Source of the DNA: Nitrososphaerota archaeon
GTDB lineage: Archaea > Thermoproteota > Nitrososphaeria > Nitrososphaerales > Nitrosopumilaceae
Direction: 5' to 3'
Length of the DNA stretch: 64,000 bases
NCBI GenBank assembly: GCA_027315065.1
Contig: DAHUYT010000002.1
Span: forward strand, 30,027-94,026
Positions 1 to 64,000 of this stretch are shown here, piece by piece; position 1 is the stretch's first letter, and the number at the start of each line of letters is the position of its first letter. The position numbers were made by a program, and so were the translations under genes. The notes under the pieces are model-generated. The model saw only the letters and a list, made by a program, of their open reading frames with translations. It searched no databases and was not told the DNA's origin.

Positions 1-881
1 ACGAGGTAGAGATTGAGACAGGAACCAACAGCATATCGATTACCCTGACTGGAAGCAGCAGGGTACCAAAGGAGGTTGTGATACAATACCCCGTATCAAA
101 GGAGGAAAACATCAGTGCAGACATTACAGGTGCCTATCTTCTGGGATACGATATAATTAAGATAAAAGGAAAATCTGCAATCTCAGTTGGCGACCGAGAA
201 AAAATCCGTGGCCTTATGCGTAGGCTAGTCGGCATGGAAATTGTTGACGAAGATGCTACAAATGTTAACGTGCAATTTCTCTTGGATGCTACAACCCTCA
301 GCCCTGACAAAATCCTAAAGAGAATGAGCTCAATTGCGCTTGGCCTGTTTCGGGATACAATAAATTCTCTCATGTCAGACGACAAGACAGTATTACAGAC
401 AATTCCAAGCAGGGATGATGAAATCGACAGGCAATATTTTTTACTTGTCAGGCTGATTCGCAGCGCAATGGTGGACAAGAAGCTTGCAACTGCATTCAAT
501 CTCGGAAACATTGACATCTTGGATTATAGAATTGCAGCAAATCTAATGGAGAGTGCAGGTGACACAATTGTAGAGCTTGCAAACTCCATCCCGGAATTGG
601 GTGGATCAAAAATAGAGGCAAAGAAGCTCCATATTTTGGCAGTAGAGATTGAAAACATACATGAAAAAGCCATTACATCATTTATCGAAAATAACCGGTT
701 GCTTGCAATCGAGGCCATCAAGTCATTTAGAAACTATCAAAAGAAAATTGCTGATATACGTTCATCGCTTGAACCCAAGAAACAAGTATCGATACAATTT
801 CTGGATTTGGTATATACCCTTGAAAAACTTGCAAGATGCTGGGCTGATATTGCAGATTTGGTAAAACCAGTCTATACGTAG
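1..881 (+). CDS. PhoU-like regulator with AbrB-type N-terminus, 5'-truncated by window edge
   Basis: The track lists this from a GTG at 78, but the frame is open without a stop back to base 3, and the extra residues (EVEIETGTNSISITLTG) look like the end of an AbrB/SpoVT beta-hairpin domain. I therefore take it as a gene that starts left of the window. The rest is all-helical with two PhoU-like three-helix halves (about residues 90-180 and 185-265 of the visible part). Archaeal AbrB-PhoU proteins are thought to regulate phosphate uptake, binding DNA through the AbrB part. Its 3' end overlaps the convergent Nudix gene by 10 bases. Family is fairly secure; the phosphate role is by family only. 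Confidence 0.75.
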   Translation, partial: EVEIETGTNSISITLTGSSRVPKEVVIQYPVSKEENISADITGAYLLGYDIIKIKGKSAISVGDREKIRGLMRRLVGMEIVDEDATNVNVQFLLDATTLSPDKILKRMSSIALGLFRDTINSLMSDDKTVLQTIPSRDDEIDRQYFLLVRLIRSAMVDKKLATAFNLGNIDILDYRIAANLMESAGDTIVELANSIPELGGSKIEAKKLHILAVEIENIHEKAITSFIENNRLLAIEAIKSFRNYQKKIADIRSSLEPKKQVSIQFLDLVYTLEKLARCWADIADLVKPVYT

Positions 882-1384
882 ATCTTCTTTTTCATTGCAT
901 ATGTCAGCACTGCACAAATTGTTTTAGAGTCAACAATCTTTCCTGATAAGATCATATTCAACACTTTTCTAAAATCAATCTTTACTACTGATATTATCTC
1001 ATCCTCATCAAGTTCTAATTCTGATACCTTTTTGATTCCAGAAGCCACAAAGCAGTGAATTACTTCTGTGTTGTACCCAATTGAAGGGTAATACTTGACA
1101 AGTGGGGTCATCTTCTTTGCCTCATAACCAGTCTCTTCCTTTAGCTCCCGAAAAGCGCATTTCCTTGGACTTTCATTCTTGTTTAGTGTTCCAGCAGGAA
1201 TTTCAAGCACAACCCCGTGAGGAAACCTATGCTGTCTCACAAGCAACAACTTTCCATTTTCTATTGCAAGCATGGCAGCAGCACCTGGATGTTCAATTAC
1301 CTCTCTTGTCACCTTGCGTCCTCCAAGTAATAATTTGTAGACGCTAAGAGAAAGGATCTTTCCCTTGAAAACTTTCTTTCGCAT
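872..1384 (-). CDS. Nudix hydrolase, ADP-ribose pyrophosphatase type
   Basis: A 170-aa protein with a complete Nudix box near residues 65-90: GTLNKNESP, then RELKEETGYEA, which fits GX5EX7REUXEEXGU. The N-terminal beta strands and the 'GAAAMLAIENGKLLLVRQHR' segment are typical of the ADP-ribose/nucleoside-diphosphate-sugar pyrophosphatase branch, which hydrolyses a diphosphate bond with Mg2+ held by the Nudix glutamates. Substrate cannot be read from the sequence. The ATG at 1384 is the only good start. It lies downstream of the Lrp-type gene on the same strand with a 24-base gap, so they may be cotranscribed. Confidence 0.85.
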   Translation of the reverse strand: MRKKVFKGKILSLSVYKLLLGGRKVTREVIEHPGAAAMLAIENGKLLLVRQHRFPHGVVLEIPAGTLNKNESPRKCAFRELKEETGYEAKKMTPLVKYYPSIGYNTEVIHCFVASGIKKVSELELDEDEIISVVKIDFRKVLNMILSGKIVDSKTICAVLTYAMKKKIYV

Positions 1385-1408
1385 TGAATAAAATTACAAT
1401 TGAATATT

Positions 1409-2314
1409 TTATGAACGTATCTCGGGAATCAGATGAAGTCTCTTTGATTTCTTTGTATGTATTATGGAATTTTTGATCCATTTCTGTACAAAGTTAATCT
1501 TTTTTGGAATGAAAAGATCAATTGATTGTATGCCATCAACTTCGTGAACCTTCTGGCTAATCTCATCAATTTTGTAGATGTTATCGCTATAAAGAAACAT
1601 TACTATCTTATCTAGATGAACAAAAGGCTTTTGTAAAAATGATCTTTCAAACTTTTTTTCTAATTTGGATAAAACCTCTCTAATATCTCCATTAACTGTA
1701 ACGAGAATTGCAAATGGAATATATTTTCCCATTTTTCTTGGATTGTAAATCAAAGTAAATACAATTGCCTCGTCATTTTGTAGCTTGTCAAGTGATCTTG
1801 CTACTGTTTTTGTGGAAAAGCCTGAGATCTTGGCAATCGCCTCTATTTTTAACCGTGGATCCTTTAACAATATATCAATTATCTCAATGTCAGTCTTTGT
1901 CAAGTCAGATCTTATCTCTGGATTTTTTGCTTCAAATATGCTAAGGACTCTGACATCTCTTAGAATATTTTTTGCAATCTCCATTGCATGCTCAGGATTT
2001 TCTCTTACAACAATACTGCATACAGTAACCCCACCTACACATGGAACAACAAAGAATGGTTCACCAACAAGTCGTATCTTGTCTAAAATATAGCCAATCT
2101 CTTTTCCTATTACTACAAAATATAATACACTGTAACCAAAAACTGGCGGCTCAATTTTTAGTGTGAATTCCTCTATGACTTTCTGCTCCATCATTTTCTG
2201 AATTCTAGATTTTACAGCTACTCCTGAAACTCCAATTTCCTTGCCTATCTGACTGTCAGGTGTCCTGCAGTTATTCAGTAAACGTGACAGGATCTCTATA
2301 TCCAATTTGTCCAT
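1409..2314 (-). CDS. Lrp/AsnC-type transcriptional regulator with two winged-helix modules
   Basis: 301 aa. Residues 1-55 form an AsnC-type helix-turn-helix (MDKLDIEILSRLLNN...SQIGKEIGVSGVAVKSRI). A second similar module begins near residue 138 (KTDIEIIDILLKDPRLKIEAI, then AKISGFSTKTVARSLDKL). Each is followed by a beta-rich segment that could be a diverged ligand-binding (RAM-like) domain. The duplicated HTH is typical of long Lrp-like proteins in this phylum; the effector is unknown. It is divergent from the ABC permease at 2432, and the 117-base gap between them is AT-rich with TATA-like tracts serving both directions. Confidence 0.75.
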   Translation of the reverse strand: MDKLDIEILSRLLNNCRTPDSQIGKEIGVSGVAVKSRIQKMMEQKVIEEFTLKIEPPVFGYSVLYFVVIGKEIGYILDKIRLVGEPFFVVPCVGGVTVCSIVVRENPEHAMEIAKNILRDVRVLSIFEAKNPEIRSDLTKTDIEIIDILLKDPRLKIEAIAKISGFSTKTVARSLDKLQNDEAIVFTLIYNPRKMGKYIPFAILVTVNGDIREVLSKLEKKFERSFLQKPFVHLDKIVMFLYSDNIYKIDEISQKVHEVDGIQSIDLFIPKKINFVQKWIKNSIIHTKKSKRLHLIPEIRS

Positions 2315-2431
2315 TCTATGTATCGTTGCCTCATTATTCTTAAAATTTAGAACATCTTGTATATATAATTGTCTTATTATTTAATAAAACTACGACAAAA
2401 TATTAAATATGAGACTAATTCTTGATCTTTC

Positions 2432-3631
2432 GTGGATTATAGAGCCCAGATAGGAATTAGATTCATCACCAGGCGCAAGGGCAGCCTTATTGCAGCAAGC
2501 CTTGCAGTAGCAATCGCAATCCTAGTGGTTCAGGTTAATTCTGTCATTTTCCAGGGTCTTTACAACGCAATCGTAAGAGATCTAACAAATTATAGATTTG
2601 GGAATGTCTTCATCTCAAAACAGGGAGACTTTATCACAAGATCAGATTTTATGTTGGTAAACTGGCTTGACAGAATTCCATATGTTCAGGCAGCTGCTCC
2701 AAGGCTTGAATATTCCGCACTATCAATCAACTCAACCGTAAATGGTCAGCTAATCCAAGATATCAATGCACCTGTTCCTGTACTTGGCGTAAAACCAGAA
2801 TGGGACATGAAGGCATCTACACTGTACCAAACTGTACAAGGTCAGTATGTCTCATACCGAGACTCAATAGTTTTGGGTGCATTAGTTGACAGGGATCTTG
2901 GATATCCACAAATTGGTGATACTGTAAAAATAAAATTCAAAGATCAATTTGGTAATGATGTACTAAAAAGATTTGTAATTGTTGGAATTTCCAAAACTGC
3001 AGGCAGTCAGGGATTTGACAACGGCGTAATCATCAACATTGATACGTTACGGGAAATAATGGCTAGACCTGGTCAAAGCTCAGAAATCATTGTTAGGCTA
3101 AATGATCCATCAAAGGCAAATTATGTTAAGGCACTCTTCCTTAGTGCATTCCCATCAAGTGCTGATAAATTCAAAGCTCAAACGATAGAAGAAGCAGCAG
3201 AAGTACAGCTTGCTGGTTTCAGATCAGGCATTGCACTAATTAACTTAGTTGGTTACTTTGGAATGATGTCATCGGCATTTGCCGTTGTTACTATACAAAT
3301 GATGCAGGTATCAAGCAAGACTCGAGATATAGGTGTAATGCGCGCAATTGGAGCAAAGAGAAAGGACGTACTATTGATATTCATATTTCAAGGAATGGTA
3401 ATAGGTGCAATCGGTGCAGGTCTTGGAACTGTAATGGGAGTTGGATATACTGTATATGCAAAGGAGACTCATATGACATTCCAAGGAAGCCTTGCATTAG
3501 ATGTACAATACAACTGGATAGGAATTGCTCAAACAGATGTCATGGCATTTGTGCTTGCAATTATTGCATCAATTTATCCAGCATTCAAGGCTACAAAGCT
3601 AGAACCAGTAGAGGCCATGAGATTTGCCTGA
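2432..3631 (+). CDS. FtsX/MacB-like ABC transporter permease
   Basis: 399 aa with one N-terminal membrane helix (residues about 20-42, SLIAASLAVAIAILVVQV), a large extracytoplasmic domain (45-270) and three C-terminal helices. The segment MRAIGAKRKDVLLIFIFQG near residue 305 is the family hallmark. The GTG at 2432 follows a TATA-like tract by about 30-60 bases, as expected for a short-leader archaeal gene. It overlaps the ATPase gene by 8 bases, then comes a large surface protein, so the three look like one transport or mechanotransmission unit of the LolCDE/MacB type. Substrate unknown. Confidence 0.85.
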   Translation: MDYRAQIGIRFITRRKGSLIAASLAVAIAILVVQVNSVIFQGLYNAIVRDLTNYRFGNVFISKQGDFITRSDFMLVNWLDRIPYVQAAAPRLEYSALSINSTVNGQLIQDINAPVPVLGVKPEWDMKASTLYQTVQGQYVSYRDSIVLGALVDRDLGYPQIGDTVKIKFKDQFGNDVLKRFVIVGISKTAGSQGFDNGVIINIDTLREIMARPGQSSEIIVRLNDPSKANYVKALFLSAFPSSADKFKAQTIEEAAEVQLAGFRSGIALINLVGYFGMMSSAFAVVTIQMMQVSSKTRDIGVMRAIGAKRKDVLLIFIFQGMVIGAIGAGLGTVMGVGYTVYAKETHMTFQGSLALDVQYNWIGIAQTDVMAFVLAIIASIYPAFKATKLEPVEAMRFA

Positions 3632-4322
3632 TAGTGTGCTAAAAATATGTAATATTGAAAAGATATACGGCGAAGGTGATACTGCAGTAAAGGCATTGCA
3701 AAACATTAATTTCACTGTTAAAAGAGGCGAGTTCATCCTGATAGTAGGAAGCTCCGGATCTGGAAAATCAACATTACTGAACATGATAGGTCTGCTTGAC
3801 AGACCAACGAAGGGAAACATACTAGTTGACGGTATTGACACATCTACTCTGGATGATAATCATCTTTCTTCTTTTAGAAATTCAAAGCTGGGGTTCATAT
3901 TCCAATTTTCAAATCTATTGTCAGACCTGACAGTTTTGGAGAATGTCCTTCTTCCAAGGAAAATTCAAGGAACAATGGGTGGTGCAATAGAAGAAGCAAG
4001 AATACTTCTTAAAACCGTGGGACTGGAAACCCAGATGAGCAAATTTGCAAATAAGGTTTCGGGCGGTCAGGCCCAAAGGGTGGCCATTACAAGAGCCTTG
4101 ATAAACAAGCCAACAATAGTTTTGGCAGACGAACCTACCGGAAACTTGGATTCGATATCAGCAGAGACTACAGTTCATCTCTTAAAATCATTAAACAGAA
4201 AACTCAACCAGACTTTCATAATTGTGACACATGACAGACCCCAGTTTGGTGAAGTCGACAAAATAATAACAATAAAAGATGGCAGGATTGTCGAAGGAGA
4301 ATTGGAGACAAGCATGATATGA
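3624..4322 (+). CDS. ABC transporter ATP-binding protein, LolD/MacB type
   Basis: 232 aa with Walker A (GSSGSGKST, about residue 40), Q-loop (FIFQFSNLL), signature (VSGGQAQRV), Walker B with catalytic Glu (VLADEPTGNLDS) and H-loop (VTHDR). The LDRPTKGNI and EPTGNLDS segments are typical of LolD/FtsE-like ATPases. The TTG at 3624 overlaps the permease stop by 8 bases; a GTG at 3636 is an alternative. Its stop overlaps the start of the next gene by four bases (ATGA), indicating translational coupling. It powers the FtsX-like permease upstream. Confidence 0.92.
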   Translation: MPDSVLKICNIEKIYGEGDTAVKALQNINFTVKRGEFILIVGSSGSGKSTLLNMIGLLDRPTKGNILVDGIDTSTLDDNHLSSFRNSKLGFIFQFSNLLSDLTVLENVLLPRKIQGTMGGAIEEARILLKTVGLETQMSKFANKVSGGQAQRVAITRALINKPTIVLADEPTGNLDSISAETTVHLLKSLNRKLNQTFIIVTHDRPQFGEVDKIITIKDGRIVEGELETSMI

Positions 4323-5971
4323 TTTACAAAACTATTTTGCTAACAACAATAATTCTCATGGGTTATCTGGTAGTTCCAATCTATGCACAAAGTGCACCAG
4401 AACAGCCTCCACCCGGGGCATCACCATTTACGCATGGATTCACCGATATCAAACTTCTTGACGCATACTTTGGGTATCCAAACCAAAAGATTGAGGTTCA
4501 ACCAGGAGACAAAAATGTCCCATTTACAATGGTGTTTGCAAACGTAGGTACGGGGGATATTACTGGGATTAATGGATTCCTAGACTTGCCTATACAATTT
4601 TCTCCTGCCACTTCAGCAGGGGGGGTAATTGAGGCTGACAATACTCAATCTGCTACGGCTGGTAGTTCATTCACACTCACATTCTATCTGAATGTAGGCA
4701 AGTCGTTACCCATACACGACTATTCTGGAACCGCCAAACTAACTTATTCACGAGTTAGAGAAAATGGGCTCCGCCAAGTCTTCTTTGACTTTAATTTCAA
4801 GCTAACAGGAAAAGGACTTCTTAACATGAAGGCCGATAATCCATTCTTACAACCCGCATCAAATAACCAGGTTACAATTCAAGTCTCGGATTCAGGTACT
4901 GCCAGTCTCAATGATGTGGACATTACACTGAATTCCCAATCAAATGCTTCCAATGTAGGATCTAACTTGCAGAATGTCGTAATAGATCAGCACCATTGGA
5001 ATATAGGTACTGTATCTACAGGATCATCAAATTCATACTCATTTAATATATTTGTGCCACAGGATCTGGCAGACCAAACATTGCATCTACCATTTACATT
5101 GACTTACTTTGACAGTCAAGGAAACCACATATCAGATATGAGAACTGTTGATCTCATTGTAGGGCCTGCTAGCTCTACTACAACAATCAAGCTATCAACA
5201 CCATCTTATATCATGATGGGAGTCATGCAAAATCTTACTTTGGGATTGCAGAACATGTCTCCATCAAAAATTTCTGACATATCAATTAGCATAACACCAA
5301 ACTCTCCAGACTTTAAAATTCTTCAAGATAACAAGTGGTTTATCCATGCAATAAATCCATTGGAGAGTAGCACCATACAAATTCCAGTCTTTGCAGATCA
5401 AAATATTCAAGACCAGGCCGTCAACTTTGTTATGAATATACAGTATACCAAGGATGGTTCTACAGTTATAGAAACGCAAAACTTCGCCACATATATCCGA
5501 CCGGTGATAGATGTATCAGTATATGGTGTTCAAGTATCAGAGATTGCAGGACAACAAATGATAATTGGAAATGTTCTCAATCAAGGAAATGTTAATGGTC
5601 AGTTTGCAATAGTAACAATTGATCCGTTGGAAGGTTCAACAATTAAAACAGCAACCCAGTATATTGGTGATATCGATATTGACGCACCAACCCCCTTTAA
5701 TGTGCCAGTCCAATCAACAACAGGGAAATTATCAGGAGACCAAAAGATTCTAGTTACGCTAACATACAAAGATACACTTCTAGAATCTCACACAATCACT
5801 CAAATAGATACTGTATCGTTTGGAATGCCAGCACCACAATCCAATGGAAGTTTTTCACAATTACAGCTGGTGATTCTTATTGCCATCGCAGCAGGAATTG
5901 GTGGAATTGTCTTTAAAATAAAGAAAAAACCTAAGGTTCCTGTAGAGGAAAAGACACAAAAAATAAGCTAA
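4319..5971 (+). CDS. Large exported protein with C-terminal membrane anchor (COG1361-like), partner of the ABC unit
   Basis: 550 aa. An N-terminal hydrophobic signal ends near YAQSAPEQ (residue 24). The body is beta-rich, Ser/Thr/Asn-rich and resembles repeated Ig-like or CARDB-like modules of the COG1361 S-layer-associated group (TMVFANVGTGDITGINGFLD and later repeats). One C-terminal membrane helix (LVILIAIAAGIGGIVF) is followed by a basic tail. The four-base overlap with the ATPase gene ties it to the FtsX-LolD pair. It probably sits outside the membrane as a substrate-capturing or wall-contacting component. No enzyme motif seen. Confidence 0.7.
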   Translation: MIYKTILLTTIILMGYLVVPIYAQSAPEQPPPGASPFTHGFTDIKLLDAYFGYPNQKIEVQPGDKNVPFTMVFANVGTGDITGINGFLDLPIQFSPATSAGGVIEADNTQSATAGSSFTLTFYLNVGKSLPIHDYSGTAKLTYSRVRENGLRQVFFDFNFKLTGKGLLNMKADNPFLQPASNNQVTIQVSDSGTASLNDVDITLNSQSNASNVGSNLQNVVIDQHHWNIGTVSTGSSNSYSFNIFVPQDLADQTLHLPFTLTYFDSQGNHISDMRTVDLIVGPASSTTTIKLSTPSYIMMGVMQNLTLGLQNMSPSKISDISISITPNSPDFKILQDNKWFIHAINPLESSTIQIPVFADQNIQDQAVNFVMNIQYTKDGSTVIETQNFATYIRPVIDVSVYGVQVSEIAGQQMIIGNVLNQGNVNGQFAIVTIDPLEGSTIKTATQYIGDIDIDAPTPFNVPVQSTTGKLSGDQKILVTLTYKDTLLESHTITQIDTVSFGMPAPQSNGSFSQLQLVILIAIAAGIGGIVFKIKKKPKVPVEEKTQKIS

Positions 5972-6003
5972 AGTTATTATTTAGAGAATACCATTTTTTG
6001 AAC

Positions 6004-6396
6004 ATGACTTCGTATGAAATCGAAGTCCCAAAAGAAATTCGCCCTTTCATGCTAGAGAGTGCTGAGGAAACAAAGTTGGGTCAAAAAAATGGGGCCATAA
6101 GACAATTTCGGTATGGCAATCTACACATTCGAGAATATGAAGACAAGTATCTTGTCCACGTGGATAAGGTAGATCCTAGAAATGATCCACTGGGACATCT
6201 AATACATGATGCACCTGAATTTTTAATAGGTATTGCAAGTGCTTATTGGGGAGGAAAAAAAGTAGCTTCCGAAGTCTACAAATTACAAAAGAACAAGCCC
6301 TTTGCAGAAATTACAGCTGGTATCACAGGGATGCTAACCTCCGTTGTAATAGGATATGTGGGATATTCAATAGTAAAGAAACTAAAGGATTTCTAG
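6004..6396 (+). CDS. Hypothetical protein with C-terminal hydrophobic segment
   Basis: About 130 aa. I prefer the ATG at 6004 over the TTG at 5998. The N-terminal 80 residues are soluble and charged (YEIEVPKEIRPFML, then HLIHDAPEFLIGIASAYWGG). The end holds a likely membrane helix (ITGMLTSVVIGYVGYSIV) followed by Lys residues. I do not recognise the family. The next gene, an ABC1/UbiB kinase, begins within about 15 bases of its stop, so the two are probably cotranscribed and may act at the membrane together. That is inference from position only. Confidence 0.6.
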   Translation: MTSYEIEVPKEIRPFMLESAEETKLGQKNGAIRQFRYGNLHIREYEDKYLVHVDKVDPRNDPLGHLIHDAPEFLIGIASAYWGGKKVASEVYKLQKNKPFAEITAGITGMLTSVVIGYVGYSIVKKLKDF

Positions 6397-6409
6397 GAGG
6401 GAATCTAAC

Positions 6410-7960
6410 ATTTCAAAATCTCGAACACTTGGAACCTTCATCAAGCTTTTGCCCCTTGTCATATCTTTGCGAAAGGACAGAAGAGAGTGGGTAAGAAGAG
6501 AGGGAAAAAATGTAGACCTGGAAAGATACCAAAAAAATGCACGCAAAGCTCTCAAAACATTTGTTTCACTCGGTCCTGTATATATTAAACTTGGGCAATG
6601 GCTTTCATCAAGAGCTGATATACTTCCACAACCATACTTGGAAGAGCTTGCGAAGCTTCAGGATGAAGTGCCGGCAACTTCATTTGAGCAAGTAAAACCA
6701 ATTATAGAAAATGATCTAGGTCCAATTGAGAGAAGCTTTGACCATATTGACAAAAATGCAATCTCTGGAGCATCACTTGGTCAGGTATATCGTGCAAAAA
6801 TAAAAGGACAAGATGTTATTGTCAAAGTAAGACGACCGGGTATAGAAAAAGTAGTAGAAGAAGACCTTAAGGTCCTCAAGAAAATCATTCCCTTTGCAAT
6901 GAGATTTGTCGATTCAAATCTACGTTATTCAGCAGAGGCAATGCTCTCACAATTCATAGAAACAATACATGAGGAAATGGATTATCAAATAGAATTACAA
7001 AATCTAAAGATAATCAAAAGGAATTTTCATAGCTATCCCAAAGTAATAATTCCTTCAGTCATGGAAGATTATTCAAGCAAAAATGTCCTTACCATGGACT
7101 ATATTCCAGGAATAAAAATAACCAATATAGAGGCACTAGATGAGGCTGGAATCAATAGGGAACAGCTAGTGGTGCGTGCACATAAGGTCTTTTTTACTAT
7201 GCTTCTCCGTCATGAGATATTTCATGCAGACCCACATCCTGGAAATATCTCGGTCGCAAATGACGGCTCTCTGATATTATATGATTTTGGAATGGTAGGA
7301 AGGCTTGATAGTAAAACCCGCCTAAAATTAATACGGCTGTATCTTGCGCTTGTTGAAAAAGATCCCACAAGGACGGTAAATGCTATGGATGATCTTGGAA
7401 TGCTGATGCCGGGATATGATAGGGGAATAATAGAGCAGGGAATTGGCATGTCCATTCAAGCAATGTATGGAACCAAAGTTGACAGGATGGAAGTCAAGGC
7501 ACTAATGGAGCTTGCAAATAAAACAATGAGCAGGTTTCCATTCAAGCTCCCAAAACACTTGGCACTTTACATGAGGATGGCATCAATTCTTGAAGGCATA
7601 TATCTTACACACAAGGTCAATTTCAGATTCATTAATGTCTTGCAAAATATTCTAGAAGAAGAAAACATTGTAAAAGATGCTTACGTCGAAGAGATCAAAC
7701 TTGCGTTTAACAGATTTGTAAAGTCTGTTGATTCTGCAATATCCGTTGTTCCAGAGATCAGAAAGTTCTTGGAAGATACAAAAAGAATGCGAGAAAATCC
7801 ACCAAAATCAAAAAATATATTACTTGCAGGAAGTATTTTATCAGCGGCCATCTTTGTTGGATCTACAATTCTCTATACGACAAACCATCTAGTAGGAGAA
7901 ATGAGTATGATAGGTTCTGTAGTTATTATGGGAATCACTATTGCGATTAAAGAACACTAA
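6410..7960 (+). CDS. ABC1/AarF/UbiB-family atypical kinase, membrane anchored
   Basis: Family hallmarks: KxGQ motif (YIKLGQWLSSRADILP, about residue 50), the Ala-rich nucleotide loop (GASLGQVYRAKIKGQDVIVKV), catalytic HADPHPGN and metal-binding YDFGMVG. The C-terminus has two hydrophobic helices (about 470-515). The track starts it at TTG 6449, but the frame continues upstream to 6386 with residues that fit the family N-terminus (SRTLGTFIKLLPLVISLRK). The only strong ribosome site is AGGAGG at 6395-6400, nine bases before an ATT at 6410, so I propose an ATT start. Such kinases/ATPases support isoprenoid quinone or lipid metabolism; the archaeal role is not established. Confidence 0.85.
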   Translation: MSKSRTLGTFIKLLPLVISLRKDRREWVRREGKNVDLERYQKNARKALKTFVSLGPVYIKLGQWLSSRADILPQPYLEELAKLQDEVPATSFEQVKPIIENDLGPIERSFDHIDKNAISGASLGQVYRAKIKGQDVIVKVRRPGIEKVVEEDLKVLKKIIPFAMRFVDSNLRYSAEAMLSQFIETIHEEMDYQIELQNLKIIKRNFHSYPKVIIPSVMEDYSSKNVLTMDYIPGIKITNIEALDEAGINREQLVVRAHKVFFTMLLRHEIFHADPHPGNISVANDGSLILYDFGMVGRLDSKTRLKLIRLYLALVEKDPTRTVNAMDDLGMLMPGYDRGIIEQGIGMSIQAMYGTKVDRMEVKALMELANKTMSRFPFKLPKHLALYMRMASILEGIYLTHKVNFRFINVLQNILEEENIVKDAYVEEIKLAFNRFVKSVDSAISVVPEIRKFLEDTKRMRENPPKSKNILLAGSILSAAIFVGSTILYTTNHLVGEMSMIGSVVIMGITIAIKEH

Positions 7961-8344
7961 TTATTCTATCATTATATTTTTTCCGGTCTTTATTGGAATT
8001 GTTAAAGTAAGCACACCATCATGATATTTTGCAGACGCGCCAAGGTCTTCCTCATCTTTTACCATCATGGGTAACCTAATTTTTTTATCTACTATATTGG
8101 GTCTCTGACGCCACACTACTGTGCCTTCATCAACTATTTCTCTTTTTGCATTTATGGATAGTATGTGCCCATGAATTCTGAGCTTGATCTCTTTTTTATC
8201 AAATCCAGGCATGTCTATTGTCACAATAAGACTATCATTTTGTATGACAATATCTACTGGAGGAAGTATAAACTCATAGAATTCCCTTGACTTGTTTCCT
8301 ATCTCTCTCATTACTTCTTTTACCATGTAGTAACCCAGACCCAT
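7961..8344 (-). CDS. Small heat-shock protein, Hsp20/alpha-crystallin family
   Basis: 127 aa with an alpha-crystallin domain from about residue 25 to 125: VDIVIQNDSLIVTIDMPGFD, KKEIKLRIHGHILSINAKRE and the late strand YHDGVLTLTIPI (GVLTLTIP matches the family A-x-x-x-G-V-L motif). It ends with a short IMIE tail that could provide the I-x-I oligomer contact. It acts as an ATP-independent holdase for unfolding proteins. It is convergent with the UbiB-like gene, the stop codons being adjacent. Confidence 0.88.
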   Translation of the reverse strand: MGLGYYMVKEVMREIGNKSREFYEFILPPVDIVIQNDSLIVTIDMPGFDKKEIKLRIHGHILSINAKREIVDEGTVVWRQRPNIVDKKIRLPMMVKDEEDLGASAKYHDGVLTLTIPIKTGKNIMIE

Positions 8345-8465
8345 TTGTTATTTCTAGAGCTTTTTTGGTTATTAAACGTTAACGGTTCGGGAAGATGCAC
8401 ATGCATTAGGGCAGGACATTGGGGGCTTTAAAACCTATCCCAAAGCTTTTTTTAAAATTATCGGT

Positions 8466-8693
8466 TTGTTGCTTTTTGGCATAGAAATTATCATTCCATC
8501 AGCATATTATATGTGGACAAATTATCAACTAGAAATTCGTAATAAAACTTGTGGTAGTAATCCTGAAAGCATGTTATTCATGGTTACGTATGGCGTGCTC
8601 TTCTACAATTATGTTATAGCTGGATTAACATTTATTGTGAGTGGAAGTATTATTTTGTGTATTCAATTCTTAAATTCTTACTTTAAAAAATAA
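8466..8693 (+). CDS. Small membrane protein of unknown function
   Basis: 75 aa with two likely membrane helices (residues 1-18 and about 43-66), separated by a loop with one Cys. The track start is TTG 8466 with no ribosome site. The frame remains open up to 8376 (reading VREDAHALGQDIGG...) without any ATG, GTG or TTG, so either the protein starts at 8466, uses a rare start, or is the remainder of a longer gene. I recognise no family. It lies between the divergent hsp20 gene and the convergent repetitive secreted protein. Confidence 0.4.
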   Translation: MLLFGIEIIIPSAYYMWTNYQLEIRNKTCGSNPESMLFMVTYGVLFYNYVIAGLTFIVSGSIILCIQFLNSYFKK

Positions 8694-8709
8694 AAAGTGG
8701 GTGTAAAGG

Positions 8710-10329
8710 TCATGCAGACAGCCACGCGTTGGCTATTGCCTGATCTTTTGCAACCTTGGCTGTTCCGTCAAGATTATCTTTGGTAACATCCGCTTGAGCA
8801 TATGCCTTGTCCATTACAACCGTATCTTGTCCAAAGGAATTATCCGCTACTACGTTTGCATTCTCGATTGCCTTGTCTCTAGTGGCTGCCTTTGAGTTAT
8901 TTTTGGCATTATCTGTTGCCACGTTATAATCTCCCCAAGCAGTGTCAACTTCCGCCTGTGTGCCGGCATTTTGCGAGTCGATTGACTCTCGTGCATTCCA
9001 GATTGATGTGTCTTTAGCGGCTTGTGCATCAGATACGGCTTGATCCCTTGTGGCAAATGCAGTCCATAATGCAGATTGGTTCCCTCCTGCCTCGTCTCTT
9101 GCCACATTTGCATTTTCGTTGGCTACATCAACTGACACCGCAAATTGTTCTTGAGCAGTATCAATTAGTATTTGTGACTGGCCATTTGCATTATCCTTTG
9201 CTATCGTGGCACTTTCGATTGATTGGTCCCTTGTTACCGCAAGAGTGTTGTTGTCTGCATTGTCCTTTGCCTGGTCAAGTGTTCCCGTTGCAGTGTCTAT
9301 TGATACCTGGGTGCCTGTGTTTTCTTGGTCTATCTTTGCTTGAAGACCCCAGTATGCATTATCCTTGTTTTGTGCAATAGATGCAAAAGTTTGCTCCCTT
9401 GTTACCTCGGCATTTATTATTAGAGTTTTATTTCCCATTGCATTATCTGCTGACAAGTTATAATTCATCTCTGCGCCATCAATTGATATTGTTGCATTAG
9501 AGTTTGCCTGTATGACTCCAGTCTCAAAGCCCCCGTTTGTATTTTCTTGATCAATCTTTGTAGAAGTGACAGAGACATCATATGCCAAGAGTGCAGTCTC
9601 CATAGCCTGGTCTCTTTGTGCATTTTTGTTCCCTACTACATTGTCATAAGATACCAATGCGTCACCATTTGACTTGTCTTTTGCAGCTTGCGCATCTTCA
9701 ATAGTCTGTATCTTTTGATCTAATGCTTGTGTGTATGCATCCTGTTTTGTTGCATCAGCCTGACCTATTGCACTATCAAATACAATCTTTGCGTTTCCAA
9801 CAGTGGTGTCACGTGCTACCGCAGCAGCTGCTAGTGCAGACTTGTTGCCGTCGGCTTGCTCTTCGGCCTGTTCATACGCATTCCATGCAGATTGGAGTAC
9901 GTCATGGAATGTTCCTCTGGCATTTGCTATTGTCTGTTGTTCTGCATTATCTGCAGACTCCATTGCTTGATTGTATGTGTTTATTGCCACAGATACAGCC
10001 GAACTGTAAATGACTTCGTTTTGGCGAAGTGCATTTTGATAGTCTTCCCAAGCCTTGTCCTTGTCATTTACACTATTTGCCGTGTTTGGATTGATGTTAC
10101 CTCGTTGGCTGTAGTTTACGCTCGCATTTGTATTGGCATTAACATATATGCCATTGGTGCTAGCGTTTACGCTTGCCCCTGCACTGGCATTGATTGATTG
10201 ACCGTTGTCTGCCCATGCAAGATTCTCAAGGTATTGTCCCGCGAATCCAAACAGCAGTAAAAAGATTGTAGTTGCTGCAATTGTTGTTGTGTTTTTTTTG
10301 GATGTATGTTTTTTGTTGTGGTGTAACAT
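8710..10329 (-). CDS. Exported repetitive Ala/Asn/Asp-rich protein
   Basis: 539 aa. A signal peptide (TTIAATTIFLLLFGFAGQYL) probably ends at AWA-D near residue 41. The mature chain has no Cys and is built of degenerate 20-30 residue units such as ARDQA-x-x-x-A-x-x-AKDNANG. A higher-order repeat of roughly 80-105 residues is visible three times, beginning IDQENTNGG, IDQENTGTQVSID and IDSQNAGTQAEVD. The composition predicts long amphipathic helices. No enzyme motif or membrane anchor is seen. A surface or matrix structural role is inference. The ATG at 10329 precedes a good signal, so the start is well supported. Confidence 0.7.
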   Translation of the reverse strand: MLHHNKKHTSKKNTTTIAATTIFLLLFGFAGQYLENLAWADNGQSINASAGASVNASTNGIYVNANTNASVNYSQRGNINPNTANSVNDKDKAWEDYQNALRQNEVIYSSAVSVAINTYNQAMESADNAEQQTIANARGTFHDVLQSAWNAYEQAEEQADGNKSALAAAAVARDTTVGNAKIVFDSAIGQADATKQDAYTQALDQKIQTIEDAQAAKDKSNGDALVSYDNVVGNKNAQRDQAMETALLAYDVSVTSTKIDQENTNGGFETGVIQANSNATISIDGAEMNYNLSADNAMGNKTLIINAEVTREQTFASIAQNKDNAYWGLQAKIDQENTGTQVSIDTATGTLDQAKDNADNNTLAVTRDQSIESATIAKDNANGQSQILIDTAQEQFAVSVDVANENANVARDEAGGNQSALWTAFATRDQAVSDAQAAKDTSIWNARESIDSQNAGTQAEVDTAWGDYNVATDNAKNNSKAATRDKAIENANVVADNSFGQDTVVMDKAYAQADVTKDNLDGTAKVAKDQAIANAWLSA

Positions 10330-10486
10330 GTTTATTCTTTCTTGTAATGATACAGGAATTCTATTTTTAAAGAATTACTACACATTGTTCGTTAACAAGG
10401 TTAGTGAACCCATGCCATGAGAAATTCTTAAGTAGCATAGCACAGCTTTCGTTTCAAGATGTGATCAAACAGACCTAACTGTAACT

Positions 10487-10693
10487 ATGAAAAACAATGA
10501 AAAGATCTTGTTTTCTGGCACTTTCTATGCATCACGACTTCATACTGAAATGAATAACATTCCAAACACTCCACACATAATAGAAATGGCAATTCAAAAC
10601 GCAATCTATGGAACATTGCATGCGTCAATCTATGTCCCACCAAATATCCAAAATTCAACGATATTAGGAATATTTACAAACTCTACCGGATAG
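10487..10693 (+). CDS. Possible small protein, weakly supported
   Basis: 68 aa from ATG 10487, composition protein-like (KILFSGTFYASRLHTEMNNI) but with no recognised domain, signal or ribosome site. If it is not a gene, the whole stretch 10330-10964 between the repetitive protein and tmk is non-coding apart from promoters. I see no RNA gene there. It could be a decayed fragment of a longer gene. Confidence 0.3.
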   Translation: MKNNEKILFSGTFYASRLHTEMNNIPNTPHIIEMAIQNAIYGTLHASIYVPPNIQNSTILGIFTNSTG

Positions 10694-10964
10694 GCCCTAT
10701 GCCACAAAGAGACGCATTTTGAGAAACTGTCATTTTGGAGAATAATTTAAAAAATGTATGATATAGGCCAGGAATTCTTTCCTAGTCCTTTTCCTTTTTG
10801 AGTTCTATTACGGTTTTATGTGATTATTACATCTGGACTGTAACTTCTACACATCTACTCTGAATCAGCGGCCGCACGTATGTCGGAGTCCTGCCAAATG
10901 GAAAAGTGATAGCGTAGAACCGTTAAATTTACAATTTATCTATAGGTCCATTCAATAAGATTTC

Positions 10965-11546
10965 ATGATTGTAGTTGTGGAGGGTTTTGACCAAGCGGGA
11001 AAGAAAACCCAATCAAAACTTCTGGCAAACTTTTTGAAGACCAAAAACATGAAATCAAAAATATTTAGCTTTCCAGACTATGCAACACCTATTGGTAAAG
11101 AGATTAGGCGTTATCTTGGAGGGAAGCGATCATTTTCTCCCCAAGTGATCCATTGTCTTCTTGCTGCAAACAGATGGGAAAAAGCAAAGGAAATAGAAGA
11201 AGCATTATCAGAAAATTATGTTGTGATCATGAATCGATATTATCAATCAAATCTAGTGTATGGAACAGTAAATGGGCTTGACATGAAATGGCTTGAAAAT
11301 TTGGATAACGGACTGCCAAAAGAAGATCTCGTAATTCTTCTTGATGTAAATGTAACTGATTCATTTTCTCGCAAAAAAGAAAGGAGGGACAAATTTGAAG
11401 ATGACATGGAGTTTGCCCAAAAGATCACCGAAACATACAGAAAATTAGCAAAGCAATTTGGCTGGTACATTGTAAATGCGTCTTATCACAAACAAGCAGT
11501 TCATCAGGACATCAAACAAATTATTTTGAAACATATCATCAAATAA
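10965..11546 (+). CDS. tmk: Thymidylate kinase
   Basis: 193 aa. P-loop near residue 7 (GFDQAGKKTQ, with the second Gly of the usual GxDGxGK replaced by Gln-Ala), a DR-like motif replaced by MNRYYQSNLVYG near residue 88, and LID-region basic residues RKKERRDKFE. It phosphorylates dTMP to dTDP. The start ATG is 40 bases after a TATA-like tract. It is the first gene of a tight operon: 1-base gap to the HD hydrolase, which overlaps pyrH by four bases. The family assignment is firm. Confidence 0.88.
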   Translation: MIVVVEGFDQAGKKTQSKLLANFLKTKNMKSKIFSFPDYATPIGKEIRRYLGGKRSFSPQVIHCLLAANRWEKAKEIEEALSENYVVIMNRYYQSNLVYGTVNGLDMKWLENLDNGLPKEDLVILLDVNVTDSFSRKKERRDKFEDDMEFAQKITETYRKLAKQFGWYIVNASYHKQAVHQDIKQIILKHIIK

Positions 11547-11547
11547 T

Positions 11548-12795
11548 ATGGAAAAAAAATATCTTCAGGTTGTAGATCCAATACATGGATTCATCAGTGT
11601 TTACAGGCATGAAACTGATGTTATTGATAATCCAATTTTTCAACGGCTTCGTAGGATAAGACAACTTGCAGGTGCACATCTTGTTTACCCAGGGGCGCAG
11701 CATTCAAGATTTGAGCACTCACTTGGTACCATGCATATAGCAAGTCAAGCAGCATCGATACTGGAAGAAAAAGGCTACCTTAGTCCTGACAACATGAAAA
11801 ATCTTCGGCTAGCAGCTCTCTTACATGACATAGGTCACGGACCATTTTCACACCTATTTGAAGAAGTGCTGGAAAAAAAGAAAAAAATTTCTCATGAAAA
11901 AATAGGCGAGAATCTAATCTTAAAGTCTGAAATTGGTGATCATATATCAAAAAATGGTTTTGATAAGATATTCATCAGTAAGTTGGCATTTGGAAATTCA
12001 AAATATCAATTTATGAACGAGATTATCTCTGGTGGTCTGAGTGCAGACATGATGGATTACCTCCTTCGAGACAGCTATTTTACAGGAGCAGAACACGCAA
12101 GAATTGACTTTAAGAGAATCATAAATTCATTCGATGTTTATGAAAAGAAGCTTTCCCTTAACAAATCTGCTCTTAATTCATTTGAGTCAATGATGATTTC
12201 CCGGTATCAGATGTTCAGATCTGTCTATTTTCACAAGACTGTGAGAGCGGCAGAAGTAATGCTGCTTGAATCAATGCTGCTTGCATATGATGAGCTTGGA
12301 CTTACTACAGATGACTTGCAAAAATATGTACAATTCACTGATGAATTTATCATCTCAAAGCTAATTTCTTTACCCAAGACAAACTCTGAACTTAAAAGAG
12401 CAAGCCAGCTAGCACTAGACTATCAGGAACGAAGGCTGCTAAAATGTGTCTATGAAAAAATTTTCATGAAACCAAGAATGGGCAACGTTAATTCATACGA
12501 ACTACAGCATGACATATCAAGAAGAGCCAAGGTCAATGAGGCAGAAGTTTTTGTTGACATATCAAAGACACCATCAATTCCGCTTACGCCTTCGAAAAAA
12601 GAGTCCCAGTCAATCATTCTTACATCAACTAGAGGCACAGGTCCAAAGGAAGCATACGAGCTCCCAATCTCAGAGATCCCATTGGTGTCAGCCATCTCGG
12701 GATTTATGGATATTCTACGAATCTATACAAGACAGCAATTTAGAAAAAAGGTTGAAATGGCAGCACAAATCATCCTTGGTGAAAACGGACAATGA
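11548..12795 (+). CDS. HD-domain phosphohydrolase, dNTPase/SAMHD1-like
   Basis: 415 aa. The N-terminus ([15 protein letters not shown], then [20 protein letters not shown]) and the HD metal site ([14 protein letters not shown] followed by [12 protein letters not shown]) identify the SAMHD1/YdhJ-like group of dNTP or nucleotide phosphohydrolases. The HD aspartate and histidines are intact, near residues 51-96. Sandwiched between dTMP kinase and UMP kinase, it probably trims a nucleotide pool, for example dNTPs. The substrate is inference. Its final codons overlap the pyrH start (ATGA), indicating coupled translation. Confidence 0.85.
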
Positions 12796-13469
12796 GAAAA
12801 AGAATTGTTATAAAATTATCAGGTAGTCTATTTGGTTTCGAAGATACAAAAACATTGAAGCAATTTGCCGAGTTTTTTGTCAAGTCAAGCAAGATCTGCC
12901 AGCCAATCATAATTGCAGGCGGAGGTAAAATAGCGCGACATTACATCTCACATGCAAGATCATCAGGTGCAGATGAATCCACACTTGACGAGCTAGGCAT
13001 TGAGGTATCTCGACTCAATGCGAGATTGTTAATTTTTGCACTACAAGAAAAGGCATATCCTCATCCTCCTACTAATTTGAAGGAAGTAGCCAATGCGGCA
13101 GACAGCGGTCTGATAGTAGTTACAGGTGGTCTCCATCCAGGACAGAGTACAAATGCCACTGCGGCACTAATTGCAGAAAAGGTAAGGGCAAATGCATTCC
13201 TTAATGCAACTGATGTGGATGGTGTCTATGATTCTGATCCACGCAAAAACACACATGCAAAAAAATTCAAAAAAATCCCACTCAAAAATCTTCGAAGCAT
13301 GCTTGTACATCAAGATTCTATTGCAGGTGGATATGACTTGATGGATATAGTAGCCCTGAAGGTAATTGAACGCTCCAAGATCAAAACAAGAATTCTCAAA
13401 GCTGATATCAAGACACTGGAAAAAGCCATCAAGGGAAGTCCAGAAGGTACAGAGATTACACTAGCTTAA
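12792..13469 (+). CDS. pyrH: UMP kinase, archaeal type
   Basis: 225 aa amino-acid-kinase fold. KLSGSLF near residue 8, [13 protein letters not shown] near 38, [16 protein letters not shown] near 110 (UMP-binding and substrate loops), and [13 protein letters not shown] near 137 are characteristic of archaeal UMP kinase, which makes UDP from UMP. It is coupled to the HD gene by a four-base overlap. Its 3' end overlaps the convergent hypothetical gene by 14 bases. With pyrB and pyrI 14 kb away it belongs to pyrimidine synthesis. Confidence 0.9.
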
Positions 13470-13809
13470 CGGCGCCAGTATATTCTGGAATCTCAGCAGT
13501 AATTGCTTTTTGCAAAATCTCTCTAGCTTGTTCTTCAGACAAAGCCTTTGACTGTGCCTTGGCATATCCTTCTTCGTCTACTATGATAACAATCCAGCCT
13601 TCTGGCTTTTGAGCTATGGATACAAATTCTTTTTCTCCCACTGGTGTAAACGTCCCTTGGGATTTTTTCACTGTAAGAGTAAGCATTGCAAAACCAGCAT
13701 GTTCAAACAGAGTCATCTGTGATTTCCTTGCTCTGTCCTGACCAATTCTTACTGCTTGGTGATATTGCATAACTTTAGAGTTTGAAACTTTTACTATAAG
13801 GGTTTTCAA
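13456..13809 (-). CDS. Conserved-looking hypothetical protein
   Basis: 117 aa, soluble, alternating beta and alpha character ([20 protein letters not shown]... [20 protein letters not shown]). No cysteine, signal or membrane helix, and I do not recognise a family. The ORF is clean and ATG-started, with codon use like its neighbours. It is convergent with pyrH and divergent from the Fic locus. Confidence 0.6.
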
Positions 13810-13941
13810 CTCAAAGCGCCCACGATTTTGCTATTTTAATGAAGCTTTTCCATTTTTAGTCTCGCTGGTAAAGCTTCGTAGTCGTATATGAGACCGCAAG
13901 AGGATTAGATTCTCTCATCAATGACACGCAAAGATTTTTAA

Positions 13942-13971
13942 TCTAAATGTAGTAATTTAGACTAGTCTAAA
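13942..13971. promoter_or_regulatory. Palindromic operator-like element of the Fic locus
   Basis: The sequence TTTAGACTAGTCTAAA at 13956-13971 is a perfect 16-base palindrome. A third half-site TCTAAAT at 13942-13948 forms a second inverted repeat with ATTTAGA at 13955-13961 (six-base spacer). The element sits just downstream of a TATA-like ATTTTTAAT tract near 13933 and directly upstream of the 34-aa ORF at 13983, with GGGGA as a possible ribosome site. Position and symmetry suggest a repressor site, as in autoregulated toxin-antitoxin operons. Confidence 0.6.
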
Positions 13972-13982
13972 GGGGAAAAGCT

Positions 13983-14087
13983 ATGCAAGAAGAAAAGAAA
14001 ATTATGAAAAAAGAGGAAATTGTAGAACTTGTAGCAATGGCTCTAAAAGACCACAAAGTCATTTTTAAACGATTAGACGAACTTTGA
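13983..14087 (+). CDS. 34-aa ORF upstream of Fic, possible antitoxin or leader
   Basis: MQEEKKIMKKEEIVELVAMA plus a basic/acidic C-terminal half, predicted helical. It is below the track's length limit. A GGGGAAAAG ribosome-site-like stretch precedes the ATG. Its stop (TGA 14085-14087) overlaps a TTG at 14084, from which the N-terminus of the Fic protein can be read (see the next entry). That arrangement is typical of a small antitoxin coupled to a toxin, but I recognise no antitoxin domain or the Fic-inhibiting S/T-x-x-x-E-G/N motif. Confidence 0.45.
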   Translation: MQEEKKIMKKEEIVELVAMALKDHKVIFKRLDEL

Positions 14088-14151
14088 TTTTTGACATTAC
14101 AGAAGAGAACATAAGAGCGATCCCATAGAATTAGAAAACAAGTTTCCCCTT

Positions 14152-14772
14152 ATGCAAAAGGGTGTGGAAAAAGACGGTATGATTCAAGCATTAATCGAAA
14201 AACAGAACAGAATTCTTTTTGGATCTGAGAATCCATACGATACCATATATTTGAAAGCAGCTGTATTGCTGGAAGGTCTGATAAGATGGCATATTTTCAC
14301 AGATGGTAACAAGCGTACTGCGTTAATGTCCACTTTTATCTATCTCCGTGGCAATAAGCATTATCTTGCTATTCCGATAGACTCGGTAAGATTTCTGATC
14401 AAAATAGCTGATACAAGAGAAAACGACGAGGACTCGACGAACAAACTGATTAAAGAAATTGCAGATTGGTTACATGAGTATAGCGCCACAGAAGAATGGG
14501 AATTCTTTGGAAAAGTTGGCAAATACAATACTCTGCCAGCTTTAAAGGTGAACCTACTATACTTCTTTGGTTTCAGAAAGAAAGCCAAGAAAATAACAGA
14601 TTATTGGTATGCCGTAGATACTGGTCATACTGATTACATACAAGAAGCCCAAGAAACGTCAAAACTCATCAGAGATGTCATGACGGGTACTGTAACTCAA
14701 CTCTATCATACACTACGAATGAAGAAAAAGAACAAACCTCGAAAGTTACCAGATGGAACAAAAAGTGTTTAA
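14152..14772 (+). CDS. Fic/Doc-family protein, probably 5'-frameshifted
   Basis: 206 aa in the track. The Fic motif is present as HIFTDGNKRTAL near residue 45 (HxFxDGNKR), preceded by the family segment YDTIYLKAAVLLEGLIRWH, so the AMP- or nucleotidyl-transferase active site is intact. The part before ATG 14152 is abnormal. A protein-like N-terminus (FDITEENIRAIP) reads from TTG 14084 in another frame and stops at TAG 14126, while the Fic frame is open from 14095 (IELENKFPLMQKG). Restoring one base in the CCC run near 14122 would fuse them into one Fic protein. It is either a pseudogene, a sequencing error or a start at 14152. The C-terminal 80 residues are Lys-rich and unassigned. Confidence 0.75.
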   Translation: MQKGVEKDGMIQALIEKQNRILFGSENPYDTIYLKAAVLLEGLIRWHIFTDGNKRTALMSTFIYLRGNKHYLAIPIDSVRFLIKIADTRENDEDSTNKLIKEIADWLHEYSATEEWEFFGKVGKYNTLPALKVNLLYFFGFRKKAKKITDYWYAVDTGHTDYIQEAQETSKLIRDVMTGTVTQLYHTLRMKKKNKPRKLPDGTKSV

Positions 14773-14910
14773 ACCATACATGACGTGGGATCAAACAAAT
14801 TTGAACTTGATTCAAGGTTGTACTGAAAAATCATTAAAGTCTGTAAATGTTTCACAAGAATCTTCATTTTGTGTCTGATGTGAAACGTTTGATTAAACTC
14901 AAAGGTTTAA

Positions 14911-15498
14911 TTGAAGAACAATAGATTGAGTATGTACTTGGATGCAAAAATCATACTTTATGCGGTAGTTGGAATAATTATTGTAGTTGTTGTTGCATTT
15001 GCCGTTCTACCGGGTTCAGGCATGATAAAAAATCTTATACCGCAGGGCCCAAACGTTCCTACCTCACTTACGGCAGTTTCAGCTCAGATCAAACCTCTTT
15101 CTATAAGTTATAACGGTACATCTGTTATCACAACTAGTGAAAGAAGTGCAACATTGCAAACCAATTTTTATATTACAAATCCAAACAATACTACGGTAAT
15201 TCTTGAATACATAACTTATACCATATCTGATAATGGAACAGTGATTGGATATGGTCAGATAGGACAATCATATGAAAACAGTGTGGAAGGTTCCAATTAC
15301 TATCCACTCATAGCAGGAACCTCAACGAATATTGGTAATAATGCAGTAATCGAAAATACTGGAAACTATCCAAATATCTGGTCTGAATTGGAAAAAGGAA
15401 CAGCAAATATTACCATTTTGGGAGTAGCCCACTACGCAGTAAAGGATGCGTTTAGTGGCAGTGACTTTACACAAAACTTTAACTTTACAAAAGTCTAG
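14911..15498 (+). CDS. Membrane-anchored exported protein
   Basis: 195 aa with one N-terminal membrane helix (ILYAVVGIIIVVVVAFAVLP, about residues 16-36) and a beta-rich, Asn/Thr-rich outer domain with several N-glycosylation-like sequons (YNGTS, NPNNTT). No cysteine or enzyme motif. It resembles LEA14/Ig-like 'water-stress' extracytoplasmic domains only loosely (TNFYITNPNNTTVILEYITY). Start TTG 14911 has AAAGGT upstream; ATG 14932 is an alternative that keeps the helix. Confidence 0.6.
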   Translation: MKNNRLSMYLDAKIILYAVVGIIIVVVVAFAVLPGSGMIKNLIPQGPNVPTSLTAVSAQIKPLSISYNGTSVITTSERSATLQTNFYITNPNNTTVILEYITYTISDNGTVIGYGQIGQSYENSVEGSNYYPLIAGTSTNIGNNAVIENTGNYPNIWSELEKGTANITILGVAHYAVKDAFSGSDFTQNFNFTKV

Positions 15499-15499
15499 A

Positions 15500-16078
15500 T
15501 TATTGTAATGCGGGGTTGTACCTAGATCGCATGAATTTTATCAAATAGACAAAGCCAAGAATTATCCATGCTAGTATCATTAACCCCCAAACGAACACGA
15601 TAATCTGTTCTAAACTGAGGTTATACTGCTCCATAATTGTGGTAACCTGTGGTGGTATTATCATCTTTAACTGATACAGAGGAAAGAGATATGGATTAAC
15701 ACTTTGATTATTGCCAGGTAAGTTATAGCCAGTTAGTTGTACTACTGCATGCCAACCAAAGAAGAATGTAACAAAAAAGAAAACGGCCTTTCTGCCAATT
15801 GCCTTTTTGTATCCGCGCTTTTCATATCTTTCAAGTCTTTGTTTCACCCTTGCAAGTTCTGTTTTCAGTTCTTCAACAGACTGTTGGCGTACAACTTTTC
15901 TTTTATATGGTTCTATGTACATCGAGATTAATGATTCAAGATATTTTCTGTCAGAGATGTATAGCGGTCTGTCTTCTTGAAGCATACTTAGAATATAGGT
16001 TAATCTACCATTGTCCCCTTTCTTTGCATTAATCAAATGCAATACATGTTCAATTAATTCATCGTACGTTGTATTCAC
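15500..16078 (-). CDS. Membrane protein with N-terminal soluble and coiled-coil region
   Basis: 192 aa. Residues 1-60 (ELIEHVLHLINAKKGDNGRL, then EDRPLYISDRKYLESLISMY) form a small helical domain, followed by a short coiled coil (VEELKTELARVKQRLERYEK) and two C-terminal membrane helices (about 100-122 and 155-180). I have seen similar N-termini in other ammonia-oxidising archaeal proteins but know no function. It converges on the 14911 gene with a 1-base gap. Confidence 0.6.
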   Translation of the reverse strand: MNTTYDELIEHVLHLINAKKGDNGRLTYILSMLQEDRPLYISDRKYLESLISMYIEPYKRKVVRQQSVEELKTELARVKQRLERYEKRGYKKAIGRKAVFFFVTFFFGWHAVVQLTGYNLPGNNQSVNPYLFPLYQLKMIIPPQVTTIMEQYNLSLEQIIVFVWGLMILAWIILGFVYLIKFMRSRYNPALQ

Positions 16079-16166
16079 CTATATACCTCAATACAAATTA
16101 AATCACTAGGTTCAGTTTTAGATAACCTTATCAACATTATCGAACTCCTTTGGAAAAGGATTTTGA

Positions 16167-16859
16167 TTATTCGTGAGAATGGCCCACTTTCTTTAAGAAG
16201 TTTATGATTGGTTCTCTGTCTATGTCTGACAATGATGAAAACCCCTCCAATAGCTCACGTTGAACTCTCAACGATTCATCTAACGTCTTCTTTACACTAT
16301 CACTATCAAATGGAACCAATCTGTCTATTTTCCCCTCACTGTATGATTCAACATATCTTCTCAATAGCAAGGAGACAAAATTTGGAGCAATATCGAGTAA
16401 TGTAAGAATTGACTTTTTTAGATCCTTATCTTTTGAATTAGAATTTTTTTCAAAGAATTCATTCATAATCCTTGTTCGCTCATATCCTATCTCTGACAAA
16501 GATGCAGCAACCAACAGACCTCCTTCCGTTAACCTGTAATATGGTACTCCCTGTTCTTGAAGTGCCTTAGGCCCTCGTTTTATCGGAAGCCTACCGGACT
16601 CTTCAACAATGCCTAATGGTAAAAGGATCTCATCCAGATCCCTGAAGATCCCAGAATAGATATTCTGCCAGGTAGTTCCATTCCTTTCTGCGAGTTTATG
16701 TGCTATGGCAGTTCTGGTTTTTTTTGTTGGTAGGGTCTCTACCACCAGATGCATGATTATTCCACGTTGGCGCATGGCTTCACCTGTGAACTCTTTATTT
16801 TTTGTCTTGAAGGTCTGAAAAACGGATAACTTTGGAGTGAGTGTTTCTGATTTTATCAT
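16167..16859 (-). CDS. Probable winged-helix DNA-binding protein
   Basis: 230 aa. Residues 30-120 look like a winged helix: a predicted HTH in TRTAIAHKLAERNGTTWQNI and a wing in GVPYYRLTEGGLLVAAS, the latter common in archaeal PadR/MarR-like regulators. The rest is helical with charged heptads and may dimerise. No effector domain is recognised. The 283-base upstream region carries a triple half-site inverted repeat 69 bases before the ATG, consistent with autoregulation. Confidence 0.55.
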   Translation of the reverse strand: MIKSETLTPKLSVFQTFKTKNKEFTGEAMRQRGIIMHLVVETLPTKKTRTAIAHKLAERNGTTWQNIYSGIFRDLDEILLPLGIVEESGRLPIKRGPKALQEQGVPYYRLTEGGLLVAASLSEIGYERTRIMNEFFEKNSNSKDKDLKKSILTLLDIAPNFVSLLLRRYVESYSEGKIDRLVPFDSDSVKKTLDESLRVQRELLEGFSSLSDIDREPIINFLKKVGHSHE

Positions 16860-16927
16860 ATTGCTAATCGTTTTCCATTAATTTTGTATTTCGTGTAAAT
16901 CTTGAATTAATATATTTGTGATTTAAG

Positions 16928-16951
16928 ATTATCATTTTATGATAATATCAT
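16928..16951. promoter_or_regulatory. Triple half-site inverted repeat upstream of the winged-helix gene
   Basis: ATTATCAT-TTT-ATGATAAT (16928-16946) is a perfect 8-base inverted repeat. The right arm also forms ATGATA-A-TATCAT (16939-16951). Three alternating half-sites within 24 bases resemble an operator. It lies in the AT-rich 16860-17142 gap between the divergent winged-helix and sulfurtransferase genes and could control either. Nothing else was seen in that gap except TATA-like tracts. Confidence 0.45.
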
Positions 16952-17142
16952 ATTTTGCATAGATATAAGAATTTACAACATTGAAAGAATTGTAACAAAT
17001 AATGACTTTTTCAGTGACAACACATAATATGATTACATAGAAATTTCAAGAAATATGATAAAATTTCCATACATTGCCGGTCTTGTCTGTGTTAGTTGAT
17101 ATAGGATTGTGAAATTAATTTACATGAGTGTAGAAAACTTTC

Positions 17143-17919
17143 ATGTTAAAGTCTCCAGAAGAACTTGTTGAAATTATACGAAAATCCAACTTGATTATAG
17201 TTGATTGTAGATCTTACAAAGAATATTCAGCAGGGCACATTCCTGGAGCAATTAATGTTGATTTGTTTTATTACCACTGGCTTGACACGACACAGAATGG
17301 CATAAAGTCATTTGAGAGTCAGATGAAAAATCTCTTTTCGTTCATGGGTGTAACAAAACAAAAGACTGTGGTGTTTTATGATGATGTTGCAGGTATGAGT
17401 GCAGCTAGAGGGGTATGGCTCTTACTGTATTTTTCACATCCACATGTATTCATGTTAAATGGTGGATTCAAGAAATGGCAAAGTCTTAGATTGCCCATTG
17501 AGACAAAGACAAATGGTTTCAGACCAGCCAAATTCTATGGTAAAACTAACAAGAAAATCCTAGTCGGTTTTGAATACATCAAGAAAAATCTTGGCAAGGC
17601 AAAACTAATTGATGCAAGAACAAAAGAAGAATATGAAGGTAAGGTCGTACGTGCAGCAAGAAAGGGTCACATACCAAATTCTGTTAGTATCGATTGGACA
17701 TTGAATATTAACAAAGATGGTACTATGAAATCGCTAGAAGAACTTACAAAACTATATCAATTTTCAAAAAATGATGAGATTATAACTTATTGTCAGGGAG
17801 GTTATAGAGCGGCAAACTCATTTGTGGCATTAAAAATGCTTGGCTTCAAAAACGTAAAGGTATATCTTGGTTCTTGGGGTGAATGGGGAAACAGATTAGA
17901 TCTTCCTATTGAACATTAG
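17143..17919 (+). CDS. Two-domain rhodanese sulfurtransferase (SseA-like)
   Basis: 258 aa. The N-terminal rhodanese domain (LIIVDCRSYKEYSAGHIPGA) lacks the catalytic Cys: its loop reads VVFYDDVAGMSAARG. The C-terminal domain (KLIDARTKEEYEGK) ends in ITYCQGGYRAAN with active Cys near residue 223. This is the usual arrangement of thiosulfate or 3-mercaptopyruvate sulfurtransferases, which carry a persulfide for thiolation or detoxification. The donor cannot be told from sequence. It reads from a TTG/ATG region near 17143, and a possible promoter lies in the AT-rich gap upstream. Confidence 0.85.
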   Translation: MLKSPEELVEIIRKSNLIIVDCRSYKEYSAGHIPGAINVDLFYYHWLDTTQNGIKSFESQMKNLFSFMGVTKQKTVVFYDDVAGMSAARGVWLLLYFSHPHVFMLNGGFKKWQSLRLPIETKTNGFRPAKFYGKTNKKILVGFEYIKKNLGKAKLIDARTKEEYEGKVVRAARKGHIPNSVSIDWTLNINKDGTMKSLEELTKLYQFSKNDEIITYCQGGYRAANSFVALKMLGFKNVKVYLGSWGEWGNRLDLPIEH

Positions 17920-18020
17920 ACGATTCTAGATATTACAATGCAGTACATATGACGACGATGATCGCACCAAAAGTTTTCCTATTTTTTGAAAAAATGTAGT
18001 ACGGCTTTGTAAGAATTAGA

Positions 18021-18028
18021 TTAATATA
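18021..18028 (+). promoter_or_regulatory. TATA box of the ATPase operon
   Basis: TTAATATA, about 25-32 bases ahead of the first ATG codons (18053/18056), with a purine-rich TAAGAATTAGA just upstream that could act as BRE. The spacing predicts a leaderless or very short-leader transcript for atpK. Confidence 0.5.
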
Positions 18029-18052
18029 TCGTCTGTAAATGAGCCTTAACTA

Positions 18053-18397
18053 ATGATGCTGAACAAGCGTTCAAAATTATCTCTCATTATCATAATTGCT
18101 GGATTGACGATCGGATTGTCGACCTTCTTTACAACTCATTCTGCATTTGCTGCAGGTACTAGTGTTACAAGTAGTGGTTTAACTAAACCATTGCTTGCAA
18201 TAGCTGCAGCTATTGCAATTGCAGGTGGTCTGATAGGTACAGGTAATGCACAACAAGGTATTGGTGCTGCCGGTATGGGCATAATTGCAGAGAAACCAGA
18301 GAAGTTTGGCCAGGTACTATTCTTCTTCGTCATTCCAGAAACATTATGGATCATTGGATTCGTATTGGGAATAATATTACTGCTAGGTATCCTGTAG
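18053..18397 (+). CDS. atpK: V/A-type ATPase subunit K (c ring)
   Basis: 114 aa. A leader-like helix (LSLIIIIAGLTIGLSTFF, ending HSAFAAG near residue 35) precedes the two-helix hairpin (KPLLAIAAAIAIAGGLIGTG and VLFFFVIPETLWIIGFVLGI). The ion-binding Glu is in IPETLW of the last helix. Na+-type V-rings usually have Gln after the Thr and a Tyr four residues on (P-E-T-Q-x-x-Y); here these are Leu and Ile, which favours proton coupling. First gene of the operon; it precedes atpE by 11 bases. Confidence 0.9.
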   Translation: MMLNKRSKLSLIIIIAGLTIGLSTFFTTHSAFAAGTSVTSSGLTKPLLAIAAAIAIAGGLIGTGNAQQGIGAAGMGIIAEKPEKFGQVLFFFVIPETLWIIGFVLGIILLLGIL

Positions 18398-18408
18398 TGG
18401 TTTCAGTA

Positions 18409-18963
18409 ATGAGCATAGAGACTTTCCTTCTTGAGATAGAGAATAGAAAGAAAAGGGAGATTGACAGTCTTGATAAGGATCTAGCAGAAAAGAAATCTAA
18501 GCTTCAGGCAGAATTGAATATCTCTATTAAAGAGATTCAAGAAAAATTTGTAAATGAAGCAAAGGTCAAGTCAGAAAGAGAATATGCTAGAATAATTGAG
18601 GCTGGAAAACTTCATGCAAAAAAGATCATGTTTGATGCTATCAATGCAAACATGCAATTGGCATTTGATGTTATAAAAAAAGAAGTCGAAGATTATACCA
18701 AGAGCTCTCAATACCAAAAAGCTTTCGAAACTATGGTTAACAGCTCAAAGAAAAAACTTGGACAAAATATTGTTGTTCACTGCCGTGATGAGGATAAACC
18801 GATATTGATTGGTATGGGTGTAACAATTGGGAAGTCCATTAAAACTCTAGGCGGCATAGTTGCAGAAAACAAGGAAGGAACAAAAGAACTTGATCTTACT
18901 TTTGAAGAATTACTGCGAACCGGAGAAGACCAGATCAAAAGTTTCCTTTCGGAGAGGATGTAA
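18409..18963 (+). CDS. atpE: V/A-type ATPase subunit E (peripheral stalk)
   Basis: The track starts at 18346 inside atpK, but ATG 18409 (MSIETFLLEIENRKKREID) fits family length (184 aa) and the 11-base gap after atpK. The N-terminal half is a long charged coiled coil that pairs with subunit H/G; the C-terminal globular part (KTLGGIVAENKEGTKELDLTFEELL) matches the family end. It forms the stator that resists rotation. Its TAA shares its last base with the atpC ATG. Confidence 0.88.
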   Translation: MSIETFLLEIENRKKREIDSLDKDLAEKKSKLQAELNISIKEIQEKFVNEAKVKSEREYARIIEAGKLHAKKIMFDAINANMQLAFDVIKKEVEDYTKSSQYQKAFETMVNSSKKKLGQNIVVHCRDEDKPILIGMGVTIGKSIKTLGGIVAENKEGTKELDLTFEELLRTGEDQIKSFLSERM

Positions 18964-20030
18964 TGCCAACATCACAATATGCATCATCCTTTGGCAGGCT
19001 ACAAGCATTTTCCATGAATCTTCTCTCAAAAGAAGTAATACAAAACCTGATGAAAGCAAAAGATGAAGGAGAGATGGTGAAAATTCTTGAGTCAACTTGG
19101 TATGGTCCAGAAATTGAAAAAGCAGCAACTTTATTCAAAGACACGGATCTTTTAGAGGTTGCACTGAACAGGCACCTTGTTCTTGTAAACAAAATTGCAC
19201 TAGAGGCTACGCCATTTAATGGCAAGTCTGCAGTACGTGCATATCTATCAAAATGGGATATTTACAATATAGAATTAATTTTGTCTTCTAAAAGCATGGG
19301 TAGGACAATAACCGAGGTAGAATCATTTCTAGTATCCAGTAGAAATGTTCCAGCCGGAATCTCGGCCGGAAATATTCCTCATGATGATATGAAAGTCATA
19401 CTTTCGCAGAACAACGTAGATGGAGTTGTAAATCAACTAGTCAAGTATCACTATGGTACTATCCTGATGCAGCACCTTGAGACCTATCAAAAGACAGGAA
19501 ACCAAGGACCAATGATGTCTGCGCTACAGACTTATTACTACCAGAATCTACTGGAATCACTCAAGTTCTTCCAAGGCGACGAGGGCATGATTCGTGATCT
19601 CTTCAGAACAGAAATAGACAAAAAGAATGTACTAGTCCTTCTAAAGGCAAAAGAATCCAACCTTGACAAAGACATACTGGGAAAGCATATTGTAGATGGA
19701 GGAAAGATCACAAAAAATGAACTCTTGGAGATCTATAACGCAAAAGATGTTCCAGAAATAATAGGCAGAATCGAGAATCGCTTTATGCTAGTTAATGCGT
19801 TGGCTCAATACAAAAAATCAAAAAGCCTAATTGATTTTGAAATTGCTTTGGATAAATTCATAAATTCCGAATATGTGAACAAATTGAAAAATATTGCATT
19901 GTCTATTGGAACCATATTCTATTTTATTCTTAAAATGGAACAGGAACGTGAAAACATTAAAAGAATTGCATATGGCAAACACTATAACCTTTCAACAGAG
20001 CATATCAATTCGTTATTGCTAATAGAGTGA
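18963..20030 (+). CDS. atpC: V/A-type ATPase subunit C (d/C-type central rotor coupler)
   Basis: 355 aa, all helical, of the AtpC/NtpC/vATPase-d family: ASSFGRLQAFSMNLLSKEVI at the start, KYHYGTILMQHLETYQKT mid-way and FILKMEQERENIKRIAYGKH near the end (the EREN-x-R-x-I/A signature seen in this family). It caps the c-ring and links it to the D/F shaft. It starts at the overlapping TAATG with atpE. The size is normal. Confidence 0.88.
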   Translation: MPTSQYASSFGRLQAFSMNLLSKEVIQNLMKAKDEGEMVKILESTWYGPEIEKAATLFKDTDLLEVALNRHLVLVNKIALEATPFNGKSAVRAYLSKWDIYNIELILSSKSMGRTITEVESFLVSSRNVPAGISAGNIPHDDMKVILSQNNVDGVVNQLVKYHYGTILMQHLETYQKTGNQGPMMSALQTYYYQNLLESLKFFQGDEGMIRDLFRTEIDKKNVLVLLKAKESNLDKDILGKHIVDGGKITKNELLEIYNAKDVPEIIGRIENRFMLVNALAQYKKSKSLIDFEIALDKFINSEYVNKLKNIALSIGTIFYFILKMEQERENIKRIAYGKHYNLSTEHINSLLLIE

Positions 20031-20035
20031 GATAA

Positions 20036-20374
20036 ATGTCTACACAAAAAACTCAATCAAGTGGCAAGATCGCGGTTGCGGGAGAGCGCGAGCTTGTGAT
20101 AGGATACAGACTTCTTGGAATAGAAGATACGTTTGTAGTACGTGGTGAAGAAGCAAGCAAAACTATACAAGACTTGTATTACTCAGGAAAATTTGGTCTT
20201 ATTATTGCAAGCGATGCTGTAAGGAACTCCCTACCAGCAATCTTTAGGAAAAAGATCGAGGCATCAATAGAGCCACTAGTTCTATTCATGCCAGCCATGG
20301 AAGGAAGCATTCAAGAGGAGTCAATTGCAACGCTTGCAAAGAGAGTGTTAGGAATAAGTATCCCTACAAGTTGA
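20036..20374 (+). CDS. atpF: V/A-type ATPase subunit F
   Basis: 112 aa with a CheY-like alpha/beta fold: KIAVAGERELVIGYRLLGIE at the start, a glycine-rich first loop, and FGLIIASDAVRNSLPAIFRK in the middle, as in archaeal F subunits. It joins subunit D in the central shaft. Five-base gap after atpC and nine to atpA. Confidence 0.88.
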   Translation: MSTQKTQSSGKIAVAGERELVIGYRLLGIEDTFVVRGEEASKTIQDLYYSGKFGLIIASDAVRNSLPAIFRKKIEASIEPLVLFMPAMEGSIQEESIATLAKRVLGISIPTS

Positions 20375-20383
20375 TGATAACAA

Positions 20384-22147
20384 ATGGTTGATGGAATAAT
20401 TTCAAGAATTTCGGGTCCGGTAGTTATCGCTAGTGGACTCGAGGGAGCCCAGATGTTCGATGTTGTCCGTATAGGTGAGATGGGGCTGGTAGGTGAAATA
20501 ATTAGGTTAGAGGGCAACAAGGCAACAGTACAGGTTTATGAAGATACTACAGGTTTGCGCCCCGGGGAGAAAGTAACAAACACAAAAAGACCACTTTCAA
20601 TGCAGCTTGGTCCGGGTCTTCTTACTTCAATTTATGATGGAATTCAAAGACCACTTGATGTTCTAAGAGAACAAAGTGGAGACTTTATCAGTAGAGGAAA
20701 GGTTATCCCCGCTCTTGATCAAACCAAAAAATGGGACTTTGTCCCGCTTAAGAAAAAGGGAGATACTGTATCACCTGGCGAAATAATTGGTGAAGTTCAA
20801 GAAACTCCACTTATCATGCACAAAATCATGGTGCCCTACAATATTAAGGGCCAATTGTCAGAAATTTTCGAGGGCAAATTTACAGTTAACGAGATTGTTG
20901 CAACTGTGCAAAACAATGTCAAAACAGATATCGGTCTTTCAAGCTGGTGGACTGTAAGAACTCCAAGACCAGTTCTCAGGAAACTACCACCAGAAGAACC
21001 ACTACTTACCGGTCAAAGAGTACTTGATACCTTCTTTCCTGTCGCAAAGGGTGGAACGGCTGCAATTCCAGGCCCATTTGGAAGCGGAAAGACAGTAACT
21101 CAACAGCAGCTCGCAAAGTGGGCAGACAGCAATGTTATCGTGTATGTAGGCTGTGGTGAGAGAGGAAACGAAATGACAGAAGTTCTTTCAACTTTTCCAA
21201 AACTCGAGGATCCGAAATCAAAAAGGCCTTTAATGGAACGTACCATTCTTGTAGCTAATACTTCTAACATGCCAGTCGCAGCAAGGGAGGCAAGTATCTA
21301 CACCGGAATCACAATGGGCGAATACTATCGTGATATGGGTTATGGTGTTGCCTTGATGGCAGATAGTACTTCCAGATGGGCAGAGGCATTAAGAGAAATT
21401 TCAGGTAGGTTAGAAGAGATGCCAGGCGAAGAAGGGTATCCAGCTTATCTTGGTAGAAGACTTGCAGAATTTTATGAAAGAGGAGGCAAGGCGATTGTCA
21501 TCTCTCCAGAAGAGCGTGTTGGTTCTCTTACTCTTGTAGGTGCAGTATCACCTCCTGGTGGAGACTTTTCAGAACCCGTTTCTCAGAACACACTTAGAGT
21601 AACTCGAGTTTTCTGGGCACTTGATGCAAGCTTGGCATCAAGAAGACATTTTCCGTCAATTAATTGGCTTACAAGTTATTCATTGTATGTAGATGACATG
21701 GGTGAGTGGTACAAGAAGAATATAGCAGCTGAATGGACAGCACTAAGAAAGGAAGCGCTTGAAATCTTACAGAAAGAATCAGAGTTACAAGAAATTGTTC
21801 AACTTGTAGGTTATGATGCATTACCAGAACCAGAAAAGGGAGTTCTTGATACGGCACGAACAATCAGAGAAGACTATCTACAACAAAGTGCGTATGATGA
21901 TGTGGATACGTACACATCAATTAGAAAACAATTCCTGATGCTAGATGCAATTATAGAATTTGGTAAAATGGAAGCAGAAGCAATCAAGAGAGGAATTCCA
22001 TCTACAAAAATAGGAACATTAGAATCAAGAAAGATGATATCAAAAATAAAATGGACAAAAGAAGATCAAGTTGAACAACTAGTTAAGGATTTTAAAAGCA
22101 AAATGCACCAAGAGTTTGACAGTCTTTTAGTGGAGGTTACACATTAG
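20384..22147 (+). CDS. atpA: V/A-type ATPase catalytic subunit A
   Basis: 587 aa. The N-terminal barrel (IISRISGPVVIASGLEG) is followed by the family's 'non-homologous region' insertion, the P-loop GPFGSGKT near residue 230, and VALMADSTSRWAEALREISGR with the Walker B/arginine region. The presence of the ~90-residue insertion and GPFGSGKTV distinguishes V/A-type A from F-type beta. It hydrolyses or makes ATP. No intein is seen in the P-loop, where some archaeal homologues carry one. Confidence 0.95.
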   Translation: MVDGIISRISGPVVIASGLEGAQMFDVVRIGEMGLVGEIIRLEGNKATVQVYEDTTGLRPGEKVTNTKRPLSMQLGPGLLTSIYDGIQRPLDVLREQSGDFISRGKVIPALDQTKKWDFVPLKKKGDTVSPGEIIGEVQETPLIMHKIMVPYNIKGQLSEIFEGKFTVNEIVATVQNNVKTDIGLSSWWTVRTPRPVLRKLPPEEPLLTGQRVLDTFFPVAKGGTAAIPGPFGSGKTVTQQQLAKWADSNVIVYVGCGERGNEMTEVLSTFPKLEDPKSKRPLMERTILVANTSNMPVAAREASIYTGITMGEYYRDMGYGVALMADSTSRWAEALREISGRLEEMPGEEGYPAYLGRRLAEFYERGGKAIVISPEERVGSLTLVGAVSPPGGDFSEPVSQNTLRVTRVFWALDASLASRRHFPSINWLTSYSLYVDDMGEWYKKNIAAEWTALRKEALEILQKESELQEIVQLVGYDALPEPEKGVLDTARTIREDYLQQSAYDDVDTYTSIRKQFLMLDAIIEFGKMEAEAIKRGIPSTKIGTLESRKMISKIKWTKEDQVEQLVKDFKSKMHQEFDSLLVEVTH

Positions 22148-23539
22148 ATGTCTGCTATATCATACAAAACAATCGACAAGATTGCAGGTCCACTGATGTT
22201 TGTACAGGGAGTAGATAATGCCGCTTATGGTGAAATGGTAGAAATAAAACTCATAAATGGAGAAAGAAGACAAGGACAGGTTCTTGATACAAGACAAGGA
22301 CTTGCAGTAGTTCAGGTATTTGGTTCAACTATGGGATTGAACACCGCTGGAACTTCAGTCAAGTTCCTTGGAGAGACTGCACAGATTTCAGTATCTGATG
22401 ATATGCTTGGCAGAGTCTTTGATGGACTAGGAAATCCAAGAGACAATGGTCCAAAGATCGTCTCAAAACACAAAGTTGACTTGGTAGGATCTGGTATCAA
22501 CCCATATTCAAGGGAAGAACCGTCTGAGTTCATTCAAACCGGTATGTCCAACATAGATGCAATGAATACTCTTGTAAGGGGTCAGAAGCTTCCAGTTTTC
22601 TCTGGCGCAGGTCTTCCTCACAACCTACTTGCATCACAAATTGCAAGGCAGGCCAAAGTTCTTAGCGCTTCTGAGAATTTCTCAGTAGTCTTTGCAGCGA
22701 TGGGAATTACAAGTGAGGAAGCAAACTTCTTTGTAAAGCAATTCGAAGAAAGCGGTGCACTTGGAAGAACTTCGCTTTTCTTGAACTTGTCATCAGATCC
22801 ATCAATGGAGCGTTTGCTTACTCCAAGACTTGCATTAACTACAGCAGAATATCTGGCATATGAAAGAGACATGCATGTGTTGGTAATAATGACTGATATG
22901 ACAAACTATTGTGAAGCATTAAGAGAAATTTCAGCCGCAAGAGAAGAAGTTCCTGGTAGAAGAGGATATCCAGGTTACATGTATACTGACTTGGCCTCTT
23001 TATATGAAAGAGCGGGCAAGATTAAGGGCAGACACGGTTCCGTTACACAGATTCCAATTCTAACCATGCCAGCTGATGATATCACTCATCCTATTCCAGA
23101 TCTTACTGGTTACATTACCGAGGGACAGATTGTCATGAGCAGAGATCTTCATAGAGGAGACATTCATCCTCCAGTAGATGTCTTGACCAGCCTTTCACGT
23201 TTGATGAATCAGGGCATTGGAAAGGGAAGGACAAGAGAAGATCATCGAAGTCTTGCCGACCAACTCTATTCTACCTATGCACAAGGTAAGGATGCAAGGT
23301 CACTTGCAGCTATTGTGGGTGAAGAGGCATTAAGTGATCTTGACAGAAAATTCTTAAAGGTAGCTAATAGCTTTGAAAGAAAGTTTGTCAATCAGGGAAT
23401 GGATGAAAACCGTTCCATTGAACAGACTTTGGATATTGGATGGGAATTACTTGATGAACTTTCAGACTCTGAATTGAACCGTATCAAGCCTGAGTTTATA
23501 GCGAAATACAGAAAGAAGACCAGTCCAGGTGGAAAGTAG
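22148..23539 (+). CDS. atpB: V/A-type ATPase regulatory subunit B
   Basis: 463 aa. [20 protein letters not shown] at the start, degenerate nucleotide loop [17 protein letters not shown] in place of a P-loop, and [20 protein letters not shown], all diagnostic of the non-catalytic B subunit. It alternates with A in the head. The ATG directly abuts the atpA stop, so translation is likely coupled. Confidence 0.95.
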
Positions 23540-23541
23540 GA

Positions 23542-24210
23542 TTGCCATCAGTAACTAACATTCGACCTACTCGTCTTGAATACATTCGCACAAAAAGAAG
23601 AATAAAGATAGCGCAAAAGGGTCTAAAGTTACTAAAACTAAAAAGACAGGCCCTAATTTTAGAATTTTTCAATACCAGCAAAACTGCAGCCTCTCTGAGA
23701 AGTGCCTTGCAAGCAGAGCTTATCAAGGGCTATCAAAGTATAATGATGGCAGAGATGTTAGCCGGTTCCATGAGGCTGGAAAATGAGGCAATGAAGATTC
23801 CTCAGCTTAACAAATTACAAATCACTTCAAAAAATGTAATGGGTGTTAAAATTCCAAAGATTGGCGGGGGGCAGAATGAGCATTCTCTTACAGAACATTT
23901 ACTAGAGTTACCGCCATCTATTAACGAAGCAATAAAGGCTTATCAAAATGTACACAAGATGGTACTTGAGGTTGCAGAGAAGGAGACAGCATTGCGCAAA
24001 CTTTTACTAGAAATAGAAAAAACAAAGCGCAAATCAAATGCAATCGAGAATGTATTCATACCTAGATTGCAATCTGCTGTAAAATTCATCACTTTTAGAT
24101 TAGATGAAATGGAGCGTGATACTTTCATAATGCTAAAGACGGTCAAGCGAAAGATGGGAGAAAGAGAACAGGAAGCCCGACTTAAAAAGGAGAAAGAGAT
24201 AGTTGCCTAG
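23542..24210 (+). CDS. atpD: V/A-type ATPase subunit D (central shaft)
   Basis: 222 aa. The TTG start reads PSVTNIRPTRLEYIRTKRRI, the family N-terminus. Two long antiparallel helices follow, ending in FIPRLQSAVKFITFRLDEME, a near-invariant segment of D subunits. It forms the rotating shaft with F. Its 3' end is overlapped for eight bases by the 42-aa ORF described next. Confidence 0.92.
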   Translation: MPSVTNIRPTRLEYIRTKRRIKIAQKGLKLLKLKRQALILEFFNTSKTAASLRSALQAELIKGYQSIMMAEMLAGSMRLENEAMKIPQLNKLQITSKNVMGVKIPKIGGGQNEHSLTEHLLELPPSINEAIKAYQNVHKMVLEVAEKETALRKLLLEIEKTKRKSNAIENVFIPRLQSAVKFITFRLDEMERDTFIMLKTVKRKMGEREQEARLKKEKEIVA

Positions 24211-24328
24211 CTTCAAGAATGCACAACAGAGAAGGTTCTATTTGATAATGAGAGTCTTCAAGTTAGGAAATATCTTTGGAACAGTTGCTCTAGTATTGTA
24301 TGCAGGAAGGCATTTTCTAGGAGTTTAA
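24203..24328 (+). CDS. 42-aa single-helix microprotein inside the ATPase operon
   Basis: Below the track's length limit. A TTG at 24203, overlapping atpD by eight bases, opens a 42-codon frame: a basic N-terminus (PSFKNAQQRRFYLIMRVFK), one hydrophobic helix (LGNIFGTVALVLYAG) and a short RHFLGV tail. An internal ATG at 24248 gives a 26-aa form. Only one base separates its stop from the atpH ATG. The frame fills exactly the only sizeable gap in an otherwise tightly packed operon, and reads like a membrane protein with positive-inside charge. It may be an accessory or assembly subunit of the ATPase; I know no named homologue. Confidence 0.6.
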   Translation: MPSFKNAQQRRFYLIMRVFKLGNIFGTVALVLYAGRHFLGV

Positions 24329-24329
24329 A

Positions 24330-24653
24330 ATGTCAACTACGGAAAAATATGTTCATTCACTCAAGCAGATAAAAGAAGCAGAAGATAAAATACAAATACA
24401 AATAGACGAACACAAGAAAAAAGTTTTAGAGGAATTTAGAAATTTTGAAAGTTATGTATCTAAAACAATTATAACTGCAAAAAGTGATGGTGAAAAACTA
24501 GTGGAATCAAATGTGGAGCAGTCCAGAAAAAAGGCCACAACCGAAACAGAAAAGATAATCGTCGATGCAACTAACAAATCAAAAACAGTCTCTGCTAGAA
24601 TTGATGCACAAACTATGCAAGAAATAATCGATATTTTGTTAAAAGAGGTATAG
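24330..24653 (+). CDS. atpH: V/A-type ATPase subunit H/G (peripheral stalk)
   Basis: 107 aa, nearly all coiled coil with Glu/Lys-rich heptads (SLKQIKEAEDKIQIQIDEHK), of the size expected for archaeal H, which pairs with E in the stator. Position before subunit I agrees. The call rests on size, coiled-coil character and operon position. Confidence 0.8.
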   Translation: MSTTEKYVHSLKQIKEAEDKIQIQIDEHKKKVLEEFRNFESYVSKTIITAKSDGEKLVESNVEQSRKKATTETEKIIVDATNKSKTVSARIDAQTMQEIIDILLKEV

Positions 24654-24655
24654 TT

Positions 24656-26671
24656 TTGGTTCTAAAACCTACGCCAATGACTCGTATTGCAGTGCTTGGA
24701 TTAAGAAAAGATAGGCAGACTGTAGTCTCGATTCTTCATGATCTAAATGCAGTTCAACTCGAACCCCTCTCAAAAGACATTGCGTCATTGTTGCGAAATG
24801 AGCGTGATGATGATACGTACAGGCAAGTTTCAGACAATCTTTTAAGAATGAAGGCTTTGAGGACTGTCTTGCCTCCAATGTTGGTCACACAATGTCAGAG
24901 ATTTGGTTCTATAGGACAACTCTTGGAGGGAGCAAAATCTATTGACATAGATGCCAAAGTTGCATCATTGGAACGAGAAAAGGAAACCCTCATAACTCAA
25001 CTCAAAGAAACCGGAAACAACTTAAAGTTGGTTGAAGAGTTCTCATTTTTCTCTGAAGATTTTAATGTATTGCAACTTTCATCCGCCCATTCTTATTTTG
25101 GCAGAGTAGATCAAAAAAACTCGACTGGTTTTAAACAAGCATTAGGAGTGCACAGCCAAGATGTATTTTTGTATTCAAAGGAAGAAAAAGGTGCAACACG
25201 AATTATTCTGGTGACTTTTCCAAACTTTCCTCCACACGCATTATCTACTGTAGTTCAAGAATACAATGTAAAACTTGAGGTTGTGCCTAAACTAGAAGGA
25301 AAGGCAGCAGAGCTGAGTCAGAGTCTAAAGAACAAGCAAAATGAAATTACTCAAAAAATAAATGAAATTGATAAACAATTAGCAGAAATTTCAAAGGATC
25401 ATTATGTAAATATTGTATGTCTAGAAGAACAATTAGAAATTGAGAACAAGAAACTCGAAGTCATAGATAACCTTGGTGTTACTTCCGATTCCTTTGCTTT
25501 GGAGGGATGGATACCAAAGTCAAAGGTAAGTGAACTAAAGGATAGATTTGACCACTATTCAAAGGGAACATTACTTTTTGAATTAGAAACCAAGGAGAAT
25601 CCACCTACTTTATTTGACAATCCAAAGAGATTCAAACTGTTTGAGGCCTTTATTCGATTTTACTCTTTACCGTCAGGAAAAGAATTCGATCCTACTCTGA
25701 TCTTTGGCCTGATCTTCCCTGTCTTCTATGGTATGATGGTAGGAGACTTGGGTTATGGTCTTGTTATCTTGCTTGTCTGTAGATGGGTAATTCGAAGAGT
25801 AGAGGGAGGAAAGAAGAACTTTAACATAATGCCCACACCACTGCGTAAGTTTGCCTTGACTATATTGAAACCACGACAAATGGTAAAGCTAGCAAAGGCC
25901 ATGACACCTGGTGCAATTATTGCAATAATTTTGGGATTCTTGTTTAACCTGTACTTTGGATTCCACCTTAATGGTTACCTGTTTAGCTATCTAAACAATA
26001 CATTTGGAATGCACTTGCCAGCAGACGGGGCAATATTCAATCCAATTACTGGTTTGAAGAAATTATTGTTGATTTCTGGATATATTGGATTGGGCATGGT
26101 TACATTTGGGTTAATTCTTGGTATTCTCAACACCTTAAGAGAGGGAGAGAAAAAACATGCAATAAGCAAGGGTGGATGGTTACTCTTTGGATGGGGTGTT
26201 GTTCTTACTGGATTGGCATTGTTGCATCACCAGCATATCAATCCAATTCATCATGTAGCGGGGATTGGCTATGTTGGTCTGATGCTTGCCGGAATTGGCC
26301 TTATGTTCTATGGTGAGGGTGTAAGAGCGGTCATGGAGTTACCCTCCATAATAAGTCATATTCTCTCATATACGAGAATTATCGGGATCTTGCTCGCATC
26401 CGTCATTTTAGCTGACGTAATTGATTTTATTTTCATGAAGGCACTGCATCACACAATACCTTTCATAATACTTGGTACTGTCATACTCTTAATTGGACAC
26501 CTATTCAATATCATCATTGGTGTCTTTGAGCCAGGTATACAGGGAGCGAGATTGATTTATGTGGAATTTTTCTCTAAATTCTACCACGGCAATGGAAGAT
26601 CATTCAGGCCATTTGGAACCACAAGAAAATACACTTATGATCAATACGAACTAAAGGCCAAAGAAAAATAG
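24656..26671 (+). CDS. atpI: V/A-type ATPase subunit I (a), membrane stator
   Basis: 671 aa. An N-terminal cytoplasmic half with coiled coils (1-340) is followed by about eight membrane helices. The key segments GLIFPVFYGMMVGDLGYGL and PSIISHILSYTRIIGILLAS (with the conserved Arg facing the c-ring Glu) are present. It provides the ion half-channels. Start TTG 24656 or ATG 24677 (residue 8). It ends the operon, eight bases before the convergent pyrI. Confidence 0.93.
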   Translation: MVLKPTPMTRIAVLGLRKDRQTVVSILHDLNAVQLEPLSKDIASLLRNERDDDTYRQVSDNLLRMKALRTVLPPMLVTQCQRFGSIGQLLEGAKSIDIDAKVASLEREKETLITQLKETGNNLKLVEEFSFFSEDFNVLQLSSAHSYFGRVDQKNSTGFKQALGVHSQDVFLYSKEEKGATRIILVTFPNFPPHALSTVVQEYNVKLEVVPKLEGKAAELSQSLKNKQNEITQKINEIDKQLAEISKDHYVNIVCLEEQLEIENKKLEVIDNLGVTSDSFALEGWIPKSKVSELKDRFDHYSKGTLLFELETKENPPTLFDNPKRFKLFEAFIRFYSLPSGKEFDPTLIFGLIFPVFYGMMVGDLGYGLVILLVCRWVIRRVEGGKKNFNIMPTPLRKFALTILKPRQMVKLAKAMTPGAIIAIILGFLFNLYFGFHLNGYLFSYLNNTFGMHLPADGAIFNPITGLKKLLLISGYIGLGMVTFGLILGILNTLREGEKKHAISKGGWLLFGWGVVLTGLALLHHQHINPIHHVAGIGYVGLMLAGIGLMFYGEGVRAVMELPSIISHILSYTRIIGILLASVILADVIDFIFMKALHHTIPFIILGTVILLIGHLFNIIIGVFEPGIQGARLIYVEFFSKFYHGNGRSFRPFGTTRKYTYDQYELKAKEK

Positions 26672-26679
26672 TTCTGAAG

Positions 26680-27165
26680 TTAGTAGTATTTTAATTCGTT
26701 AACATCCAATATTCTAGTACAGAACCTGCATCTTAGAACAAGTCCAGTCTTATCTATCACATCCATCACAGGTTCGATATCTTCATCACTATTTGAGATA
26801 CAATCAGGATTTGAGCATTTGAAAATCCTCTCTATCTCATTTGGCAACGTTACGCGCCTTTTTTCGACCAATTTGTATTCCTTGATTATGTTTACAGTTG
26901 CCTTTGGTGCAATGAGTGCAAGCTTGTTAGTATCAGAATCTTGCAGAAATCTATTTTCTACCTTTATGATATCTTTTTTCGCAACCTTTGAGCTGGGAAC
27001 GTTGAGTGCTATTGTAATTACATTGCCATCCTTTCCATCTATCCCAAGTGCATTGAGTACCTTGATACCCTTTCCAGATTCAATATGATCAATCACTGTG
27101 CCATTTTTGATTTTTCGAACAATTAAGTCTGATTCTGACATTGGAATAGTTTTTGTACTACTCAT
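26680..27165 (-). CDS. pyrI: Aspartate carbamoyltransferase regulatory chain
   Basis: The track begins at 27261, inside the divergent pyrB, but ATG 27165 (MSSTKTIPMSESDLIVRKIK) or 27141 fits PyrI. KNGTVIDHIESGKGIKVLN is the nucleotide-binding N-terminus. The C-terminal zinc domain has CSNPDCISN and LRCRFCTRIL, the four Cys ligands that contact PyrB. It gives allosteric control of pyrimidine synthesis by CTP/ATP. Divergent from pyrB with only 18-42 bases between start codons. Confidence 0.9.
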   Translation of the reverse strand: MSSTKTIPMSESDLIVRKIKNGTVIDHIESGKGIKVLNALGIDGKDGNVITIALNVPSSKVAKKDIIKVENRFLQDSDTNKLALIAPKATVNIIKEYKLVEKRRVTLPNEIERIFKCSNPDCISNSDEDIEPVMDVIDKTGLVLRCRFCTRILDVNELKYY

Positions 27166-27183
27166 ATATAACAATGAACTACG

Positions 27184-28116
27184 ATGAGCAATACTTTTTT
27201 CCAAAAAGATATTGTCTCTGTACGTGATTTTGATAAATACAAGTTTGAAGAGATTTTCCAAGCTACCGACAAAATAATTGACATGAATCCAAACGAGAGA
27301 AGAGAACTTGCACGAGGAAAAACCCTTGGCTATTTATTCTTTGAACCAAGTACCAGAACGCGATTGAGCTTCGAAGCTGCAATGGCATCCCTTGGAGGTG
27401 TTTCTCTTGGTATATCTGACGCTTCTTCTTCTTCTGCAAAAAAGGGTGAAAGTCTCGCGGATACTGTTAGAATAATGTCGCTATATTCCGATGTAGTTAT
27501 TTTACGACATCAACTTGATGGGTCTAGCAGATTTGCTGCTGAAGTATCAGAAAAGCCACTGATTAATGCTGGTAGTGGAACAGAAGAACATCCAACGCAG
27601 GCAATACTTGACCTTTATACAATTAGAAAGGAAAAAAAACACATTGACGGTCTTAAAATTGGAATCGTTGGAGACCTAAAATATGGAAGAACAGTCTACT
27701 CACTTTTGTATGCTTTGAGTAACTACGAGGTAGATGTTCGATTAATATCTCCACTGGCCTTGAAGATACGTTCAGATTCTACATATGAGATAAGAAAAAG
27801 ACTTTCGTACACGGAAACAACAGATCTGGAAGAAAATCTTGGTGACTTGGACGTGATATATGTAACAAGAATCCAAAAGGAACGATTTGCTGATGTGGAA
27901 GAGTATGTCAAAGTGAAGGGCAGTTACAAGATTGGATTAGAGTTGATGAAAAAAATGAAAGAGGATGCAATAGTAATGCATCCATTACCACGCTTGGACG
28001 AGATCTCCCACAAACTTGATTCAACCAATCAGGCAAAATACTTCAAACAAGCTCAATATGGCAAGGAAACGCGTGCAGCACTACTTGCGCTGATTCTCAA
28101 CGAAAAAGGAATATAG
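27184..28116 (+). CDS. pyrB: Aspartate carbamoyltransferase catalytic chain
   Basis: 310 aa. Carbamoyl-phosphate site FFEPSTRTRLSFEAA near residue 50, EEHPTQAILDLYTI near 137 and MHPLPRLDEI near 262 are intact. It condenses carbamoyl phosphate and aspartate, the first committed pyrimidine step. The ATG at 27184 gives the expected N-terminus (FQKDIVSVRDFDKYKFEEIF). It pairs with the divergent pyrI. Its stop abuts the convergent exported-protein gene. Confidence 0.94.
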   Translation: MSNTFFQKDIVSVRDFDKYKFEEIFQATDKIIDMNPNERRELARGKTLGYLFFEPSTRTRLSFEAAMASLGGVSLGISDASSSSAKKGESLADTVRIMSLYSDVVILRHQLDGSSRFAAEVSEKPLINAGSGTEEHPTQAILDLYTIRKEKKHIDGLKIGIVGDLKYGRTVYSLLYALSNYEVDVRLISPLALKIRSDSTYEIRKRLSYTETTDLEENLGDLDVIYVTRIQKERFADVEEYVKVKGSYKIGLELMKKMKEDAIVMHPLPRLDEISHKLDSTNQAKYFKQAQYGKETRAALLALILNEKGI

Positions 28117-29292
28117 TTATTTCACTATTCCATCATGCTTTAGATATTTTATTTCATTAACAACATCATCTGCAGGAACATTATTGTATATCATATAACT
28201 GACAGTGTTTTTTACCCATGGTGGAATAAAATTGCCGTGAATTCCAAGTATATCTAGCAGTTTGGAATCCGATATAGTAAACGTTGAAAAGCCAGCCCAA
28301 GCTATCAATGCAGATTTTTCATCAAGAAAAAAGTATTCATCAGTGTTTGGAACATAATTTGGATCAAAACCTGAGATCACTACTTTATGCTGTCCATAGT
28401 TTACGTTGAATGCAACATGCCAATTTTGTGTATCATTATCTTTACTAATCAGGGGGGTAACTTGATTGCCATCTATGAATACCTTAAACTCTCCATCACT
28501 GGAACCACTAGGAAACATAAAATTAGCATAATATGGTATTTGCCAAGGATTAGAGGCGTCAAAATACATTGAATTATTATTTTCGTCAAATTTTTGGTTA
28601 GTAAAATAGACTATTGAGAGGACGCTAAAATAGAATGTTTTACCTTTCCACTGTGTTGACATTTCTATAGCATTATCGGCTCCAGGAATAAAACAACTGT
28701 AATAAGCCACTTGTTTTGCAATGCTTTGATCAGGATACATTACAAATTCTGCCTTATCTCCAGGATTTATCTTTGGTATGGTCCAAGTGTTTTCTACTTC
28801 ATCAAGATATTGATTATTTTTGTTATGTACTAACGCATATACATCAATGTTATTTACCGTGTAATTGCCAGTATTTGTAATAAAACCAGTCAGATGACCA
28901 TCAGGATATTTCACCAGGGTTCTGTCGTAGTTCACTTCTATGTTCAAGGGATTACTGTTGGTGAGAATAAATGAAACTTTAGGTTTTTGCAGAACTGGTT
29001 CTCCACTGATTATTTGTGGAAACTTGAATTTGAAAGGCATATCCTTTAATGAATAGATCACAGGAAGTATGCGAGATTCTGAAAATGTAGTTCCTTCATC
29101 GTTTACCGTAACCTGAACTTTTGCAATAACAGTCTGATTCTCCGTATTCCTTACTGAACCGTACATAACATAGATCCCATCGTGATCAAAATATCCTGCA
29201 TATTCACCATTAGGTACGTATACTTTAGCGCTTGCAAGATGAAACAAAACGCCAAGCAATACAAATATGGGTATTATGTAAAAAACTTTCAT
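28117..29292 (-). CDS. Exported protein with divergent C-terminal Trp-rich cassette
   Basis: 391 aa. N-terminal signal (FYIIPIFVLLGVLFHLASAK). The body has fibronectin/CARDB-like beta modules (VTVNDEGTTF..., VKYPDGHLTGFITNTGNYTV), as in other archaeal surface proteins. The last 36 residues begin IPPWVKNTVSYMIYNNV and end IKYLKHDGIVK, a divergent copy of the cassette found in the proteins at 33985 and 45355. No enzyme motif. Probably exposed on the cell surface. Confidence 0.65.
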   Translation of the reverse strand: MKVFYIIPIFVLLGVLFHLASAKVYVPNGEYAGYFDHDGIYVMYGSVRNTENQTVIAKVQVTVNDEGTTFSESRILPVIYSLKDMPFKFKFPQIISGEPVLQKPKVSFILTNSNPLNIEVNYDRTLVKYPDGHLTGFITNTGNYTVNNIDVYALVHNKNNQYLDEVENTWTIPKINPGDKAEFVMYPDQSIAKQVAYYSCFIPGADNAIEMSTQWKGKTFYFSVLSIVYFTNQKFDENNNSMYFDASNPWQIPYYANFMFPSGSSDGEFKVFIDGNQVTPLISKDNDTQNWHVAFNVNYGQHKVVISGFDPNYVPNTDEYFFLDEKSALIAWAGFSTFTISDSKLLDILGIHGNFIPPWVKNTVSYMIYNNVPADDVVNEIKYLKHDGIVK

Positions 29293-29330
29293 TCTAATAT
29301 TGCACTGGTCTCATATAATTTGTACCTAGC

Positions 29331-29714
29331 TCACATTGCCACAAGCTTGACGTTTTCCATTTTTCTGTTTGTCTTAAAGTCCTTTGTCATGATGCCAATC
29401 TTTTCTGCATCTCCATGTAGCAAGAAGAGTTCCATGCACTTGTTCCTGTCGACCTTGCTGTGAAGATGAGTACCAATTAGATTCTCGTGATTGTGTTTTA
29501 TGCCAGTAACTATCTGCTCCGACTCTTCATCATGAATGATCATTAGAATAGCATGAATTTGGCCAGAAAGGTTTTCCCTCTGTTTCTCTTCTGATACCAG
29601 ATTTCTAATTCCAGCACGAATAATTTCTGACCTTCCGGAAAATCCCATGGTCTTTTGTAACTTGTCTATCTCTGAGAGGATCTCATTGTTTAGAGAGATT
29701 GATACAATTGGCAT
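29331..29714 (-). CDS. NikR-like metal-responsive regulator (ribbon-helix-helix + ACT-like domain)
   Basis: 127 aa. Residues 1-45 form a ribbon-helix-helix (VSISLNNEILSEIDKLQKTM, then GRSEIIRAGIRNL). The C-terminal domain has the NikR-type metal residues in KHNHENLIGTHLHSKVDRNKC: His, His, His and Cys at the order and spacing expected of the four-coordinate site. NikR represses metal uptake when loaded. It lies 538 bases from, and divergent to, the metal ABC transporter at 30253, so a zinc/manganese/nickel uptake role is a reasonable inference; nickel itself is not shown. Confidence 0.8.
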   Translation of the reverse strand: MPIVSISLNNEILSEIDKLQKTMGFSGRSEIIRAGIRNLVSEEKQRENLSGQIHAILMIIHDEESEQIVTGIKHNHENLIGTHLHSKVDRNKCMELFLLHGDAEKIGIMTKDFKTNRKMENVKLVAM

Positions 29715-29827
29715 GGCCTAGATATTATTAACTATCTTATAAGTTTAGCAATAATTATTATTAGCATTTTATGGATTAATTCCTAAACTAATTGTGTCAA
29801 TGATTGGAATTCTTCTGTTAGGTACTA

Positions 29828-29905
29828 CATGGCAACAAATTCTACCGTATCCATCTTTTGGTTTATTTTAAATTTTTTATCATCAAGCCAATCTTTTCTG
29901 TACCA
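29828..29905 (-). pseudogene. Decayed copy of the NikR-like gene 3' end
   Basis: About 77 bases align without gaps to the 3' end of the neighbouring NikR-like gene (29334-29410) at roughly 70% identity by eye, including the shared ATCTTTTCTG run. On the minus strand it reads TEKIGLMIKNLK then stop codons, against AEKIGIMTKDFKTN in the intact gene. The rest of 29715-30252 holds no intact gene. The plus-strand track ORF 29829-30029 is a by-product of this remnant. Confidence 0.5.
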
Positions 29906-29994
29906 TATTAAGCATCTCAGGAATCCAAACTTGATGAATATGAAATTGATGAGATATTGGAGATTAGCAGTATACAAACAAGATATTATCAAGG

Positions 29995-30156
29995 TGGTTT
30001 GCTGTAAATACTGGAAAGTCAGTTCTTGAAGTTTTGGAAATCATGTCCCGAGAACTACTCTTATCCACTGACGAAACGCTATCTTGAGGTTTAACACACG
30101 AGATAAGCTCAGAATTATTTGAAGAGCATTATGAATTGATTTCTAGTCAGGAATGA
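29995..30156 (+). pseudogene. Interrupted reading frame, relic of an unknown gene
   Basis: The frame reads WFAVNTGKSVLEVLEIMSRE, then LLLSTDETLS, a TGA, and then THEISSELFEEHYELISSQE ending in TGA. The composition is protein-like on both sides of one stop, and no start codon precedes it in frame. I do not recognise the parent family. It fills the stretch between the NikR remnant and the promoter of the metal transporter. Confidence 0.35.
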
Positions 30157-30204
30157 CGATCCGGTTTTTTATTATTAATTATTTTATAAATATAACATTA
30201 AAAA

Positions 30205-30233
30205 TTATTAATTTATTCAAGATTTATTAATAA
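30205..30233. promoter_or_regulatory. Operator-like inverted repeat before the metal transporter
   Basis: TTATTAAT (30205-30212) and ATTAATAA (30226-30233) are perfect 8-base inverted arms 21 bases centre to centre, about two helical turns, lying between a TATA-like TTTATAAATATA (30183) and the TTG start at 30253. Geometry suits a dimeric or tetrameric repressor such as the neighbouring NikR-like protein. In AT-rich DNA chance is possible. Confidence 0.4.
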
Positions 30234-30252
30234 CTCAAAGGGCAGGAATGTA

Positions 30253-31254
30253 TTGAAGTCTGGGCAAAAAGTGGCCATTGGCGGAGGGATTGCATCTGCA
30301 ATCATCATAACTGTAGTTGTCATGTCAAGCGCAAATATCTTTGTTCATAATAATGCAAACCTTCCAATCCAGAATAACACAAGTCCTGTGGCTCAGAGTG
30401 GTACAATGTCGACCAATCAAATCCCAACATCAAAGGTGCAAATAGTAGCCGCTGAAAATTTTTGGGGTAGTTTAGTATCCCAGCTTGGTGGAATACATGC
30501 GCAAGTGTTGAGTATTGTTACGGATCCGAATGCAGATCCACATGAATACGAAAGCAACACTGCTGATGCTCAATCAATTGCAAATGCAAACTATGTAATT
30601 GTCAATGGTGCCGGATATGATGACTGGGCAATAAAAATTATTGGGGCAAGCAATAATCAAAATCAAAAAGTTTTGAATGTGGCAGATCTTCTCGGTAAAA
30701 AAGAAGGTACCAATCCTCATTTTTGGTACAATCCTGTTTATGTGAATCAAACCGTGGCACGAATGTATTCAGACCTTGTTTCTATCGATCCTACTAATAC
30801 AGCATATTACAAACAGCAGTATGCTGATTTGAATGCGTCACTTGGACAATATAACACTAGAATCGACAAGATCAAGCAGCAGTTTGCGGGCACACGAGTG
30901 GCAGCAACTGAGGATGTCTTTGCATATGTTGCAAACGCTACAGGTCTTGACTTGATATCTCCTCCTGAATTTATGGAAGCTGTTGCAGAAGGAAACGACC
31001 CCCCTGCACAGAGTATTGTACAATTTCAGCAACAGCTTCAGGGTCAAGGAGGAAATGTGGCGGTGTTGGTATACAATAAACAAACGGTGACACCACTCAC
31101 ACAAAGTATCAAGGCACTGGCAGCCCAAAAAGATATTCCGATTGTTGGGGTAACGGAAACCATACAACCACCTGACGTCTCATTCCAAGATTGGATGAAT
31201 GCAGAATTGATCTCTTTGCAAAATGCTCTCAATACAAAGGCTTTAGGTCAATGA
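30253..31254 (+). CDS. Metal ABC transporter solute-binding protein (ZnuA/TroA family)
   Basis: 333 aa. N-terminal hydrophobic anchor (IASAIIITVVVMSSANIF), then a TroA fold. Ligand positions: His in DPNADPHEYES and in NPHFWYN; the third, usually His in the HDAF motif, is Glu in ATEDVFAYV, and a fourth acidic residue is likely in IVGVTETIQPP. The ATEDVFAYV-type subgroup, which I associate with actinobacterial proteins, lacks the His-rich loop of ZnuA. GGCAGG precedes the TTG start. It starts the operon with the ATPase and permease. Confidence 0.85.
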   Translation: MKSGQKVAIGGGIASAIIITVVVMSSANIFVHNNANLPIQNNTSPVAQSGTMSTNQIPTSKVQIVAAENFWGSLVSQLGGIHAQVLSIVTDPNADPHEYESNTADAQSIANANYVIVNGAGYDDWAIKIIGASNNQNQKVLNVADLLGKKEGTNPHFWYNPVYVNQTVARMYSDLVSIDPTNTAYYKQQYADLNASLGQYNTRIDKIKQQFAGTRVAATEDVFAYVANATGLDLISPPEFMEAVAEGNDPPAQSIVQFQQQLQGQGGNVAVLVYNKQTVTPLTQSIKALAAQKDIPIVGVTETIQPPDVSFQDWMNAELISLQNALNTKALGQ

Positions 31255-31260
31255 GAATAG

Positions 31261-32079
31261 ATGAACACAGTAGATAAGATGATCACTGATGCAGTGCAGC
31301 AGGAAATTGTTAGAGCTGAAAATCTAGCAGCGGGTTACCCTGGAAAAACTGTTTGGCAAGGCGCAAATTTTAGTTTTGTTCGTGGTGAGTTTGTAGCAAT
31401 TATTGGTCCTAATGGAGCTGGCAAGACATTGCTGATGCGTTTACTTCTTGGACTACAACAACCTGTTAAGGGAACAATCAAGTTATTCAATTCGCAGCCC
31501 AAGCGTGGTAATCCCAAGATTGGATACGTACCTCAACGTCATCTTATTGATAATGATACCAACATTGAGTGTATTGAACTAGTGCGATTAGCATTTTCCG
31601 GGACCCGATGGGGCTTTGGCTTATCCTCCAAAAGCGAACGAAAAACCGCCTTTGAGGCACTCGAAGCAGTTGGGGCAGCAGAGTTGGCTTATCAACCCCT
31701 CAGTGCTTTATCAGGTGGGGAATTGCAGAGGATATTTTTAGCAGAGGCATTAGTAAGTAATCCTGAAATATTATTACTCGATGAACCATTGTCAAATCTT
31801 GATATCAGGCGCGCGAAGGAACTAGTGCAACTTGTCAATAAAGTGGTTCGCTTGCGTAACGTTACGGCATTGCTTGTGGCTCATGACATTAATCCTCTCC
31901 TGCCATTTCTTGATAAAGTGGTTTACATAGCCAACGGCAAGGCAGCAACAGGAAAACCAAAAGATGTCTTGACATCAGAATCTCTCACGGCATTGTACGG
32001 CGTTAACATAGAGGTTATGCGTGATTCTAGAGGAAACGTAGCAATCATAGGAATTGAGGATCATCATGGTGACGAATAG
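31261..32079 (+). CDS. Metal ABC transporter ATP-binding protein (ZnuC-like)
   Basis: 272 aa. Walker A GPNGAGKT near residue 46, Q-loop YVPQRH, signature LSGGELQRI, Walker B LLLDEPLSNLD and H-loop VAHDI. The GRLLLG-like QPVKGTIKLFNSQPKRG segment is usual for Zn/Mn importers. Six bases separate it from the binding-protein stop, and it overlaps the permease gene by 14 bases. Confidence 0.92.
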   Translation: MNTVDKMITDAVQQEIVRAENLAAGYPGKTVWQGANFSFVRGEFVAIIGPNGAGKTLLMRLLLGLQQPVKGTIKLFNSQPKRGNPKIGYVPQRHLIDNDTNIECIELVRLAFSGTRWGFGLSSKSERKTAFEALEAVGAAELAYQPLSALSGGELQRIFLAEALVSNPEILLLDEPLSNLDIRRAKELVQLVNKVVRLRNVTALLVAHDINPLLPFLDKVVYIANGKAATGKPKDVLTSESLTALYGVNIEVMRDSRGNVAIIGIEDHHGDE

Positions 32080-32983
32080 TTACATCTTCAATGCCAATTT
32101 GTTGATCGATGTACAACAAATGTTTCAATATCAATTCATGCAACATGCCTTTGAGGCTGGAACAGCAGTAGCAATCATCGCAGGAATCGTCGGCTATTTT
32201 GTAGTGTTACGTCGCTCTGCATTTGCATCTCATGCACTTTCCCATATTGGTTTTGCTGGTGCAGCAGGTGCCGTGTTATTAGGAATTAACCCTATTTTTG
32301 GTCTGTTAACGTTTACTTGCGGCGGTGGAGTTGGTATGGCAGTACTTGGCCCACGAGCTGTCAATCGAGATGTCCAAATTGGTACAGTTCTTGCATTCAT
32401 GCTTGGATTGGGCGTGTTATTCATTAGTCTCTATACTGGTTATGCTACAGAAGCATACTCTATTTTGTTTGGAGAAATACTCGGCATAAGCAGCAGCGAT
32501 GTTCTTATAACAGTTACTGCTAGTTTGATAATCCTGGCTGCAGTAGGTATTATGTATAGACCGCTTTTGTTTGCATCACTTGATGAAGATGTGGCAGAAG
32601 CAAAGGGATTGTCCATGCCTTTGCTTGGCATAATTTTTATGCTTTTAGTTGCAGTTGCGGTATCTATCGCTGTTCAAGTTGTTGGTGTTCTTCTTATCTT
32701 TTCATTAATGGTCACACCAGCTGCAATGGCACGACGATTGGCAAAACAACCTAGGAATGCCATGATCATCTCTGTTCTTATTTCTCTAATGGCAACATGG
32801 TCAAGCCTCTTTATTGCTTTTTATGAACCGTATCCTGTAAGCTTTTTCATAACTAGTATGGTGTTTGTTTCTTACTTGTTTGTCAGGTACATTTATCCAA
32901 GCAGGATCTGTTTGGAATGCCGCGAAAAGTTCAGTAGCTTGTCTTTAGCGAAGCACTTGCAGAAAACACATCCCAATATATGA
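32066..32983 (+). CDS. Metal ABC transporter permease (ZnuB-like) with C-terminal zinc-finger-like tail
   Basis: About 305 aa; I prefer ATG 32066 (MVTNSYIFNANLL) to the TTG at 32054. Eight or nine membrane helices with the ABC-3 hallmark AFASHALSHIGFAGAAGAVL and QVVGVLLIFSLMVTPAA. After the last helix the protein ends ICLECREKFSSLSLAKHLQK-THPNI, that is C-x2-C-x11-H-x4-H, a C2H2-type zinc-binding pattern on the predicted cytoplasmic side. That tail is not part of the usual family and may sense or buffer the imported metal. Confidence 0.88.
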   Translation: MVTNSYIFNANLLIDVQQMFQYQFMQHAFEAGTAVAIIAGIVGYFVVLRRSAFASHALSHIGFAGAAGAVLLGINPIFGLLTFTCGGGVGMAVLGPRAVNRDVQIGTVLAFMLGLGVLFISLYTGYATEAYSILFGEILGISSSDVLITVTASLIILAAVGIMYRPLLFASLDEDVAEAKGLSMPLLGIIFMLLVAVAVSIAVQVVGVLLIFSLMVTPAAMARRLAKQPRNAMIISVLISLMATWSSLFIAFYEPYPVSFFITSMVFVSYLFVRYIYPSRICLECREKFSSLSLAKHLQKTHPNI

Positions 32984-33889
32984 TCAGGAAACTAGTTGTG
33001 GTCTTACTGCACTAAGCGATATTGCATGATCATCAATTAACACACCAACTCCAACATTAATGCTCGCTATTCTTACCACAACTTTTGGCAGATCATCATT
33101 GGTAAGATTGTATTGTTTGGCAAGAATTTCCTTTACTTTATCTTCTGTATTGGATAGTTGGTTGAGAGTTGAGGGAATGGAAATATCCAGTGGTTGTCTT
33201 ATCATGCTTGATGGGATCTTGCCGGTTCCGTCTTGTATTATGTAAAACAAGATCTTGTCTACAATAATCTCATGAGGTAGTGTGTCTAGAGCATTTGCAG
33301 TATAGAAGACCTGTACCTCTAAAGGATCATTATCATAGTTTGAACTTGATATTATGGTACCTTTTGAAGGCTGTAATATTGAATTAAATGGTACATTAAT
33401 TATAATGAATCCTTCTACAAAATTTTCATTATAGTTATCAAGAACCCTTCTTATGTCTAGACACGTAATACTAGTAGCATTCTCTGAACCCAAATTTACT
33501 AGTACTGCATTAGAACTAGGTCCATTATTTACTACAACATTCCAAAACATGGTTGATTCAGATCTGTCTTTATTGAAAATACTTACATCTGTATCATAAT
33601 GACCTGGTCTGAGGGGACCCTCGCCAGCAAAAATAGAGCCACATTCAAATTTTGCAGTATACATTACCCCAGTTGGATTTTCAGTTGAATTAGTTTTTCC
33701 AGTGTTTGAATATGAGGATGTGATGGAATTAGTTGTTGGAATAATTCCAGATAATTTGTTTGTATTTGATCCAGTAGATGGACTCTGGGCCAAGACTAGG
33801 TTGTATTCTTGAACTATGACGCTAATGACAATAAAAAAAATGATCCCTGTGATAATCGAAACTGTGGAGGATCTTTTCCAGTTTTTCAC
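32984..33889 (-). CDS. Exported protein of unknown function
   Basis: 301 aa from GTG 33889. Signal/anchor helix TGIIFFIVISVIVQEYNLVLA, a Ser/Thr/Asn-rich linker, then a domain with YTAKFECGSIFAGEGPLRPG and YDTDVSIFNKDRS and a second Cys in SITCLDIRRV. The two Cys may form a disulfide. The GEGPLRPGHYDTDVSIFN wording recurs in other archaeal and bacterial secreted proteins whose function I do not know. It converges on the permease with no gap. Confidence 0.6.
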   Translation of the reverse strand: MKNWKRSSTVSIITGIIFFIVISVIVQEYNLVLAQSPSTGSNTNKLSGIIPTTNSITSSYSNTGKTNSTENPTGVMYTAKFECGSIFAGEGPLRPGHYDTDVSIFNKDRSESTMFWNVVVNNGPSSNAVLVNLGSENATSITCLDIRRVLDNYNENFVEGFIIINVPFNSILQPSKGTIISSSNYDNDPLEVQVFYTANALDTLPHEIIVDKILFYIIQDGTGKIPSSMIRQPLDISIPSTLNQLSNTEDKVKEILAKQYNLTNDDLPKVVVRIASINVGVGVLIDDHAISLSAVRPQLVS

Positions 33890-33984
33890 AAAATCAATTA
33901 AATTCTTCTAATAATATAATGTTAGTGAGAATATGGGTAACATTAAATATGAAGCGAGCAATATCGAAAATTAGGTACTGTTAA

Positions 33985-35715
33985 TTGCAAAAAACTTTGA
34001 GATTTTCGCTGTTTGCGTTTTTGCTCATTTCCATCGTATTCTCCTCATTACCACGTAGCGCTTTTGGGGACGGCTTTGCAATGGAAAATCTCCCGCCTGC
34101 ATCAGTTGGAAATAGGCAAGTACAGCTATTCATCAAACTTAACCCCACAATACTATATTCTAATTCTGGCGTACAACCATCAATATTTTTTAGGTGGTTT
34201 GACGCAAACAATAACCAGACACTACAACATATATCATTTTTCCTCACCATTACAAAGCACCACCAACTATTGTTTAGAGAACTTCTCCATACCCATACTG
34301 GCATACTCAACATGGATATTACTCCAACTAACAGTAGTACTTGGACCGTTTATGCAGACAGAGAACCAGTTCTAAATGGGTGGGTGCCTGATAATGACGA
34401 TGATCCAATTGATGTGATAGGTCCAATTTTTAATGAAGGAGGGTTATATCACTTTAACATGCAAATGTTTTCTATAGATACTGACAACAACATATTTGAT
34501 ACAACCGATAATCCACAGAGTGTACCTAGCTTCGATGCATATCTTAGTGTTGGTGATGTCTCTAACCACGATCTTGTCTATAAAGGGAATACTTACAACT
34601 CTACCATTATCTCTTACTATGATAAGATCAATAATGATTTTAAATTTGACCCGTCAAAGCTACAGCTTTCGTACTCTATGCCTTTTGACTGGAACATGAC
34701 AAGAATATCTAACCAACCAATCTTTGTGCACGAAGAAATCCATATGCCAAAAGCTTTCAAGGAACTGACAAACTCACCAACATACTTGGCAACAATGAAT
34801 GGTTACAAAATTACAGGACGCAGACTTATTATCGATCCGTATACATCAGGATCCAGCGTAATTGCTCACATATTACTAAACAAGATAGACATACAGACCA
34901 TGTCAAAACAAATGCCACCCGGAGCTGATACAATGAACTTTACTCTTGCACCAGCCACGCCCGACGTAAAGACAGCAAACAGTGCCCTCACAGATTTTGG
35001 TGGGTGGGGAGTCAAATTGGGATGGAATCCGACTCAGATTACGCCAAACTCCGTAAATAATTTGAAACTTTCCTTCTTTGACGCGTTTACTGAACAACCA
35101 GTTAATGGAGATGTAAATTATGATCTGAAACTACTGGACAATACTGGTGGCACTATTCTTTCCAAAGTAGGTTTGACTGCAAAGGGAGGAGTAGATACGC
35201 AAGCTTTGAATCTACCAGGTAATGGAATATACAGTATACTACTGAACATAACGTCTATACAAAGCCCAACCGGACTGCTTGATACGTCTAGGATTGGTGT
35301 TGCAAGAGGCAACTTGGTTATTCCATCCACGGTTACTCCAGATGAAGGGGTTGTTGCTTTATCACAGGGAAACCAGTCTGTAACTCAGACTACACAGCCA
35401 ACTAGCAATCAAACTGCTAGTAACCAAATCACTACGACTAGCCAGATCTCAATTCCAGCATGGGTGAAGAACAATGCCAAGTGGTGGTCAGAAAACTCTA
35501 TAGATGATTCCACTTTTGCTTCCGGAATTCAATATCTGATAAAGCAGGGAATAATTCAGATACCGGCAACAACTCAGGGTCAGGCTTCTCCAGGTGTCCA
35601 GATACCTCAATGGGTCAAAACGAATGCGGGTTGGTGGTCTAGTGGACAGATAGATGATCAAACATTTGTGGCTGGAATTCAATATCTTATCAAAATTGGA
35701 ATAATTACAGTCTAG
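33985..35715 (+). CDS. Exported protein with two C-terminal Trp-rich cassettes
   Basis: 576 aa. Signal peptide (FSLFAFLLISIVFSSLPRSA, cleavage near FGDG). A large beta-rich N-terminal part (20-320) and an Ig-like module around 330-450, then a Thr/Gln linker and two ~36-residue cassettes: IPAWVKNNAKWWSENSIDD... and IPQWVKTNAGWWSSGQIDD..., each ending in IQYLIK-x-GII. No catalytic motif seen. TTG start. Likely a cell-surface protein anchored or assembled through the cassettes. Confidence 0.65.
   Translation: MQKTLRFSLFAFLLISIVFSSLPRSAFGDGFAMENLPPASVGNRQVQLFIKLNPTILYSNSGVQPSIFFRWFDANNNQTLQHISFFLTITKHHQLLFRELLHTHTGILNMDITPTNSSTWTVYADREPVLNGWVPDNDDDPIDVIGPIFNEGGLYHFNMQMFSIDTDNNIFDTTDNPQSVPSFDAYLSVGDVSNHDLVYKGNTYNSTIISYYDKINNDFKFDPSKLQLSYSMPFDWNMTRISNQPIFVHEEIHMPKAFKELTNSPTYLATMNGYKITGRRLIIDPYTSGSSVIAHILLNKIDIQTMSKQMPPGADTMNFTLAPATPDVKTANSALTDFGGWGVKLGWNPTQITPNSVNNLKLSFFDAFTEQPVNGDVNYDLKLLDNTGGTILSKVGLTAKGGVDTQALNLPGNGIYSILLNITSIQSPTGLLDTSRIGVARGNLVIPSTVTPDEGVVALSQGNQSVTQTTQPTSNQTASNQITTTSQISIPAWVKNNAKWWSENSIDDSTFASGIQYLIKQGIIQIPATTQGQASPGVQIPQWVKTNAGWWSSGQIDDQTFVAGIQYLIKIGIITV
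35452..35712 (+). repeat. Two tandem Trp-rich surface cassettes
   Basis: Two coding units of about 36 codons, pattern IPxWVKxNAxWW, then four residues, IDDxTF, three residues, IQYLI and a final II, separated by a short PATTQGQASPGV linker. The same unit ends the proteins at 45355 and, diverged, 28117. Confidence 0.7.
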
Positions 35716-35813
35716 TCCACAAGTAAAGTAAAAAATATACCTAAAACTTCAAATCTAAAATCGTAATCTAACAATTCCCAAGAAATAAATCTCATAAATT
35801 TAACAAAAATAAC

Positions 35814-35990
35814 ATGCCACTGATAACTATCTCTATGTATCCTGGCAGAGATGAAAAACAAAAAGAGGAATTTGCAAAAGCAGTTACAAAATCTGCAGTA
35901 GAAATTCTCAAAACTAAGGAGGGTCACGTAATTGTAGTTTTCGAAGAGAATCCAAAAGAAAACTGGTATATGGCAGGGAATCCTCTTTAA
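35814..35990 (+). CDS. 4-oxalocrotonate tautomerase family protein, 58 aa
   Basis: Missing from the track because it is short. It reads MPLITISMYPGRDEKQKEEF and continues AKAVTKSAVEILKTKEGHVI with VVFEENPKENWYMAGNPL at the end. The initiator Met is followed by Pro, the catalytic base of the superfamily, and the beta-alpha-beta outline (xTISMYPGR, helix, HVIVVFEE) and final NW-aromatic agree. It isomerises keto/enol substrates; the physiological one is unknown. AT-rich promoter region 35716-35813 precedes it. Confidence 0.85.
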   Translation: MPLITISMYPGRDEKQKEEFAKAVTKSAVEILKTKEGHVIVVFEENPKENWYMAGNPL

Positions 35991-36024
35991 ACACATTTTT
36001 ATTTTATACAAAATTACAAAGTTT

Positions 36025-36834
36025 GTGACAAAAATTGCAGTAATACAGATGAAAGCTTATACAGAGAAGGAAAAAAACCTTAAAAAAATTCTTGATTATA
36101 TTGTAAAGGCGGCAAAAAGAAAATCTGCACTATGTGTATTTCCAGAATTCATGATGTTTTATACCACATCTCACCAATCTGCTTCAGAACTTGCAAGCTT
36201 GGCAGAAAAAATAACTGGAGAATTTGTCACTTCGATATTGGAAGTAGCAAGAAAAAATTCGGTTCAAGTTGTAGGAACATTTTATGAAAAAAGCCCAAAG
36301 GCAAATAGAGTCTATGACACTTCATTTCTAACTGATAGAAATGGAAGAATAGTATCAAAATATAGAAAAATTCATCTCTACGATGCACTTGGTTTCAAAG
36401 AATCAACAAAACTTTATCCAGGTTCTTCACTTGCAAGACCAATTAAAACAAATGTTGGTAAGGTTGGTATGCTGATTTGTTATGATTTGAGATTTCCTGA
36501 GATGTCGCGTATGTTAGCGTCTTCTGGTTCTGAGATTCTAGTTGCTCCTTCCGCATGGGTACAAGGAAAAATGAAAGAAGAACATTGGATAACCATTAAC
36601 AAGACAAGAGCAATAGAGAACGGATGCTACGTTGTTGCGCCAGACCAGGTGGGAAACATTTACTGCGGAAGAAGCTTGGTAGTGGATCCGTTTGGCAAAA
36701 TACTTCTAGACATGAAAAAAAGGGAGGGTATTGGTATAGTTGATATCTCATTAGATCAAGTAAAACAAGTGCGAAAAATATTACCTCTTTTGAAAAACCG
36801 GCGAACTGATATATACACTGATCTTAAGATTTGA
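36025..36834 (+). CDS. Carbon-nitrogen hydrolase (nitrilase superfamily, Nit2-like)
   Basis: 269 aa. Catalytic triad visible: Glu in FPEFMMF (about residue 40), Lys in KYRKIHLYD (about 113) and Cys in LICYDLRFPE (about 151). The KIHLYDALGFKEST stretch is typical of the Nit1/Nit2 omega-amidase or deaminated-glutathione amidase group. It probably hydrolyses an omega-amide such as alpha-ketoglutaramate; exact substrate is inference. GTG start 34 bases after the tautomerase stop; the 3' end overlaps the convergent gene by 11 bases. Confidence 0.87.
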   Translation: MTKIAVIQMKAYTEKEKNLKKILDYIVKAAKRKSALCVFPEFMMFYTTSHQSASELASLAEKITGEFVTSILEVARKNSVQVVGTFYEKSPKANRVYDTSFLTDRNGRIVSKYRKIHLYDALGFKESTKLYPGSSLARPIKTNVGKVGMLICYDLRFPEMSRMLASSGSEILVAPSAWVQGKMKEEHWITINKTRAIENGCYVVAPDQVGNIYCGRSLVVDPFGKILLDMKKREGIGIVDISLDQVKQVRKILPLLKNRRTDIYTDLKI

Positions 36835-37282
36835 TGATTCTACTTGAGCATCGTATGTTACAGCATTGTCTTGTCCATTTTTGTTTCATTGAATATCTAA
36901 ATACAATCATAGGCCAACAGCAACTCTTACACGGAATCCTTGTTGCATACATCATTCCTTTCTGGATTAACGGAGAAGATGCTCTACAGCCATTATGATA
37001 ATTAGAGCATCCCATGAAGCGTTTTCTTGTCTGCCTAGAACGTATGACTAGAATCTTCCCAATCCTGCATTCTGGGCACTTGACTAGTCCATTTGGAGGC
37101 GTATTTGTACCAAGAATGACGTATTTCTTCTTTCTTCCTGACCAAGAAAGATAGCCGTTATTGTCATAGTATTGATGTATCTCTTCTCTTATTCTTACAA
37201 CTTTTTTATTCGTAATTCGAACAAAATTTCTCAAACCTGATCTTTTTTTAAGTACAATTACTTGGGAAATATTTTCTTTCAT
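36824..37282 (-). CDS. Protein with topoisomerase-type C4 zinc fingers
   Basis: About 152 aa from ATG 37282 (the track start 37318 is less likely). Two zinc modules: CPECRIGKILVIRSRQTRKR followed by FMGCSNYHNGC, the standard topoisomerase I C-terminal C4 pattern, and CKSCCWPMIVF then CCNIRCSSR. The N-terminal 60 residues are basic. It lacks any topoisomerase catalytic part, so it may be a nucleic-acid-binding accessory. Divergent from the thiolase gene. Confidence 0.65.
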   Translation of the reverse strand: MKENISQVIVLKKRSGLRNFVRITNKKVVRIREEIHQYYDNNGYLSWSGRKKKYVILGTNTPPNGLVKCPECRIGKILVIRSRQTRKRFMGCSNYHNGCRASSPLIQKGMMYATRIPCKSCCWPMIVFRYSMKQKWTRQCCNIRCSSRIIKS

Positions 37283-37354
37283 TGATGTAATCTGATCTAA
37301 CTGATTAAAGAATAGCAATGAAGAATTTTTATATGGAATCTAGTCAGCAAATTT

Positions 37355-38509
37355 GTGGAAAAAGTCTGTGTTATTGGTGCTGGTAGCACAAAATATGGAA
37401 AACTGCAAGATAGCATTATCGACATTGCACTTCAAGCATCAGTAGAAGCAATAGAAAGTGCCGGGATAGGACCAAAGCAGATCCAAGCTGGATACATATC
37501 AAATGTATTTGGTATTGCAGACAAGCAAGTTCACCTAGGTCCAGTGATAATGAGTAACCTTGGTATTCCAGAAGTTCCATCATTATCAATCGAGTCTGCA
37601 TGTGGAAGCGGATCTGTATCATTTCGGGAAGCATATGCAAATGTAGCTGCAGGATTTTATGATGTAGTTTTAGCAACTGGCATTGAAAAAGTAACTCATA
37701 CCGGTACTGAATGGACCACTACATACTTTTCTTATTGTTCTGATTTTTTTTATGAAGGAGGTGCAGGAGCATCATTTCCGGGATTATTTGCATCCATGGC
37801 AAGAGCATATCTTGCAGAGTTTAAAGCAACTGAAGAAGATCTTGCAATGGTTGCAGTAAAAAACCATGATAATGGTTATCTCAATCCGAAAGCTCACCTT
37901 CGCAAAAAAATTACTATTGATGATGTATTAAACTCAGCAGTAGTTGCAAGCCCTCTAAAACTATATGACTGTTGTCCATTTTCGGATGGAGCAAGTGCTG
38001 TAATTTTATGTAGCGAAAAATTTGCAAAGGCTCATTCAAAAAATTATATTGAAGTGATTGGATCAGGAAGAGGCGGTTCACCAGCTGCACTACAAGGAAG
38101 AGAACATATTACTACAATCCCCAGCACAAAAATTGCAGCTCAAGCTGCATACAAGATGGCTGGAATAACCCCAAAAGATGTTGATTTTGCTGAAGTCCAC
38201 GATTGTTTTACAATTGCTGAACTAGTTGACACTGAAGATCTCGGGTTCTTCGAAAAGGGAAAAGCTGTACAAGCCGTACGAGAAGGAAGAACAAGACTCA
38301 ACGGCGATATTTCTATAAATCCATCAGGGGGACTAAAGTCAAAGGGGCACCCAATAGGAGCAACCGGGATAGGACAGGTAGTTGAAGTCTTCGATCAATT
38401 AACAGGAAAAGCAGGAGAAAGAACTGTTAAAGATGCAAAAATCGGACTAACACACAATTTTGGTGCAACTGGTGCAAGCTGTGCAGTTCATATTTTTAAA
38501 AGTGTATAA
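37355..38509 (+). CDS. Thiolase-family acyl-CoA acetyltransferase (SCP-x type)
   Basis: 384 aa from GTG 37355. The nucleophile Cys is in IESACGSGSVSF (about residue 84), and the catalytic His in LKSKGHPIGATG (about 330). The late Cys typical of degradative thiolases appears as GASCAVHIF. It condenses or cleaves acyl-CoA, possibly acetoacetyl-CoA formation. The adjacent DUF35 gene (2-base gap) matches archaeal thiolase-DUF35 pairs of the mevalonate or hydroxybutyrate routes. Confidence 0.87.
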   Translation: MEKVCVIGAGSTKYGKLQDSIIDIALQASVEAIESAGIGPKQIQAGYISNVFGIADKQVHLGPVIMSNLGIPEVPSLSIESACGSGSVSFREAYANVAAGFYDVVLATGIEKVTHTGTEWTTTYFSYCSDFFYEGGAGASFPGLFASMARAYLAEFKATEEDLAMVAVKNHDNGYLNPKAHLRKKITIDDVLNSAVVASPLKLYDCCPFSDGASAVILCSEKFAKAHSKNYIEVIGSGRGGSPAALQGREHITTIPSTKIAAQAAYKMAGITPKDVDFAEVHDCFTIAELVDTEDLGFFEKGKAVQAVREGRTRLNGDISINPSGGLKSKGHPIGATGIGQVVEVFDQLTGKAGERTVKDAKIGLTHNFGATGASCAVHIFKSV

Positions 38510-38511
38510 TT

Positions 38512-38877
38512 TTGCTGTCAAAAGAGGAATTTATCAATAATGCAAAGGTAGGAAAGATATTGACAAGAAAATGTACTAAATGTGGGCATCTTCATCTGGT
38601 TACTACATATTTTTGCCAAAATTGTGGAAACGCGGGGTTTGAGAATGTAATAATTGAGGGCAAGGGCACAGTAGCTACCTATACCATAATAACTGTACCA
38701 CCAGAAGGTTATGAGAAAGATGTTCCATATGCTTGGATTGTTATGAATGTGGATAATTCTGAATTAAGAATTTCCGGCTTTATGGCAAACATAAAATCAC
38801 CAGTAGATCTGCCTTTGGGTATAAAAGTAAAGATAACAGGTTATGATGAGCACGGAATAATAATCGAAAAACAGTAA
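38512..38877 (+). CDS. DUF35 / OB-fold protein with rubredoxin-like zinc ribbon
   Basis: 121 aa. Zinc ribbon CTKCGHLHLVTTYFCQNCG near residue 20-40, then an OB fold (GKGTVATYTIITVPPEGYEK). In archaeal complexes the DUF35 protein bridges thiolase and HMG-CoA synthase, binding acyl-CoA. It sits two bases after the thiolase, consistent with a stoichiometric complex. Confidence 0.88.
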   Translation: MLSKEEFINNAKVGKILTRKCTKCGHLHLVTTYFCQNCGNAGFENVIIEGKGTVATYTIITVPPEGYEKDVPYAWIVMNVDNSELRISGFMANIKSPVDLPLGIKVKITGYDEHGIIIEKQ

Positions 38878-38948
38878 ATCAAATTTAGTAAGTTAATTAA
38901 AAAAAACTAGAGCATTTCTTTTATAACATTATCTGGAATCTACTTTTA

Positions 38949-39110
38949 ATGTCAGTAGATGTTGTATGTGATAAATGTGGATCTAAAATAGCAAATATGC
39001 GTATGTTAAAGTCGATCAAGGATGTAATGCGACCATATGATAGTAAATGTCCATCATGCGGTCAAACACTGCTATCGTCAGAATTTACTGTAGATGTTCA
39101 AAAGAACTGA
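38949..39110 (+). CDS. 53-aa zinc-ribbon protein
   Basis: Short, absent from the track. VVCDKCGSKIANMRM and KCPSCGQTLLSS give two CxxC knuckles 26 residues apart, the rest being basic and acidic. ATG start follows an AT-rich TATA-like tract. It may be a nucleic-acid or protein-binding adaptor. Its position just upstream of the NrdD-like regulator is suggestive but unexplained. Confidence 0.7.
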   Translation: MSVDVVCDKCGSKIANMRMLKSIKDVMRPYDSKCPSCGQTLLSSEFTVDVQKN

Positions 39111-39178
39111 TCTAAAAAGTTTGTGCATCGATCAAACTAGTCACAAATCTTATTTACCGATATCAAGTAGACTTTCTT

Positions 39179-41278
39179 ATGGAACTGAGTGAAGACTTTA
39201 GTGGTGATCAAAAGCGTGGAGGAATCTTACAGTCTGCATCTAAGCGAGTAAGAATGATCTTTTCTGTCATGGCAAGCCCTAACAGAATTGATATTTTGAG
39301 AATCTTAAACTCAAAAGGTCCACTTACATATTCAGAACTAAAGTCACTTGCTGGATTCAAATCAAAGAAAGAAAGCGGCAAGTTTGCATATCATCTTCGA
39401 AAATTATTACGTCAGTCTCTTGTGGCTCTAAACAAGTCTGAGAGAAGATACACCATTACAAATTTGGGTAAATTAGTCCTAAGTCTTGCTAGGCAGATTG
39501 AGGAACGCTCTATTATAGAAAGTGGTAAGATGTATGTGCGTACATCGCACGAATCTATAGAGGAATTTAACTCTCATAAAATAATTCAGTCTCTTGTTCG
39601 GGAAGGAAGTCTACCTCTTGAACTTGCACAGAAGATAACAGAGGAGGTTGAAAATCGCATATATAAATTCCAGACATCATACCTCACTTCTTCATTAATA
39701 CGCGAGATGGTTAATTCCGTCCTTTTGGAACAGGGTCATGAGGACTATAGGCATAAACTAGCACGATTTGGTCTTCCTGGATATGATATACATGAAATGC
39801 TGACTAATGTAGATGGCATCCATAACGGAGTAGAAGGCATGCTATTTAAGACAGGTCAAACCGTTTTTGGAGAGTATCTGGTATTAAACACATTGCCTAA
39901 AGATGTTGCTGATTCTCATCTTTCGGGAGATATTCATATTACAAACGCTGGTTTGTGGTCACTTCTTCCTGACACCGTATTTGTGAATATCAAGGAGTTG
40001 ATAGAAGACGGTATTGACCTAAGAGGCAAATTCTTGGGAGTAACAAGAAGGTCTGCTCTAAACTCTCTTGACGACTTGACCACTTCTCTTTCTATTATGA
40101 CATCACTTCTTATCAAGGAAGCCTCTCAGGAGGTTGTTATTGATGGATTGGTGGGATTATTACAAAAATATTCTAAAAATATGTCTGAAATTGAAGAAAA
40201 AATTACCAATTCTTTTGGTAACATATCAACTGCGCCTAAATATGGAAAGAGCGAAGCACTAGCATCGTTTAGAATCTCAATAGGCACAGAACCGAAAGTT
40301 GTTGGCTCTATTCTTGCTGCCTATAAAAAATATGTAAAATCTACACCTTTGCCATCTGTAGGCATCATTATAGATTATGAAAAAGGAAAGATTAACGAGT
40401 TCTCCGATATATTGTCTGGTATTATTGCACTAGGAGGGCGTATAATGTTCTCAAAGGGGCTGGCATCAAGCAAAGGCTTCTTTAAGATAGATGCAAAGAA
40501 CACTTCTATCACATCAATTAACTTACAATCTTTGTCAATCAATATGCCACGACTTGCATTTGAATCAAACAAAGACGAAACCTACTTTAGAGCAAGATTA
40601 GCGCTGTTAATGAAACCTGCTCTGGCAGCAATGTCAATACGAAAAAAGGAGATATCTGATCTCACTCGTAGAGGACTCAACCCAATACTTGCAAATAATA
40701 CGCAGTATATGCAAAAGGGTTCAGTTACACTAGTTGTTAATTTGCTAGGGCTCAAAGAAGCAGTTTATGGAATACTTGGTTATGAGAATAACAAGGCTGG
40801 ACAGGAAATTCTGGCAAAAGTTATAACTACCGCTATTGAGGTTGCGGCCAAGAAAGGAAAAGAGATGGGTGACAACGTTACAATTTCTATAACTGAAAGT
40901 GATGCATCTGCTCGCTTTTCTTCATTGGATGGTGAAAAGTACGGTAAAATGTCAATCCATACACACATAGAAGGTGAATCTTATTCGGAAGGAATTACTA
41001 TTGATGCTTCAGAAATTGATGGAATGACTCCCAAAAGTGAAAAAATAATTGAATCTACCAATTTCTCAAAGATGCTTAATGGCGGATTGCTAGTTCAACT
41101 CAAGATTCCAGACACGATGGATTCCTCAGGAATTAAGAAGGCAATAGAAAAAGCCGGAGAATTATTAGGTTCGTTCAGGCCAATCAAGAAGGTACCTATT
41201 TGTACCAATTGTGGGCTCAAAGAAGAAAAGATTACAGAAAAGTGTCCTGTCTGCAAGTCACCTTATATCATAGTATAG
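39179..41278 (+). CDS. Winged-helix + ATP-cone + NrdD-like protein lacking catalytic residues, probable nucleotide-sensing regulator
   Basis: 699 aa. Residues about 20-105: ArsR-like winged helix (VMASPNRIDILRILNSKGPL, TYSELKSLAGF, SERRYTITNLGKLVLSLAR). About 115-205: ATP-cone-like domain (MYVRTSHESIEEFNSHKIIQ). About 210-660: class III ribonucleotide-reductase fold with HLSGDIHITNAGLW, SINMPRLAFESNKDE and LVVNLLGLKEAVYGI. It ends with a zinc ribbon CTNCGLKEEK...CPVC. The only four Cys in the protein are in this ribbon, and the chain stops nine residues after the first Cys of CPVC, so the radical Cys and glycyl-radical loop of NrdD are absent. It precedes nrdJ by 224 bases. I infer a repressor of ribonucleotide reduction, analogous to NrdR. 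Confidence 0.8.
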   Translation: MELSEDFSGDQKRGGILQSASKRVRMIFSVMASPNRIDILRILNSKGPLTYSELKSLAGFKSKKESGKFAYHLRKLLRQSLVALNKSERRYTITNLGKLVLSLARQIEERSIIESGKMYVRTSHESIEEFNSHKIIQSLVREGSLPLELAQKITEEVENRIYKFQTSYLTSSLIREMVNSVLLEQGHEDYRHKLARFGLPGYDIHEMLTNVDGIHNGVEGMLFKTGQTVFGEYLVLNTLPKDVADSHLSGDIHITNAGLWSLLPDTVFVNIKELIEDGIDLRGKFLGVTRRSALNSLDDLTTSLSIMTSLLIKEASQEVVIDGLVGLLQKYSKNMSEIEEKITNSFGNISTAPKYGKSEALASFRISIGTEPKVVGSILAAYKKYVKSTPLPSVGIIIDYEKGKINEFSDILSGIIALGGRIMFSKGLASSKGFFKIDAKNTSITSINLQSLSINMPRLAFESNKDETYFRARLALLMKPALAAMSIRKKEISDLTRRGLNPILANNTQYMQKGSVTLVVNLLGLKEAVYGILGYENNKAGQEILAKVITTAIEVAAKKGKEMGDNVTISITESDASARFSSLDGEKYGKMSIHTHIEGESYSEGITIDASEIDGMTPKSEKIIESTNFSKMLNGGLLVQLKIPDTMDSSGIKKAIEKAGELLGSFRPIKKVPICTNCGLKEEKITEKCPVCKSPYIIV

Positions 41279-41502
41279 TCAGCATATACCAACAAATTCT
41301 TAATAAAAAATTAGAAAATATTGTTGAATTTGTTCACAATTTTTTACAGAATTCTTTTACGATTATATTAGTGCTTGATGATCTATTACCATGAAAATCA
41401 TAACGGTGTCAACAAAATTGATGCAAAGCTCAGTAATGGAAAAAAAAATTTTGCCGCAGACTTTATTTAACTCTCATTTGATACTGATACGGGGAGTATG
41501 AA

Positions 41503-44160
41503 ATGACAGATTTTTCACAAATAGAGAATTCGATCATTAATGTAAAGAAGCGTGACGGTCGAGTATCTTCGTTCCAGAAGGATAAAATTTCAAATGCGAT
41601 CTATAAAGCATTAGTAGCTCGTGGTAGACCAGATCATGGATCAGCAGATAAACTAGCAAATCGTGTTATCGAAAAACTTGTAACGCATGGTTATTCATCC
41701 TCAGAGTTACCAAGCGTAGAAGATGTTCAAGATATGGTAGAATCAACCCTAATTGATGAAGGATTAGGAGAGATCGCTAAAGCATACATATTGTATAGAC
41801 ATGAACGCAGAAGGGTACGAGAGGAAAAGACAAAGGTACTCGAATCTAAGACTCTTGATTCTGTTGCCAAGAAATTTGATCTTAACTGTCTCAGGGTTCT
41901 CGCATCTAGATATCTACTTAGAAATAACAAGGGTCAGATAACTGAAAGTCCAAGTGAGATGTTTGAAAGAGTTGCAATACTTGTTGGAATCTCTGATGTT
42001 CTAAAAGATCCATCTATCTTTAGTGTGGAGAGAGGTAGTGTTCAGAATACAGAGGAAGCAGAAAAATATCTAGACAAGCTGGATGACTTTAACTGCAAAT
42101 TCAAAATAGGAAAATATTACCTCAGTAAATATCACTTTAGGTCGCTCATACAACATTATATTGATCTAGCCAAACGGGGCCAGATGAAGGTTAATGTCAA
42201 AGAATTCCTCACAATGCTAGCAGCAAACAAATTCGAACAACATGCTGAGCGGATAGATGAATACTATGAAATGATGGCCTCTCAAGACTTTCTACCCAAT
42301 TCTCCTACAATGATGAATGCAGGAGCACGACTTGGACAACTCTCTGCCTGTTTTGTGCTTGCAATGCCAGATGACATGGAAAAAATAATGAAGTCATCTT
42401 CTGATGCTGCTTTGATATTCAAATCAGGAGGTGGTGTTGGCATCAATTACTCTGATTTAAGACCAGAAGGAGATATGGTTGCATCTACATCGGGAGTCGC
42501 ATCAGGCCCAGTTTCTTTCATGAATATAATTAATACTGTTACAGAAGTGGTCAAGCAGGGAGGCAAACGAAGGGGGGCAAACATGGGAATTATAGAATCG
42601 TGGCATCCAGATATTGAGAAATTCATCACTGCTAAAACAAAGCCAGGTGTACTGGAGAACTTTAATGTAAGTGTGGGAGTCTGGGAAGACTTTTGGGAAG
42701 CGCTGGTAAATTCACAAGATGGTAAATACACACTACTAAGTCCTCTGAGCAAGGCACCAGTCAGAGAAGTGAATGCGCATCATATCATTGATTTGATAGC
42801 ACTCTCTGCATGGAAGAGTGCTGAACCTGGATTGATATTCTTTGATATAATCAACAAATACAATGTATTTGCAAAGGCTCGTGGTACACCGCTGCGTGCA
42901 ACAAATCCTTGTGGGGAACAAAGCTTATATCCATACGAGTCCTGCAATCTGGGATCAATTAATCTCTCTAACTTTGTAAAGAGAAAGGCAGACGGACAAT
43001 ACGAATTTGACTGGCAAAGATATGAGGAAGCAATTAGAAAAACAACCAGATTTCTAGATAATATAATTGATGTCAACAACTATCCGATTTCAGAAATAGA
43101 TCAGGCATCTAAGGACTCGAGAAGAATAGGACTTGGAGTAATGGGAGTTGCTGACCTATTATTCAAACTAAGGATTCCATACAACTCGCAAGAAGGATAT
43201 GAATTTCAGGAGAAATTAGCCGAGGCATTGACCTATTATTCTATGGAAGAAAGCATTGCGCTTGCAAAAACACGAGGACAGTTTCCATTATGTTCAAAAA
43301 CAGAATATCCAGAAGGAAAGATTCCAGTAGCAGGTTATTATGAAAAACCAAAGAATACTAGTACTTATGACTGGGATGCGTTGATAGCAAAGATCCAAAA
43401 GCATGGAATCAGAAACGTTCTAACTACCACAGTAGCACCTACTGGAACCTTGTCCATGATCGCAGATTGTTCCAATGGAATGGAACCAATGTTTGCACTT
43501 GTCTTTGAGAAACGAGTAACTGTGGGAAGATTCTTCTATACAAACAAGATATTTGAATCAGTTCTCAAGGAACATGGTCTATACAACGATCAGTTACTGG
43601 AAAAGATTGCAAATAACTATGGCTCAATAAAAGGAATACCAGAGATCCCAGAATGGATGCAGAAAATATTTGTTACAGCAATGGATATTCACTGGACAGA
43701 TCATCTAATGGCACAGTGTGTATGGCAAAGATGGATTGGAAATGCTATAGCAAAGACAATCAATATGCCAAACGATGTATCATCTGATGATGTAAAGGCG
43801 GCATATCTGTTAGCACATGAACTTGGACTAAAGGGAATAACTGTATACAGAGACGGTTCAAGACATGAACAGGTGCTTCACATGACAGGCGATAATATAC
43901 AAAAGACATTTCAAGTTACCCCGAGCATGTATGTAACTGATTACATTTCGAAAAATATAACAAATGCTTATTTGAGAAGCCAAGTGGAAAGAGCGCTCCA
44001 GATCAAGATCCCAGAAAACGGAGTCATACAATCACAACCAAAACTTACGGCCGAACAAATTGAAGAGATACTATGTCCGACATGTAAAAATGCACTTGTG
44101 TTTGCAGAAGGTTGCAACATCTGCATTGAATGTGGGTATAGCGGATGTACATCTGGTTAG
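41503..44160 (+). CDS. nrdJ: Adenosylcobalamin-dependent ribonucleotide reductase (class II)
   Basis: 885 aa. An ATP-cone (NVKKRDGRVSSFQKDKISNA) is at residues 10-100. The catalytic barrel has NSPTMMNAGARLGQLSACFV, FSKSGGGVGINYSDLR-like loop (SGGGVGINYSDLR) and NPCGEQSLYPYESCNLGSIN with the thiyl Cys near 469. The C-terminal CPTCKNALVF...CIECGYSGCTSG resembles the class II tail, with cysteines that reduce the active site. It converts ribonucleotides to deoxyribonucleotides with coenzyme B12, supplied by the cbi genes at 49-54 kb. A TATA-like TTTATTTA and GGGGAG precede the ATG. Confidence 0.95.
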   Translation: MTDFSQIENSIINVKKRDGRVSSFQKDKISNAIYKALVARGRPDHGSADKLANRVIEKLVTHGYSSSELPSVEDVQDMVESTLIDEGLGEIAKAYILYRHERRRVREEKTKVLESKTLDSVAKKFDLNCLRVLASRYLLRNNKGQITESPSEMFERVAILVGISDVLKDPSIFSVERGSVQNTEEAEKYLDKLDDFNCKFKIGKYYLSKYHFRSLIQHYIDLAKRGQMKVNVKEFLTMLAANKFEQHAERIDEYYEMMASQDFLPNSPTMMNAGARLGQLSACFVLAMPDDMEKIMKSSSDAALIFKSGGGVGINYSDLRPEGDMVASTSGVASGPVSFMNIINTVTEVVKQGGKRRGANMGIIESWHPDIEKFITAKTKPGVLENFNVSVGVWEDFWEALVNSQDGKYTLLSPLSKAPVREVNAHHIIDLIALSAWKSAEPGLIFFDIINKYNVFAKARGTPLRATNPCGEQSLYPYESCNLGSINLSNFVKRKADGQYEFDWQRYEEAIRKTTRFLDNIIDVNNYPISEIDQASKDSRRIGLGVMGVADLLFKLRIPYNSQEGYEFQEKLAEALTYYSMEESIALAKTRGQFPLCSKTEYPEGKIPVAGYYEKPKNTSTYDWDALIAKIQKHGIRNVLTTTVAPTGTLSMIADCSNGMEPMFALVFEKRVTVGRFFYTNKIFESVLKEHGLYNDQLLEKIANNYGSIKGIPEIPEWMQKIFVTAMDIHWTDHLMAQCVWQRWIGNAIAKTINMPNDVSSDDVKAAYLLAHELGLKGITVYRDGSRHEQVLHMTGDNIQKTFQVTPSMYVTDYISKNITNAYLRSQVERALQIKIPENGVIQSQPKLTAEQIEEILCPTCKNALVFAEGCNICIECGYSGCTSG

Positions 44161-44214
44161 ATCATATCTTTCTCAAATCAAAACTCTTTTAGTAATCATC
44201 AATTACTGAAAACA

Positions 44215-45330
44215 GTGTTGCAGAGGAAAACTATAGGGATTGTTATAGGTATAGCAGCTGTTGCAATTGCTGTTACATTATTATATATTGTTCTACTACC
44301 TCAAATGCAAATATCACATCAGACTCAAGTGACACCAAATCCAAAACTTGGTCTGGTTATCATGCCGCTAACTGAGAGGCCAACCTTTGATGAGGTACAT
44401 AATACCTACATCCAGGCTGCATCTACGGGCATAGGCCGAAGTAATGTCTACATGCTGTGGCCAATCATAGAACCACAAAAGGGAGTCTTCAATTGGCAAA
44501 CCTATGATATTCTCATGGGCCTAAATAGAGAACAACACCTACACGTTACACTCTACTTTTCTATAGTAAACAACGAGCAGCTTGGACCATTCCCAAATTG
44601 GGTGAACCACCCAAATTTTGATCAAAAACTAGCAAACGAGACAGCGACCGCGCTTGATACAATTTTGTCAAGGTACTATATAGTGGATTATGTAATCATA
44701 GGTGGGGATCTGGACATATACTTTAGATCTCATCCAAATGACATTCCAAAATATGTGGATTTTTTCAACTCTGTTTATGCCGATCTTAAGACAAAACATC
44801 CCAACGTCAAGTTTGGAAACTGGTTTTCATTAAATGATCTGATAAACCACTCTGATTCTGATATGGTAAAAAAACTCAATCAAGGAGATTTTGTAGCATA
44901 TTCTTATGCCCCCGTTGATCTGGTATTCTATCAAACCCAGAGTCCTTATGAAGCGGGGCAAAATCTTCAGAAGATGATAGATTTTGCAGGCGGGAAGAAG
45001 ATTGCATTAATGGAGATTGGATGGAGTACAGATAAGGCAATTAACGGAACAGCGGCAGATCAGGTAAAATTTATGAAAACTGCATTTGACTTTTACAGAA
45101 AAAATGAATCTCAATTTGAGTTTATGACATGGTACAGACAATATGACAGACCATTTGATACATGTTATAACGGCCTGAATACAAACATACAAACTGCATT
45201 TAGTAACAGCATTCTCTTGAATAATACAGCAGCATATCTTTGTAATACGGGGTTGATCGATGATAACAATAACACAAAGCCGGCTTGGGATGAATTCAAG
45301 AATCAAATACAAATGAGTCATAATTCTTAA
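44215..45330 (+). CDS. Exported TIM-barrel glycoside-hydrolase-like protein
   Basis: 371 aa. Signal anchor (IGIVIGIAAVAIAVTLLYIV), then a barrel with GRSNVYMLWPIIEPQKGVFN and strand ends like GH5/GH53-type hydrolases. ALMEIGWSTD near residue 265 fits the nucleophile Glu. The acid/base position, usually GNE before D-x-Y, reads VIIGGDLDIYF, so the expected Glu seems replaced. It may be a non-catalytic or altered sugar-binding protein. GTG/TTG start. Confidence 0.65.
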   Translation: MLQRKTIGIVIGIAAVAIAVTLLYIVLLPQMQISHQTQVTPNPKLGLVIMPLTERPTFDEVHNTYIQAASTGIGRSNVYMLWPIIEPQKGVFNWQTYDILMGLNREQHLHVTLYFSIVNNEQLGPFPNWVNHPNFDQKLANETATALDTILSRYYIVDYVIIGGDLDIYFRSHPNDIPKYVDFFNSVYADLKTKHPNVKFGNWFSLNDLINHSDSDMVKKLNQGDFVAYSYAPVDLVFYQTQSPYEAGQNLQKMIDFAGGKKIALMEIGWSTDKAINGTAADQVKFMKTAFDFYRKNESQFEFMTWYRQYDRPFDTCYNGLNTNIQTAFSNSILLNNTAAYLCNTGLIDDNNNTKPAWDEFKNQIQMSHNS

Positions 45331-45354
45331 CTGCAAAAAAGTGAATTTGTTAGT

Positions 45355-46503
45355 TTGAAAAATCTATATATCGCAATTATTATTCTAATTTTTACAACTT
45401 TTGTCTCAGCGCATGCAACTTACGAGCCTCCAACAACACAAGAGAAAAATCTTTTCAGCCAATTACTTGCTCAACTTGAAAATACCACTGTTCCCAAGAA
45501 AGACATAACAGACGTAATTCAGACATTTGAAAGGCCGTTGATAATAAGTTTTCCATGCAATTCTAATGATACTAATAATTTTGTAGTATCTGTAATCACT
45601 ACTAAACTAGCTAAATTTGATGAAAATAATTCTCATAAAGACGTAGTCACAGGTGGAACTTATTCGTGGAACTGTCTTGTTACAACAGAAGCGGACAAGG
45701 TCACGCTTCAATGTAACAACGAGCTGCGACTAAATCCAGAAATTTTGTTAAATGGAACAGGTGTCAACCCTACAGTTCATCAGATAGAAAATCAAGTAAT
45801 TTTGTATCATGAATTGCTTCATGGCCAATTAATGATTGATGCAATAAAATCCCCTGGCACTTGGAGGCATGAGATTTGTAACAAGACTCCTCAGCAAACG
45901 GTGGATTATTCGTATGTCGATCCTGATCATAAAATAATCAATCCTCTGCAAACACAATTTGCATCTGAACTAATGAAAATGCAAGGCGGGGAAGTAATTG
46001 CTAAAAATATAATGCCCAATGATACACAAAATGGAAGTTTTGCAATCAGGGTTTTCAATATCAATGATTATCCTCAGTTTGTAAATGGAGGTGAGGCAAC
46101 TCTTATGGCAGTTAACATAGGTGATACTAAATTTGGCTCTTTTAATAATACTGTCTTTTTAGAAGGATCTCTTATCAATAAGACAAAATCTGGCATAGCG
46201 TGGTTATATCTTTTTGATAACCAAACCAGCAAAGAATCCAAGCCTGATTATGCTGGTATTGTGTGGGCAAAAAGAGTGGCAGGCCTGTGGGCAAATGGAA
46301 AAGCAAGCGATTCTGATTTTTATAACGTGATACAATATTTGATCCGACAAAACATCATAGCATCAAATAATAAAGAATCCGGTGCAAGTGCAATTCCTTA
46401 TTGGTTAAAGAACAATGCTAATTGGTGGTTTGAAGGAAAAATAGATGACACAACGTTTCTAAATTCAATTCAATATCTCATATCTAATAAAATAATTTCG
46501 TAA
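45355..46503 (+). CDS. Exported HELLH metallopeptidase-like protein with two Trp-rich cassettes
   Basis: 382 aa from TTG 45355. Signal peptide (YIAIIILIFTTFVSAHAT). VILYHELLHGQLMIDAIKSP near residue 150 contains the HExxH zinc motif. Two Cys earlier and one later could be disulfide-bonded. The last 100 residues hold two cassettes (one diverged, beginning YAGIVWAKRVAGLWANGKAS; the last IPYWLKNNANWWFEGKIDD). It may be a surface protease held by the cassettes. Catalytic class is inferred from the motif only. Confidence 0.62.
   Translation: MKNLYIAIIILIFTTFVSAHATYEPPTTQEKNLFSQLLAQLENTTVPKKDITDVIQTFERPLIISFPCNSNDTNNFVVSVITTKLAKFDENNSHKDVVTGGTYSWNCLVTTEADKVTLQCNNELRLNPEILLNGTGVNPTVHQIENQVILYHELLHGQLMIDAIKSPGTWRHEICNKTPQQTVDYSYVDPDHKIINPLQTQFASELMKMQGGEVIAKNIMPNDTQNGSFAIRVFNINDYPQFVNGGEATLMAVNIGDTKFGSFNNTVFLEGSLINKTKSGIAWLYLFDNQTSKESKPDYAGIVWAKRVAGLWANGKASDSDFYNVIQYLIRQNIIASNNKESGASAIPYWLKNNANWWFEGKIDDTTFLNSIQYLISNKIIS
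46249..46500 (+). repeat. Trp-rich cassettes, second locus
   Basis: Two units within the 45355 gene: a diverged one (VWAKRVAGLWANGKASDSDF...IQYLIRQNII) and a canonical one (IPYWLKNNANWW...IDDTTF...IQYLISNKII). They match those at 35452-35712 by eye. Confidence 0.65.
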
Positions 46504-46514
46504 AAACAGAACAA

Positions 46515-46588
46515 TGCGGTCGCCGGGATTTGAACCCGGGTAACGGGCTTGGAAGGCCAGTGTACTGACCAAACTATACTACGACCGC
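46515..46588 (-). tRNA. tRNA-Gly (anticodon UCC)
   Basis: The reverse strand folds into a cloverleaf: acceptor GCGGTCG/CGACCGC, D-arm GTAT/GTAC with GG in the loop, anticodon loop CTTCCAA giving UCC, T-arm CCGGG-TTCAAAT-CCCGG and discriminator A. No CCA is encoded, as usual in this group. One U-C mismatch at the second base pair of the anticodon stem is seen. It is read toward the metallopeptidase gene. Confidence 0.95.
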
Positions 46589-46609
46589 ATCACTCTGCCA
46601 ATCTTACAC

Positions 46610-47278
46610 CTACATAATAATTCTTTTTTCATACTCGTATAATACACGTGAAATAATTATGTGAGCTTCAAGTGGGTTCTTGTCAACTGATCTTGTTTTG
46701 TCAAAGTATTTCTTGATGCTATCAGAAAATTGCCCCTTTGCAAAACCTCCTACTATCATGCACGTATCGTCGTCTATTTCTTCTGAAACCTGTTGATATG
46801 AAGAGGAATCGCCTTTGCTTGAAAGTCCTATTATCTTATTGGGGCTGATATTTTTTATTAGATCACCAAAATTCATTTTTTTTATTTCTAGTAACTTTTT
46901 GCCGTTGTCTTCAATCACACCTTCAGAATATAATTTCTCAATTAGGCCCGCAAATCTGTGATATGACTTTGGTAATCTTACTGATTTGTCAAAGAATATC
47001 ACCCTGTCATCAATCGTGTGTATAAATACTTGGAGTCTGTTTTCAAAATAGAGGGGTATACTACAAGCCTCAAGAAGGCAAAAATGTATCAAATCTGGTC
47101 TGCCTCTTTTTATCTCATTTTTCATCTTCTTCATAGCAGCAAAATGCCATGATACATCAAGGAGAATTTCAGATGGTTTTTTGTTAAATTTCCTAGATGA
47201 CGCAAGAACGGAATTATGATTTTGAAGCTCTTTAGGTACTAACTCCAACGCTGATTCTGCTATTACTAGTGAAAGCAA
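46610..47278 (-). CDS. nep1: Nep1/Emg1 16S rRNA pseudouridine N1-methyltransferase
   Basis: 222 aa SPOUT enzyme: ILLDVSWHFAAMKKMKNEIK and RGRPDLIHFCLLEACSIPLY, VFIHTIDDRVIFFDKSVRLP, and MIVGGFAKGQFSD at the SAM-binding knot. It methylates the conserved pseudouridine of helix 31 and helps ribosome assembly. Divergent from rnp4, 35 bases between starts, so the two share a promoter region. Confidence 0.92.
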   Translation of the reverse strand: MLSLVIAESALELVPKELQNHNSVLASSRKFNKKPSEILLDVSWHFAAMKKMKNEIKRGRPDLIHFCLLEACSIPLYFENRLQVFIHTIDDRVIFFDKSVRLPKSYHRFAGLIEKLYSEGVIEDNGKKLLEIKKMNFGDLIKNISPNKIIGLSSKGDSSSYQQVSEEIDDDTCMIVGGFAKGQFSDSIKKYFDKTRSVDKNPLEAHIIISRVLYEYEKRIIM

Positions 47279-47313
47279 GATTGTATTTTAAGGGTAGGCA
47301 TTATTTAATTAAC

Positions 47314-47631
47314 ATGAAGGCAGGTTTACGAGATCTTATAATGGAGAGAATGCAAATCTTGATTCAAAATGCGACATCAAACGCAAGACACGATCCCGAA
47401 ACGGCTGAAAGACAAGCAAACCTAGCGAAGAGGCTGAGCACAAAATATCGTGTCAGAATGTCTTATGAGATGAGAATGCACTTTTGTAAGAAATGCAAGA
47501 AATTTATCATTCCTGGACTTACAGCAAGAATTCGATTGGGAAGATCAGATGTAAAATCAATACGTATAACCTGTAAGTTTTGTAATCATACGTACAGAAA
47601 AATAATAAAAAAACAAATCACTAAAGAATGA
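47314..47631 (+). CDS. rnp4: RNase P protein component 4 (Rpr2/Rpp21)
   Basis: About 105 aa from ATG 47314 (MKAGLRDLIMERMQILIQNA); the track start at 47269 lies inside nep1's 5' end and is unlikely. Helical N-terminus, then zinc ribbon FCKKCKKFIIPG and CKFCNHTYRK with four Cys, as in Rpp21, which binds RNase P RNA with Rpp29. Paired with nep1, so a translation/RNA-processing context. Confidence 0.88.
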   Translation: MKAGLRDLIMERMQILIQNATSNARHDPETAERQANLAKRLSTKYRVRMSYEMRMHFCKKCKKFIIPGLTARIRLGRSDVKSIRITCKFCNHTYRKIIKKQITKE

Positions 47632-47811
47632 TGGTTGGTCTACTGGTAGAATACATGATATAAATTTGCTAGTTTAACATTCACCTGCATTCTATCCGTC
47701 ATCTTTGAGTTGGCATTTCTGCTTTACATTTTATTATCTGCAGACTCGTCTGTATTATTGGTCATGTAGTTAAGCATTTTATAAACCCCGTCTTCTGCAC
47801 AAAACCATCAG

Positions 47812-49050
47812 ATGACAAGAAACTATGACTATGACGTTATTGTGGTTGGGGGAGGGCCTGCAGGTCTTTCTGCTGGATGGAGTGCCGCAAAAAAGGGGGC
47901 AAAAGTAGCAATACTTGAAAGAGATGAGGCAATAGGACAGAGTGTCAGAACAAGCGGAGTCACATGGATAAAAGAAGCAAGATCGTTTGGTATTCCTCCA
48001 GAATATTATAATACCATACAAAATTATGCGTTTTACTCACCAAATAATGTCATACTAAAAAAAAGCAGGGAACCAGAAGTAGCAGTACTAGATGTTAGAA
48101 AGACATACCAGTTTCTTGCATATCAGACTGCAGATGCTGGTGCAGACATATTTCTGAGAACTAGTGTTACTGATGTTATACTTGAAGACAAAAAATTATG
48201 CGGAGTCAAAGCAACATCACTAAAAGAAGATCTTGTATTTCGCTCAAAGATAGTCATAGATGCAAGCGGATTCTATTCTGTAGTGGCAAAATCTACTGGA
48301 TTGGTATCTCAGTGGAAGAGGTTTGGTGCCGGAGCAGAATATGAGGCCTATGTGGAAAAGATAGACCCACAGACATGGTATCTTATGGTTGGACAGAATT
48401 ATTCTCCTGCTGGATATGCTTGGGTCTTTCCACTGGGAGGAAATAAGGCTCGTATAGGAGTCGGTGTCGGCAAACCAGAGTCTAAAGCAGATGCGACACA
48501 ACGACTTTTGGAATTGCTTGAGAAAAGACCAAAGCCGCTCGGTGAACTTGGTAGAATAGTTCCTATTGAATTTCATTATGGTCTGATCCCAAACGAGGGA
48601 CTTCGATCTTCTACCATTGATGATAATCTCATACTTGTAGGAGATTCTGCAGGTCAGGCAAATCCACTTGTTCTGGAGGGAATAAGGTATGCAATAGAAT
48701 TTGGAAGAAAGGCAGGAGAGGTAGCTGCAAATGCCGTCTTCTCTGGGGACACATCCAAAAAATCTTTAAAACCATACGAAGATTCCATGAAAAAAGCAAT
48801 TGGCTCCAAGATTGCCTCTGCAATAAAGGTGCAGTACAGATGGCTTGGTCTAAGTGACGAGGAATGGGATCGTGAGATTGAAATAATTGATGATCTTTCT
48901 GCAGAAGAATTCTTGGATTTTATCAAAGCCGAGTTTGGGCTGGCAAACATGATAAAGCTTGCTGCAAATCATCCCAAGTTAGCAATACGCCAGCTCTTTG
49001 GTTTAATAAAAGACAACGCTAGCAATACTTTTCAATCACAAGAAAATTGA
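47812..49050 (+). CDS. Geranylgeranyl reductase family flavoprotein
   Basis: 412 aa. FAD Rossmann motif VVGGGPAGLSAGWSAAKKGA at residue 11, GPS-like ERDEAIGQSVRTSGV, PAGYAWVFPLGGNKARIGVG (the PxYxWxFP segment) and VGDSAGQANPLVLEGIRYA. It saturates geranylgeranyl chains of archaeal membrane lipids or menaquinone side chains. TATA-like TTTATAAA 30 bases upstream of ATG 47812 indicates a leaderless transcript. Confidence 0.88.
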   Translation: MTRNYDYDVIVVGGGPAGLSAGWSAAKKGAKVAILERDEAIGQSVRTSGVTWIKEARSFGIPPEYYNTIQNYAFYSPNNVILKKSREPEVAVLDVRKTYQFLAYQTADAGADIFLRTSVTDVILEDKKLCGVKATSLKEDLVFRSKIVIDASGFYSVVAKSTGLVSQWKRFGAGAEYEAYVEKIDPQTWYLMVGQNYSPAGYAWVFPLGGNKARIGVGVGKPESKADATQRLLELLEKRPKPLGELGRIVPIEFHYGLIPNEGLRSSTIDDNLILVGDSAGQANPLVLEGIRYAIEFGRKAGEVAANAVFSGDTSKKSLKPYEDSMKKAIGSKIASAIKVQYRWLGLSDEEWDREIEIIDDLSAEEFLDFIKAEFGLANMIKLAANHPKLAIRQLFGLIKDNASNTFQSQEN

Positions 49051-49088
49051 ATACTGGCTTTAATCAAGGTTCAAGCAGGAGATGAAAG

Positions 49089-50444
49089 TTGAAGATACCT
49101 AGAATAGTTCTTTCTGGTACAAGCAGCGGCGTTGGCAAAACAACAATTGCTGCCGCAATAATCCATGGTATGAAAAAACATGGGTATTCGGTGCAACCCT
49201 TCAAAGTAGGACCTGATTTTATTGACCCAACATACCTCTCTGCAGTAGCAAAGAGGCCTGCACGAAATCTTGATGCGTGGCTCATGGGAAAGCATGGAGT
49301 GATCAAGGACTTTGTTCAAAACTCGCATGATGATATATCCGTGATAGAAGGTGTCATGGGATACTATGATGGGTTTTCTGGCGGCTCTAATTTTGCAAGC
49401 ACCCATCATATATCTAATATTATAAAATCTCCAGTTGTTCTAGTGCTTGATGCAAGCAAGGTTGCTCGCTCAATTGCGGCAACGGCACTGGGATTTGTAA
49501 AGTTTCACAAAAATTCCAGAATTACAGGTTTCATACTAAACAAGATTGGAAGCAAGAGGCACGAGGATCTTTGCAGGCAAGCATTATCAAAACTAGGGAT
49601 CCCAATTGTTGGTGCGATCCCGCGCGATGCCAGCCTAAATCTAGAATCAAGACACCTTGGATTAATTCCAGTAAATGAAATAAAAACACTTGAACAAAAA
49701 ATAAGATCTATTGCCAAATCATATTCAGATTACATTGATATTGAAAAAATCATTGAGGCATGCAGCAAAGCATCAAGCCTACCATCTATGCCAAAAGATG
49801 ACAAGATAAAACAAAGAGCAAAGATTGCAGTTGCACTTGACGAATCATTCAACTTTTACTATCAAGAGAACTTGGATTCACTACGCAGGGCTGGGGCGTC
49901 TCTTGAATTTTTCAGTCCCATTCATGATAAAAAAATTCCGTCATGTGATGGTCTCTATATCGGAGGGGGATTTCCAGAAGTCAAAGGCGAACTTCTTGAA
50001 AGAAATAGTTCAATAAAAAAGGAGATAAAGGAAAAAGCAGAAGATGGCTTGCCAATATATGCAGAATGTGGAGGATTGATGTATCTGACAAGATCAATTA
50101 GGTACAAGGAGAAAAAATACAAGATGGTTGGGCTATATGAGGCAGATACCACCATGCAGAAAAAACTAAAGCTAAACTATACCAAGGCAAGAGTGTCAAG
50201 ACCCTGTGTTATATCTGGGATAAATTCCAGTCTACGGGGACATGAGTTTCATTTCTCTGAACTAGAGTCAGTATCAAAAGATTCCAAGTTTTCCTACGAG
50301 ATGGATATTGGAATAGGCATGGGAAAAAACAAGGATGGCATAGTACAATATAACACACTTGCATCTTACATGCACATGCATTTTGCTATGCCAAACATTG
50401 CAAAGACCTTTGTTGATAACTGTACCAACCTATCAAGAAGATAA
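49089..50444 (+). CDS. cbiA: Cobyrinate a,c-diamide synthase
   Basis: 451 aa from TTG 49089. P-loop GTSSGVGKTT at residue 9, GPDFIDPTYLSAVAKRPARN, and a class I glutaminase with nucleophile Cys in YAECGGLMYL and late His in YMHMHFA. It amidates cobyrinic acid in B12 synthesis. Its 3' end overlaps cbiC's by 12 bases in convergent orientation. It lies 38 bases downstream of the reductase gene. Confidence 0.92.
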   Translation: MKIPRIVLSGTSSGVGKTTIAAAIIHGMKKHGYSVQPFKVGPDFIDPTYLSAVAKRPARNLDAWLMGKHGVIKDFVQNSHDDISVIEGVMGYYDGFSGGSNFASTHHISNIIKSPVVLVLDASKVARSIAATALGFVKFHKNSRITGFILNKIGSKRHEDLCRQALSKLGIPIVGAIPRDASLNLESRHLGLIPVNEIKTLEQKIRSIAKSYSDYIDIEKIIEACSKASSLPSMPKDDKIKQRAKIAVALDESFNFYYQENLDSLRRAGASLEFFSPIHDKKIPSCDGLYIGGGFPEVKGELLERNSSIKKEIKEKAEDGLPIYAECGGLMYLTRSIRYKEKKYKMVGLYEADTTMQKKLKLNYTKARVSRPCVISGINSSLRGHEFHFSELESVSKDSKFSYEMDIGIGMGKNKDGIVQYNTLASYMHMHFAMPNIAKTFVDNCTNLSRR

Positions 50445-51071
50445 TTTTTGTTTCAAGATGATATATAATGCATTTAAGACGGCAGATGCGCAAGGGCTGC
50501 CTCCTTTGCGACCAAGATTTGTTATGTGTACAATATTAGACAGACGAAGCTTCTCCTTTGACTCTTCGGCACAGACAAATCCAACAGGTATACCGATAAC
50601 AAGGGCAGGTTTTGTCAATCCCTCCTGTATCATCTGTATTACCTCCTGAAGTGCAGTAGGGGCATTTCCTATTGCCACTATTCCACCATCCATGTCTTTT
50701 GCAGCCATTTGCATTGCAGTCTGAGCCCGTGTCTTATTGAGTCTCTTTGCCTCCTCTACTACTACCGAGTCTGATATACCGCAAATTACATTGTTTCCAA
50801 ATTTGCTCAGATTATCTTTGTTTAACAGTCCAACAACCCCATTTACGTCTACAATTATGTTGCACCCTTTCTTGAGTGCAGCTGTTCCATCCTCTATTGC
50901 TTGCTTGTGAAAAATTATCTTGTTATCTCTTGCAAAGTCAAAGTCTGCTGTAGAGTGTATTACTCGTTTCACTATTGTCCACTCATCTAAGCTGTAAGGG
51001 TGAATGCCTATCTCGCTCTCTATTATTTCCATACTCTTGTCCTCTATTGACTGACCCTTTTGGGTGATCAT
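50433..51071 (-). CDS. cbiC: Precorrin-8X / cobalt-precorrin-8 methylmutase
   Basis: 212 aa. VKRVIHSTADFDFARDNKII contains the catalytic His (about residue 39), and the body GCNIIVDVNGVVGLLNK..., VAIGNAPTALQEVI, and VGFVCAEESKEKL are conserved in CbiC/CobH, which rearranges the methyl group from C-11 to C-12. Overlaps cbiX by four bases; operon with cbiX and cbiG. Confidence 0.92.
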   Translation of the reverse strand: MITQKGQSIEDKSMEIIESEIGIHPYSLDEWTIVKRVIHSTADFDFARDNKIIFHKQAIEDGTAALKKGCNIIVDVNGVVGLLNKDNLSKFGNNVICGISDSVVVEEAKRLNKTRAQTAMQMAAKDMDGGIVAIGNAPTALQEVIQMIQEGLTKPALVIGIPVGFVCAEESKEKLRLSNIVHITNLGRKGGSPCASAVLNALYIILKQKLSS

Positions 51072-51814
51072 GTCTCTACCTCCTTTGCTCTCTCAAGCAC
51101 CAAGTCAACCATCTTGTCATCTATTCCTAGATGCTCGGAGAAAAATATTTTCTTTATGCCGGAATTTGCAATTGCAGGATTGAGATCTTCGTAAATATCA
51201 TACTTTACATGAGCTCCCTTGTGCAAAAAATATGGTACCACAACAAGAAACTCTGGATTGTTTTTTGTACATGTATCTATGCCTTGCTGTATGTTTGGCT
51301 CTTCAATCTCTAGAAAACAATAGTTTACGTTTCTATACAATGGTTCAAGCCCATCTGCAACATACTTTAGAGACGATCTTGCATTTGGGTCCTTACTTCC
51401 ATGTCCAATTATCAACACATCTACACTGTTTCTTGTGGCGGTAACCTTGTTTTTCTCAAGAACACTCTGTATCTTTTCATCTACAAGTATTATCAATGAC
51501 TTGTGCAAGCTCATGGGTTTTGATATGGTTAATTTCACTTTGGTCTTTGACTGGTATCTTATTGCAGTATTGACAGCAGCCTTTACCTTTCTTCCCGGGT
51601 ACAGAAAATATGGTACTATGGTAAGTGAATCGATCTCTGCAGACAGGCAAGTATTGATGCCCTCTTCGATATATGGGGGAACTACCTCAAGAAAACAGTA
51701 ATCAGATACGTGATAGTTTCCCTTTTGCTTTACTTTGTCACATATGTATTGAAGCTCTTGCTTTACGTCATTTTCATGGCTACCTCTGTCAATTAACAAT
51801 AACCCCCGTTTCAT
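51068..51814 (-). CDS. cbiX: Sirohydrochlorin cobaltochelatase, two-domain CbiX
   Basis: 248 aa with two CbiXS-like halves. Second half (from about 126): LIIGHGSKDPNARSSLKYVA and VVPYFLHKGAHVKYDI keep both metal-site His. First half reads LLIDRGSHENDVKQELQYI and VPYFLYPGRKVKAAVN, so the equivalent His are Arg and Arg. It inserts Co2+ into sirohydrochlorin. Four-base overlaps with cbiC and cbiG. Confidence 0.88.
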   Translation of the reverse strand: MKRGLLLIDRGSHENDVKQELQYICDKVKQKGNYHVSDYCFLEVVPPYIEEGINTCLSAEIDSLTIVPYFLYPGRKVKAAVNTAIRYQSKTKVKLTISKPMSLHKSLIILVDEKIQSVLEKNKVTATRNSVDVLIIGHGSKDPNARSSLKYVADGLEPLYRNVNYCFLEIEEPNIQQGIDTCTKNNPEFLVVVPYFLHKGAHVKYDIYEDLNPAIANSGIKKIFFSEHLGIDDKMVDLVLERAKEVET

Positions 51815-52875
51815 TTTGTTATCCTAGCGATTGCAATGGTAAGATTGGGGGGAAATTTCTGCTTTTCAACTACTAGTATGCCACCTGAACTCTTAATTGC
51901 TGAGGCCTCGGAAACACTTGGAGTTCCCTCAAAGGTATGAACAACCATCGAAGGATTAGGGATTACAATTCCTGCAAGCTCTTGCTTTTCAAAGTAATCT
52001 GTTGGAACCTTCATATCTTCTGCAATATCGCGTAGCCCCACAATCTGAGTTTCCTTTTTAATCGATGCAAATTTGGCGACTGATTTGAGACTGAGCTTGA
52101 ACTTTGACAGGCAAAATTCTAGTCCCTCTCTGATTGTATCCTTGCTTGTATCAAAATGTAAGCCGACACCTACCACCAGAGTCTTTGGTCTGTATATCAC
52201 TGAGCGCTCTAGTAACCGTCTGTCTTGTATTGTCTTATCTGAAATTATCAAAAATCCCCTGCAGTCTGACTCTGCCATATCTTCAAGACTTGGATATAGG
52301 TGAACATTTTTTGGAAGTTCTTTCTTTGGCATCCACCAATCTCTCTCACCAGCATCCTGAAAGACTCCTATTTTTTCTTCATTTACCATAAATGCGCTAA
52401 TTTTTGTTACCGTGGAATCATCGTCAATCTGCCACCCAAATTCCTTTCCTAACAAGTCTACTGCAATGGTCTTGTTAACATCTGCAGCTGTTGTAATCAC
52501 AGGAGTTGCACCAAGAATCTCTGCTATATCTTCTGCAAGCTTGTTAGCCCCACCCAGATGTCCTGATAATGTGCTTATAACAAACTTACCTGTGTCATCA
52601 ATTACAACTACTGCTGGGTCTATCTTTTTGTCTTTCATATGAGGAGCCACTAGACGTATTACGGCACCAAGCGAGAAGATGCAGACAAGGGAATCATATT
52701 TTTTGAACAACTCGCCAATCTTTTCTGTGGTAGAATCCTCAAACCAGTCAATCTTGGAATCATTATTTGAAAACTTGGAAGGTACAAAGACTTGCCAACT
52801 TGGAAACTTGTCCTTCAAGTTTATGGCTAACTTAATTCCATTTTTTGTAATGGCGATAATTGCTACTGTATCCAT
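51811..52875 (-). CDS. cbiG: Cobalt-precorrin-5A hydrolase
   Basis: 354 aa. VCIFSLGAVIRLVAPHMKDK, DPAVVVIDDTGKFVISTLSG and HLGGANKLAEDIAEILGATP are the CbiG N-terminal/middle signature; the C-terminus VVGVGLHFDTSKDTIREGLE is the CbiG-C domain. It opens the delta-lactone and releases acetaldehyde in anaerobic B12 synthesis. First gene of the cbiG-X-C unit on this strand. Confidence 0.92.
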   Translation of the reverse strand: MDTVAIIAITKNGIKLAINLKDKFPSWQVFVPSKFSNNDSKIDWFEDSTTEKIGELFKKYDSLVCIFSLGAVIRLVAPHMKDKKIDPAVVVIDDTGKFVISTLSGHLGGANKLAEDIAEILGATPVITTAADVNKTIAVDLLGKEFGWQIDDDSTVTKISAFMVNEEKIGVFQDAGERDWWMPKKELPKNVHLYPSLEDMAESDCRGFLIISDKTIQDRRLLERSVIYRPKTLVVGVGLHFDTSKDTIREGLEFCLSKFKLSLKSVAKFASIKKETQIVGLRDIAEDMKVPTDYFEKQELAGIVIPNPSMVVHTFEGTPSVSEASAIKSSGGILVVEKQKFPPNLTIAIARITK

Positions 52876-53029
52876 AAACCGTCTTTTTTCAAAGCAAACA
52901 TATCTGTTACGGCTCTTAAACTCATGGTTTATGTCACATGACCCATTTACATCTATTTTCAGGTTAGTGATTTCTTACTTTCATGTACCTACTATCTTGA
53001 GGCTTCTACTACACCTATAGAGTAGATAT

Positions 53030-54181
53030 CTATCTTGGAAACTTGCCAATAGCATTGCCGTCAAAATCAAGCATGATTACATCGATATCAAATTTTTCTT
53101 CAGAATGCTTTCGTAATTGGTTGTATACTTTGGCACAGACAAGATCGAAATATCCTTCGAGGTTCTTGCCTAAAACTATCTCAAAGACATGTCTTGCGGT
53201 GTTTGCTTTTTTTATCTCCTGAACCATATCGCTTGATGCATTGCATTTCTGTGCAATCTCTGCGAGAAATTCCATATCTACCTTGGAGCCCTTTACATGG
53301 GTCTGCTTTACACCCATCCCCATCTTGGTTAGCTTGCCGATAAATCCTATAACGTATGCCTTTCTTATTCCTTTTTTTGCACATTGCTGTACTGTATACC
53401 CAGAAAAGTCTCCCATCTGTACAAAGCAATGATCAGGCAAAGTGATCATGTTTTTTGAAAAATCTTCACTTCTACCACCTGTTGTCAAGACTACTGTGTC
53501 ATTTCCCATTGCAATTGTAACATCAATGCTCTGCCTGATCGATGCAGCAAATGATGCAGTCGAATACGGAACAACAATACCGCTTGTACCAAGAATTGAT
53601 ATACCATCTAGGATGCCAAGTCGTGGGTTATCAGTCTTTGTCGCAAGCTCCTTTCCCTTTGGTACTGAGATCACTACTTTGATTCCATTTTTTTTAAGAA
53701 GACTCTGTGCAACTTCTGTGATGTTTTCTACAATCATCTTTTTTGGTGTGGGATTGATTGCAGCAAACCCCACCTCTAGGCCGAGGCCTGGCTTTGTCAC
53801 CCTGCCCACCCCATAACCACCATCTATCTCAATCTTGCCTATGTTATCTGTTATTGAGACATCTGTGTGTATCTCTGCACCGTGGGTAACATCCGGATCG
53901 TCGCCGCCATCTTTTATTACGTAACAGTGAGCAGACTGTTTATCAAATTCACATTTTTCAATCTTTATTTGGATCTTAGATTTTTTTGGTAGCGTAACAT
54001 CAATAAATCTTATATTTTCCTGATTTAAAATAGCAAGTATTCCTGCCTTTGCTCCCGCCGTTGCCGAAGTCCCTGTAGTATAGCCTGTTCTCATCTTTCC
54101 TTTTGGAATAGAGTCATATTCCATATGTGGGATTGTTTTTTTCTGTATTAATCCTATGTGGTTTAAAACACTGTTAATCAA
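53030..54181 (-). CDS. cbiD: Cobalt-precorrin-5B C1-methyltransferase
   Basis: 383 aa in the track (TTG); ATG 54124 (MEYDSIPKGKMRTGYTTGTS) is a likelier start. Conserved RTGYTTGTSATAGAKAGILA, KDGGDDPDVTHGAEI and GLDGIS-like RLGILDGISILGTSGIV confirm CbiD. It methylates C-1 using SAM. 154 bases upstream of cbiG's start on the same strand, so cbiD may be transcribed with the others. Confidence 0.92.
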   Translation of the reverse strand: MINSVLNHIGLIQKKTIPHMEYDSIPKGKMRTGYTTGTSATAGAKAGILAILNQENIRFIDVTLPKKSKIQIKIEKCEFDKQSAHCYVIKDGGDDPDVTHGAEIHTDVSITDNIGKIEIDGGYGVGRVTKPGLGLEVGFAAINPTPKKMIVENITEVAQSLLKKNGIKVVISVPKGKELATKTDNPRLGILDGISILGTSGIVVPYSTASFAASIRQSIDVTIAMGNDTVVLTTGGRSEDFSKNMITLPDHCFVQMGDFSGYTVQQCAKKGIRKAYVIGFIGKLTKMGMGVKQTHVKGSKVDMEFLAEIAQKCNASSDMVQEIKKANTARHVFEIVLGKNLEGYFDLVCAKVYNQLRKHSEEKFDIDVIMLDFDGNAIGKFPR

Positions 54182-54258
54182 CGTGTAAACTACATTTTTT
54201 CACTCAAAATTTGTTAAAATTATAGAAGGCTGAATTCTGATTTGATATGATATATTTT

Positions 54259-54705
54259 TTACTTGATTATGTTTGTCAGTATTATCCACAATGCAATCAG
54301 ACCAAGGCCACCATAAAGTATGACGTGGGTGATCTTAAAGGAAGATTCCTTTTCCCTGAAATGGTTATATTCTTCTTGGGTACTTGCCCCAAAGGGATTC
54401 TTGAATCCTGTAAAATTGGACTCAAAATTAAAATCGTCGTTCATCTTACTGCCGTCATACTTTTTCCAAAATTGCGTATATTTTGTCGCAACATCTGTCT
54501 CAGAAACCTTAGTCTTTGACTTTTCCTCGCGTCGAAGCAGTTGATAGGCCTCTGTAATCTGCTTGAATTTTTCTCCATCTGCATCACCTTTGTTCCTGTC
54601 TGGGTGATACTTGAGTGAGAGTTGTCTGTATGCATTCTTGATCTCCTTCTGTGATGCTCCCTTTTGTACGCCCAGGATATGGTAACAATCAGGCAAGTTC
54701 TTCAA
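54259..54705 (-). CDS. DnaJ-domain membrane protein
   Basis: About 149 aa from TTG 54705 (reading [12 protein letters not shown]); ATG 54780 and the track start 54903 would run into the divergent gene. J-domain: [20 protein letters not shown], with HPD intact in [11 protein letters not shown], and AYQLLR. A charged linker and one C-terminal membrane helix ([20 protein letters not shown]) follow. It probably stimulates Hsp70 at the membrane. Confidence 0.8.
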
Positions 54706-54763
54706 GTATCTATAGATTGGACTAGCATCAAAATTAATTTGTCGGAGATCCTGTGGGTATATA

Positions 54764-55624
54764 ATGAATAAAATCGCCATTTCTGGGGCTAACGGATTTG
54801 TGGGAAAAAATGTGGGCAAGTTTCTTGCAAGAAATGGGTTTGAAATTGTATCACTAGTGAGAAAAGGCAGAACAAAGACAGTTGATTTTGGACGGACTAT
54901 CATATCGAAAAACCTTACAGAAAACTCTCTTATAGGTTCCGTGAAAGGGTCTGCAGCTTTTCTGCATTTTATTGGAAAAGGGAGACAAACTGTAAGCTCT
55001 GATTATGATACTGTAAATGTCAGTCTTACAAGAAATGCAATTATACTCTGCAAGAAAGCTGGAATCAAGAAAATAATTTACCTAAGCGGTCTTGGTGTTG
55101 ACCAAAAATCTACACTGGGGTATTTTATCTCAAAATTCAAAGCAGAGCAAGAGATTATACAATCTGGACTTGATTACACCATATTTCGACCCTCGTATAT
55201 CATAGGAAAAAATGATCCACTGTCGCAGATACTTTCAAGCCAACTAAGTAGAGATTCTGTTATCATTCCAGGCTCTGGGAGGTATAGGCTACAGCCTATC
55301 TTGGTATCCGACGTGGCAAAAGTTGTAATGAAAGCCATACATGGTAAACAGTTCTCAAGAAAGATAATTGATCTTGTAGGTCCACAGGCTGTGACGTATA
55401 ATCGCTTTGTAAGAGACTTGATAGGAGACAAGGCGCAAATAAAATATGTAGACTTTGAGAAGGCATATCATGATGCTCTTCATTCCAGCGTGTCACCGTT
55501 TGGTGTAGATGATCTTAGTATTCTAGTGAGTGATTATATTGGTGATTACGGAAAACTTGTCAGCATTTCAGGAATTAAATTTACAAAATATGGCGAAATG
55601 CTACAGGCCAGCTGCCTTTCTTAA
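54764..55624 (+). CDS. NAD(P)-binding SDR protein, complex I NDUFA9-like
   Basis: 286 aa atypical [23 protein letters not shown] gives the GxxGxxG nucleotide site, [14 protein letters not shown] the second strand and [12 protein letters not shown] the conserved substrate region. No Tyr-x3-Lys catalytic pair is evident. Related proteins bind complex I or sugars/nucleotides; function here is unknown. Overlaps metK by 24 bases, convergent. Confidence 0.8.
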
Positions 55625-56779
55625 TGTGTCACTCTTGTCAGTCTTTTCCCATGTAAACTCTGGCTCGTCTCTTCCAAAATGTCCATAAGCCGCAGTCTTT
55701 CTGTAAATTGGGTTCTTTAATTTCAGTTGAGATATGATTGAAGCAGGACGCATGTCAAAGTGTTTTCTAACTAGATTCTCAATTTGTTCTTCTGGGATCT
55801 TGCTTGTGCCAAACGTACTAACCATAAGAGAAACCGGTTGCGCCATTCCTATGGCATATGCAACTTGTACCTCGCAGCGTTCTGCAAGTCCTGCAGCTAC
55901 GATATTTTTTGCAATGTATCTGCACATGTAACATGCCGATCTATCTACCTTTGATGGATCTTTTCCAGAAAATGCACCTCCACCATGTCTTCCCATGCCA
56001 CCATACGTATCCACGATTATTTTTCTTCCTGTAAGTCCTGCATCTCCTGGAGGTCCGCCTATTACGAATCTTCCAGTCGGATTTACATGAACTTTGATTT
56101 TATCATTCCACAGCTTTCCACAGACTGGTTTGATCACCTTGTCAATAATTTCTTTCTTTATCTCTTCATTGGTAACATCAGGAGAATGTTGTGTTGAAAC
56201 AACTATGGCCTCGATTCTTTTTGGTACGCCGTCTTCATATTCTATGGTAACCTGTGATTTTCCATCAGGTCTTGCCCATGGAAGTTCCTTTTTCTTTCTT
56301 GCCTCTGCTAGGCGCTTCGTAAGTTTATGAGCAAGTAATATTGGCATAGGCATAAACTCTGCAGTCTCGTTTGTTGCATAGCCAAACATCAATCCTTGGT
56401 CTCCTGCTCCCTGCTCCTTGTTTTCATTAGCAGAGATTCCAATTGAGATATCGGGACTTTGGGAATGGATGGAAACTAGCACACTGCACGAGTCAGCATC
56501 AAAACCATATTGTGGGTCATTATAGCCTATTTCTTTGATTGTTTTTCTGACCACATCTTGAATGTCAAATCTTGCCTTTGATGTAACCTCACCTGCCACA
56601 ACAACAATTCCTGTAGTTGTCATGGTCTCAACTGCCACTCTTGAATCGGGGTCTTGTTTTAGGAACTCGTCCAAAATTGCGTCCGAAATTTGGTCACATA
56701 CCTTGTCTGGATGACCCTCGGTAACTGATTCTGAAGTAAATAGATAACTTCTACCTGCTTCTTTCATTGTCAGGGTCAT
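55601..56779 (-). CDS. metK: S-adenosylmethionine synthetase, bacterial/eukaryotic type
   Basis: 392 aa. [48 protein letters not shown] and [16 protein letters not shown] are MetK signatures; the last is the P-loop-like motif. This is the bacterial/eukaryotic form, not the distinct archaeal MAT. It supplies SAM for CbiC-pathway methylations and Nep1. Start overlaps the lsm stop by one base. Confidence 0.93.
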
Positions 56780-57024
56780 TACAGCTCATTTTCTAATTTG
56801 ATAAAAAGTACGTTATTGCCTCTTACGATGACTCTGCCATAATTTGCAACTACCTTGCCACCACTTAGCTCTTCTGCATCTGTCATGATTAAATTCATGT
56901 ATGAATCAACATTGTTCATCTTTCCTTTGTATTCTATATCACTTTTGAGCCTGACTGTAACCTTTTTGTTAACACCTTTTTGCAGCGTTGTCAGAGGTCG
57001 TTTTTGAGTCGGTGGTTGCGACAA
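56779..57024 (-). CDS. Sm-like (LSm) RNA-binding protein
   Basis: 81 aa from TTG 57024. Sm1 motif in [32 protein letters not shown], and Sm2 [11 protein letters not shown]. It forms a ring binding U-rich RNA. The stop of this gene overlaps the metK start by one base, so the two are coupled. Confidence 0.92.
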
Positions 57025-57123
57025 TCAATAATTCACTTGTCACCAGTGCTTGAAATCGTAAATAAAAGCCTTCCCGATCATCACTTATATCATTTAATTT
57101 CCGGTATTCTCTAGACAATCGAT

Positions 57124-57771
57124 TTGATCTCAACTGGTCTACCAAGTCTTGATAATTTATTGGGCGGGGGAATAATTGCTGGTGTCATAACTGACATCTT
57201 TGGACCCGGTGGAAGCGGAAAGACCCAACTTGTAATGCAGATTTGTACTAATGCTATCAATGAAAAAATAATTTATCAAGACACAAGTGGTAGCTTTCGA
57301 CCTGAAAGAATACTCCAGTTAATGCATGCCAAGCAACTTGCACCAGATCTTTTAGACAACATTATTGTTGCACGGGTGACAAATACTGCCGAGCAAATCA
57401 AATATCTAAAAAACATATCACAGGTAAATCCAAGGCTAGTTGTAATAGATAACATTACAGATCTTTTTTCGTTTGAGTACTCTAAAGAATCAAACTCACT
57501 TGAAAAACACGTGAAATTCATGGAATACATGCACTCGCTCAGTCTGCTTTGTATACAAAACAAGATCCCAGTTGTTGTAACCAACGTTGTCAGGAGGTCT
57601 GGGGAGCAAGACAGGGAAAACCTTGACAAATCAATTAGTATCTTTACCCACAAAAAGATTAGGCTATCAAAAGAGGGCAACAAGTTTTCTGCACAGGTAC
57701 TTCCCGCATTTGGCACAAAAAAAGATATTACCTACAAGATATCGTCAGAAGGCATCACAGAGATACCTTGA
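57124..57771 (+). CDS. radB: RadB-like RecA-family ATPase
   Basis: 215 aa from TTG 57124. LPSLDNLLGGGIIAGVITDI, P-loop GPGGSGKTQ at residue 28, Walker B VIDNITDLF, and PVVVTNVVRR fit RadB/Rad51-core ATPases without the N-terminal HhH domain. It may help recombination mediators. KaiC-like ATPases are an alternative. Confidence 0.75.
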   Translation: MISTGLPSLDNLLGGGIIAGVITDIFGPGGSGKTQLVMQICTNAINEKIIYQDTSGSFRPERILQLMHAKQLAPDLLDNIIVARVTNTAEQIKYLKNISQVNPRLVVIDNITDLFSFEYSKESNSLEKHVKFMEYMHSLSLLCIQNKIPVVVTNVVRRSGEQDRENLDKSISIFTHKKIRLSKEGNKFSAQVLPAFGTKKDITYKISSEGITEIP

Positions 57772-57941
57772 TTTATCTAGTCTTTGAGGAAAAGAATTAC
57801 TCAATTTCCGGATCTGTATGATAAGCCTGTATGGAAGAGATAACAAATCGTGGAACTAAATACGTAAAGCTCTGAAATATTATGACAAATATTTGTATGC
57901 AAGAGCCCAAGCTATTTATCACTGTGGTTGTAACGTAACTC

Positions 57942-58079
57942 ATGGCAGGCATTTTTGATCAAATACCAATTATCACTGTTATCTTATTTGGGGCTGGCAT
58001 AGTTGGTGCAATGGTATACGAGCGATCTAGAACAAGACAACCAAAAGAATCAGAATCATCTACATCCTCAACCGCTTGA
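57942..58079 (+). CDS. 45-aa single-helix membrane protein overlapping lhr
   Basis: Short, not in the track. MAGIFDQIPIITVILFGAGI continues VGAMVYERSRTRQPKESESS, a predicted transmembrane helix with positive residues on the inside and a Ser-rich tail. TATA-like CTATTTAT 30 bases upstream. Its last 74 bases at least overlap the Lhr frame, which has no start codon after 58006. Confidence 0.55.
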   Translation: MAGIFDQIPIITVILFGAGIVGAMVYERSRTRQPKESESSTSSTA

Positions 58080-60774
58080 GTTAGAGAACAAGTTTGGTCA
58101 TCTTGGTTTTGAGCACCTAACCGAGATCCAGAAAAAAGCTGTTCCTGTAATATATCAAAAAATTGATTCGCTGGTTATTGCGCCAACAGGCTCTGGCAAG
58201 ACTGAAACTGCGGTGGTACCAATATTTGACAGAGTTGCCAAGTCAAAAAAACATGGAAAGATAAAGGCGCTATATGTCACTCCGCTTCGGGCGCTAAACC
58301 GGGATGTATTTAGAAGAATCATAAGATATGCGGAAAACGAGGGTCTTACAATTCAGGTTCGTCATGGAGATACGTCGCAGTCAGTTAGGAAAAAGATTGC
58401 ACTGGAACCACCAGATGTACTAATAACAACTCCTGAGACCATCATAATTTTACTGACACAGCCAGGAATGTTACAAGCGCTGAATGAGCTAGAGTGGATT
58501 GTAATAGATGAGGTACATGAGCTACTGGGAAATGAGCGTGGCGCACAGTTATCGCTGAGCCTTGAGAGGCTGCAGGAAAACACAAAATTTCCTGTAACAA
58601 GAGTTGGTCTTTCTGCAACAGTAGGAAATACCTCCGAAGCGGCCAAGTTTGTTGTAGGAACAAAAAGAAAATGCAAGATAATCGAGGACCGCTCCATTAG
58701 AAAGTATGACGTTGAAGTTAGGTATATTGACGGAACCATAACAGATGTTGTCGATTATATCGCAGATTACGTTACCAAACACTATGCACACTCACCAGTA
58801 CTCTTGTTTACAAATACCCGGGGCGAGTCAGAATATCTCGCATCGGTCCTAAAGGAAAGATCTAGTTTACGAATAGACATGCATCACGGATCTCTCTCAC
58901 AACAGGTACGGGAAGAGACAGAGGAGACGCTAAGGGAGGGAAGGCCGGGCATTGTAGTTTGTACATCATCACTTGAGCTCGGCCTTGATATTGGTTCTGT
59001 AGAACTTGTGATACACTATGGTTCGCCAAGGCAGGTATCAAAACTTGTGCAAAGAATTGGCAGAAGCAAGCACCGCAGGGGTTCGTCTGCAAAGGGATTG
59101 ATTGTAACAAACAATGCCGATGACGAGTTTGAGGCACTTGCCATACTGGAACGTGTCAGAGAAAAATCAATCGAGGATCAAATAGTGCATGATGGCGCAC
59201 TAGATGTACTGGCCCATCACTTGGTTGGTATGACAATGCAGTTTGGAACTGTTCCAATTTACTTTGCGCTAAAAATGATAAATCAGGCCTATTCGTTTAG
59301 AGAGACAACACTTGAAGACCTGTTTGGCGTGCTGGAGATTCTCCATAATGGCTCGATTGTATTTTTTGATAAAGAAGAGATGGCATTCAAAAAAAGGGGA
59401 CGCTCGTTTAGGTACTATTTTGAAAATCTGTCTACAATTCCTGACATTTTGAAATTCAAAGTACTCGATACCGTGTCCAAGAAAATAATCGGAAGCCTTG
59501 ATCAGAGATTTGTAGGCGATCATGGAGACCCAGGAAACGTCTTTGTGTTGCGCGGGATGCAATGGAGAATCTTAAACGTTGATGACAGTTCATTCCAGAT
59601 AAATGTAGAACCAGTCCAGGCTGCCGGAATAAATGTTCCATACTGGGAGGGTGAGAACATCCCGGTTGATTTTGCCACTGCAAGAACGGTGGGGCTATAT
59701 CGCACCAAGACAAAACACGAGCCACTTGCAAACAAGATGATTGAGAGTTTAAAGATGGGTGCAATTCCAGACGAGAAAACAATTGTTGTCGAGTCCCAGC
59801 GTTCCAGAAATAGTATAGTCATGCATGCGTGCTTTGGAACAAGAATTAATGCAACACTTGCCACGCTTCTTTCTGCAATGCTTTCTGCAAAGAGTGGATA
59901 TCTTGTAGATTCAAGATCTGATGCATATAGAATCATGATGTCATCAAATGGGAGAATCAATGAGGACTCGGTAGTCTCCGTACTAAAAGATAAGTATGAA
60001 TTAGAATCAATTGTGCGTGCATCACTGTCTGGAACACATAACGTAAACTGGAGAACTTGGTGTGTTGCAAAAAAATTTGGAATCGTGGGCAGGACTGCAG
60101 TATATGACAGAAAATCTGCAAGGTTTCTCTATGAACGATATTCAAACACAGTACTTGTAAAGGAATCCCTGCGGGAACTCTTTCACGACAAGTATGACTT
60201 GGAGGGAACAGTCACGACTCTTGAAAAGATACGAGATGGTGCCATCATGTGCAGGTGGTTTGAGGTTGATAGTTTCTCAAAACTTGCAGAGCCTATATTG
60301 GACCATACCACAAAATACTATTCGTCTCCTGCTAATCTTGACAGGGGAGTACTTGACTTGGTAAAAGCCAGACTTGTCAAAACAAAACATAGACTTGTCT
60401 GCATGCGCTGCGGCAAGTGGGAAAAAGTGGTAGAGACTCATGAAGTAAAGGTGGTACTTGCCTGCCCGCATTGCAGGTCAAGGCAGGTTTCTGCTACGTT
60501 TTACTCTGACTATGATCTATCAAAAATAGTACAAAAAAAGGCAGCAGGAAAAAAAATAACTGCGGAGGAGAACCACAAGTTCAACCGAGCATGGAAGGTT
60601 TCATCACTGTTAGAAAATTTTGGAAGTACTGCCCTTATCGTGTTGTCAGGATATGGTGTTGGTGCTGATACTGGGGCAAGAATACTGCGAAACATGGTAG
60701 GCGAGGAAGAACTTTACAGACAGATATATGAAGCAGAAAGGCAATATGTCACCACGCGCGGGTTTTGGGATTAG
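58003..60774 (+). CDS. lhr: Lhr-type ATP-dependent helicase
   Basis: 923 aa. Superfamily 2 motifs: LTEIQKKAVPVIYQ (Q), APTGSGKTE (I), VTPLRALNRD (Ia), IDEVHELLG (II), GLSATV (III) and QRIGRSKHRRGSS (VI). The winged-helix and Lhr-C regions follow, with a zinc pattern CMRCGKWEK...CPHC. It unwinds 3'-tailed duplexes in repair. Start TTG 58003 or GTG 58006; no later start is available before the Q motif. Confidence 0.93.
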   Translation: MVQWYTSDLEQDNQKNQNHLHPQPLELENKFGHLGFEHLTEIQKKAVPVIYQKIDSLVIAPTGSGKTETAVVPIFDRVAKSKKHGKIKALYVTPLRALNRDVFRRIIRYAENEGLTIQVRHGDTSQSVRKKIALEPPDVLITTPETIIILLTQPGMLQALNELEWIVIDEVHELLGNERGAQLSLSLERLQENTKFPVTRVGLSATVGNTSEAAKFVVGTKRKCKIIEDRSIRKYDVEVRYIDGTITDVVDYIADYVTKHYAHSPVLLFTNTRGESEYLASVLKERSSLRIDMHHGSLSQQVREETEETLREGRPGIVVCTSSLELGLDIGSVELVIHYGSPRQVSKLVQRIGRSKHRRGSSAKGLIVTNNADDEFEALAILERVREKSIEDQIVHDGALDVLAHHLVGMTMQFGTVPIYFALKMINQAYSFRETTLEDLFGVLEILHNGSIVFFDKEEMAFKKRGRSFRYYFENLSTIPDILKFKVLDTVSKKIIGSLDQRFVGDHGDPGNVFVLRGMQWRILNVDDSSFQINVEPVQAAGINVPYWEGENIPVDFATARTVGLYRTKTKHEPLANKMIESLKMGAIPDEKTIVVESQRSRNSIVMHACFGTRINATLATLLSAMLSAKSGYLVDSRSDAYRIMMSSNGRINEDSVVSVLKDKYELESIVRASLSGTHNVNWRTWCVAKKFGIVGRTAVYDRKSARFLYERYSNTVLVKESLRELFHDKYDLEGTVTTLEKIRDGAIMCRWFEVDSFSKLAEPILDHTTKYYSSPANLDRGVLDLVKARLVKTKHRLVCMRCGKWEKVVETHEVKVVLACPHCRSRQVSATFYSDYDLSKIVQKKAAGKKITAEENHKFNRAWKVSSLLENFGSTALIVLSGYGVGADTGARILRNMVGEEELYRQIYEAERQYVTTRGFWD

Positions 60775-60777
60775 GTT

Positions 60778-62175
60778 CTAGTTTTTTCTTGTAATGACTG
60801 AATATGCAGTGAGAAATATCTCGGTTCTTCCCTCAAGACCTGGCTTTGCAGTAACACCTGTAATGCTGATTATCTCGCCTTGGGTGTACTGCTCTAACAG
60901 TCTTGCCTGTACACGCCAGCCCTTGAGCCATATCTGGCCTGTATCATCCTCGATAAATGTCTCAGAAAGTGAAATGGACTCGCCTGTCTTGGTCTGTATC
61001 TCACGTTTTTGTGGGGCCTTCAGAATTATGGCTTCAACGCAATAGATTCCATCTGATGGTTTGATGTCTCTTATCTTTGTTCTGACATCTGATAATGTCG
61101 GTATCTTTTGATCATCAATTTTTTTTATAGGTGAATTTTGTTCAATCGTTATAGTATTTCCGTATATCTTTGATGGCAAGAGTTCAATAACATCGCCAGC
61201 ATTGAGGTCTGATGTAATTGAAGAAGCATCTGTGATATTTACTAGTTTCTTATCTTGTGCGGTTCCTACAAGCAGTCTACTTCCCGACTCACTTTTTGCA
61301 GCAGACAATATTCTTACAACAACTGACTGGATCTCTTTTGTTCCATCTATCTCTAGCACAGTCCCCTCATCTCCATGAAGCTCAAGGCCCATCTGACCCA
61401 TCTTTGTGTTCACCCCAATCAATCTTGCCTTTGCACCAGAAGAGATAACCTTTGGAATAGAGCTCTCGTCCTTGTTCCATAGTACAGCACGAATTATTGT
61501 ACCATCGCTACCCTTTAGTCTAAGCTGTAATGCCTTACTCTGTTCTCCTTTGAAATTAGTAAACTCTGTAATGCGTATGTTTCCATCTAGAATTCCTGAT
61601 ACCACTAGATTCTGCTGGTTCTCCTTTACGCTTGATACGTTATCTGTTATTGCATCAAGATCTGGTATCTTACTCTGCATGTTGTTTGGCTCTACCGTGG
61701 AGCCTGAACCTACATTAATTATCGGATTTCCCTTCATGTCCGATTTTACATAAGCCTTGATTATCTTGACGAGGTCTCCTGGCTTCAAGTTCTCGATACC
61801 GGGAAGGTTTGCCTTTTCATCCCATAGCTTTACCTTTGCTCTAGAATCTCCATCATATACTGTCATGTTGCGCAAAAGAAACTGGGAACCGTCCTTTCTT
61901 GAGAATTGTCTTGCTGGGTATACATTCATGACTCGTGTCTCAAGTGTAATCTCCTTTGCACCAACATAGAGGTCCTTGAGGCCCATCTCGACCTTTAGTG
62001 GCTCGCTCAATGATGCGCCAAGGTCGGATGCAATAAGAAAGAGGGCACCTTGGTCTGTAAGATAGCCCGCACCTATCTTCTCTTTCTTTTTTTGGATCAT
62101 TTCTTCTATATCCTTTCTTGATATCTCTGGCTTTTGTTCAAGAAGTTTATTCATTAATGAATCAAATTCGGACAA
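60778..62175 (-). CDS. Replication protein A (single-strand DNA binding), multi-OB
   Basis: 465 aa. An N-terminal helical region (residues 1-60; EISRKDIEEMIQKKKEKIGA) then three or four OB folds: FLLRNMTVYDGDSRAKVKLW, LQLRLKGSDGTIIRAVLWN, and DTGQIWLKGWRVQARLLEQY. No zinc finger is seen. It coats single-stranded DNA in replication and repair. Convergent with lhr, four bases apart. Confidence 0.9.
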   Translation of the reverse strand: MSEFDSLMNKLLEQKPEISRKDIEEMIQKKKEKIGAGYLTDQGALFLIASDLGASLSEPLKVEMGLKDLYVGAKEITLETRVMNVYPARQFSRKDGSQFLLRNMTVYDGDSRAKVKLWDEKANLPGIENLKPGDLVKIIKAYVKSDMKGNPIINVGSGSTVEPNNMQSKIPDLDAITDNVSSVKENQQNLVVSGILDGNIRITEFTNFKGEQSKALQLRLKGSDGTIIRAVLWNKDESSIPKVISSGAKARLIGVNTKMGQMGLELHGDEGTVLEIDGTKEIQSVVVRILSAAKSESGSRLLVGTAQDKKLVNITDASSITSDLNAGDVIELLPSKIYGNTITIEQNSPIKKIDDQKIPTLSDVRTKIRDIKPSDGIYCVEAIILKAPQKREIQTKTGESISLSETFIEDDTGQIWLKGWRVQARLLEQYTQGEIISITGVTAKPGLEGRTEIFLTAYSVITRKN

Positions 62176-62434
62176 ATCAAACTCAGTTAGGATACGTGTG
62201 TTAATAAGAATTTTCAGTGACAGCGATCTGCGACTTTGTTACATTTGTAGGGCAAACAAAATTATCAATATCGTAATTTCAACAACCTGATTTTACTAGT
62301 TCGGAAGAAGCCATAAACTTGATAAAATTGGTAGAACGAATCCTTACCAAAGTCAAAAATAAATTACAAAAATAGAGGCAAATTTTCTAAAAATCTAACA
62401 AAACTAGATTAGTGGGGGCAAGAGAAAACCATCC

Positions 62435-63385
62435 ATGCTTTGCATCGAAGCAAAATCTCTGTCAAGATCATATGGCAATGTAACCGTAGTTGATGGCATT
62501 GATCTATCAGTAGAGTCGGGCAAGATATTTGGATTTTTGGGGCCAAACGGTGCAGGCAAGACTACTACCATGAAACTTTTGACTACGTTGATTCCTCCAA
62601 GCAGTGGCAGTATCACCATTCTTGGAATTGATGCATCGCGACATCCTCTTGATGTACGAAAAAAGATTGGTGTGGTATTACAGCAGCCAAGCTACGAGCC
62701 AACACTTACTGTAGAAAAATCCCTTGAGAAATATGGTATGATGTGGGATGTTGATACAAAGTCAAGATGCGACAGGGCAGAGGAGCTTCTCACGGCTTTT
62801 GACCTTCAGGATATAAGAAAAAAGAAGAACGATGACATCTCTATTGGGCAGAGAAGACGGGTTCAGGTTGCACGAGAGTTTATGCATGACATGGACCTGT
62901 TGTTTTTAGACGAGCCAACGGCAGGACTTGATCCCTCTGCGCGAAGGGGGTTACTTGACTATATCAAGGGAAAGGTACGTGACGGACTGACGATATTTTT
63001 TACAACACACATACTTGAGGAGGCAGAATATCTCTGCGACGAGATTGCCATAATAAACCGGGGAAAAATTATTGCTGTTGATACACCGGACGAGCTCAAA
63101 AACAAGTTTGGAAGGGAAAAAACAATCAAGATTCGTATAGGACCGATGCAAGAGATCTCAGGTATATTGCAGGGGGTTGGAAACTATGAGGTTGTACATG
63201 ATGAAGGTACTGTCATTACAATATATTCTGCAGACTCGGAGCAGGTTCTAGTAAAAATATTGCAGGTATTACAATCAAACAACATTCCAATAGAGGATTT
63301 GAGTGTGGTTCCAACAAGTCTTGAGGAGATCTTTCTTACTGTGGTGAGAAATTCTAATGCATCCAATATTTCGTCTAGTAAATAG
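62435..63385 (+). CDS. ABC exporter ATP-binding protein (DrrA/CcmA-like)
   Basis: 316 aa. Walker A GPNGAGKTT at residue 33, signature replaced by ISIGQRRRVQVAR, Walker B LLFLDEPTAGLDPSARRGL and H-loop TTHILEEAEYL, typical of ABC-2 drug/lipid exporters. The C-terminal ~75 residues form a regulatory domain. Overlaps the permease gene by 29 bases. The 259-base gap before it (62176-62434) holds an AT-rich stretch and a 26-codon start-less frame only. Confidence 0.92.
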   Translation: MLCIEAKSLSRSYGNVTVVDGIDLSVESGKIFGFLGPNGAGKTTTMKLLTTLIPPSSGSITILGIDASRHPLDVRKKIGVVLQQPSYEPTLTVEKSLEKYGMMWDVDTKSRCDRAEELLTAFDLQDIRKKKNDDISIGQRRRVQVAREFMHDMDLLFLDEPTAGLDPSARRGLLDYIKGKVRDGLTIFFTTHILEEAEYLCDEIAIINRGKIIAVDTPDELKNKFGREKTIKIRIGPMQEISGILQGVGNYEVVHDEGTVITIYSADSEQVLVKILQVLQSNNIPIEDLSVVPTSLEEIFLTVVRNSNASNISSSK

Positions 63386-64000
63386 AAATCTTACCATATC
63401 GCTCAACATGGGCTTTGTGATATGGCAGGTAATATTTCCTGTAATTTACATCTTCGTTGCAGGATTTGCATATACTGCATTGATTCATAACGTTCCGTTT
63501 GGCTCAAAGACCCTAAACTATCCTGCATTTATTGCGTCTGGCATGATTGGGTTTAACATCATGAACAGCACACTGATCTCTGGTATTATAATCTGGAATG
63601 ATAGAAGACATGGAATGTTTGAACAGATTCTAGTTGGTCCATTTACCCGCGCGCAATATATCTTATCAAATGTATATACAATTGGAATCATTGGACTTGT
63701 ATCTGCTGGATTGATAACAGCAATTGGGTATCCAATATTTTTCAAGTCGGTAGAGTTTAATGTACTGACCATACCTCTTGTTGTCTTTGCTTCAATTACT
63801 GGCGCCATACTTTTTGGCTCCATTGCATCAATCATTTCTACAAGGTTAAAATCAAGCGAGGGATTTAATGTAGTAATAAACACGGCATTCCTATTCTTTG
63901 CATTTGTGAGCACTGCATTTTATCCTGCACAGGGTGCTCCACCAATTCTTGCAACGGCGTTTTATCTCAACCCGCTGACATATCTTGTCGATGTGGTTCG
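63357..64000 (+). CDS. ABC-2 type permease, truncated by window edge
   Basis: ATG 63357 overlaps the ATPase gene by 29 bases and reads HPIFRLVNRNLTISLNMGFV, then at least five hydrophobic helices (VIFPVIYIFVAGFAYTAL and others). The frame remains open to the window end (TAFYLNPLTYLVDVV, the ABC-2 family's conserved NP-x-T/S-Y/H region). It is the membrane partner of the DrrA-like ATPase; substrate unknown. Missing from the track because it has no stop here. Confidence 0.9.
   Translation, partial: MHPIFRLVNRNLTISLNMGFVIWQVIFPVIYIFVAGFAYTALIHNVPFGSKTLNYPAFIASGMIGFNIMNSTLISGIIIWNDRRHGMFEQILVGPFTRAQYILSNVYTIGIIGLVSAGLITAIGYPIFFKSVEFNVLTIPLVVFASITGAILFGSIASIISTRLKSSEGFNVVINTAFLFFAFVSTAFYPAQGAPPILATAFYLNPLTYLVDVV

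Follow-up and report, generated by a model that had tools for sequence, protein, structure and literature searches.

The permease of an ABC-3 metal importer in one clade of Ca. Nitrosotalea, a small group of acid-soil ammonia-oxidising archaea, ends in a 21-residue C2H2-like tail that, from its pattern of codon change, is a genuine feature kept by purifying selection and not a product of chance. Our main reading, to which we give a probability of roughly 0.4, is that the tail is a genuine zinc-binding microdomain whose zinc-dependent folding may alter coupling in the importer, providing a fast feedback besides the control exerted by a NikR-like regulator. Little is understood of how ABC-3 metal importers are controlled after translation. 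Since the finger was gained a single time and sister lineages naturally have a tailless permease at this locus, the system lends itself to a clean test of whether a zinc finger can serve an importer as a feedback switch. The window discussed here is the whole analysed stretch of 64,000 nucleotides; its relevant features are collected in Table 1.

Table 1. Features of the ABC-3 importer locus and of its permease (positions in the window).
Feature	Position	Strand	Basis
Divergent NikR-like regulator (RHH + NikR_C), upstream of the operon	29331..29714	-	domain matches
Metal-binding extracellular protein (ZnuA-type), putative TTG start	30253..31254	+	PF01297 3.6e-44
ABC ATPase (ZnuC-type), 272 aa	31261..32079	+	PF00005 6.9e-28
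ABC-3 family (ZnuB/PsaC-type) metal importer permease, 305 aa	32066..32983	+	ORF translation, PF00950
ABC-3 membrane domain, permease residues 21-272	32126..32881	+	PF00950 E 1.6e-53; PsaC fold
H56-x3-H60, in place of metal-binding D-x3-H	32231..32245	+	alignment with PsaC and ZnuB family
D102, third metal-site residue of the permease	32369-32371	+	alignment
C2H2-like tail, permease residues 282-302	32909..32971	+	ORF translation, alignment, selection analysis
Tail ligands C282, C285, H297, H302	codons 32909, 32918, 32954, 32969	+	translation

The operon runs from the ZnuA-type gene through the ZnuC-type ATPase gene to the permease gene, whose ATG start is conserved and which overlaps the ATPase gene by 14 bases. 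The permease matches PF00950 over its full length with 182 bits (curated cut-off 20), its AlphaFold core resembles PsaC of the pneumococcal manganese importer (7kyp; TM 0.76, E about 1e-11), and its sequence also matches the solved ZnuB 9oko. With the cluster A-I importer permeases PsaC, ZnuB and MntC (PDB 7KYP, 9OKO) it thus has the fold, the operon partners and the sequence family in common, whereas those permeases have no C2H2-like tail and carry Asp in their D-x3-H where the window permease family carries His. The adjacent NikR-like protein, encoded by the sole NikR_C gene found in the window's genome, is a probable transcriptional regulator of the operon. One ABC-3 permease was found in each tail-bearing genome, with no second. 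Elsewhere in the window, a 164-aa protein (36824-37318, reverse strand) has a topoisomerase-type zinc ribbon (Zn_ribbon_Top1, just under the cut-off), and this gene is kept in syntenic loci.

The first-pass annotation had described a C-x2-C-x11-H-x4-H pattern after the final membrane helix, and the open reading frame translates exactly so: the tail, CLECREKFSSLSLAKHLQKTH, begins right after the last predicted helix (residues 258-276). Across all six reading frames of the window the strict pattern occurs once, and even a loose C2H2 pattern close to a C-terminus has an expected rate of only about 1e-5 per protein, given the local frequencies of Cys and His. Pfam C2H2 models are the top matches of the tail, all below the gathering cut-off (best 18.7 against 27 bits); the ligands and the Phe and Leu core are conserved, while the spacing is x11 against the x12 of the C-x2-4-C-x12-H-x3-5-H definition. 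AlphaFold places a helix across the His-bearing half of the tail and no hairpin, with low confidence (tail pLDDT 46-58 when the whole protein is modelled, 64 when the tail is modelled by itself), and neither model resolves a beta-beta-alpha fold. Because the Pfam matches fall below the cut-off and this fold does not appear, “C2H2-like” is the right name on present sequence and model evidence; the proposal of a C2H2-like motif of putative metal ligands is itself supported, and such ligands would be expected to bind zinc. Among solved sequences, fingers of ZFAT and Ros come closest, neither of them significantly (E about 0.5).

All five of the closest permeases, at 82-100% identity (window, G023, G034, G030 and G020), carry the tail; four of these genomes are MAGs and the window's own is an assembly of 86 contigs. 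Across the five species C282, C285, H297, H302, F289 and L294 are invariant, while the ligand codons vary synonymously (TGT/TGC, CAC/CAT). Synonymous sites in the tail are near saturation in most pairs, with pN/pS of 0.08-0.30 and synonymous changes significantly outweighing nonsynonymous ones (Fisher p = 3e-4 to 7e-8), and it is the invariance of ligands and core against this background that argues for selection. Constraint ends at H302, past which neither length nor sequence is conserved. The C-termini of relatives vary freely in sequence and length, as would suit a neutral C-terminal extension that arose by chance; however, the neutral probability that the four ligands stay unchanged is about 8e-5 in a single species pair, window against G020. 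Barring an error shared by all five assembled sequences, the selection analysis rules out a chance tail, a reading which we therefore regard as extremely improbable.

Outside this group the tail was not found. It is lacking at 76 relative loci with 57-77% identity (one of which runs off its contig), which belong to Nitrososphaerota, Thermoplasmata and Micrarchaeota as well as to bins of diverse bacteria. A tail profile detected no carrier beyond the five among 400 genomes of the order, and among 398 genomes of the phylum it detected only the two tail-bearing ones sampled there. Sixty further ABC-3 regions in the phylum, a few of them misread, partial or truncated, gave no tail in the approximately 55 with readable C-termini. 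The rarity claimed at the outset is thereby borne out, since a search for C-terminal C2H2 extensions among relatives, order and phylum sets returned five genomes only. The same annotation had counted absence from close homologues as an argument against the domain: the tail is indeed absent at 77% identity and below, but it is present in all five permeases at 82% and above. In a tree of 82 proteins these five form one clade (support 100/99), which implies that the tail was gained just once, by the common ancestor of this subclade of Ca. Nitrosotalea.

One genome near this clade, G018, appears without the tail in a manner that bears on its function. Its flanking genes are the closest to those of the window (87.7% over six genes), whereas its ZnuC and ZnuB are 74 and 77% identical and its NikR-like gene 52%, all of the type seen in the tailless G041 and G014. 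By this comparison a cassette replacement took the tail away. At the locus itself (L117), znuCB and the NikR-like gene are swapped for the divergent tailless version within an otherwise syntenic neighbourhood, and znuA looks mosaic. As G018 has a tailless znuCB and all relatives at or below 77% identity also do without it, the tail is, judged from these comparisons, dispensable. Two candidate sources of the tail found no support. For a downstream gene or a frameshift whose trace would still show in tailless sisters, there is no C2H2 remnant in the three forward frames over some 220 bases downstream in G018, G041, G014 and G081; for descent from one specific stand-alone finger, the order-wide profile returned only the five tails along with weak, non-specific matches to small C2H2 proteins, and so points to no particular donor. 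Separately, the permeases of loci L042-L098, 57-76% identical to that of the window, occur in Thermoplasmata, Micrarchaeota, Patescibacteria, Omnitrophota and other bins, a scatter that suggests wide horizontal transfer, with errors in MAG binning also possible.

A cytoplasmic position of the tail, as first proposed, is well supported by topology prediction and by analogy with a characterised homologue. The K/R-rich loops at residues 48-51, 97-101, 163-185 and 221-232 are predicted to share one side of the membrane with the tail, which itself has six K/R against two D/E, and the loops on the alternate side are without K/R. In the PsaC homologue MntC of Bacillus anthracis, the authors assign the C-terminal helix extension to the cytosolic side and find that transport is lost when it is truncated (PMC8487065), so that this position can affect function. 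The topology and the MntC extension together argue that the tail is cytoplasmic, in agreement with the first-pass annotation.

In the mechanism that we favour, the four ligands would bind zinc when the cytosolic supply is sufficient, upon which the tail would fold; sitting by the ATPase and coupling region, the folded tail would contact ZnuC and alter the coupling between ATPase and permease, adjusting uptake in a direction that we can only presume. Such feedback would be fast, with slower transcriptional control by the NikR-like protein alongside. The location of the tail near the ATPase at the end of the last helix, the selection on it and its dispensability together favour an accessory modulator, and it is the dispensability, in G018 and in relatives at 77% identity or less, that speaks for a modulating part and against an indispensable structural one. 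Feedback regulation through the tail is plausible as a model. In its most compact form, in which a single C2H2-like finger is a minimal built-in switch that reads the cytosolic zinc level and itself throttles the importer directly, we regard the idea as rather unlikely. If true, the finger would be, to our knowledge, the first domain of C2H2 type by which an ABC importer senses its substrate, and an unusually small one. The points against the favoured mechanism are the x11 spacing, one short of the local norm, the beta-beta-alpha fold not resolved by AlphaFold, the Pfam scores below cut-off and a cargo that may not be zinc.

C2H2 fingers are usually high-affinity structural sites: they bind zinc too tightly to release it and so stay loaded at all times, a point in favour of a structural role. 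A finger of this kind would not sense anything: it would steady the C-terminal helix, keep the ATPase in place or dock another protein, and we consider it nearly as likely as the zinc-dependent folding switch. Purifying selection on the tail fits it equally well, and the extension that MntC needs for its activity (PMC8487065) gives it a precedent. Against it stand the close relatives and the replaced cassette of G018, which, to judge from sequence, seem to work without the tail, so that the latter would not be a general structural need.

Metal hand-off or buffering, by which the tail would take over or retain the ion as it leaves the importer on the cytoplasmic side, in the way of a compact His-rich tail, is improbable, albeit with a parallel close at hand. 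Paralogous ABC-3 permeases elsewhere in the order (L168, L182, L183, L196, L198 and L204) have His-rich C-termini, their final 40 residues including 8-13 His, which indicates that metal-binding tails at this C-terminal position evolved more than once. The conserved hydrophobic core (F289, L294) that accompanies the single tetrahedral C2H2 site nevertheless suggests a folding unit, not a loose chelator, and one site would offer little buffering capacity.

Still less probable is a membrane-tethered or cleaved finger that binds nucleic acid and controls transcription. The model for it is YtgCR of Chlamydia trachomatis, in which a DtxR-like iron repressor sits on the C-terminus of an ABC-3 permease and is cleaved off (PMC7755916), and the best prokaryotic PDB match of the tail is the DNA-binding finger of Ros (2jsp), though not significantly so (E 0.55). 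Ros and the tail have CLEC in common, but Ros is a free protein with x9 where the tail has x11. The tail is moreover one 21-residue finger that lacks the flanking basic arm or helices as well as a dimerisation domain, and a NikR-like regulator already lies beside the operon. The likeness to YtgCR (PMC7755916) is that of a cytoplasmic metal-responsive domain at the C-terminus of an ABC-3 permease, putative in the window protein; the difference is that YtgR is large, DtxR-like and freed by cleavage, whereas the window permease has only about 30 residues after its last helix, too few for a DtxR-like domain, and a 21-residue motif with no other domains among them. The statement that no standard ABC-3 permease has such a tail holds for the C2H2-like form, which was not found elsewhere and appears new within what was searched (a literature search of limited coverage for znuB and zinc-finger fusions gave nothing relevant), but not for the general idea, as YtgCR already fuses a metal-sensing domain to such a permease. 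Together with YtgCR and the His-rich tails, the finger joins repeated cases in which metal-binding parts were added at the same cytoplasmic C-terminus.

Among transporters, ModABC and YiiP too are known to have cytosolic domains that respond to metal (PMC10710835). The appendages of the MetNI C2 and ModC type, which belong to trans-inhibited ABC importers, follow the principle that we propose for the tail, with cytosolic substrate binding a C-terminal appendage to adjust import (PMC10710835), but theirs is on the ATPase subunit and of an unrelated fold, while that of the window protein is on the permease; the domain search reported no regulatory domain on the 272-aa ATPase.

The identity of the transported metal deserves caution. 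The metal-binding residues of PsaC are D46-x3-H50 (PMC11779740), and those of MntC served for comparison as well (PMC8487065). The window permease departs from the ZnuB/PsaC signature of D-x3-H plus D in having H56-x3-H60 with D102; in an alignment of 24 sequences H56 is invariant and position 60 usually holds H, D or E, and this replacement of D-x3-H by H-x3-[H/E/D] in the permease family suggests an altered metal selectivity. In the NikR-like protein, as read from an alignment, Lys replaces one nickel-binding His (H89 of E. coli NikR). Both departures put zinc as the cargo in doubt, and the permease may carry another metal. NikR-like orthologues adjoin the ABC-3 operon at L113, L115, L116, L118, L119, L120 and L121, and they have an invariant Lys at the H89 position beside invariant His 83, His 85 and Cys 93; the regulator is probably a branch of NikR whose metal site has changed. 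A link to urease, with a nickel importer as the reason for the NikR-like neighbour, was rejected, since urease was found in just one of the five genomes with the tail.

These archaea commonly encode small stand-alone C2H2 proteins, and fingers resembling the tail are, on their recurrence across genomes, real genes in the genus. A 36-aa mini-protein, MEKCPLCCESQPSSNALAIHIQKIHPQRNIAIQVMQ (L227 / L112; G000:C32:5973-6080, reverse strand), occurs in 32 of the 37 genomes of the genus and is likely unannotated in many. The Nitrososphaeria mini-proteins have the C-x2-C ... H-x4-H pattern and in most cases the F and L core, but they are free proteins with x12 between Cys and His, whereas the tail is fused and has x11. 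Other C-terminal additions to ABC-3 permeases were seen as well. The second of two tandem permeases in G053 (L187:1072-2187, forward strand) has about 80 extra C-terminal residues with a winged-helix look, a possible archaeal parallel to YtgCR. In Thermoplasmata, a subgroup of the permeases (L079, L094, L104, L106 and L108) extends about 200 residues past the last helix with extra hydrophobic segments, another C-terminal fusion.
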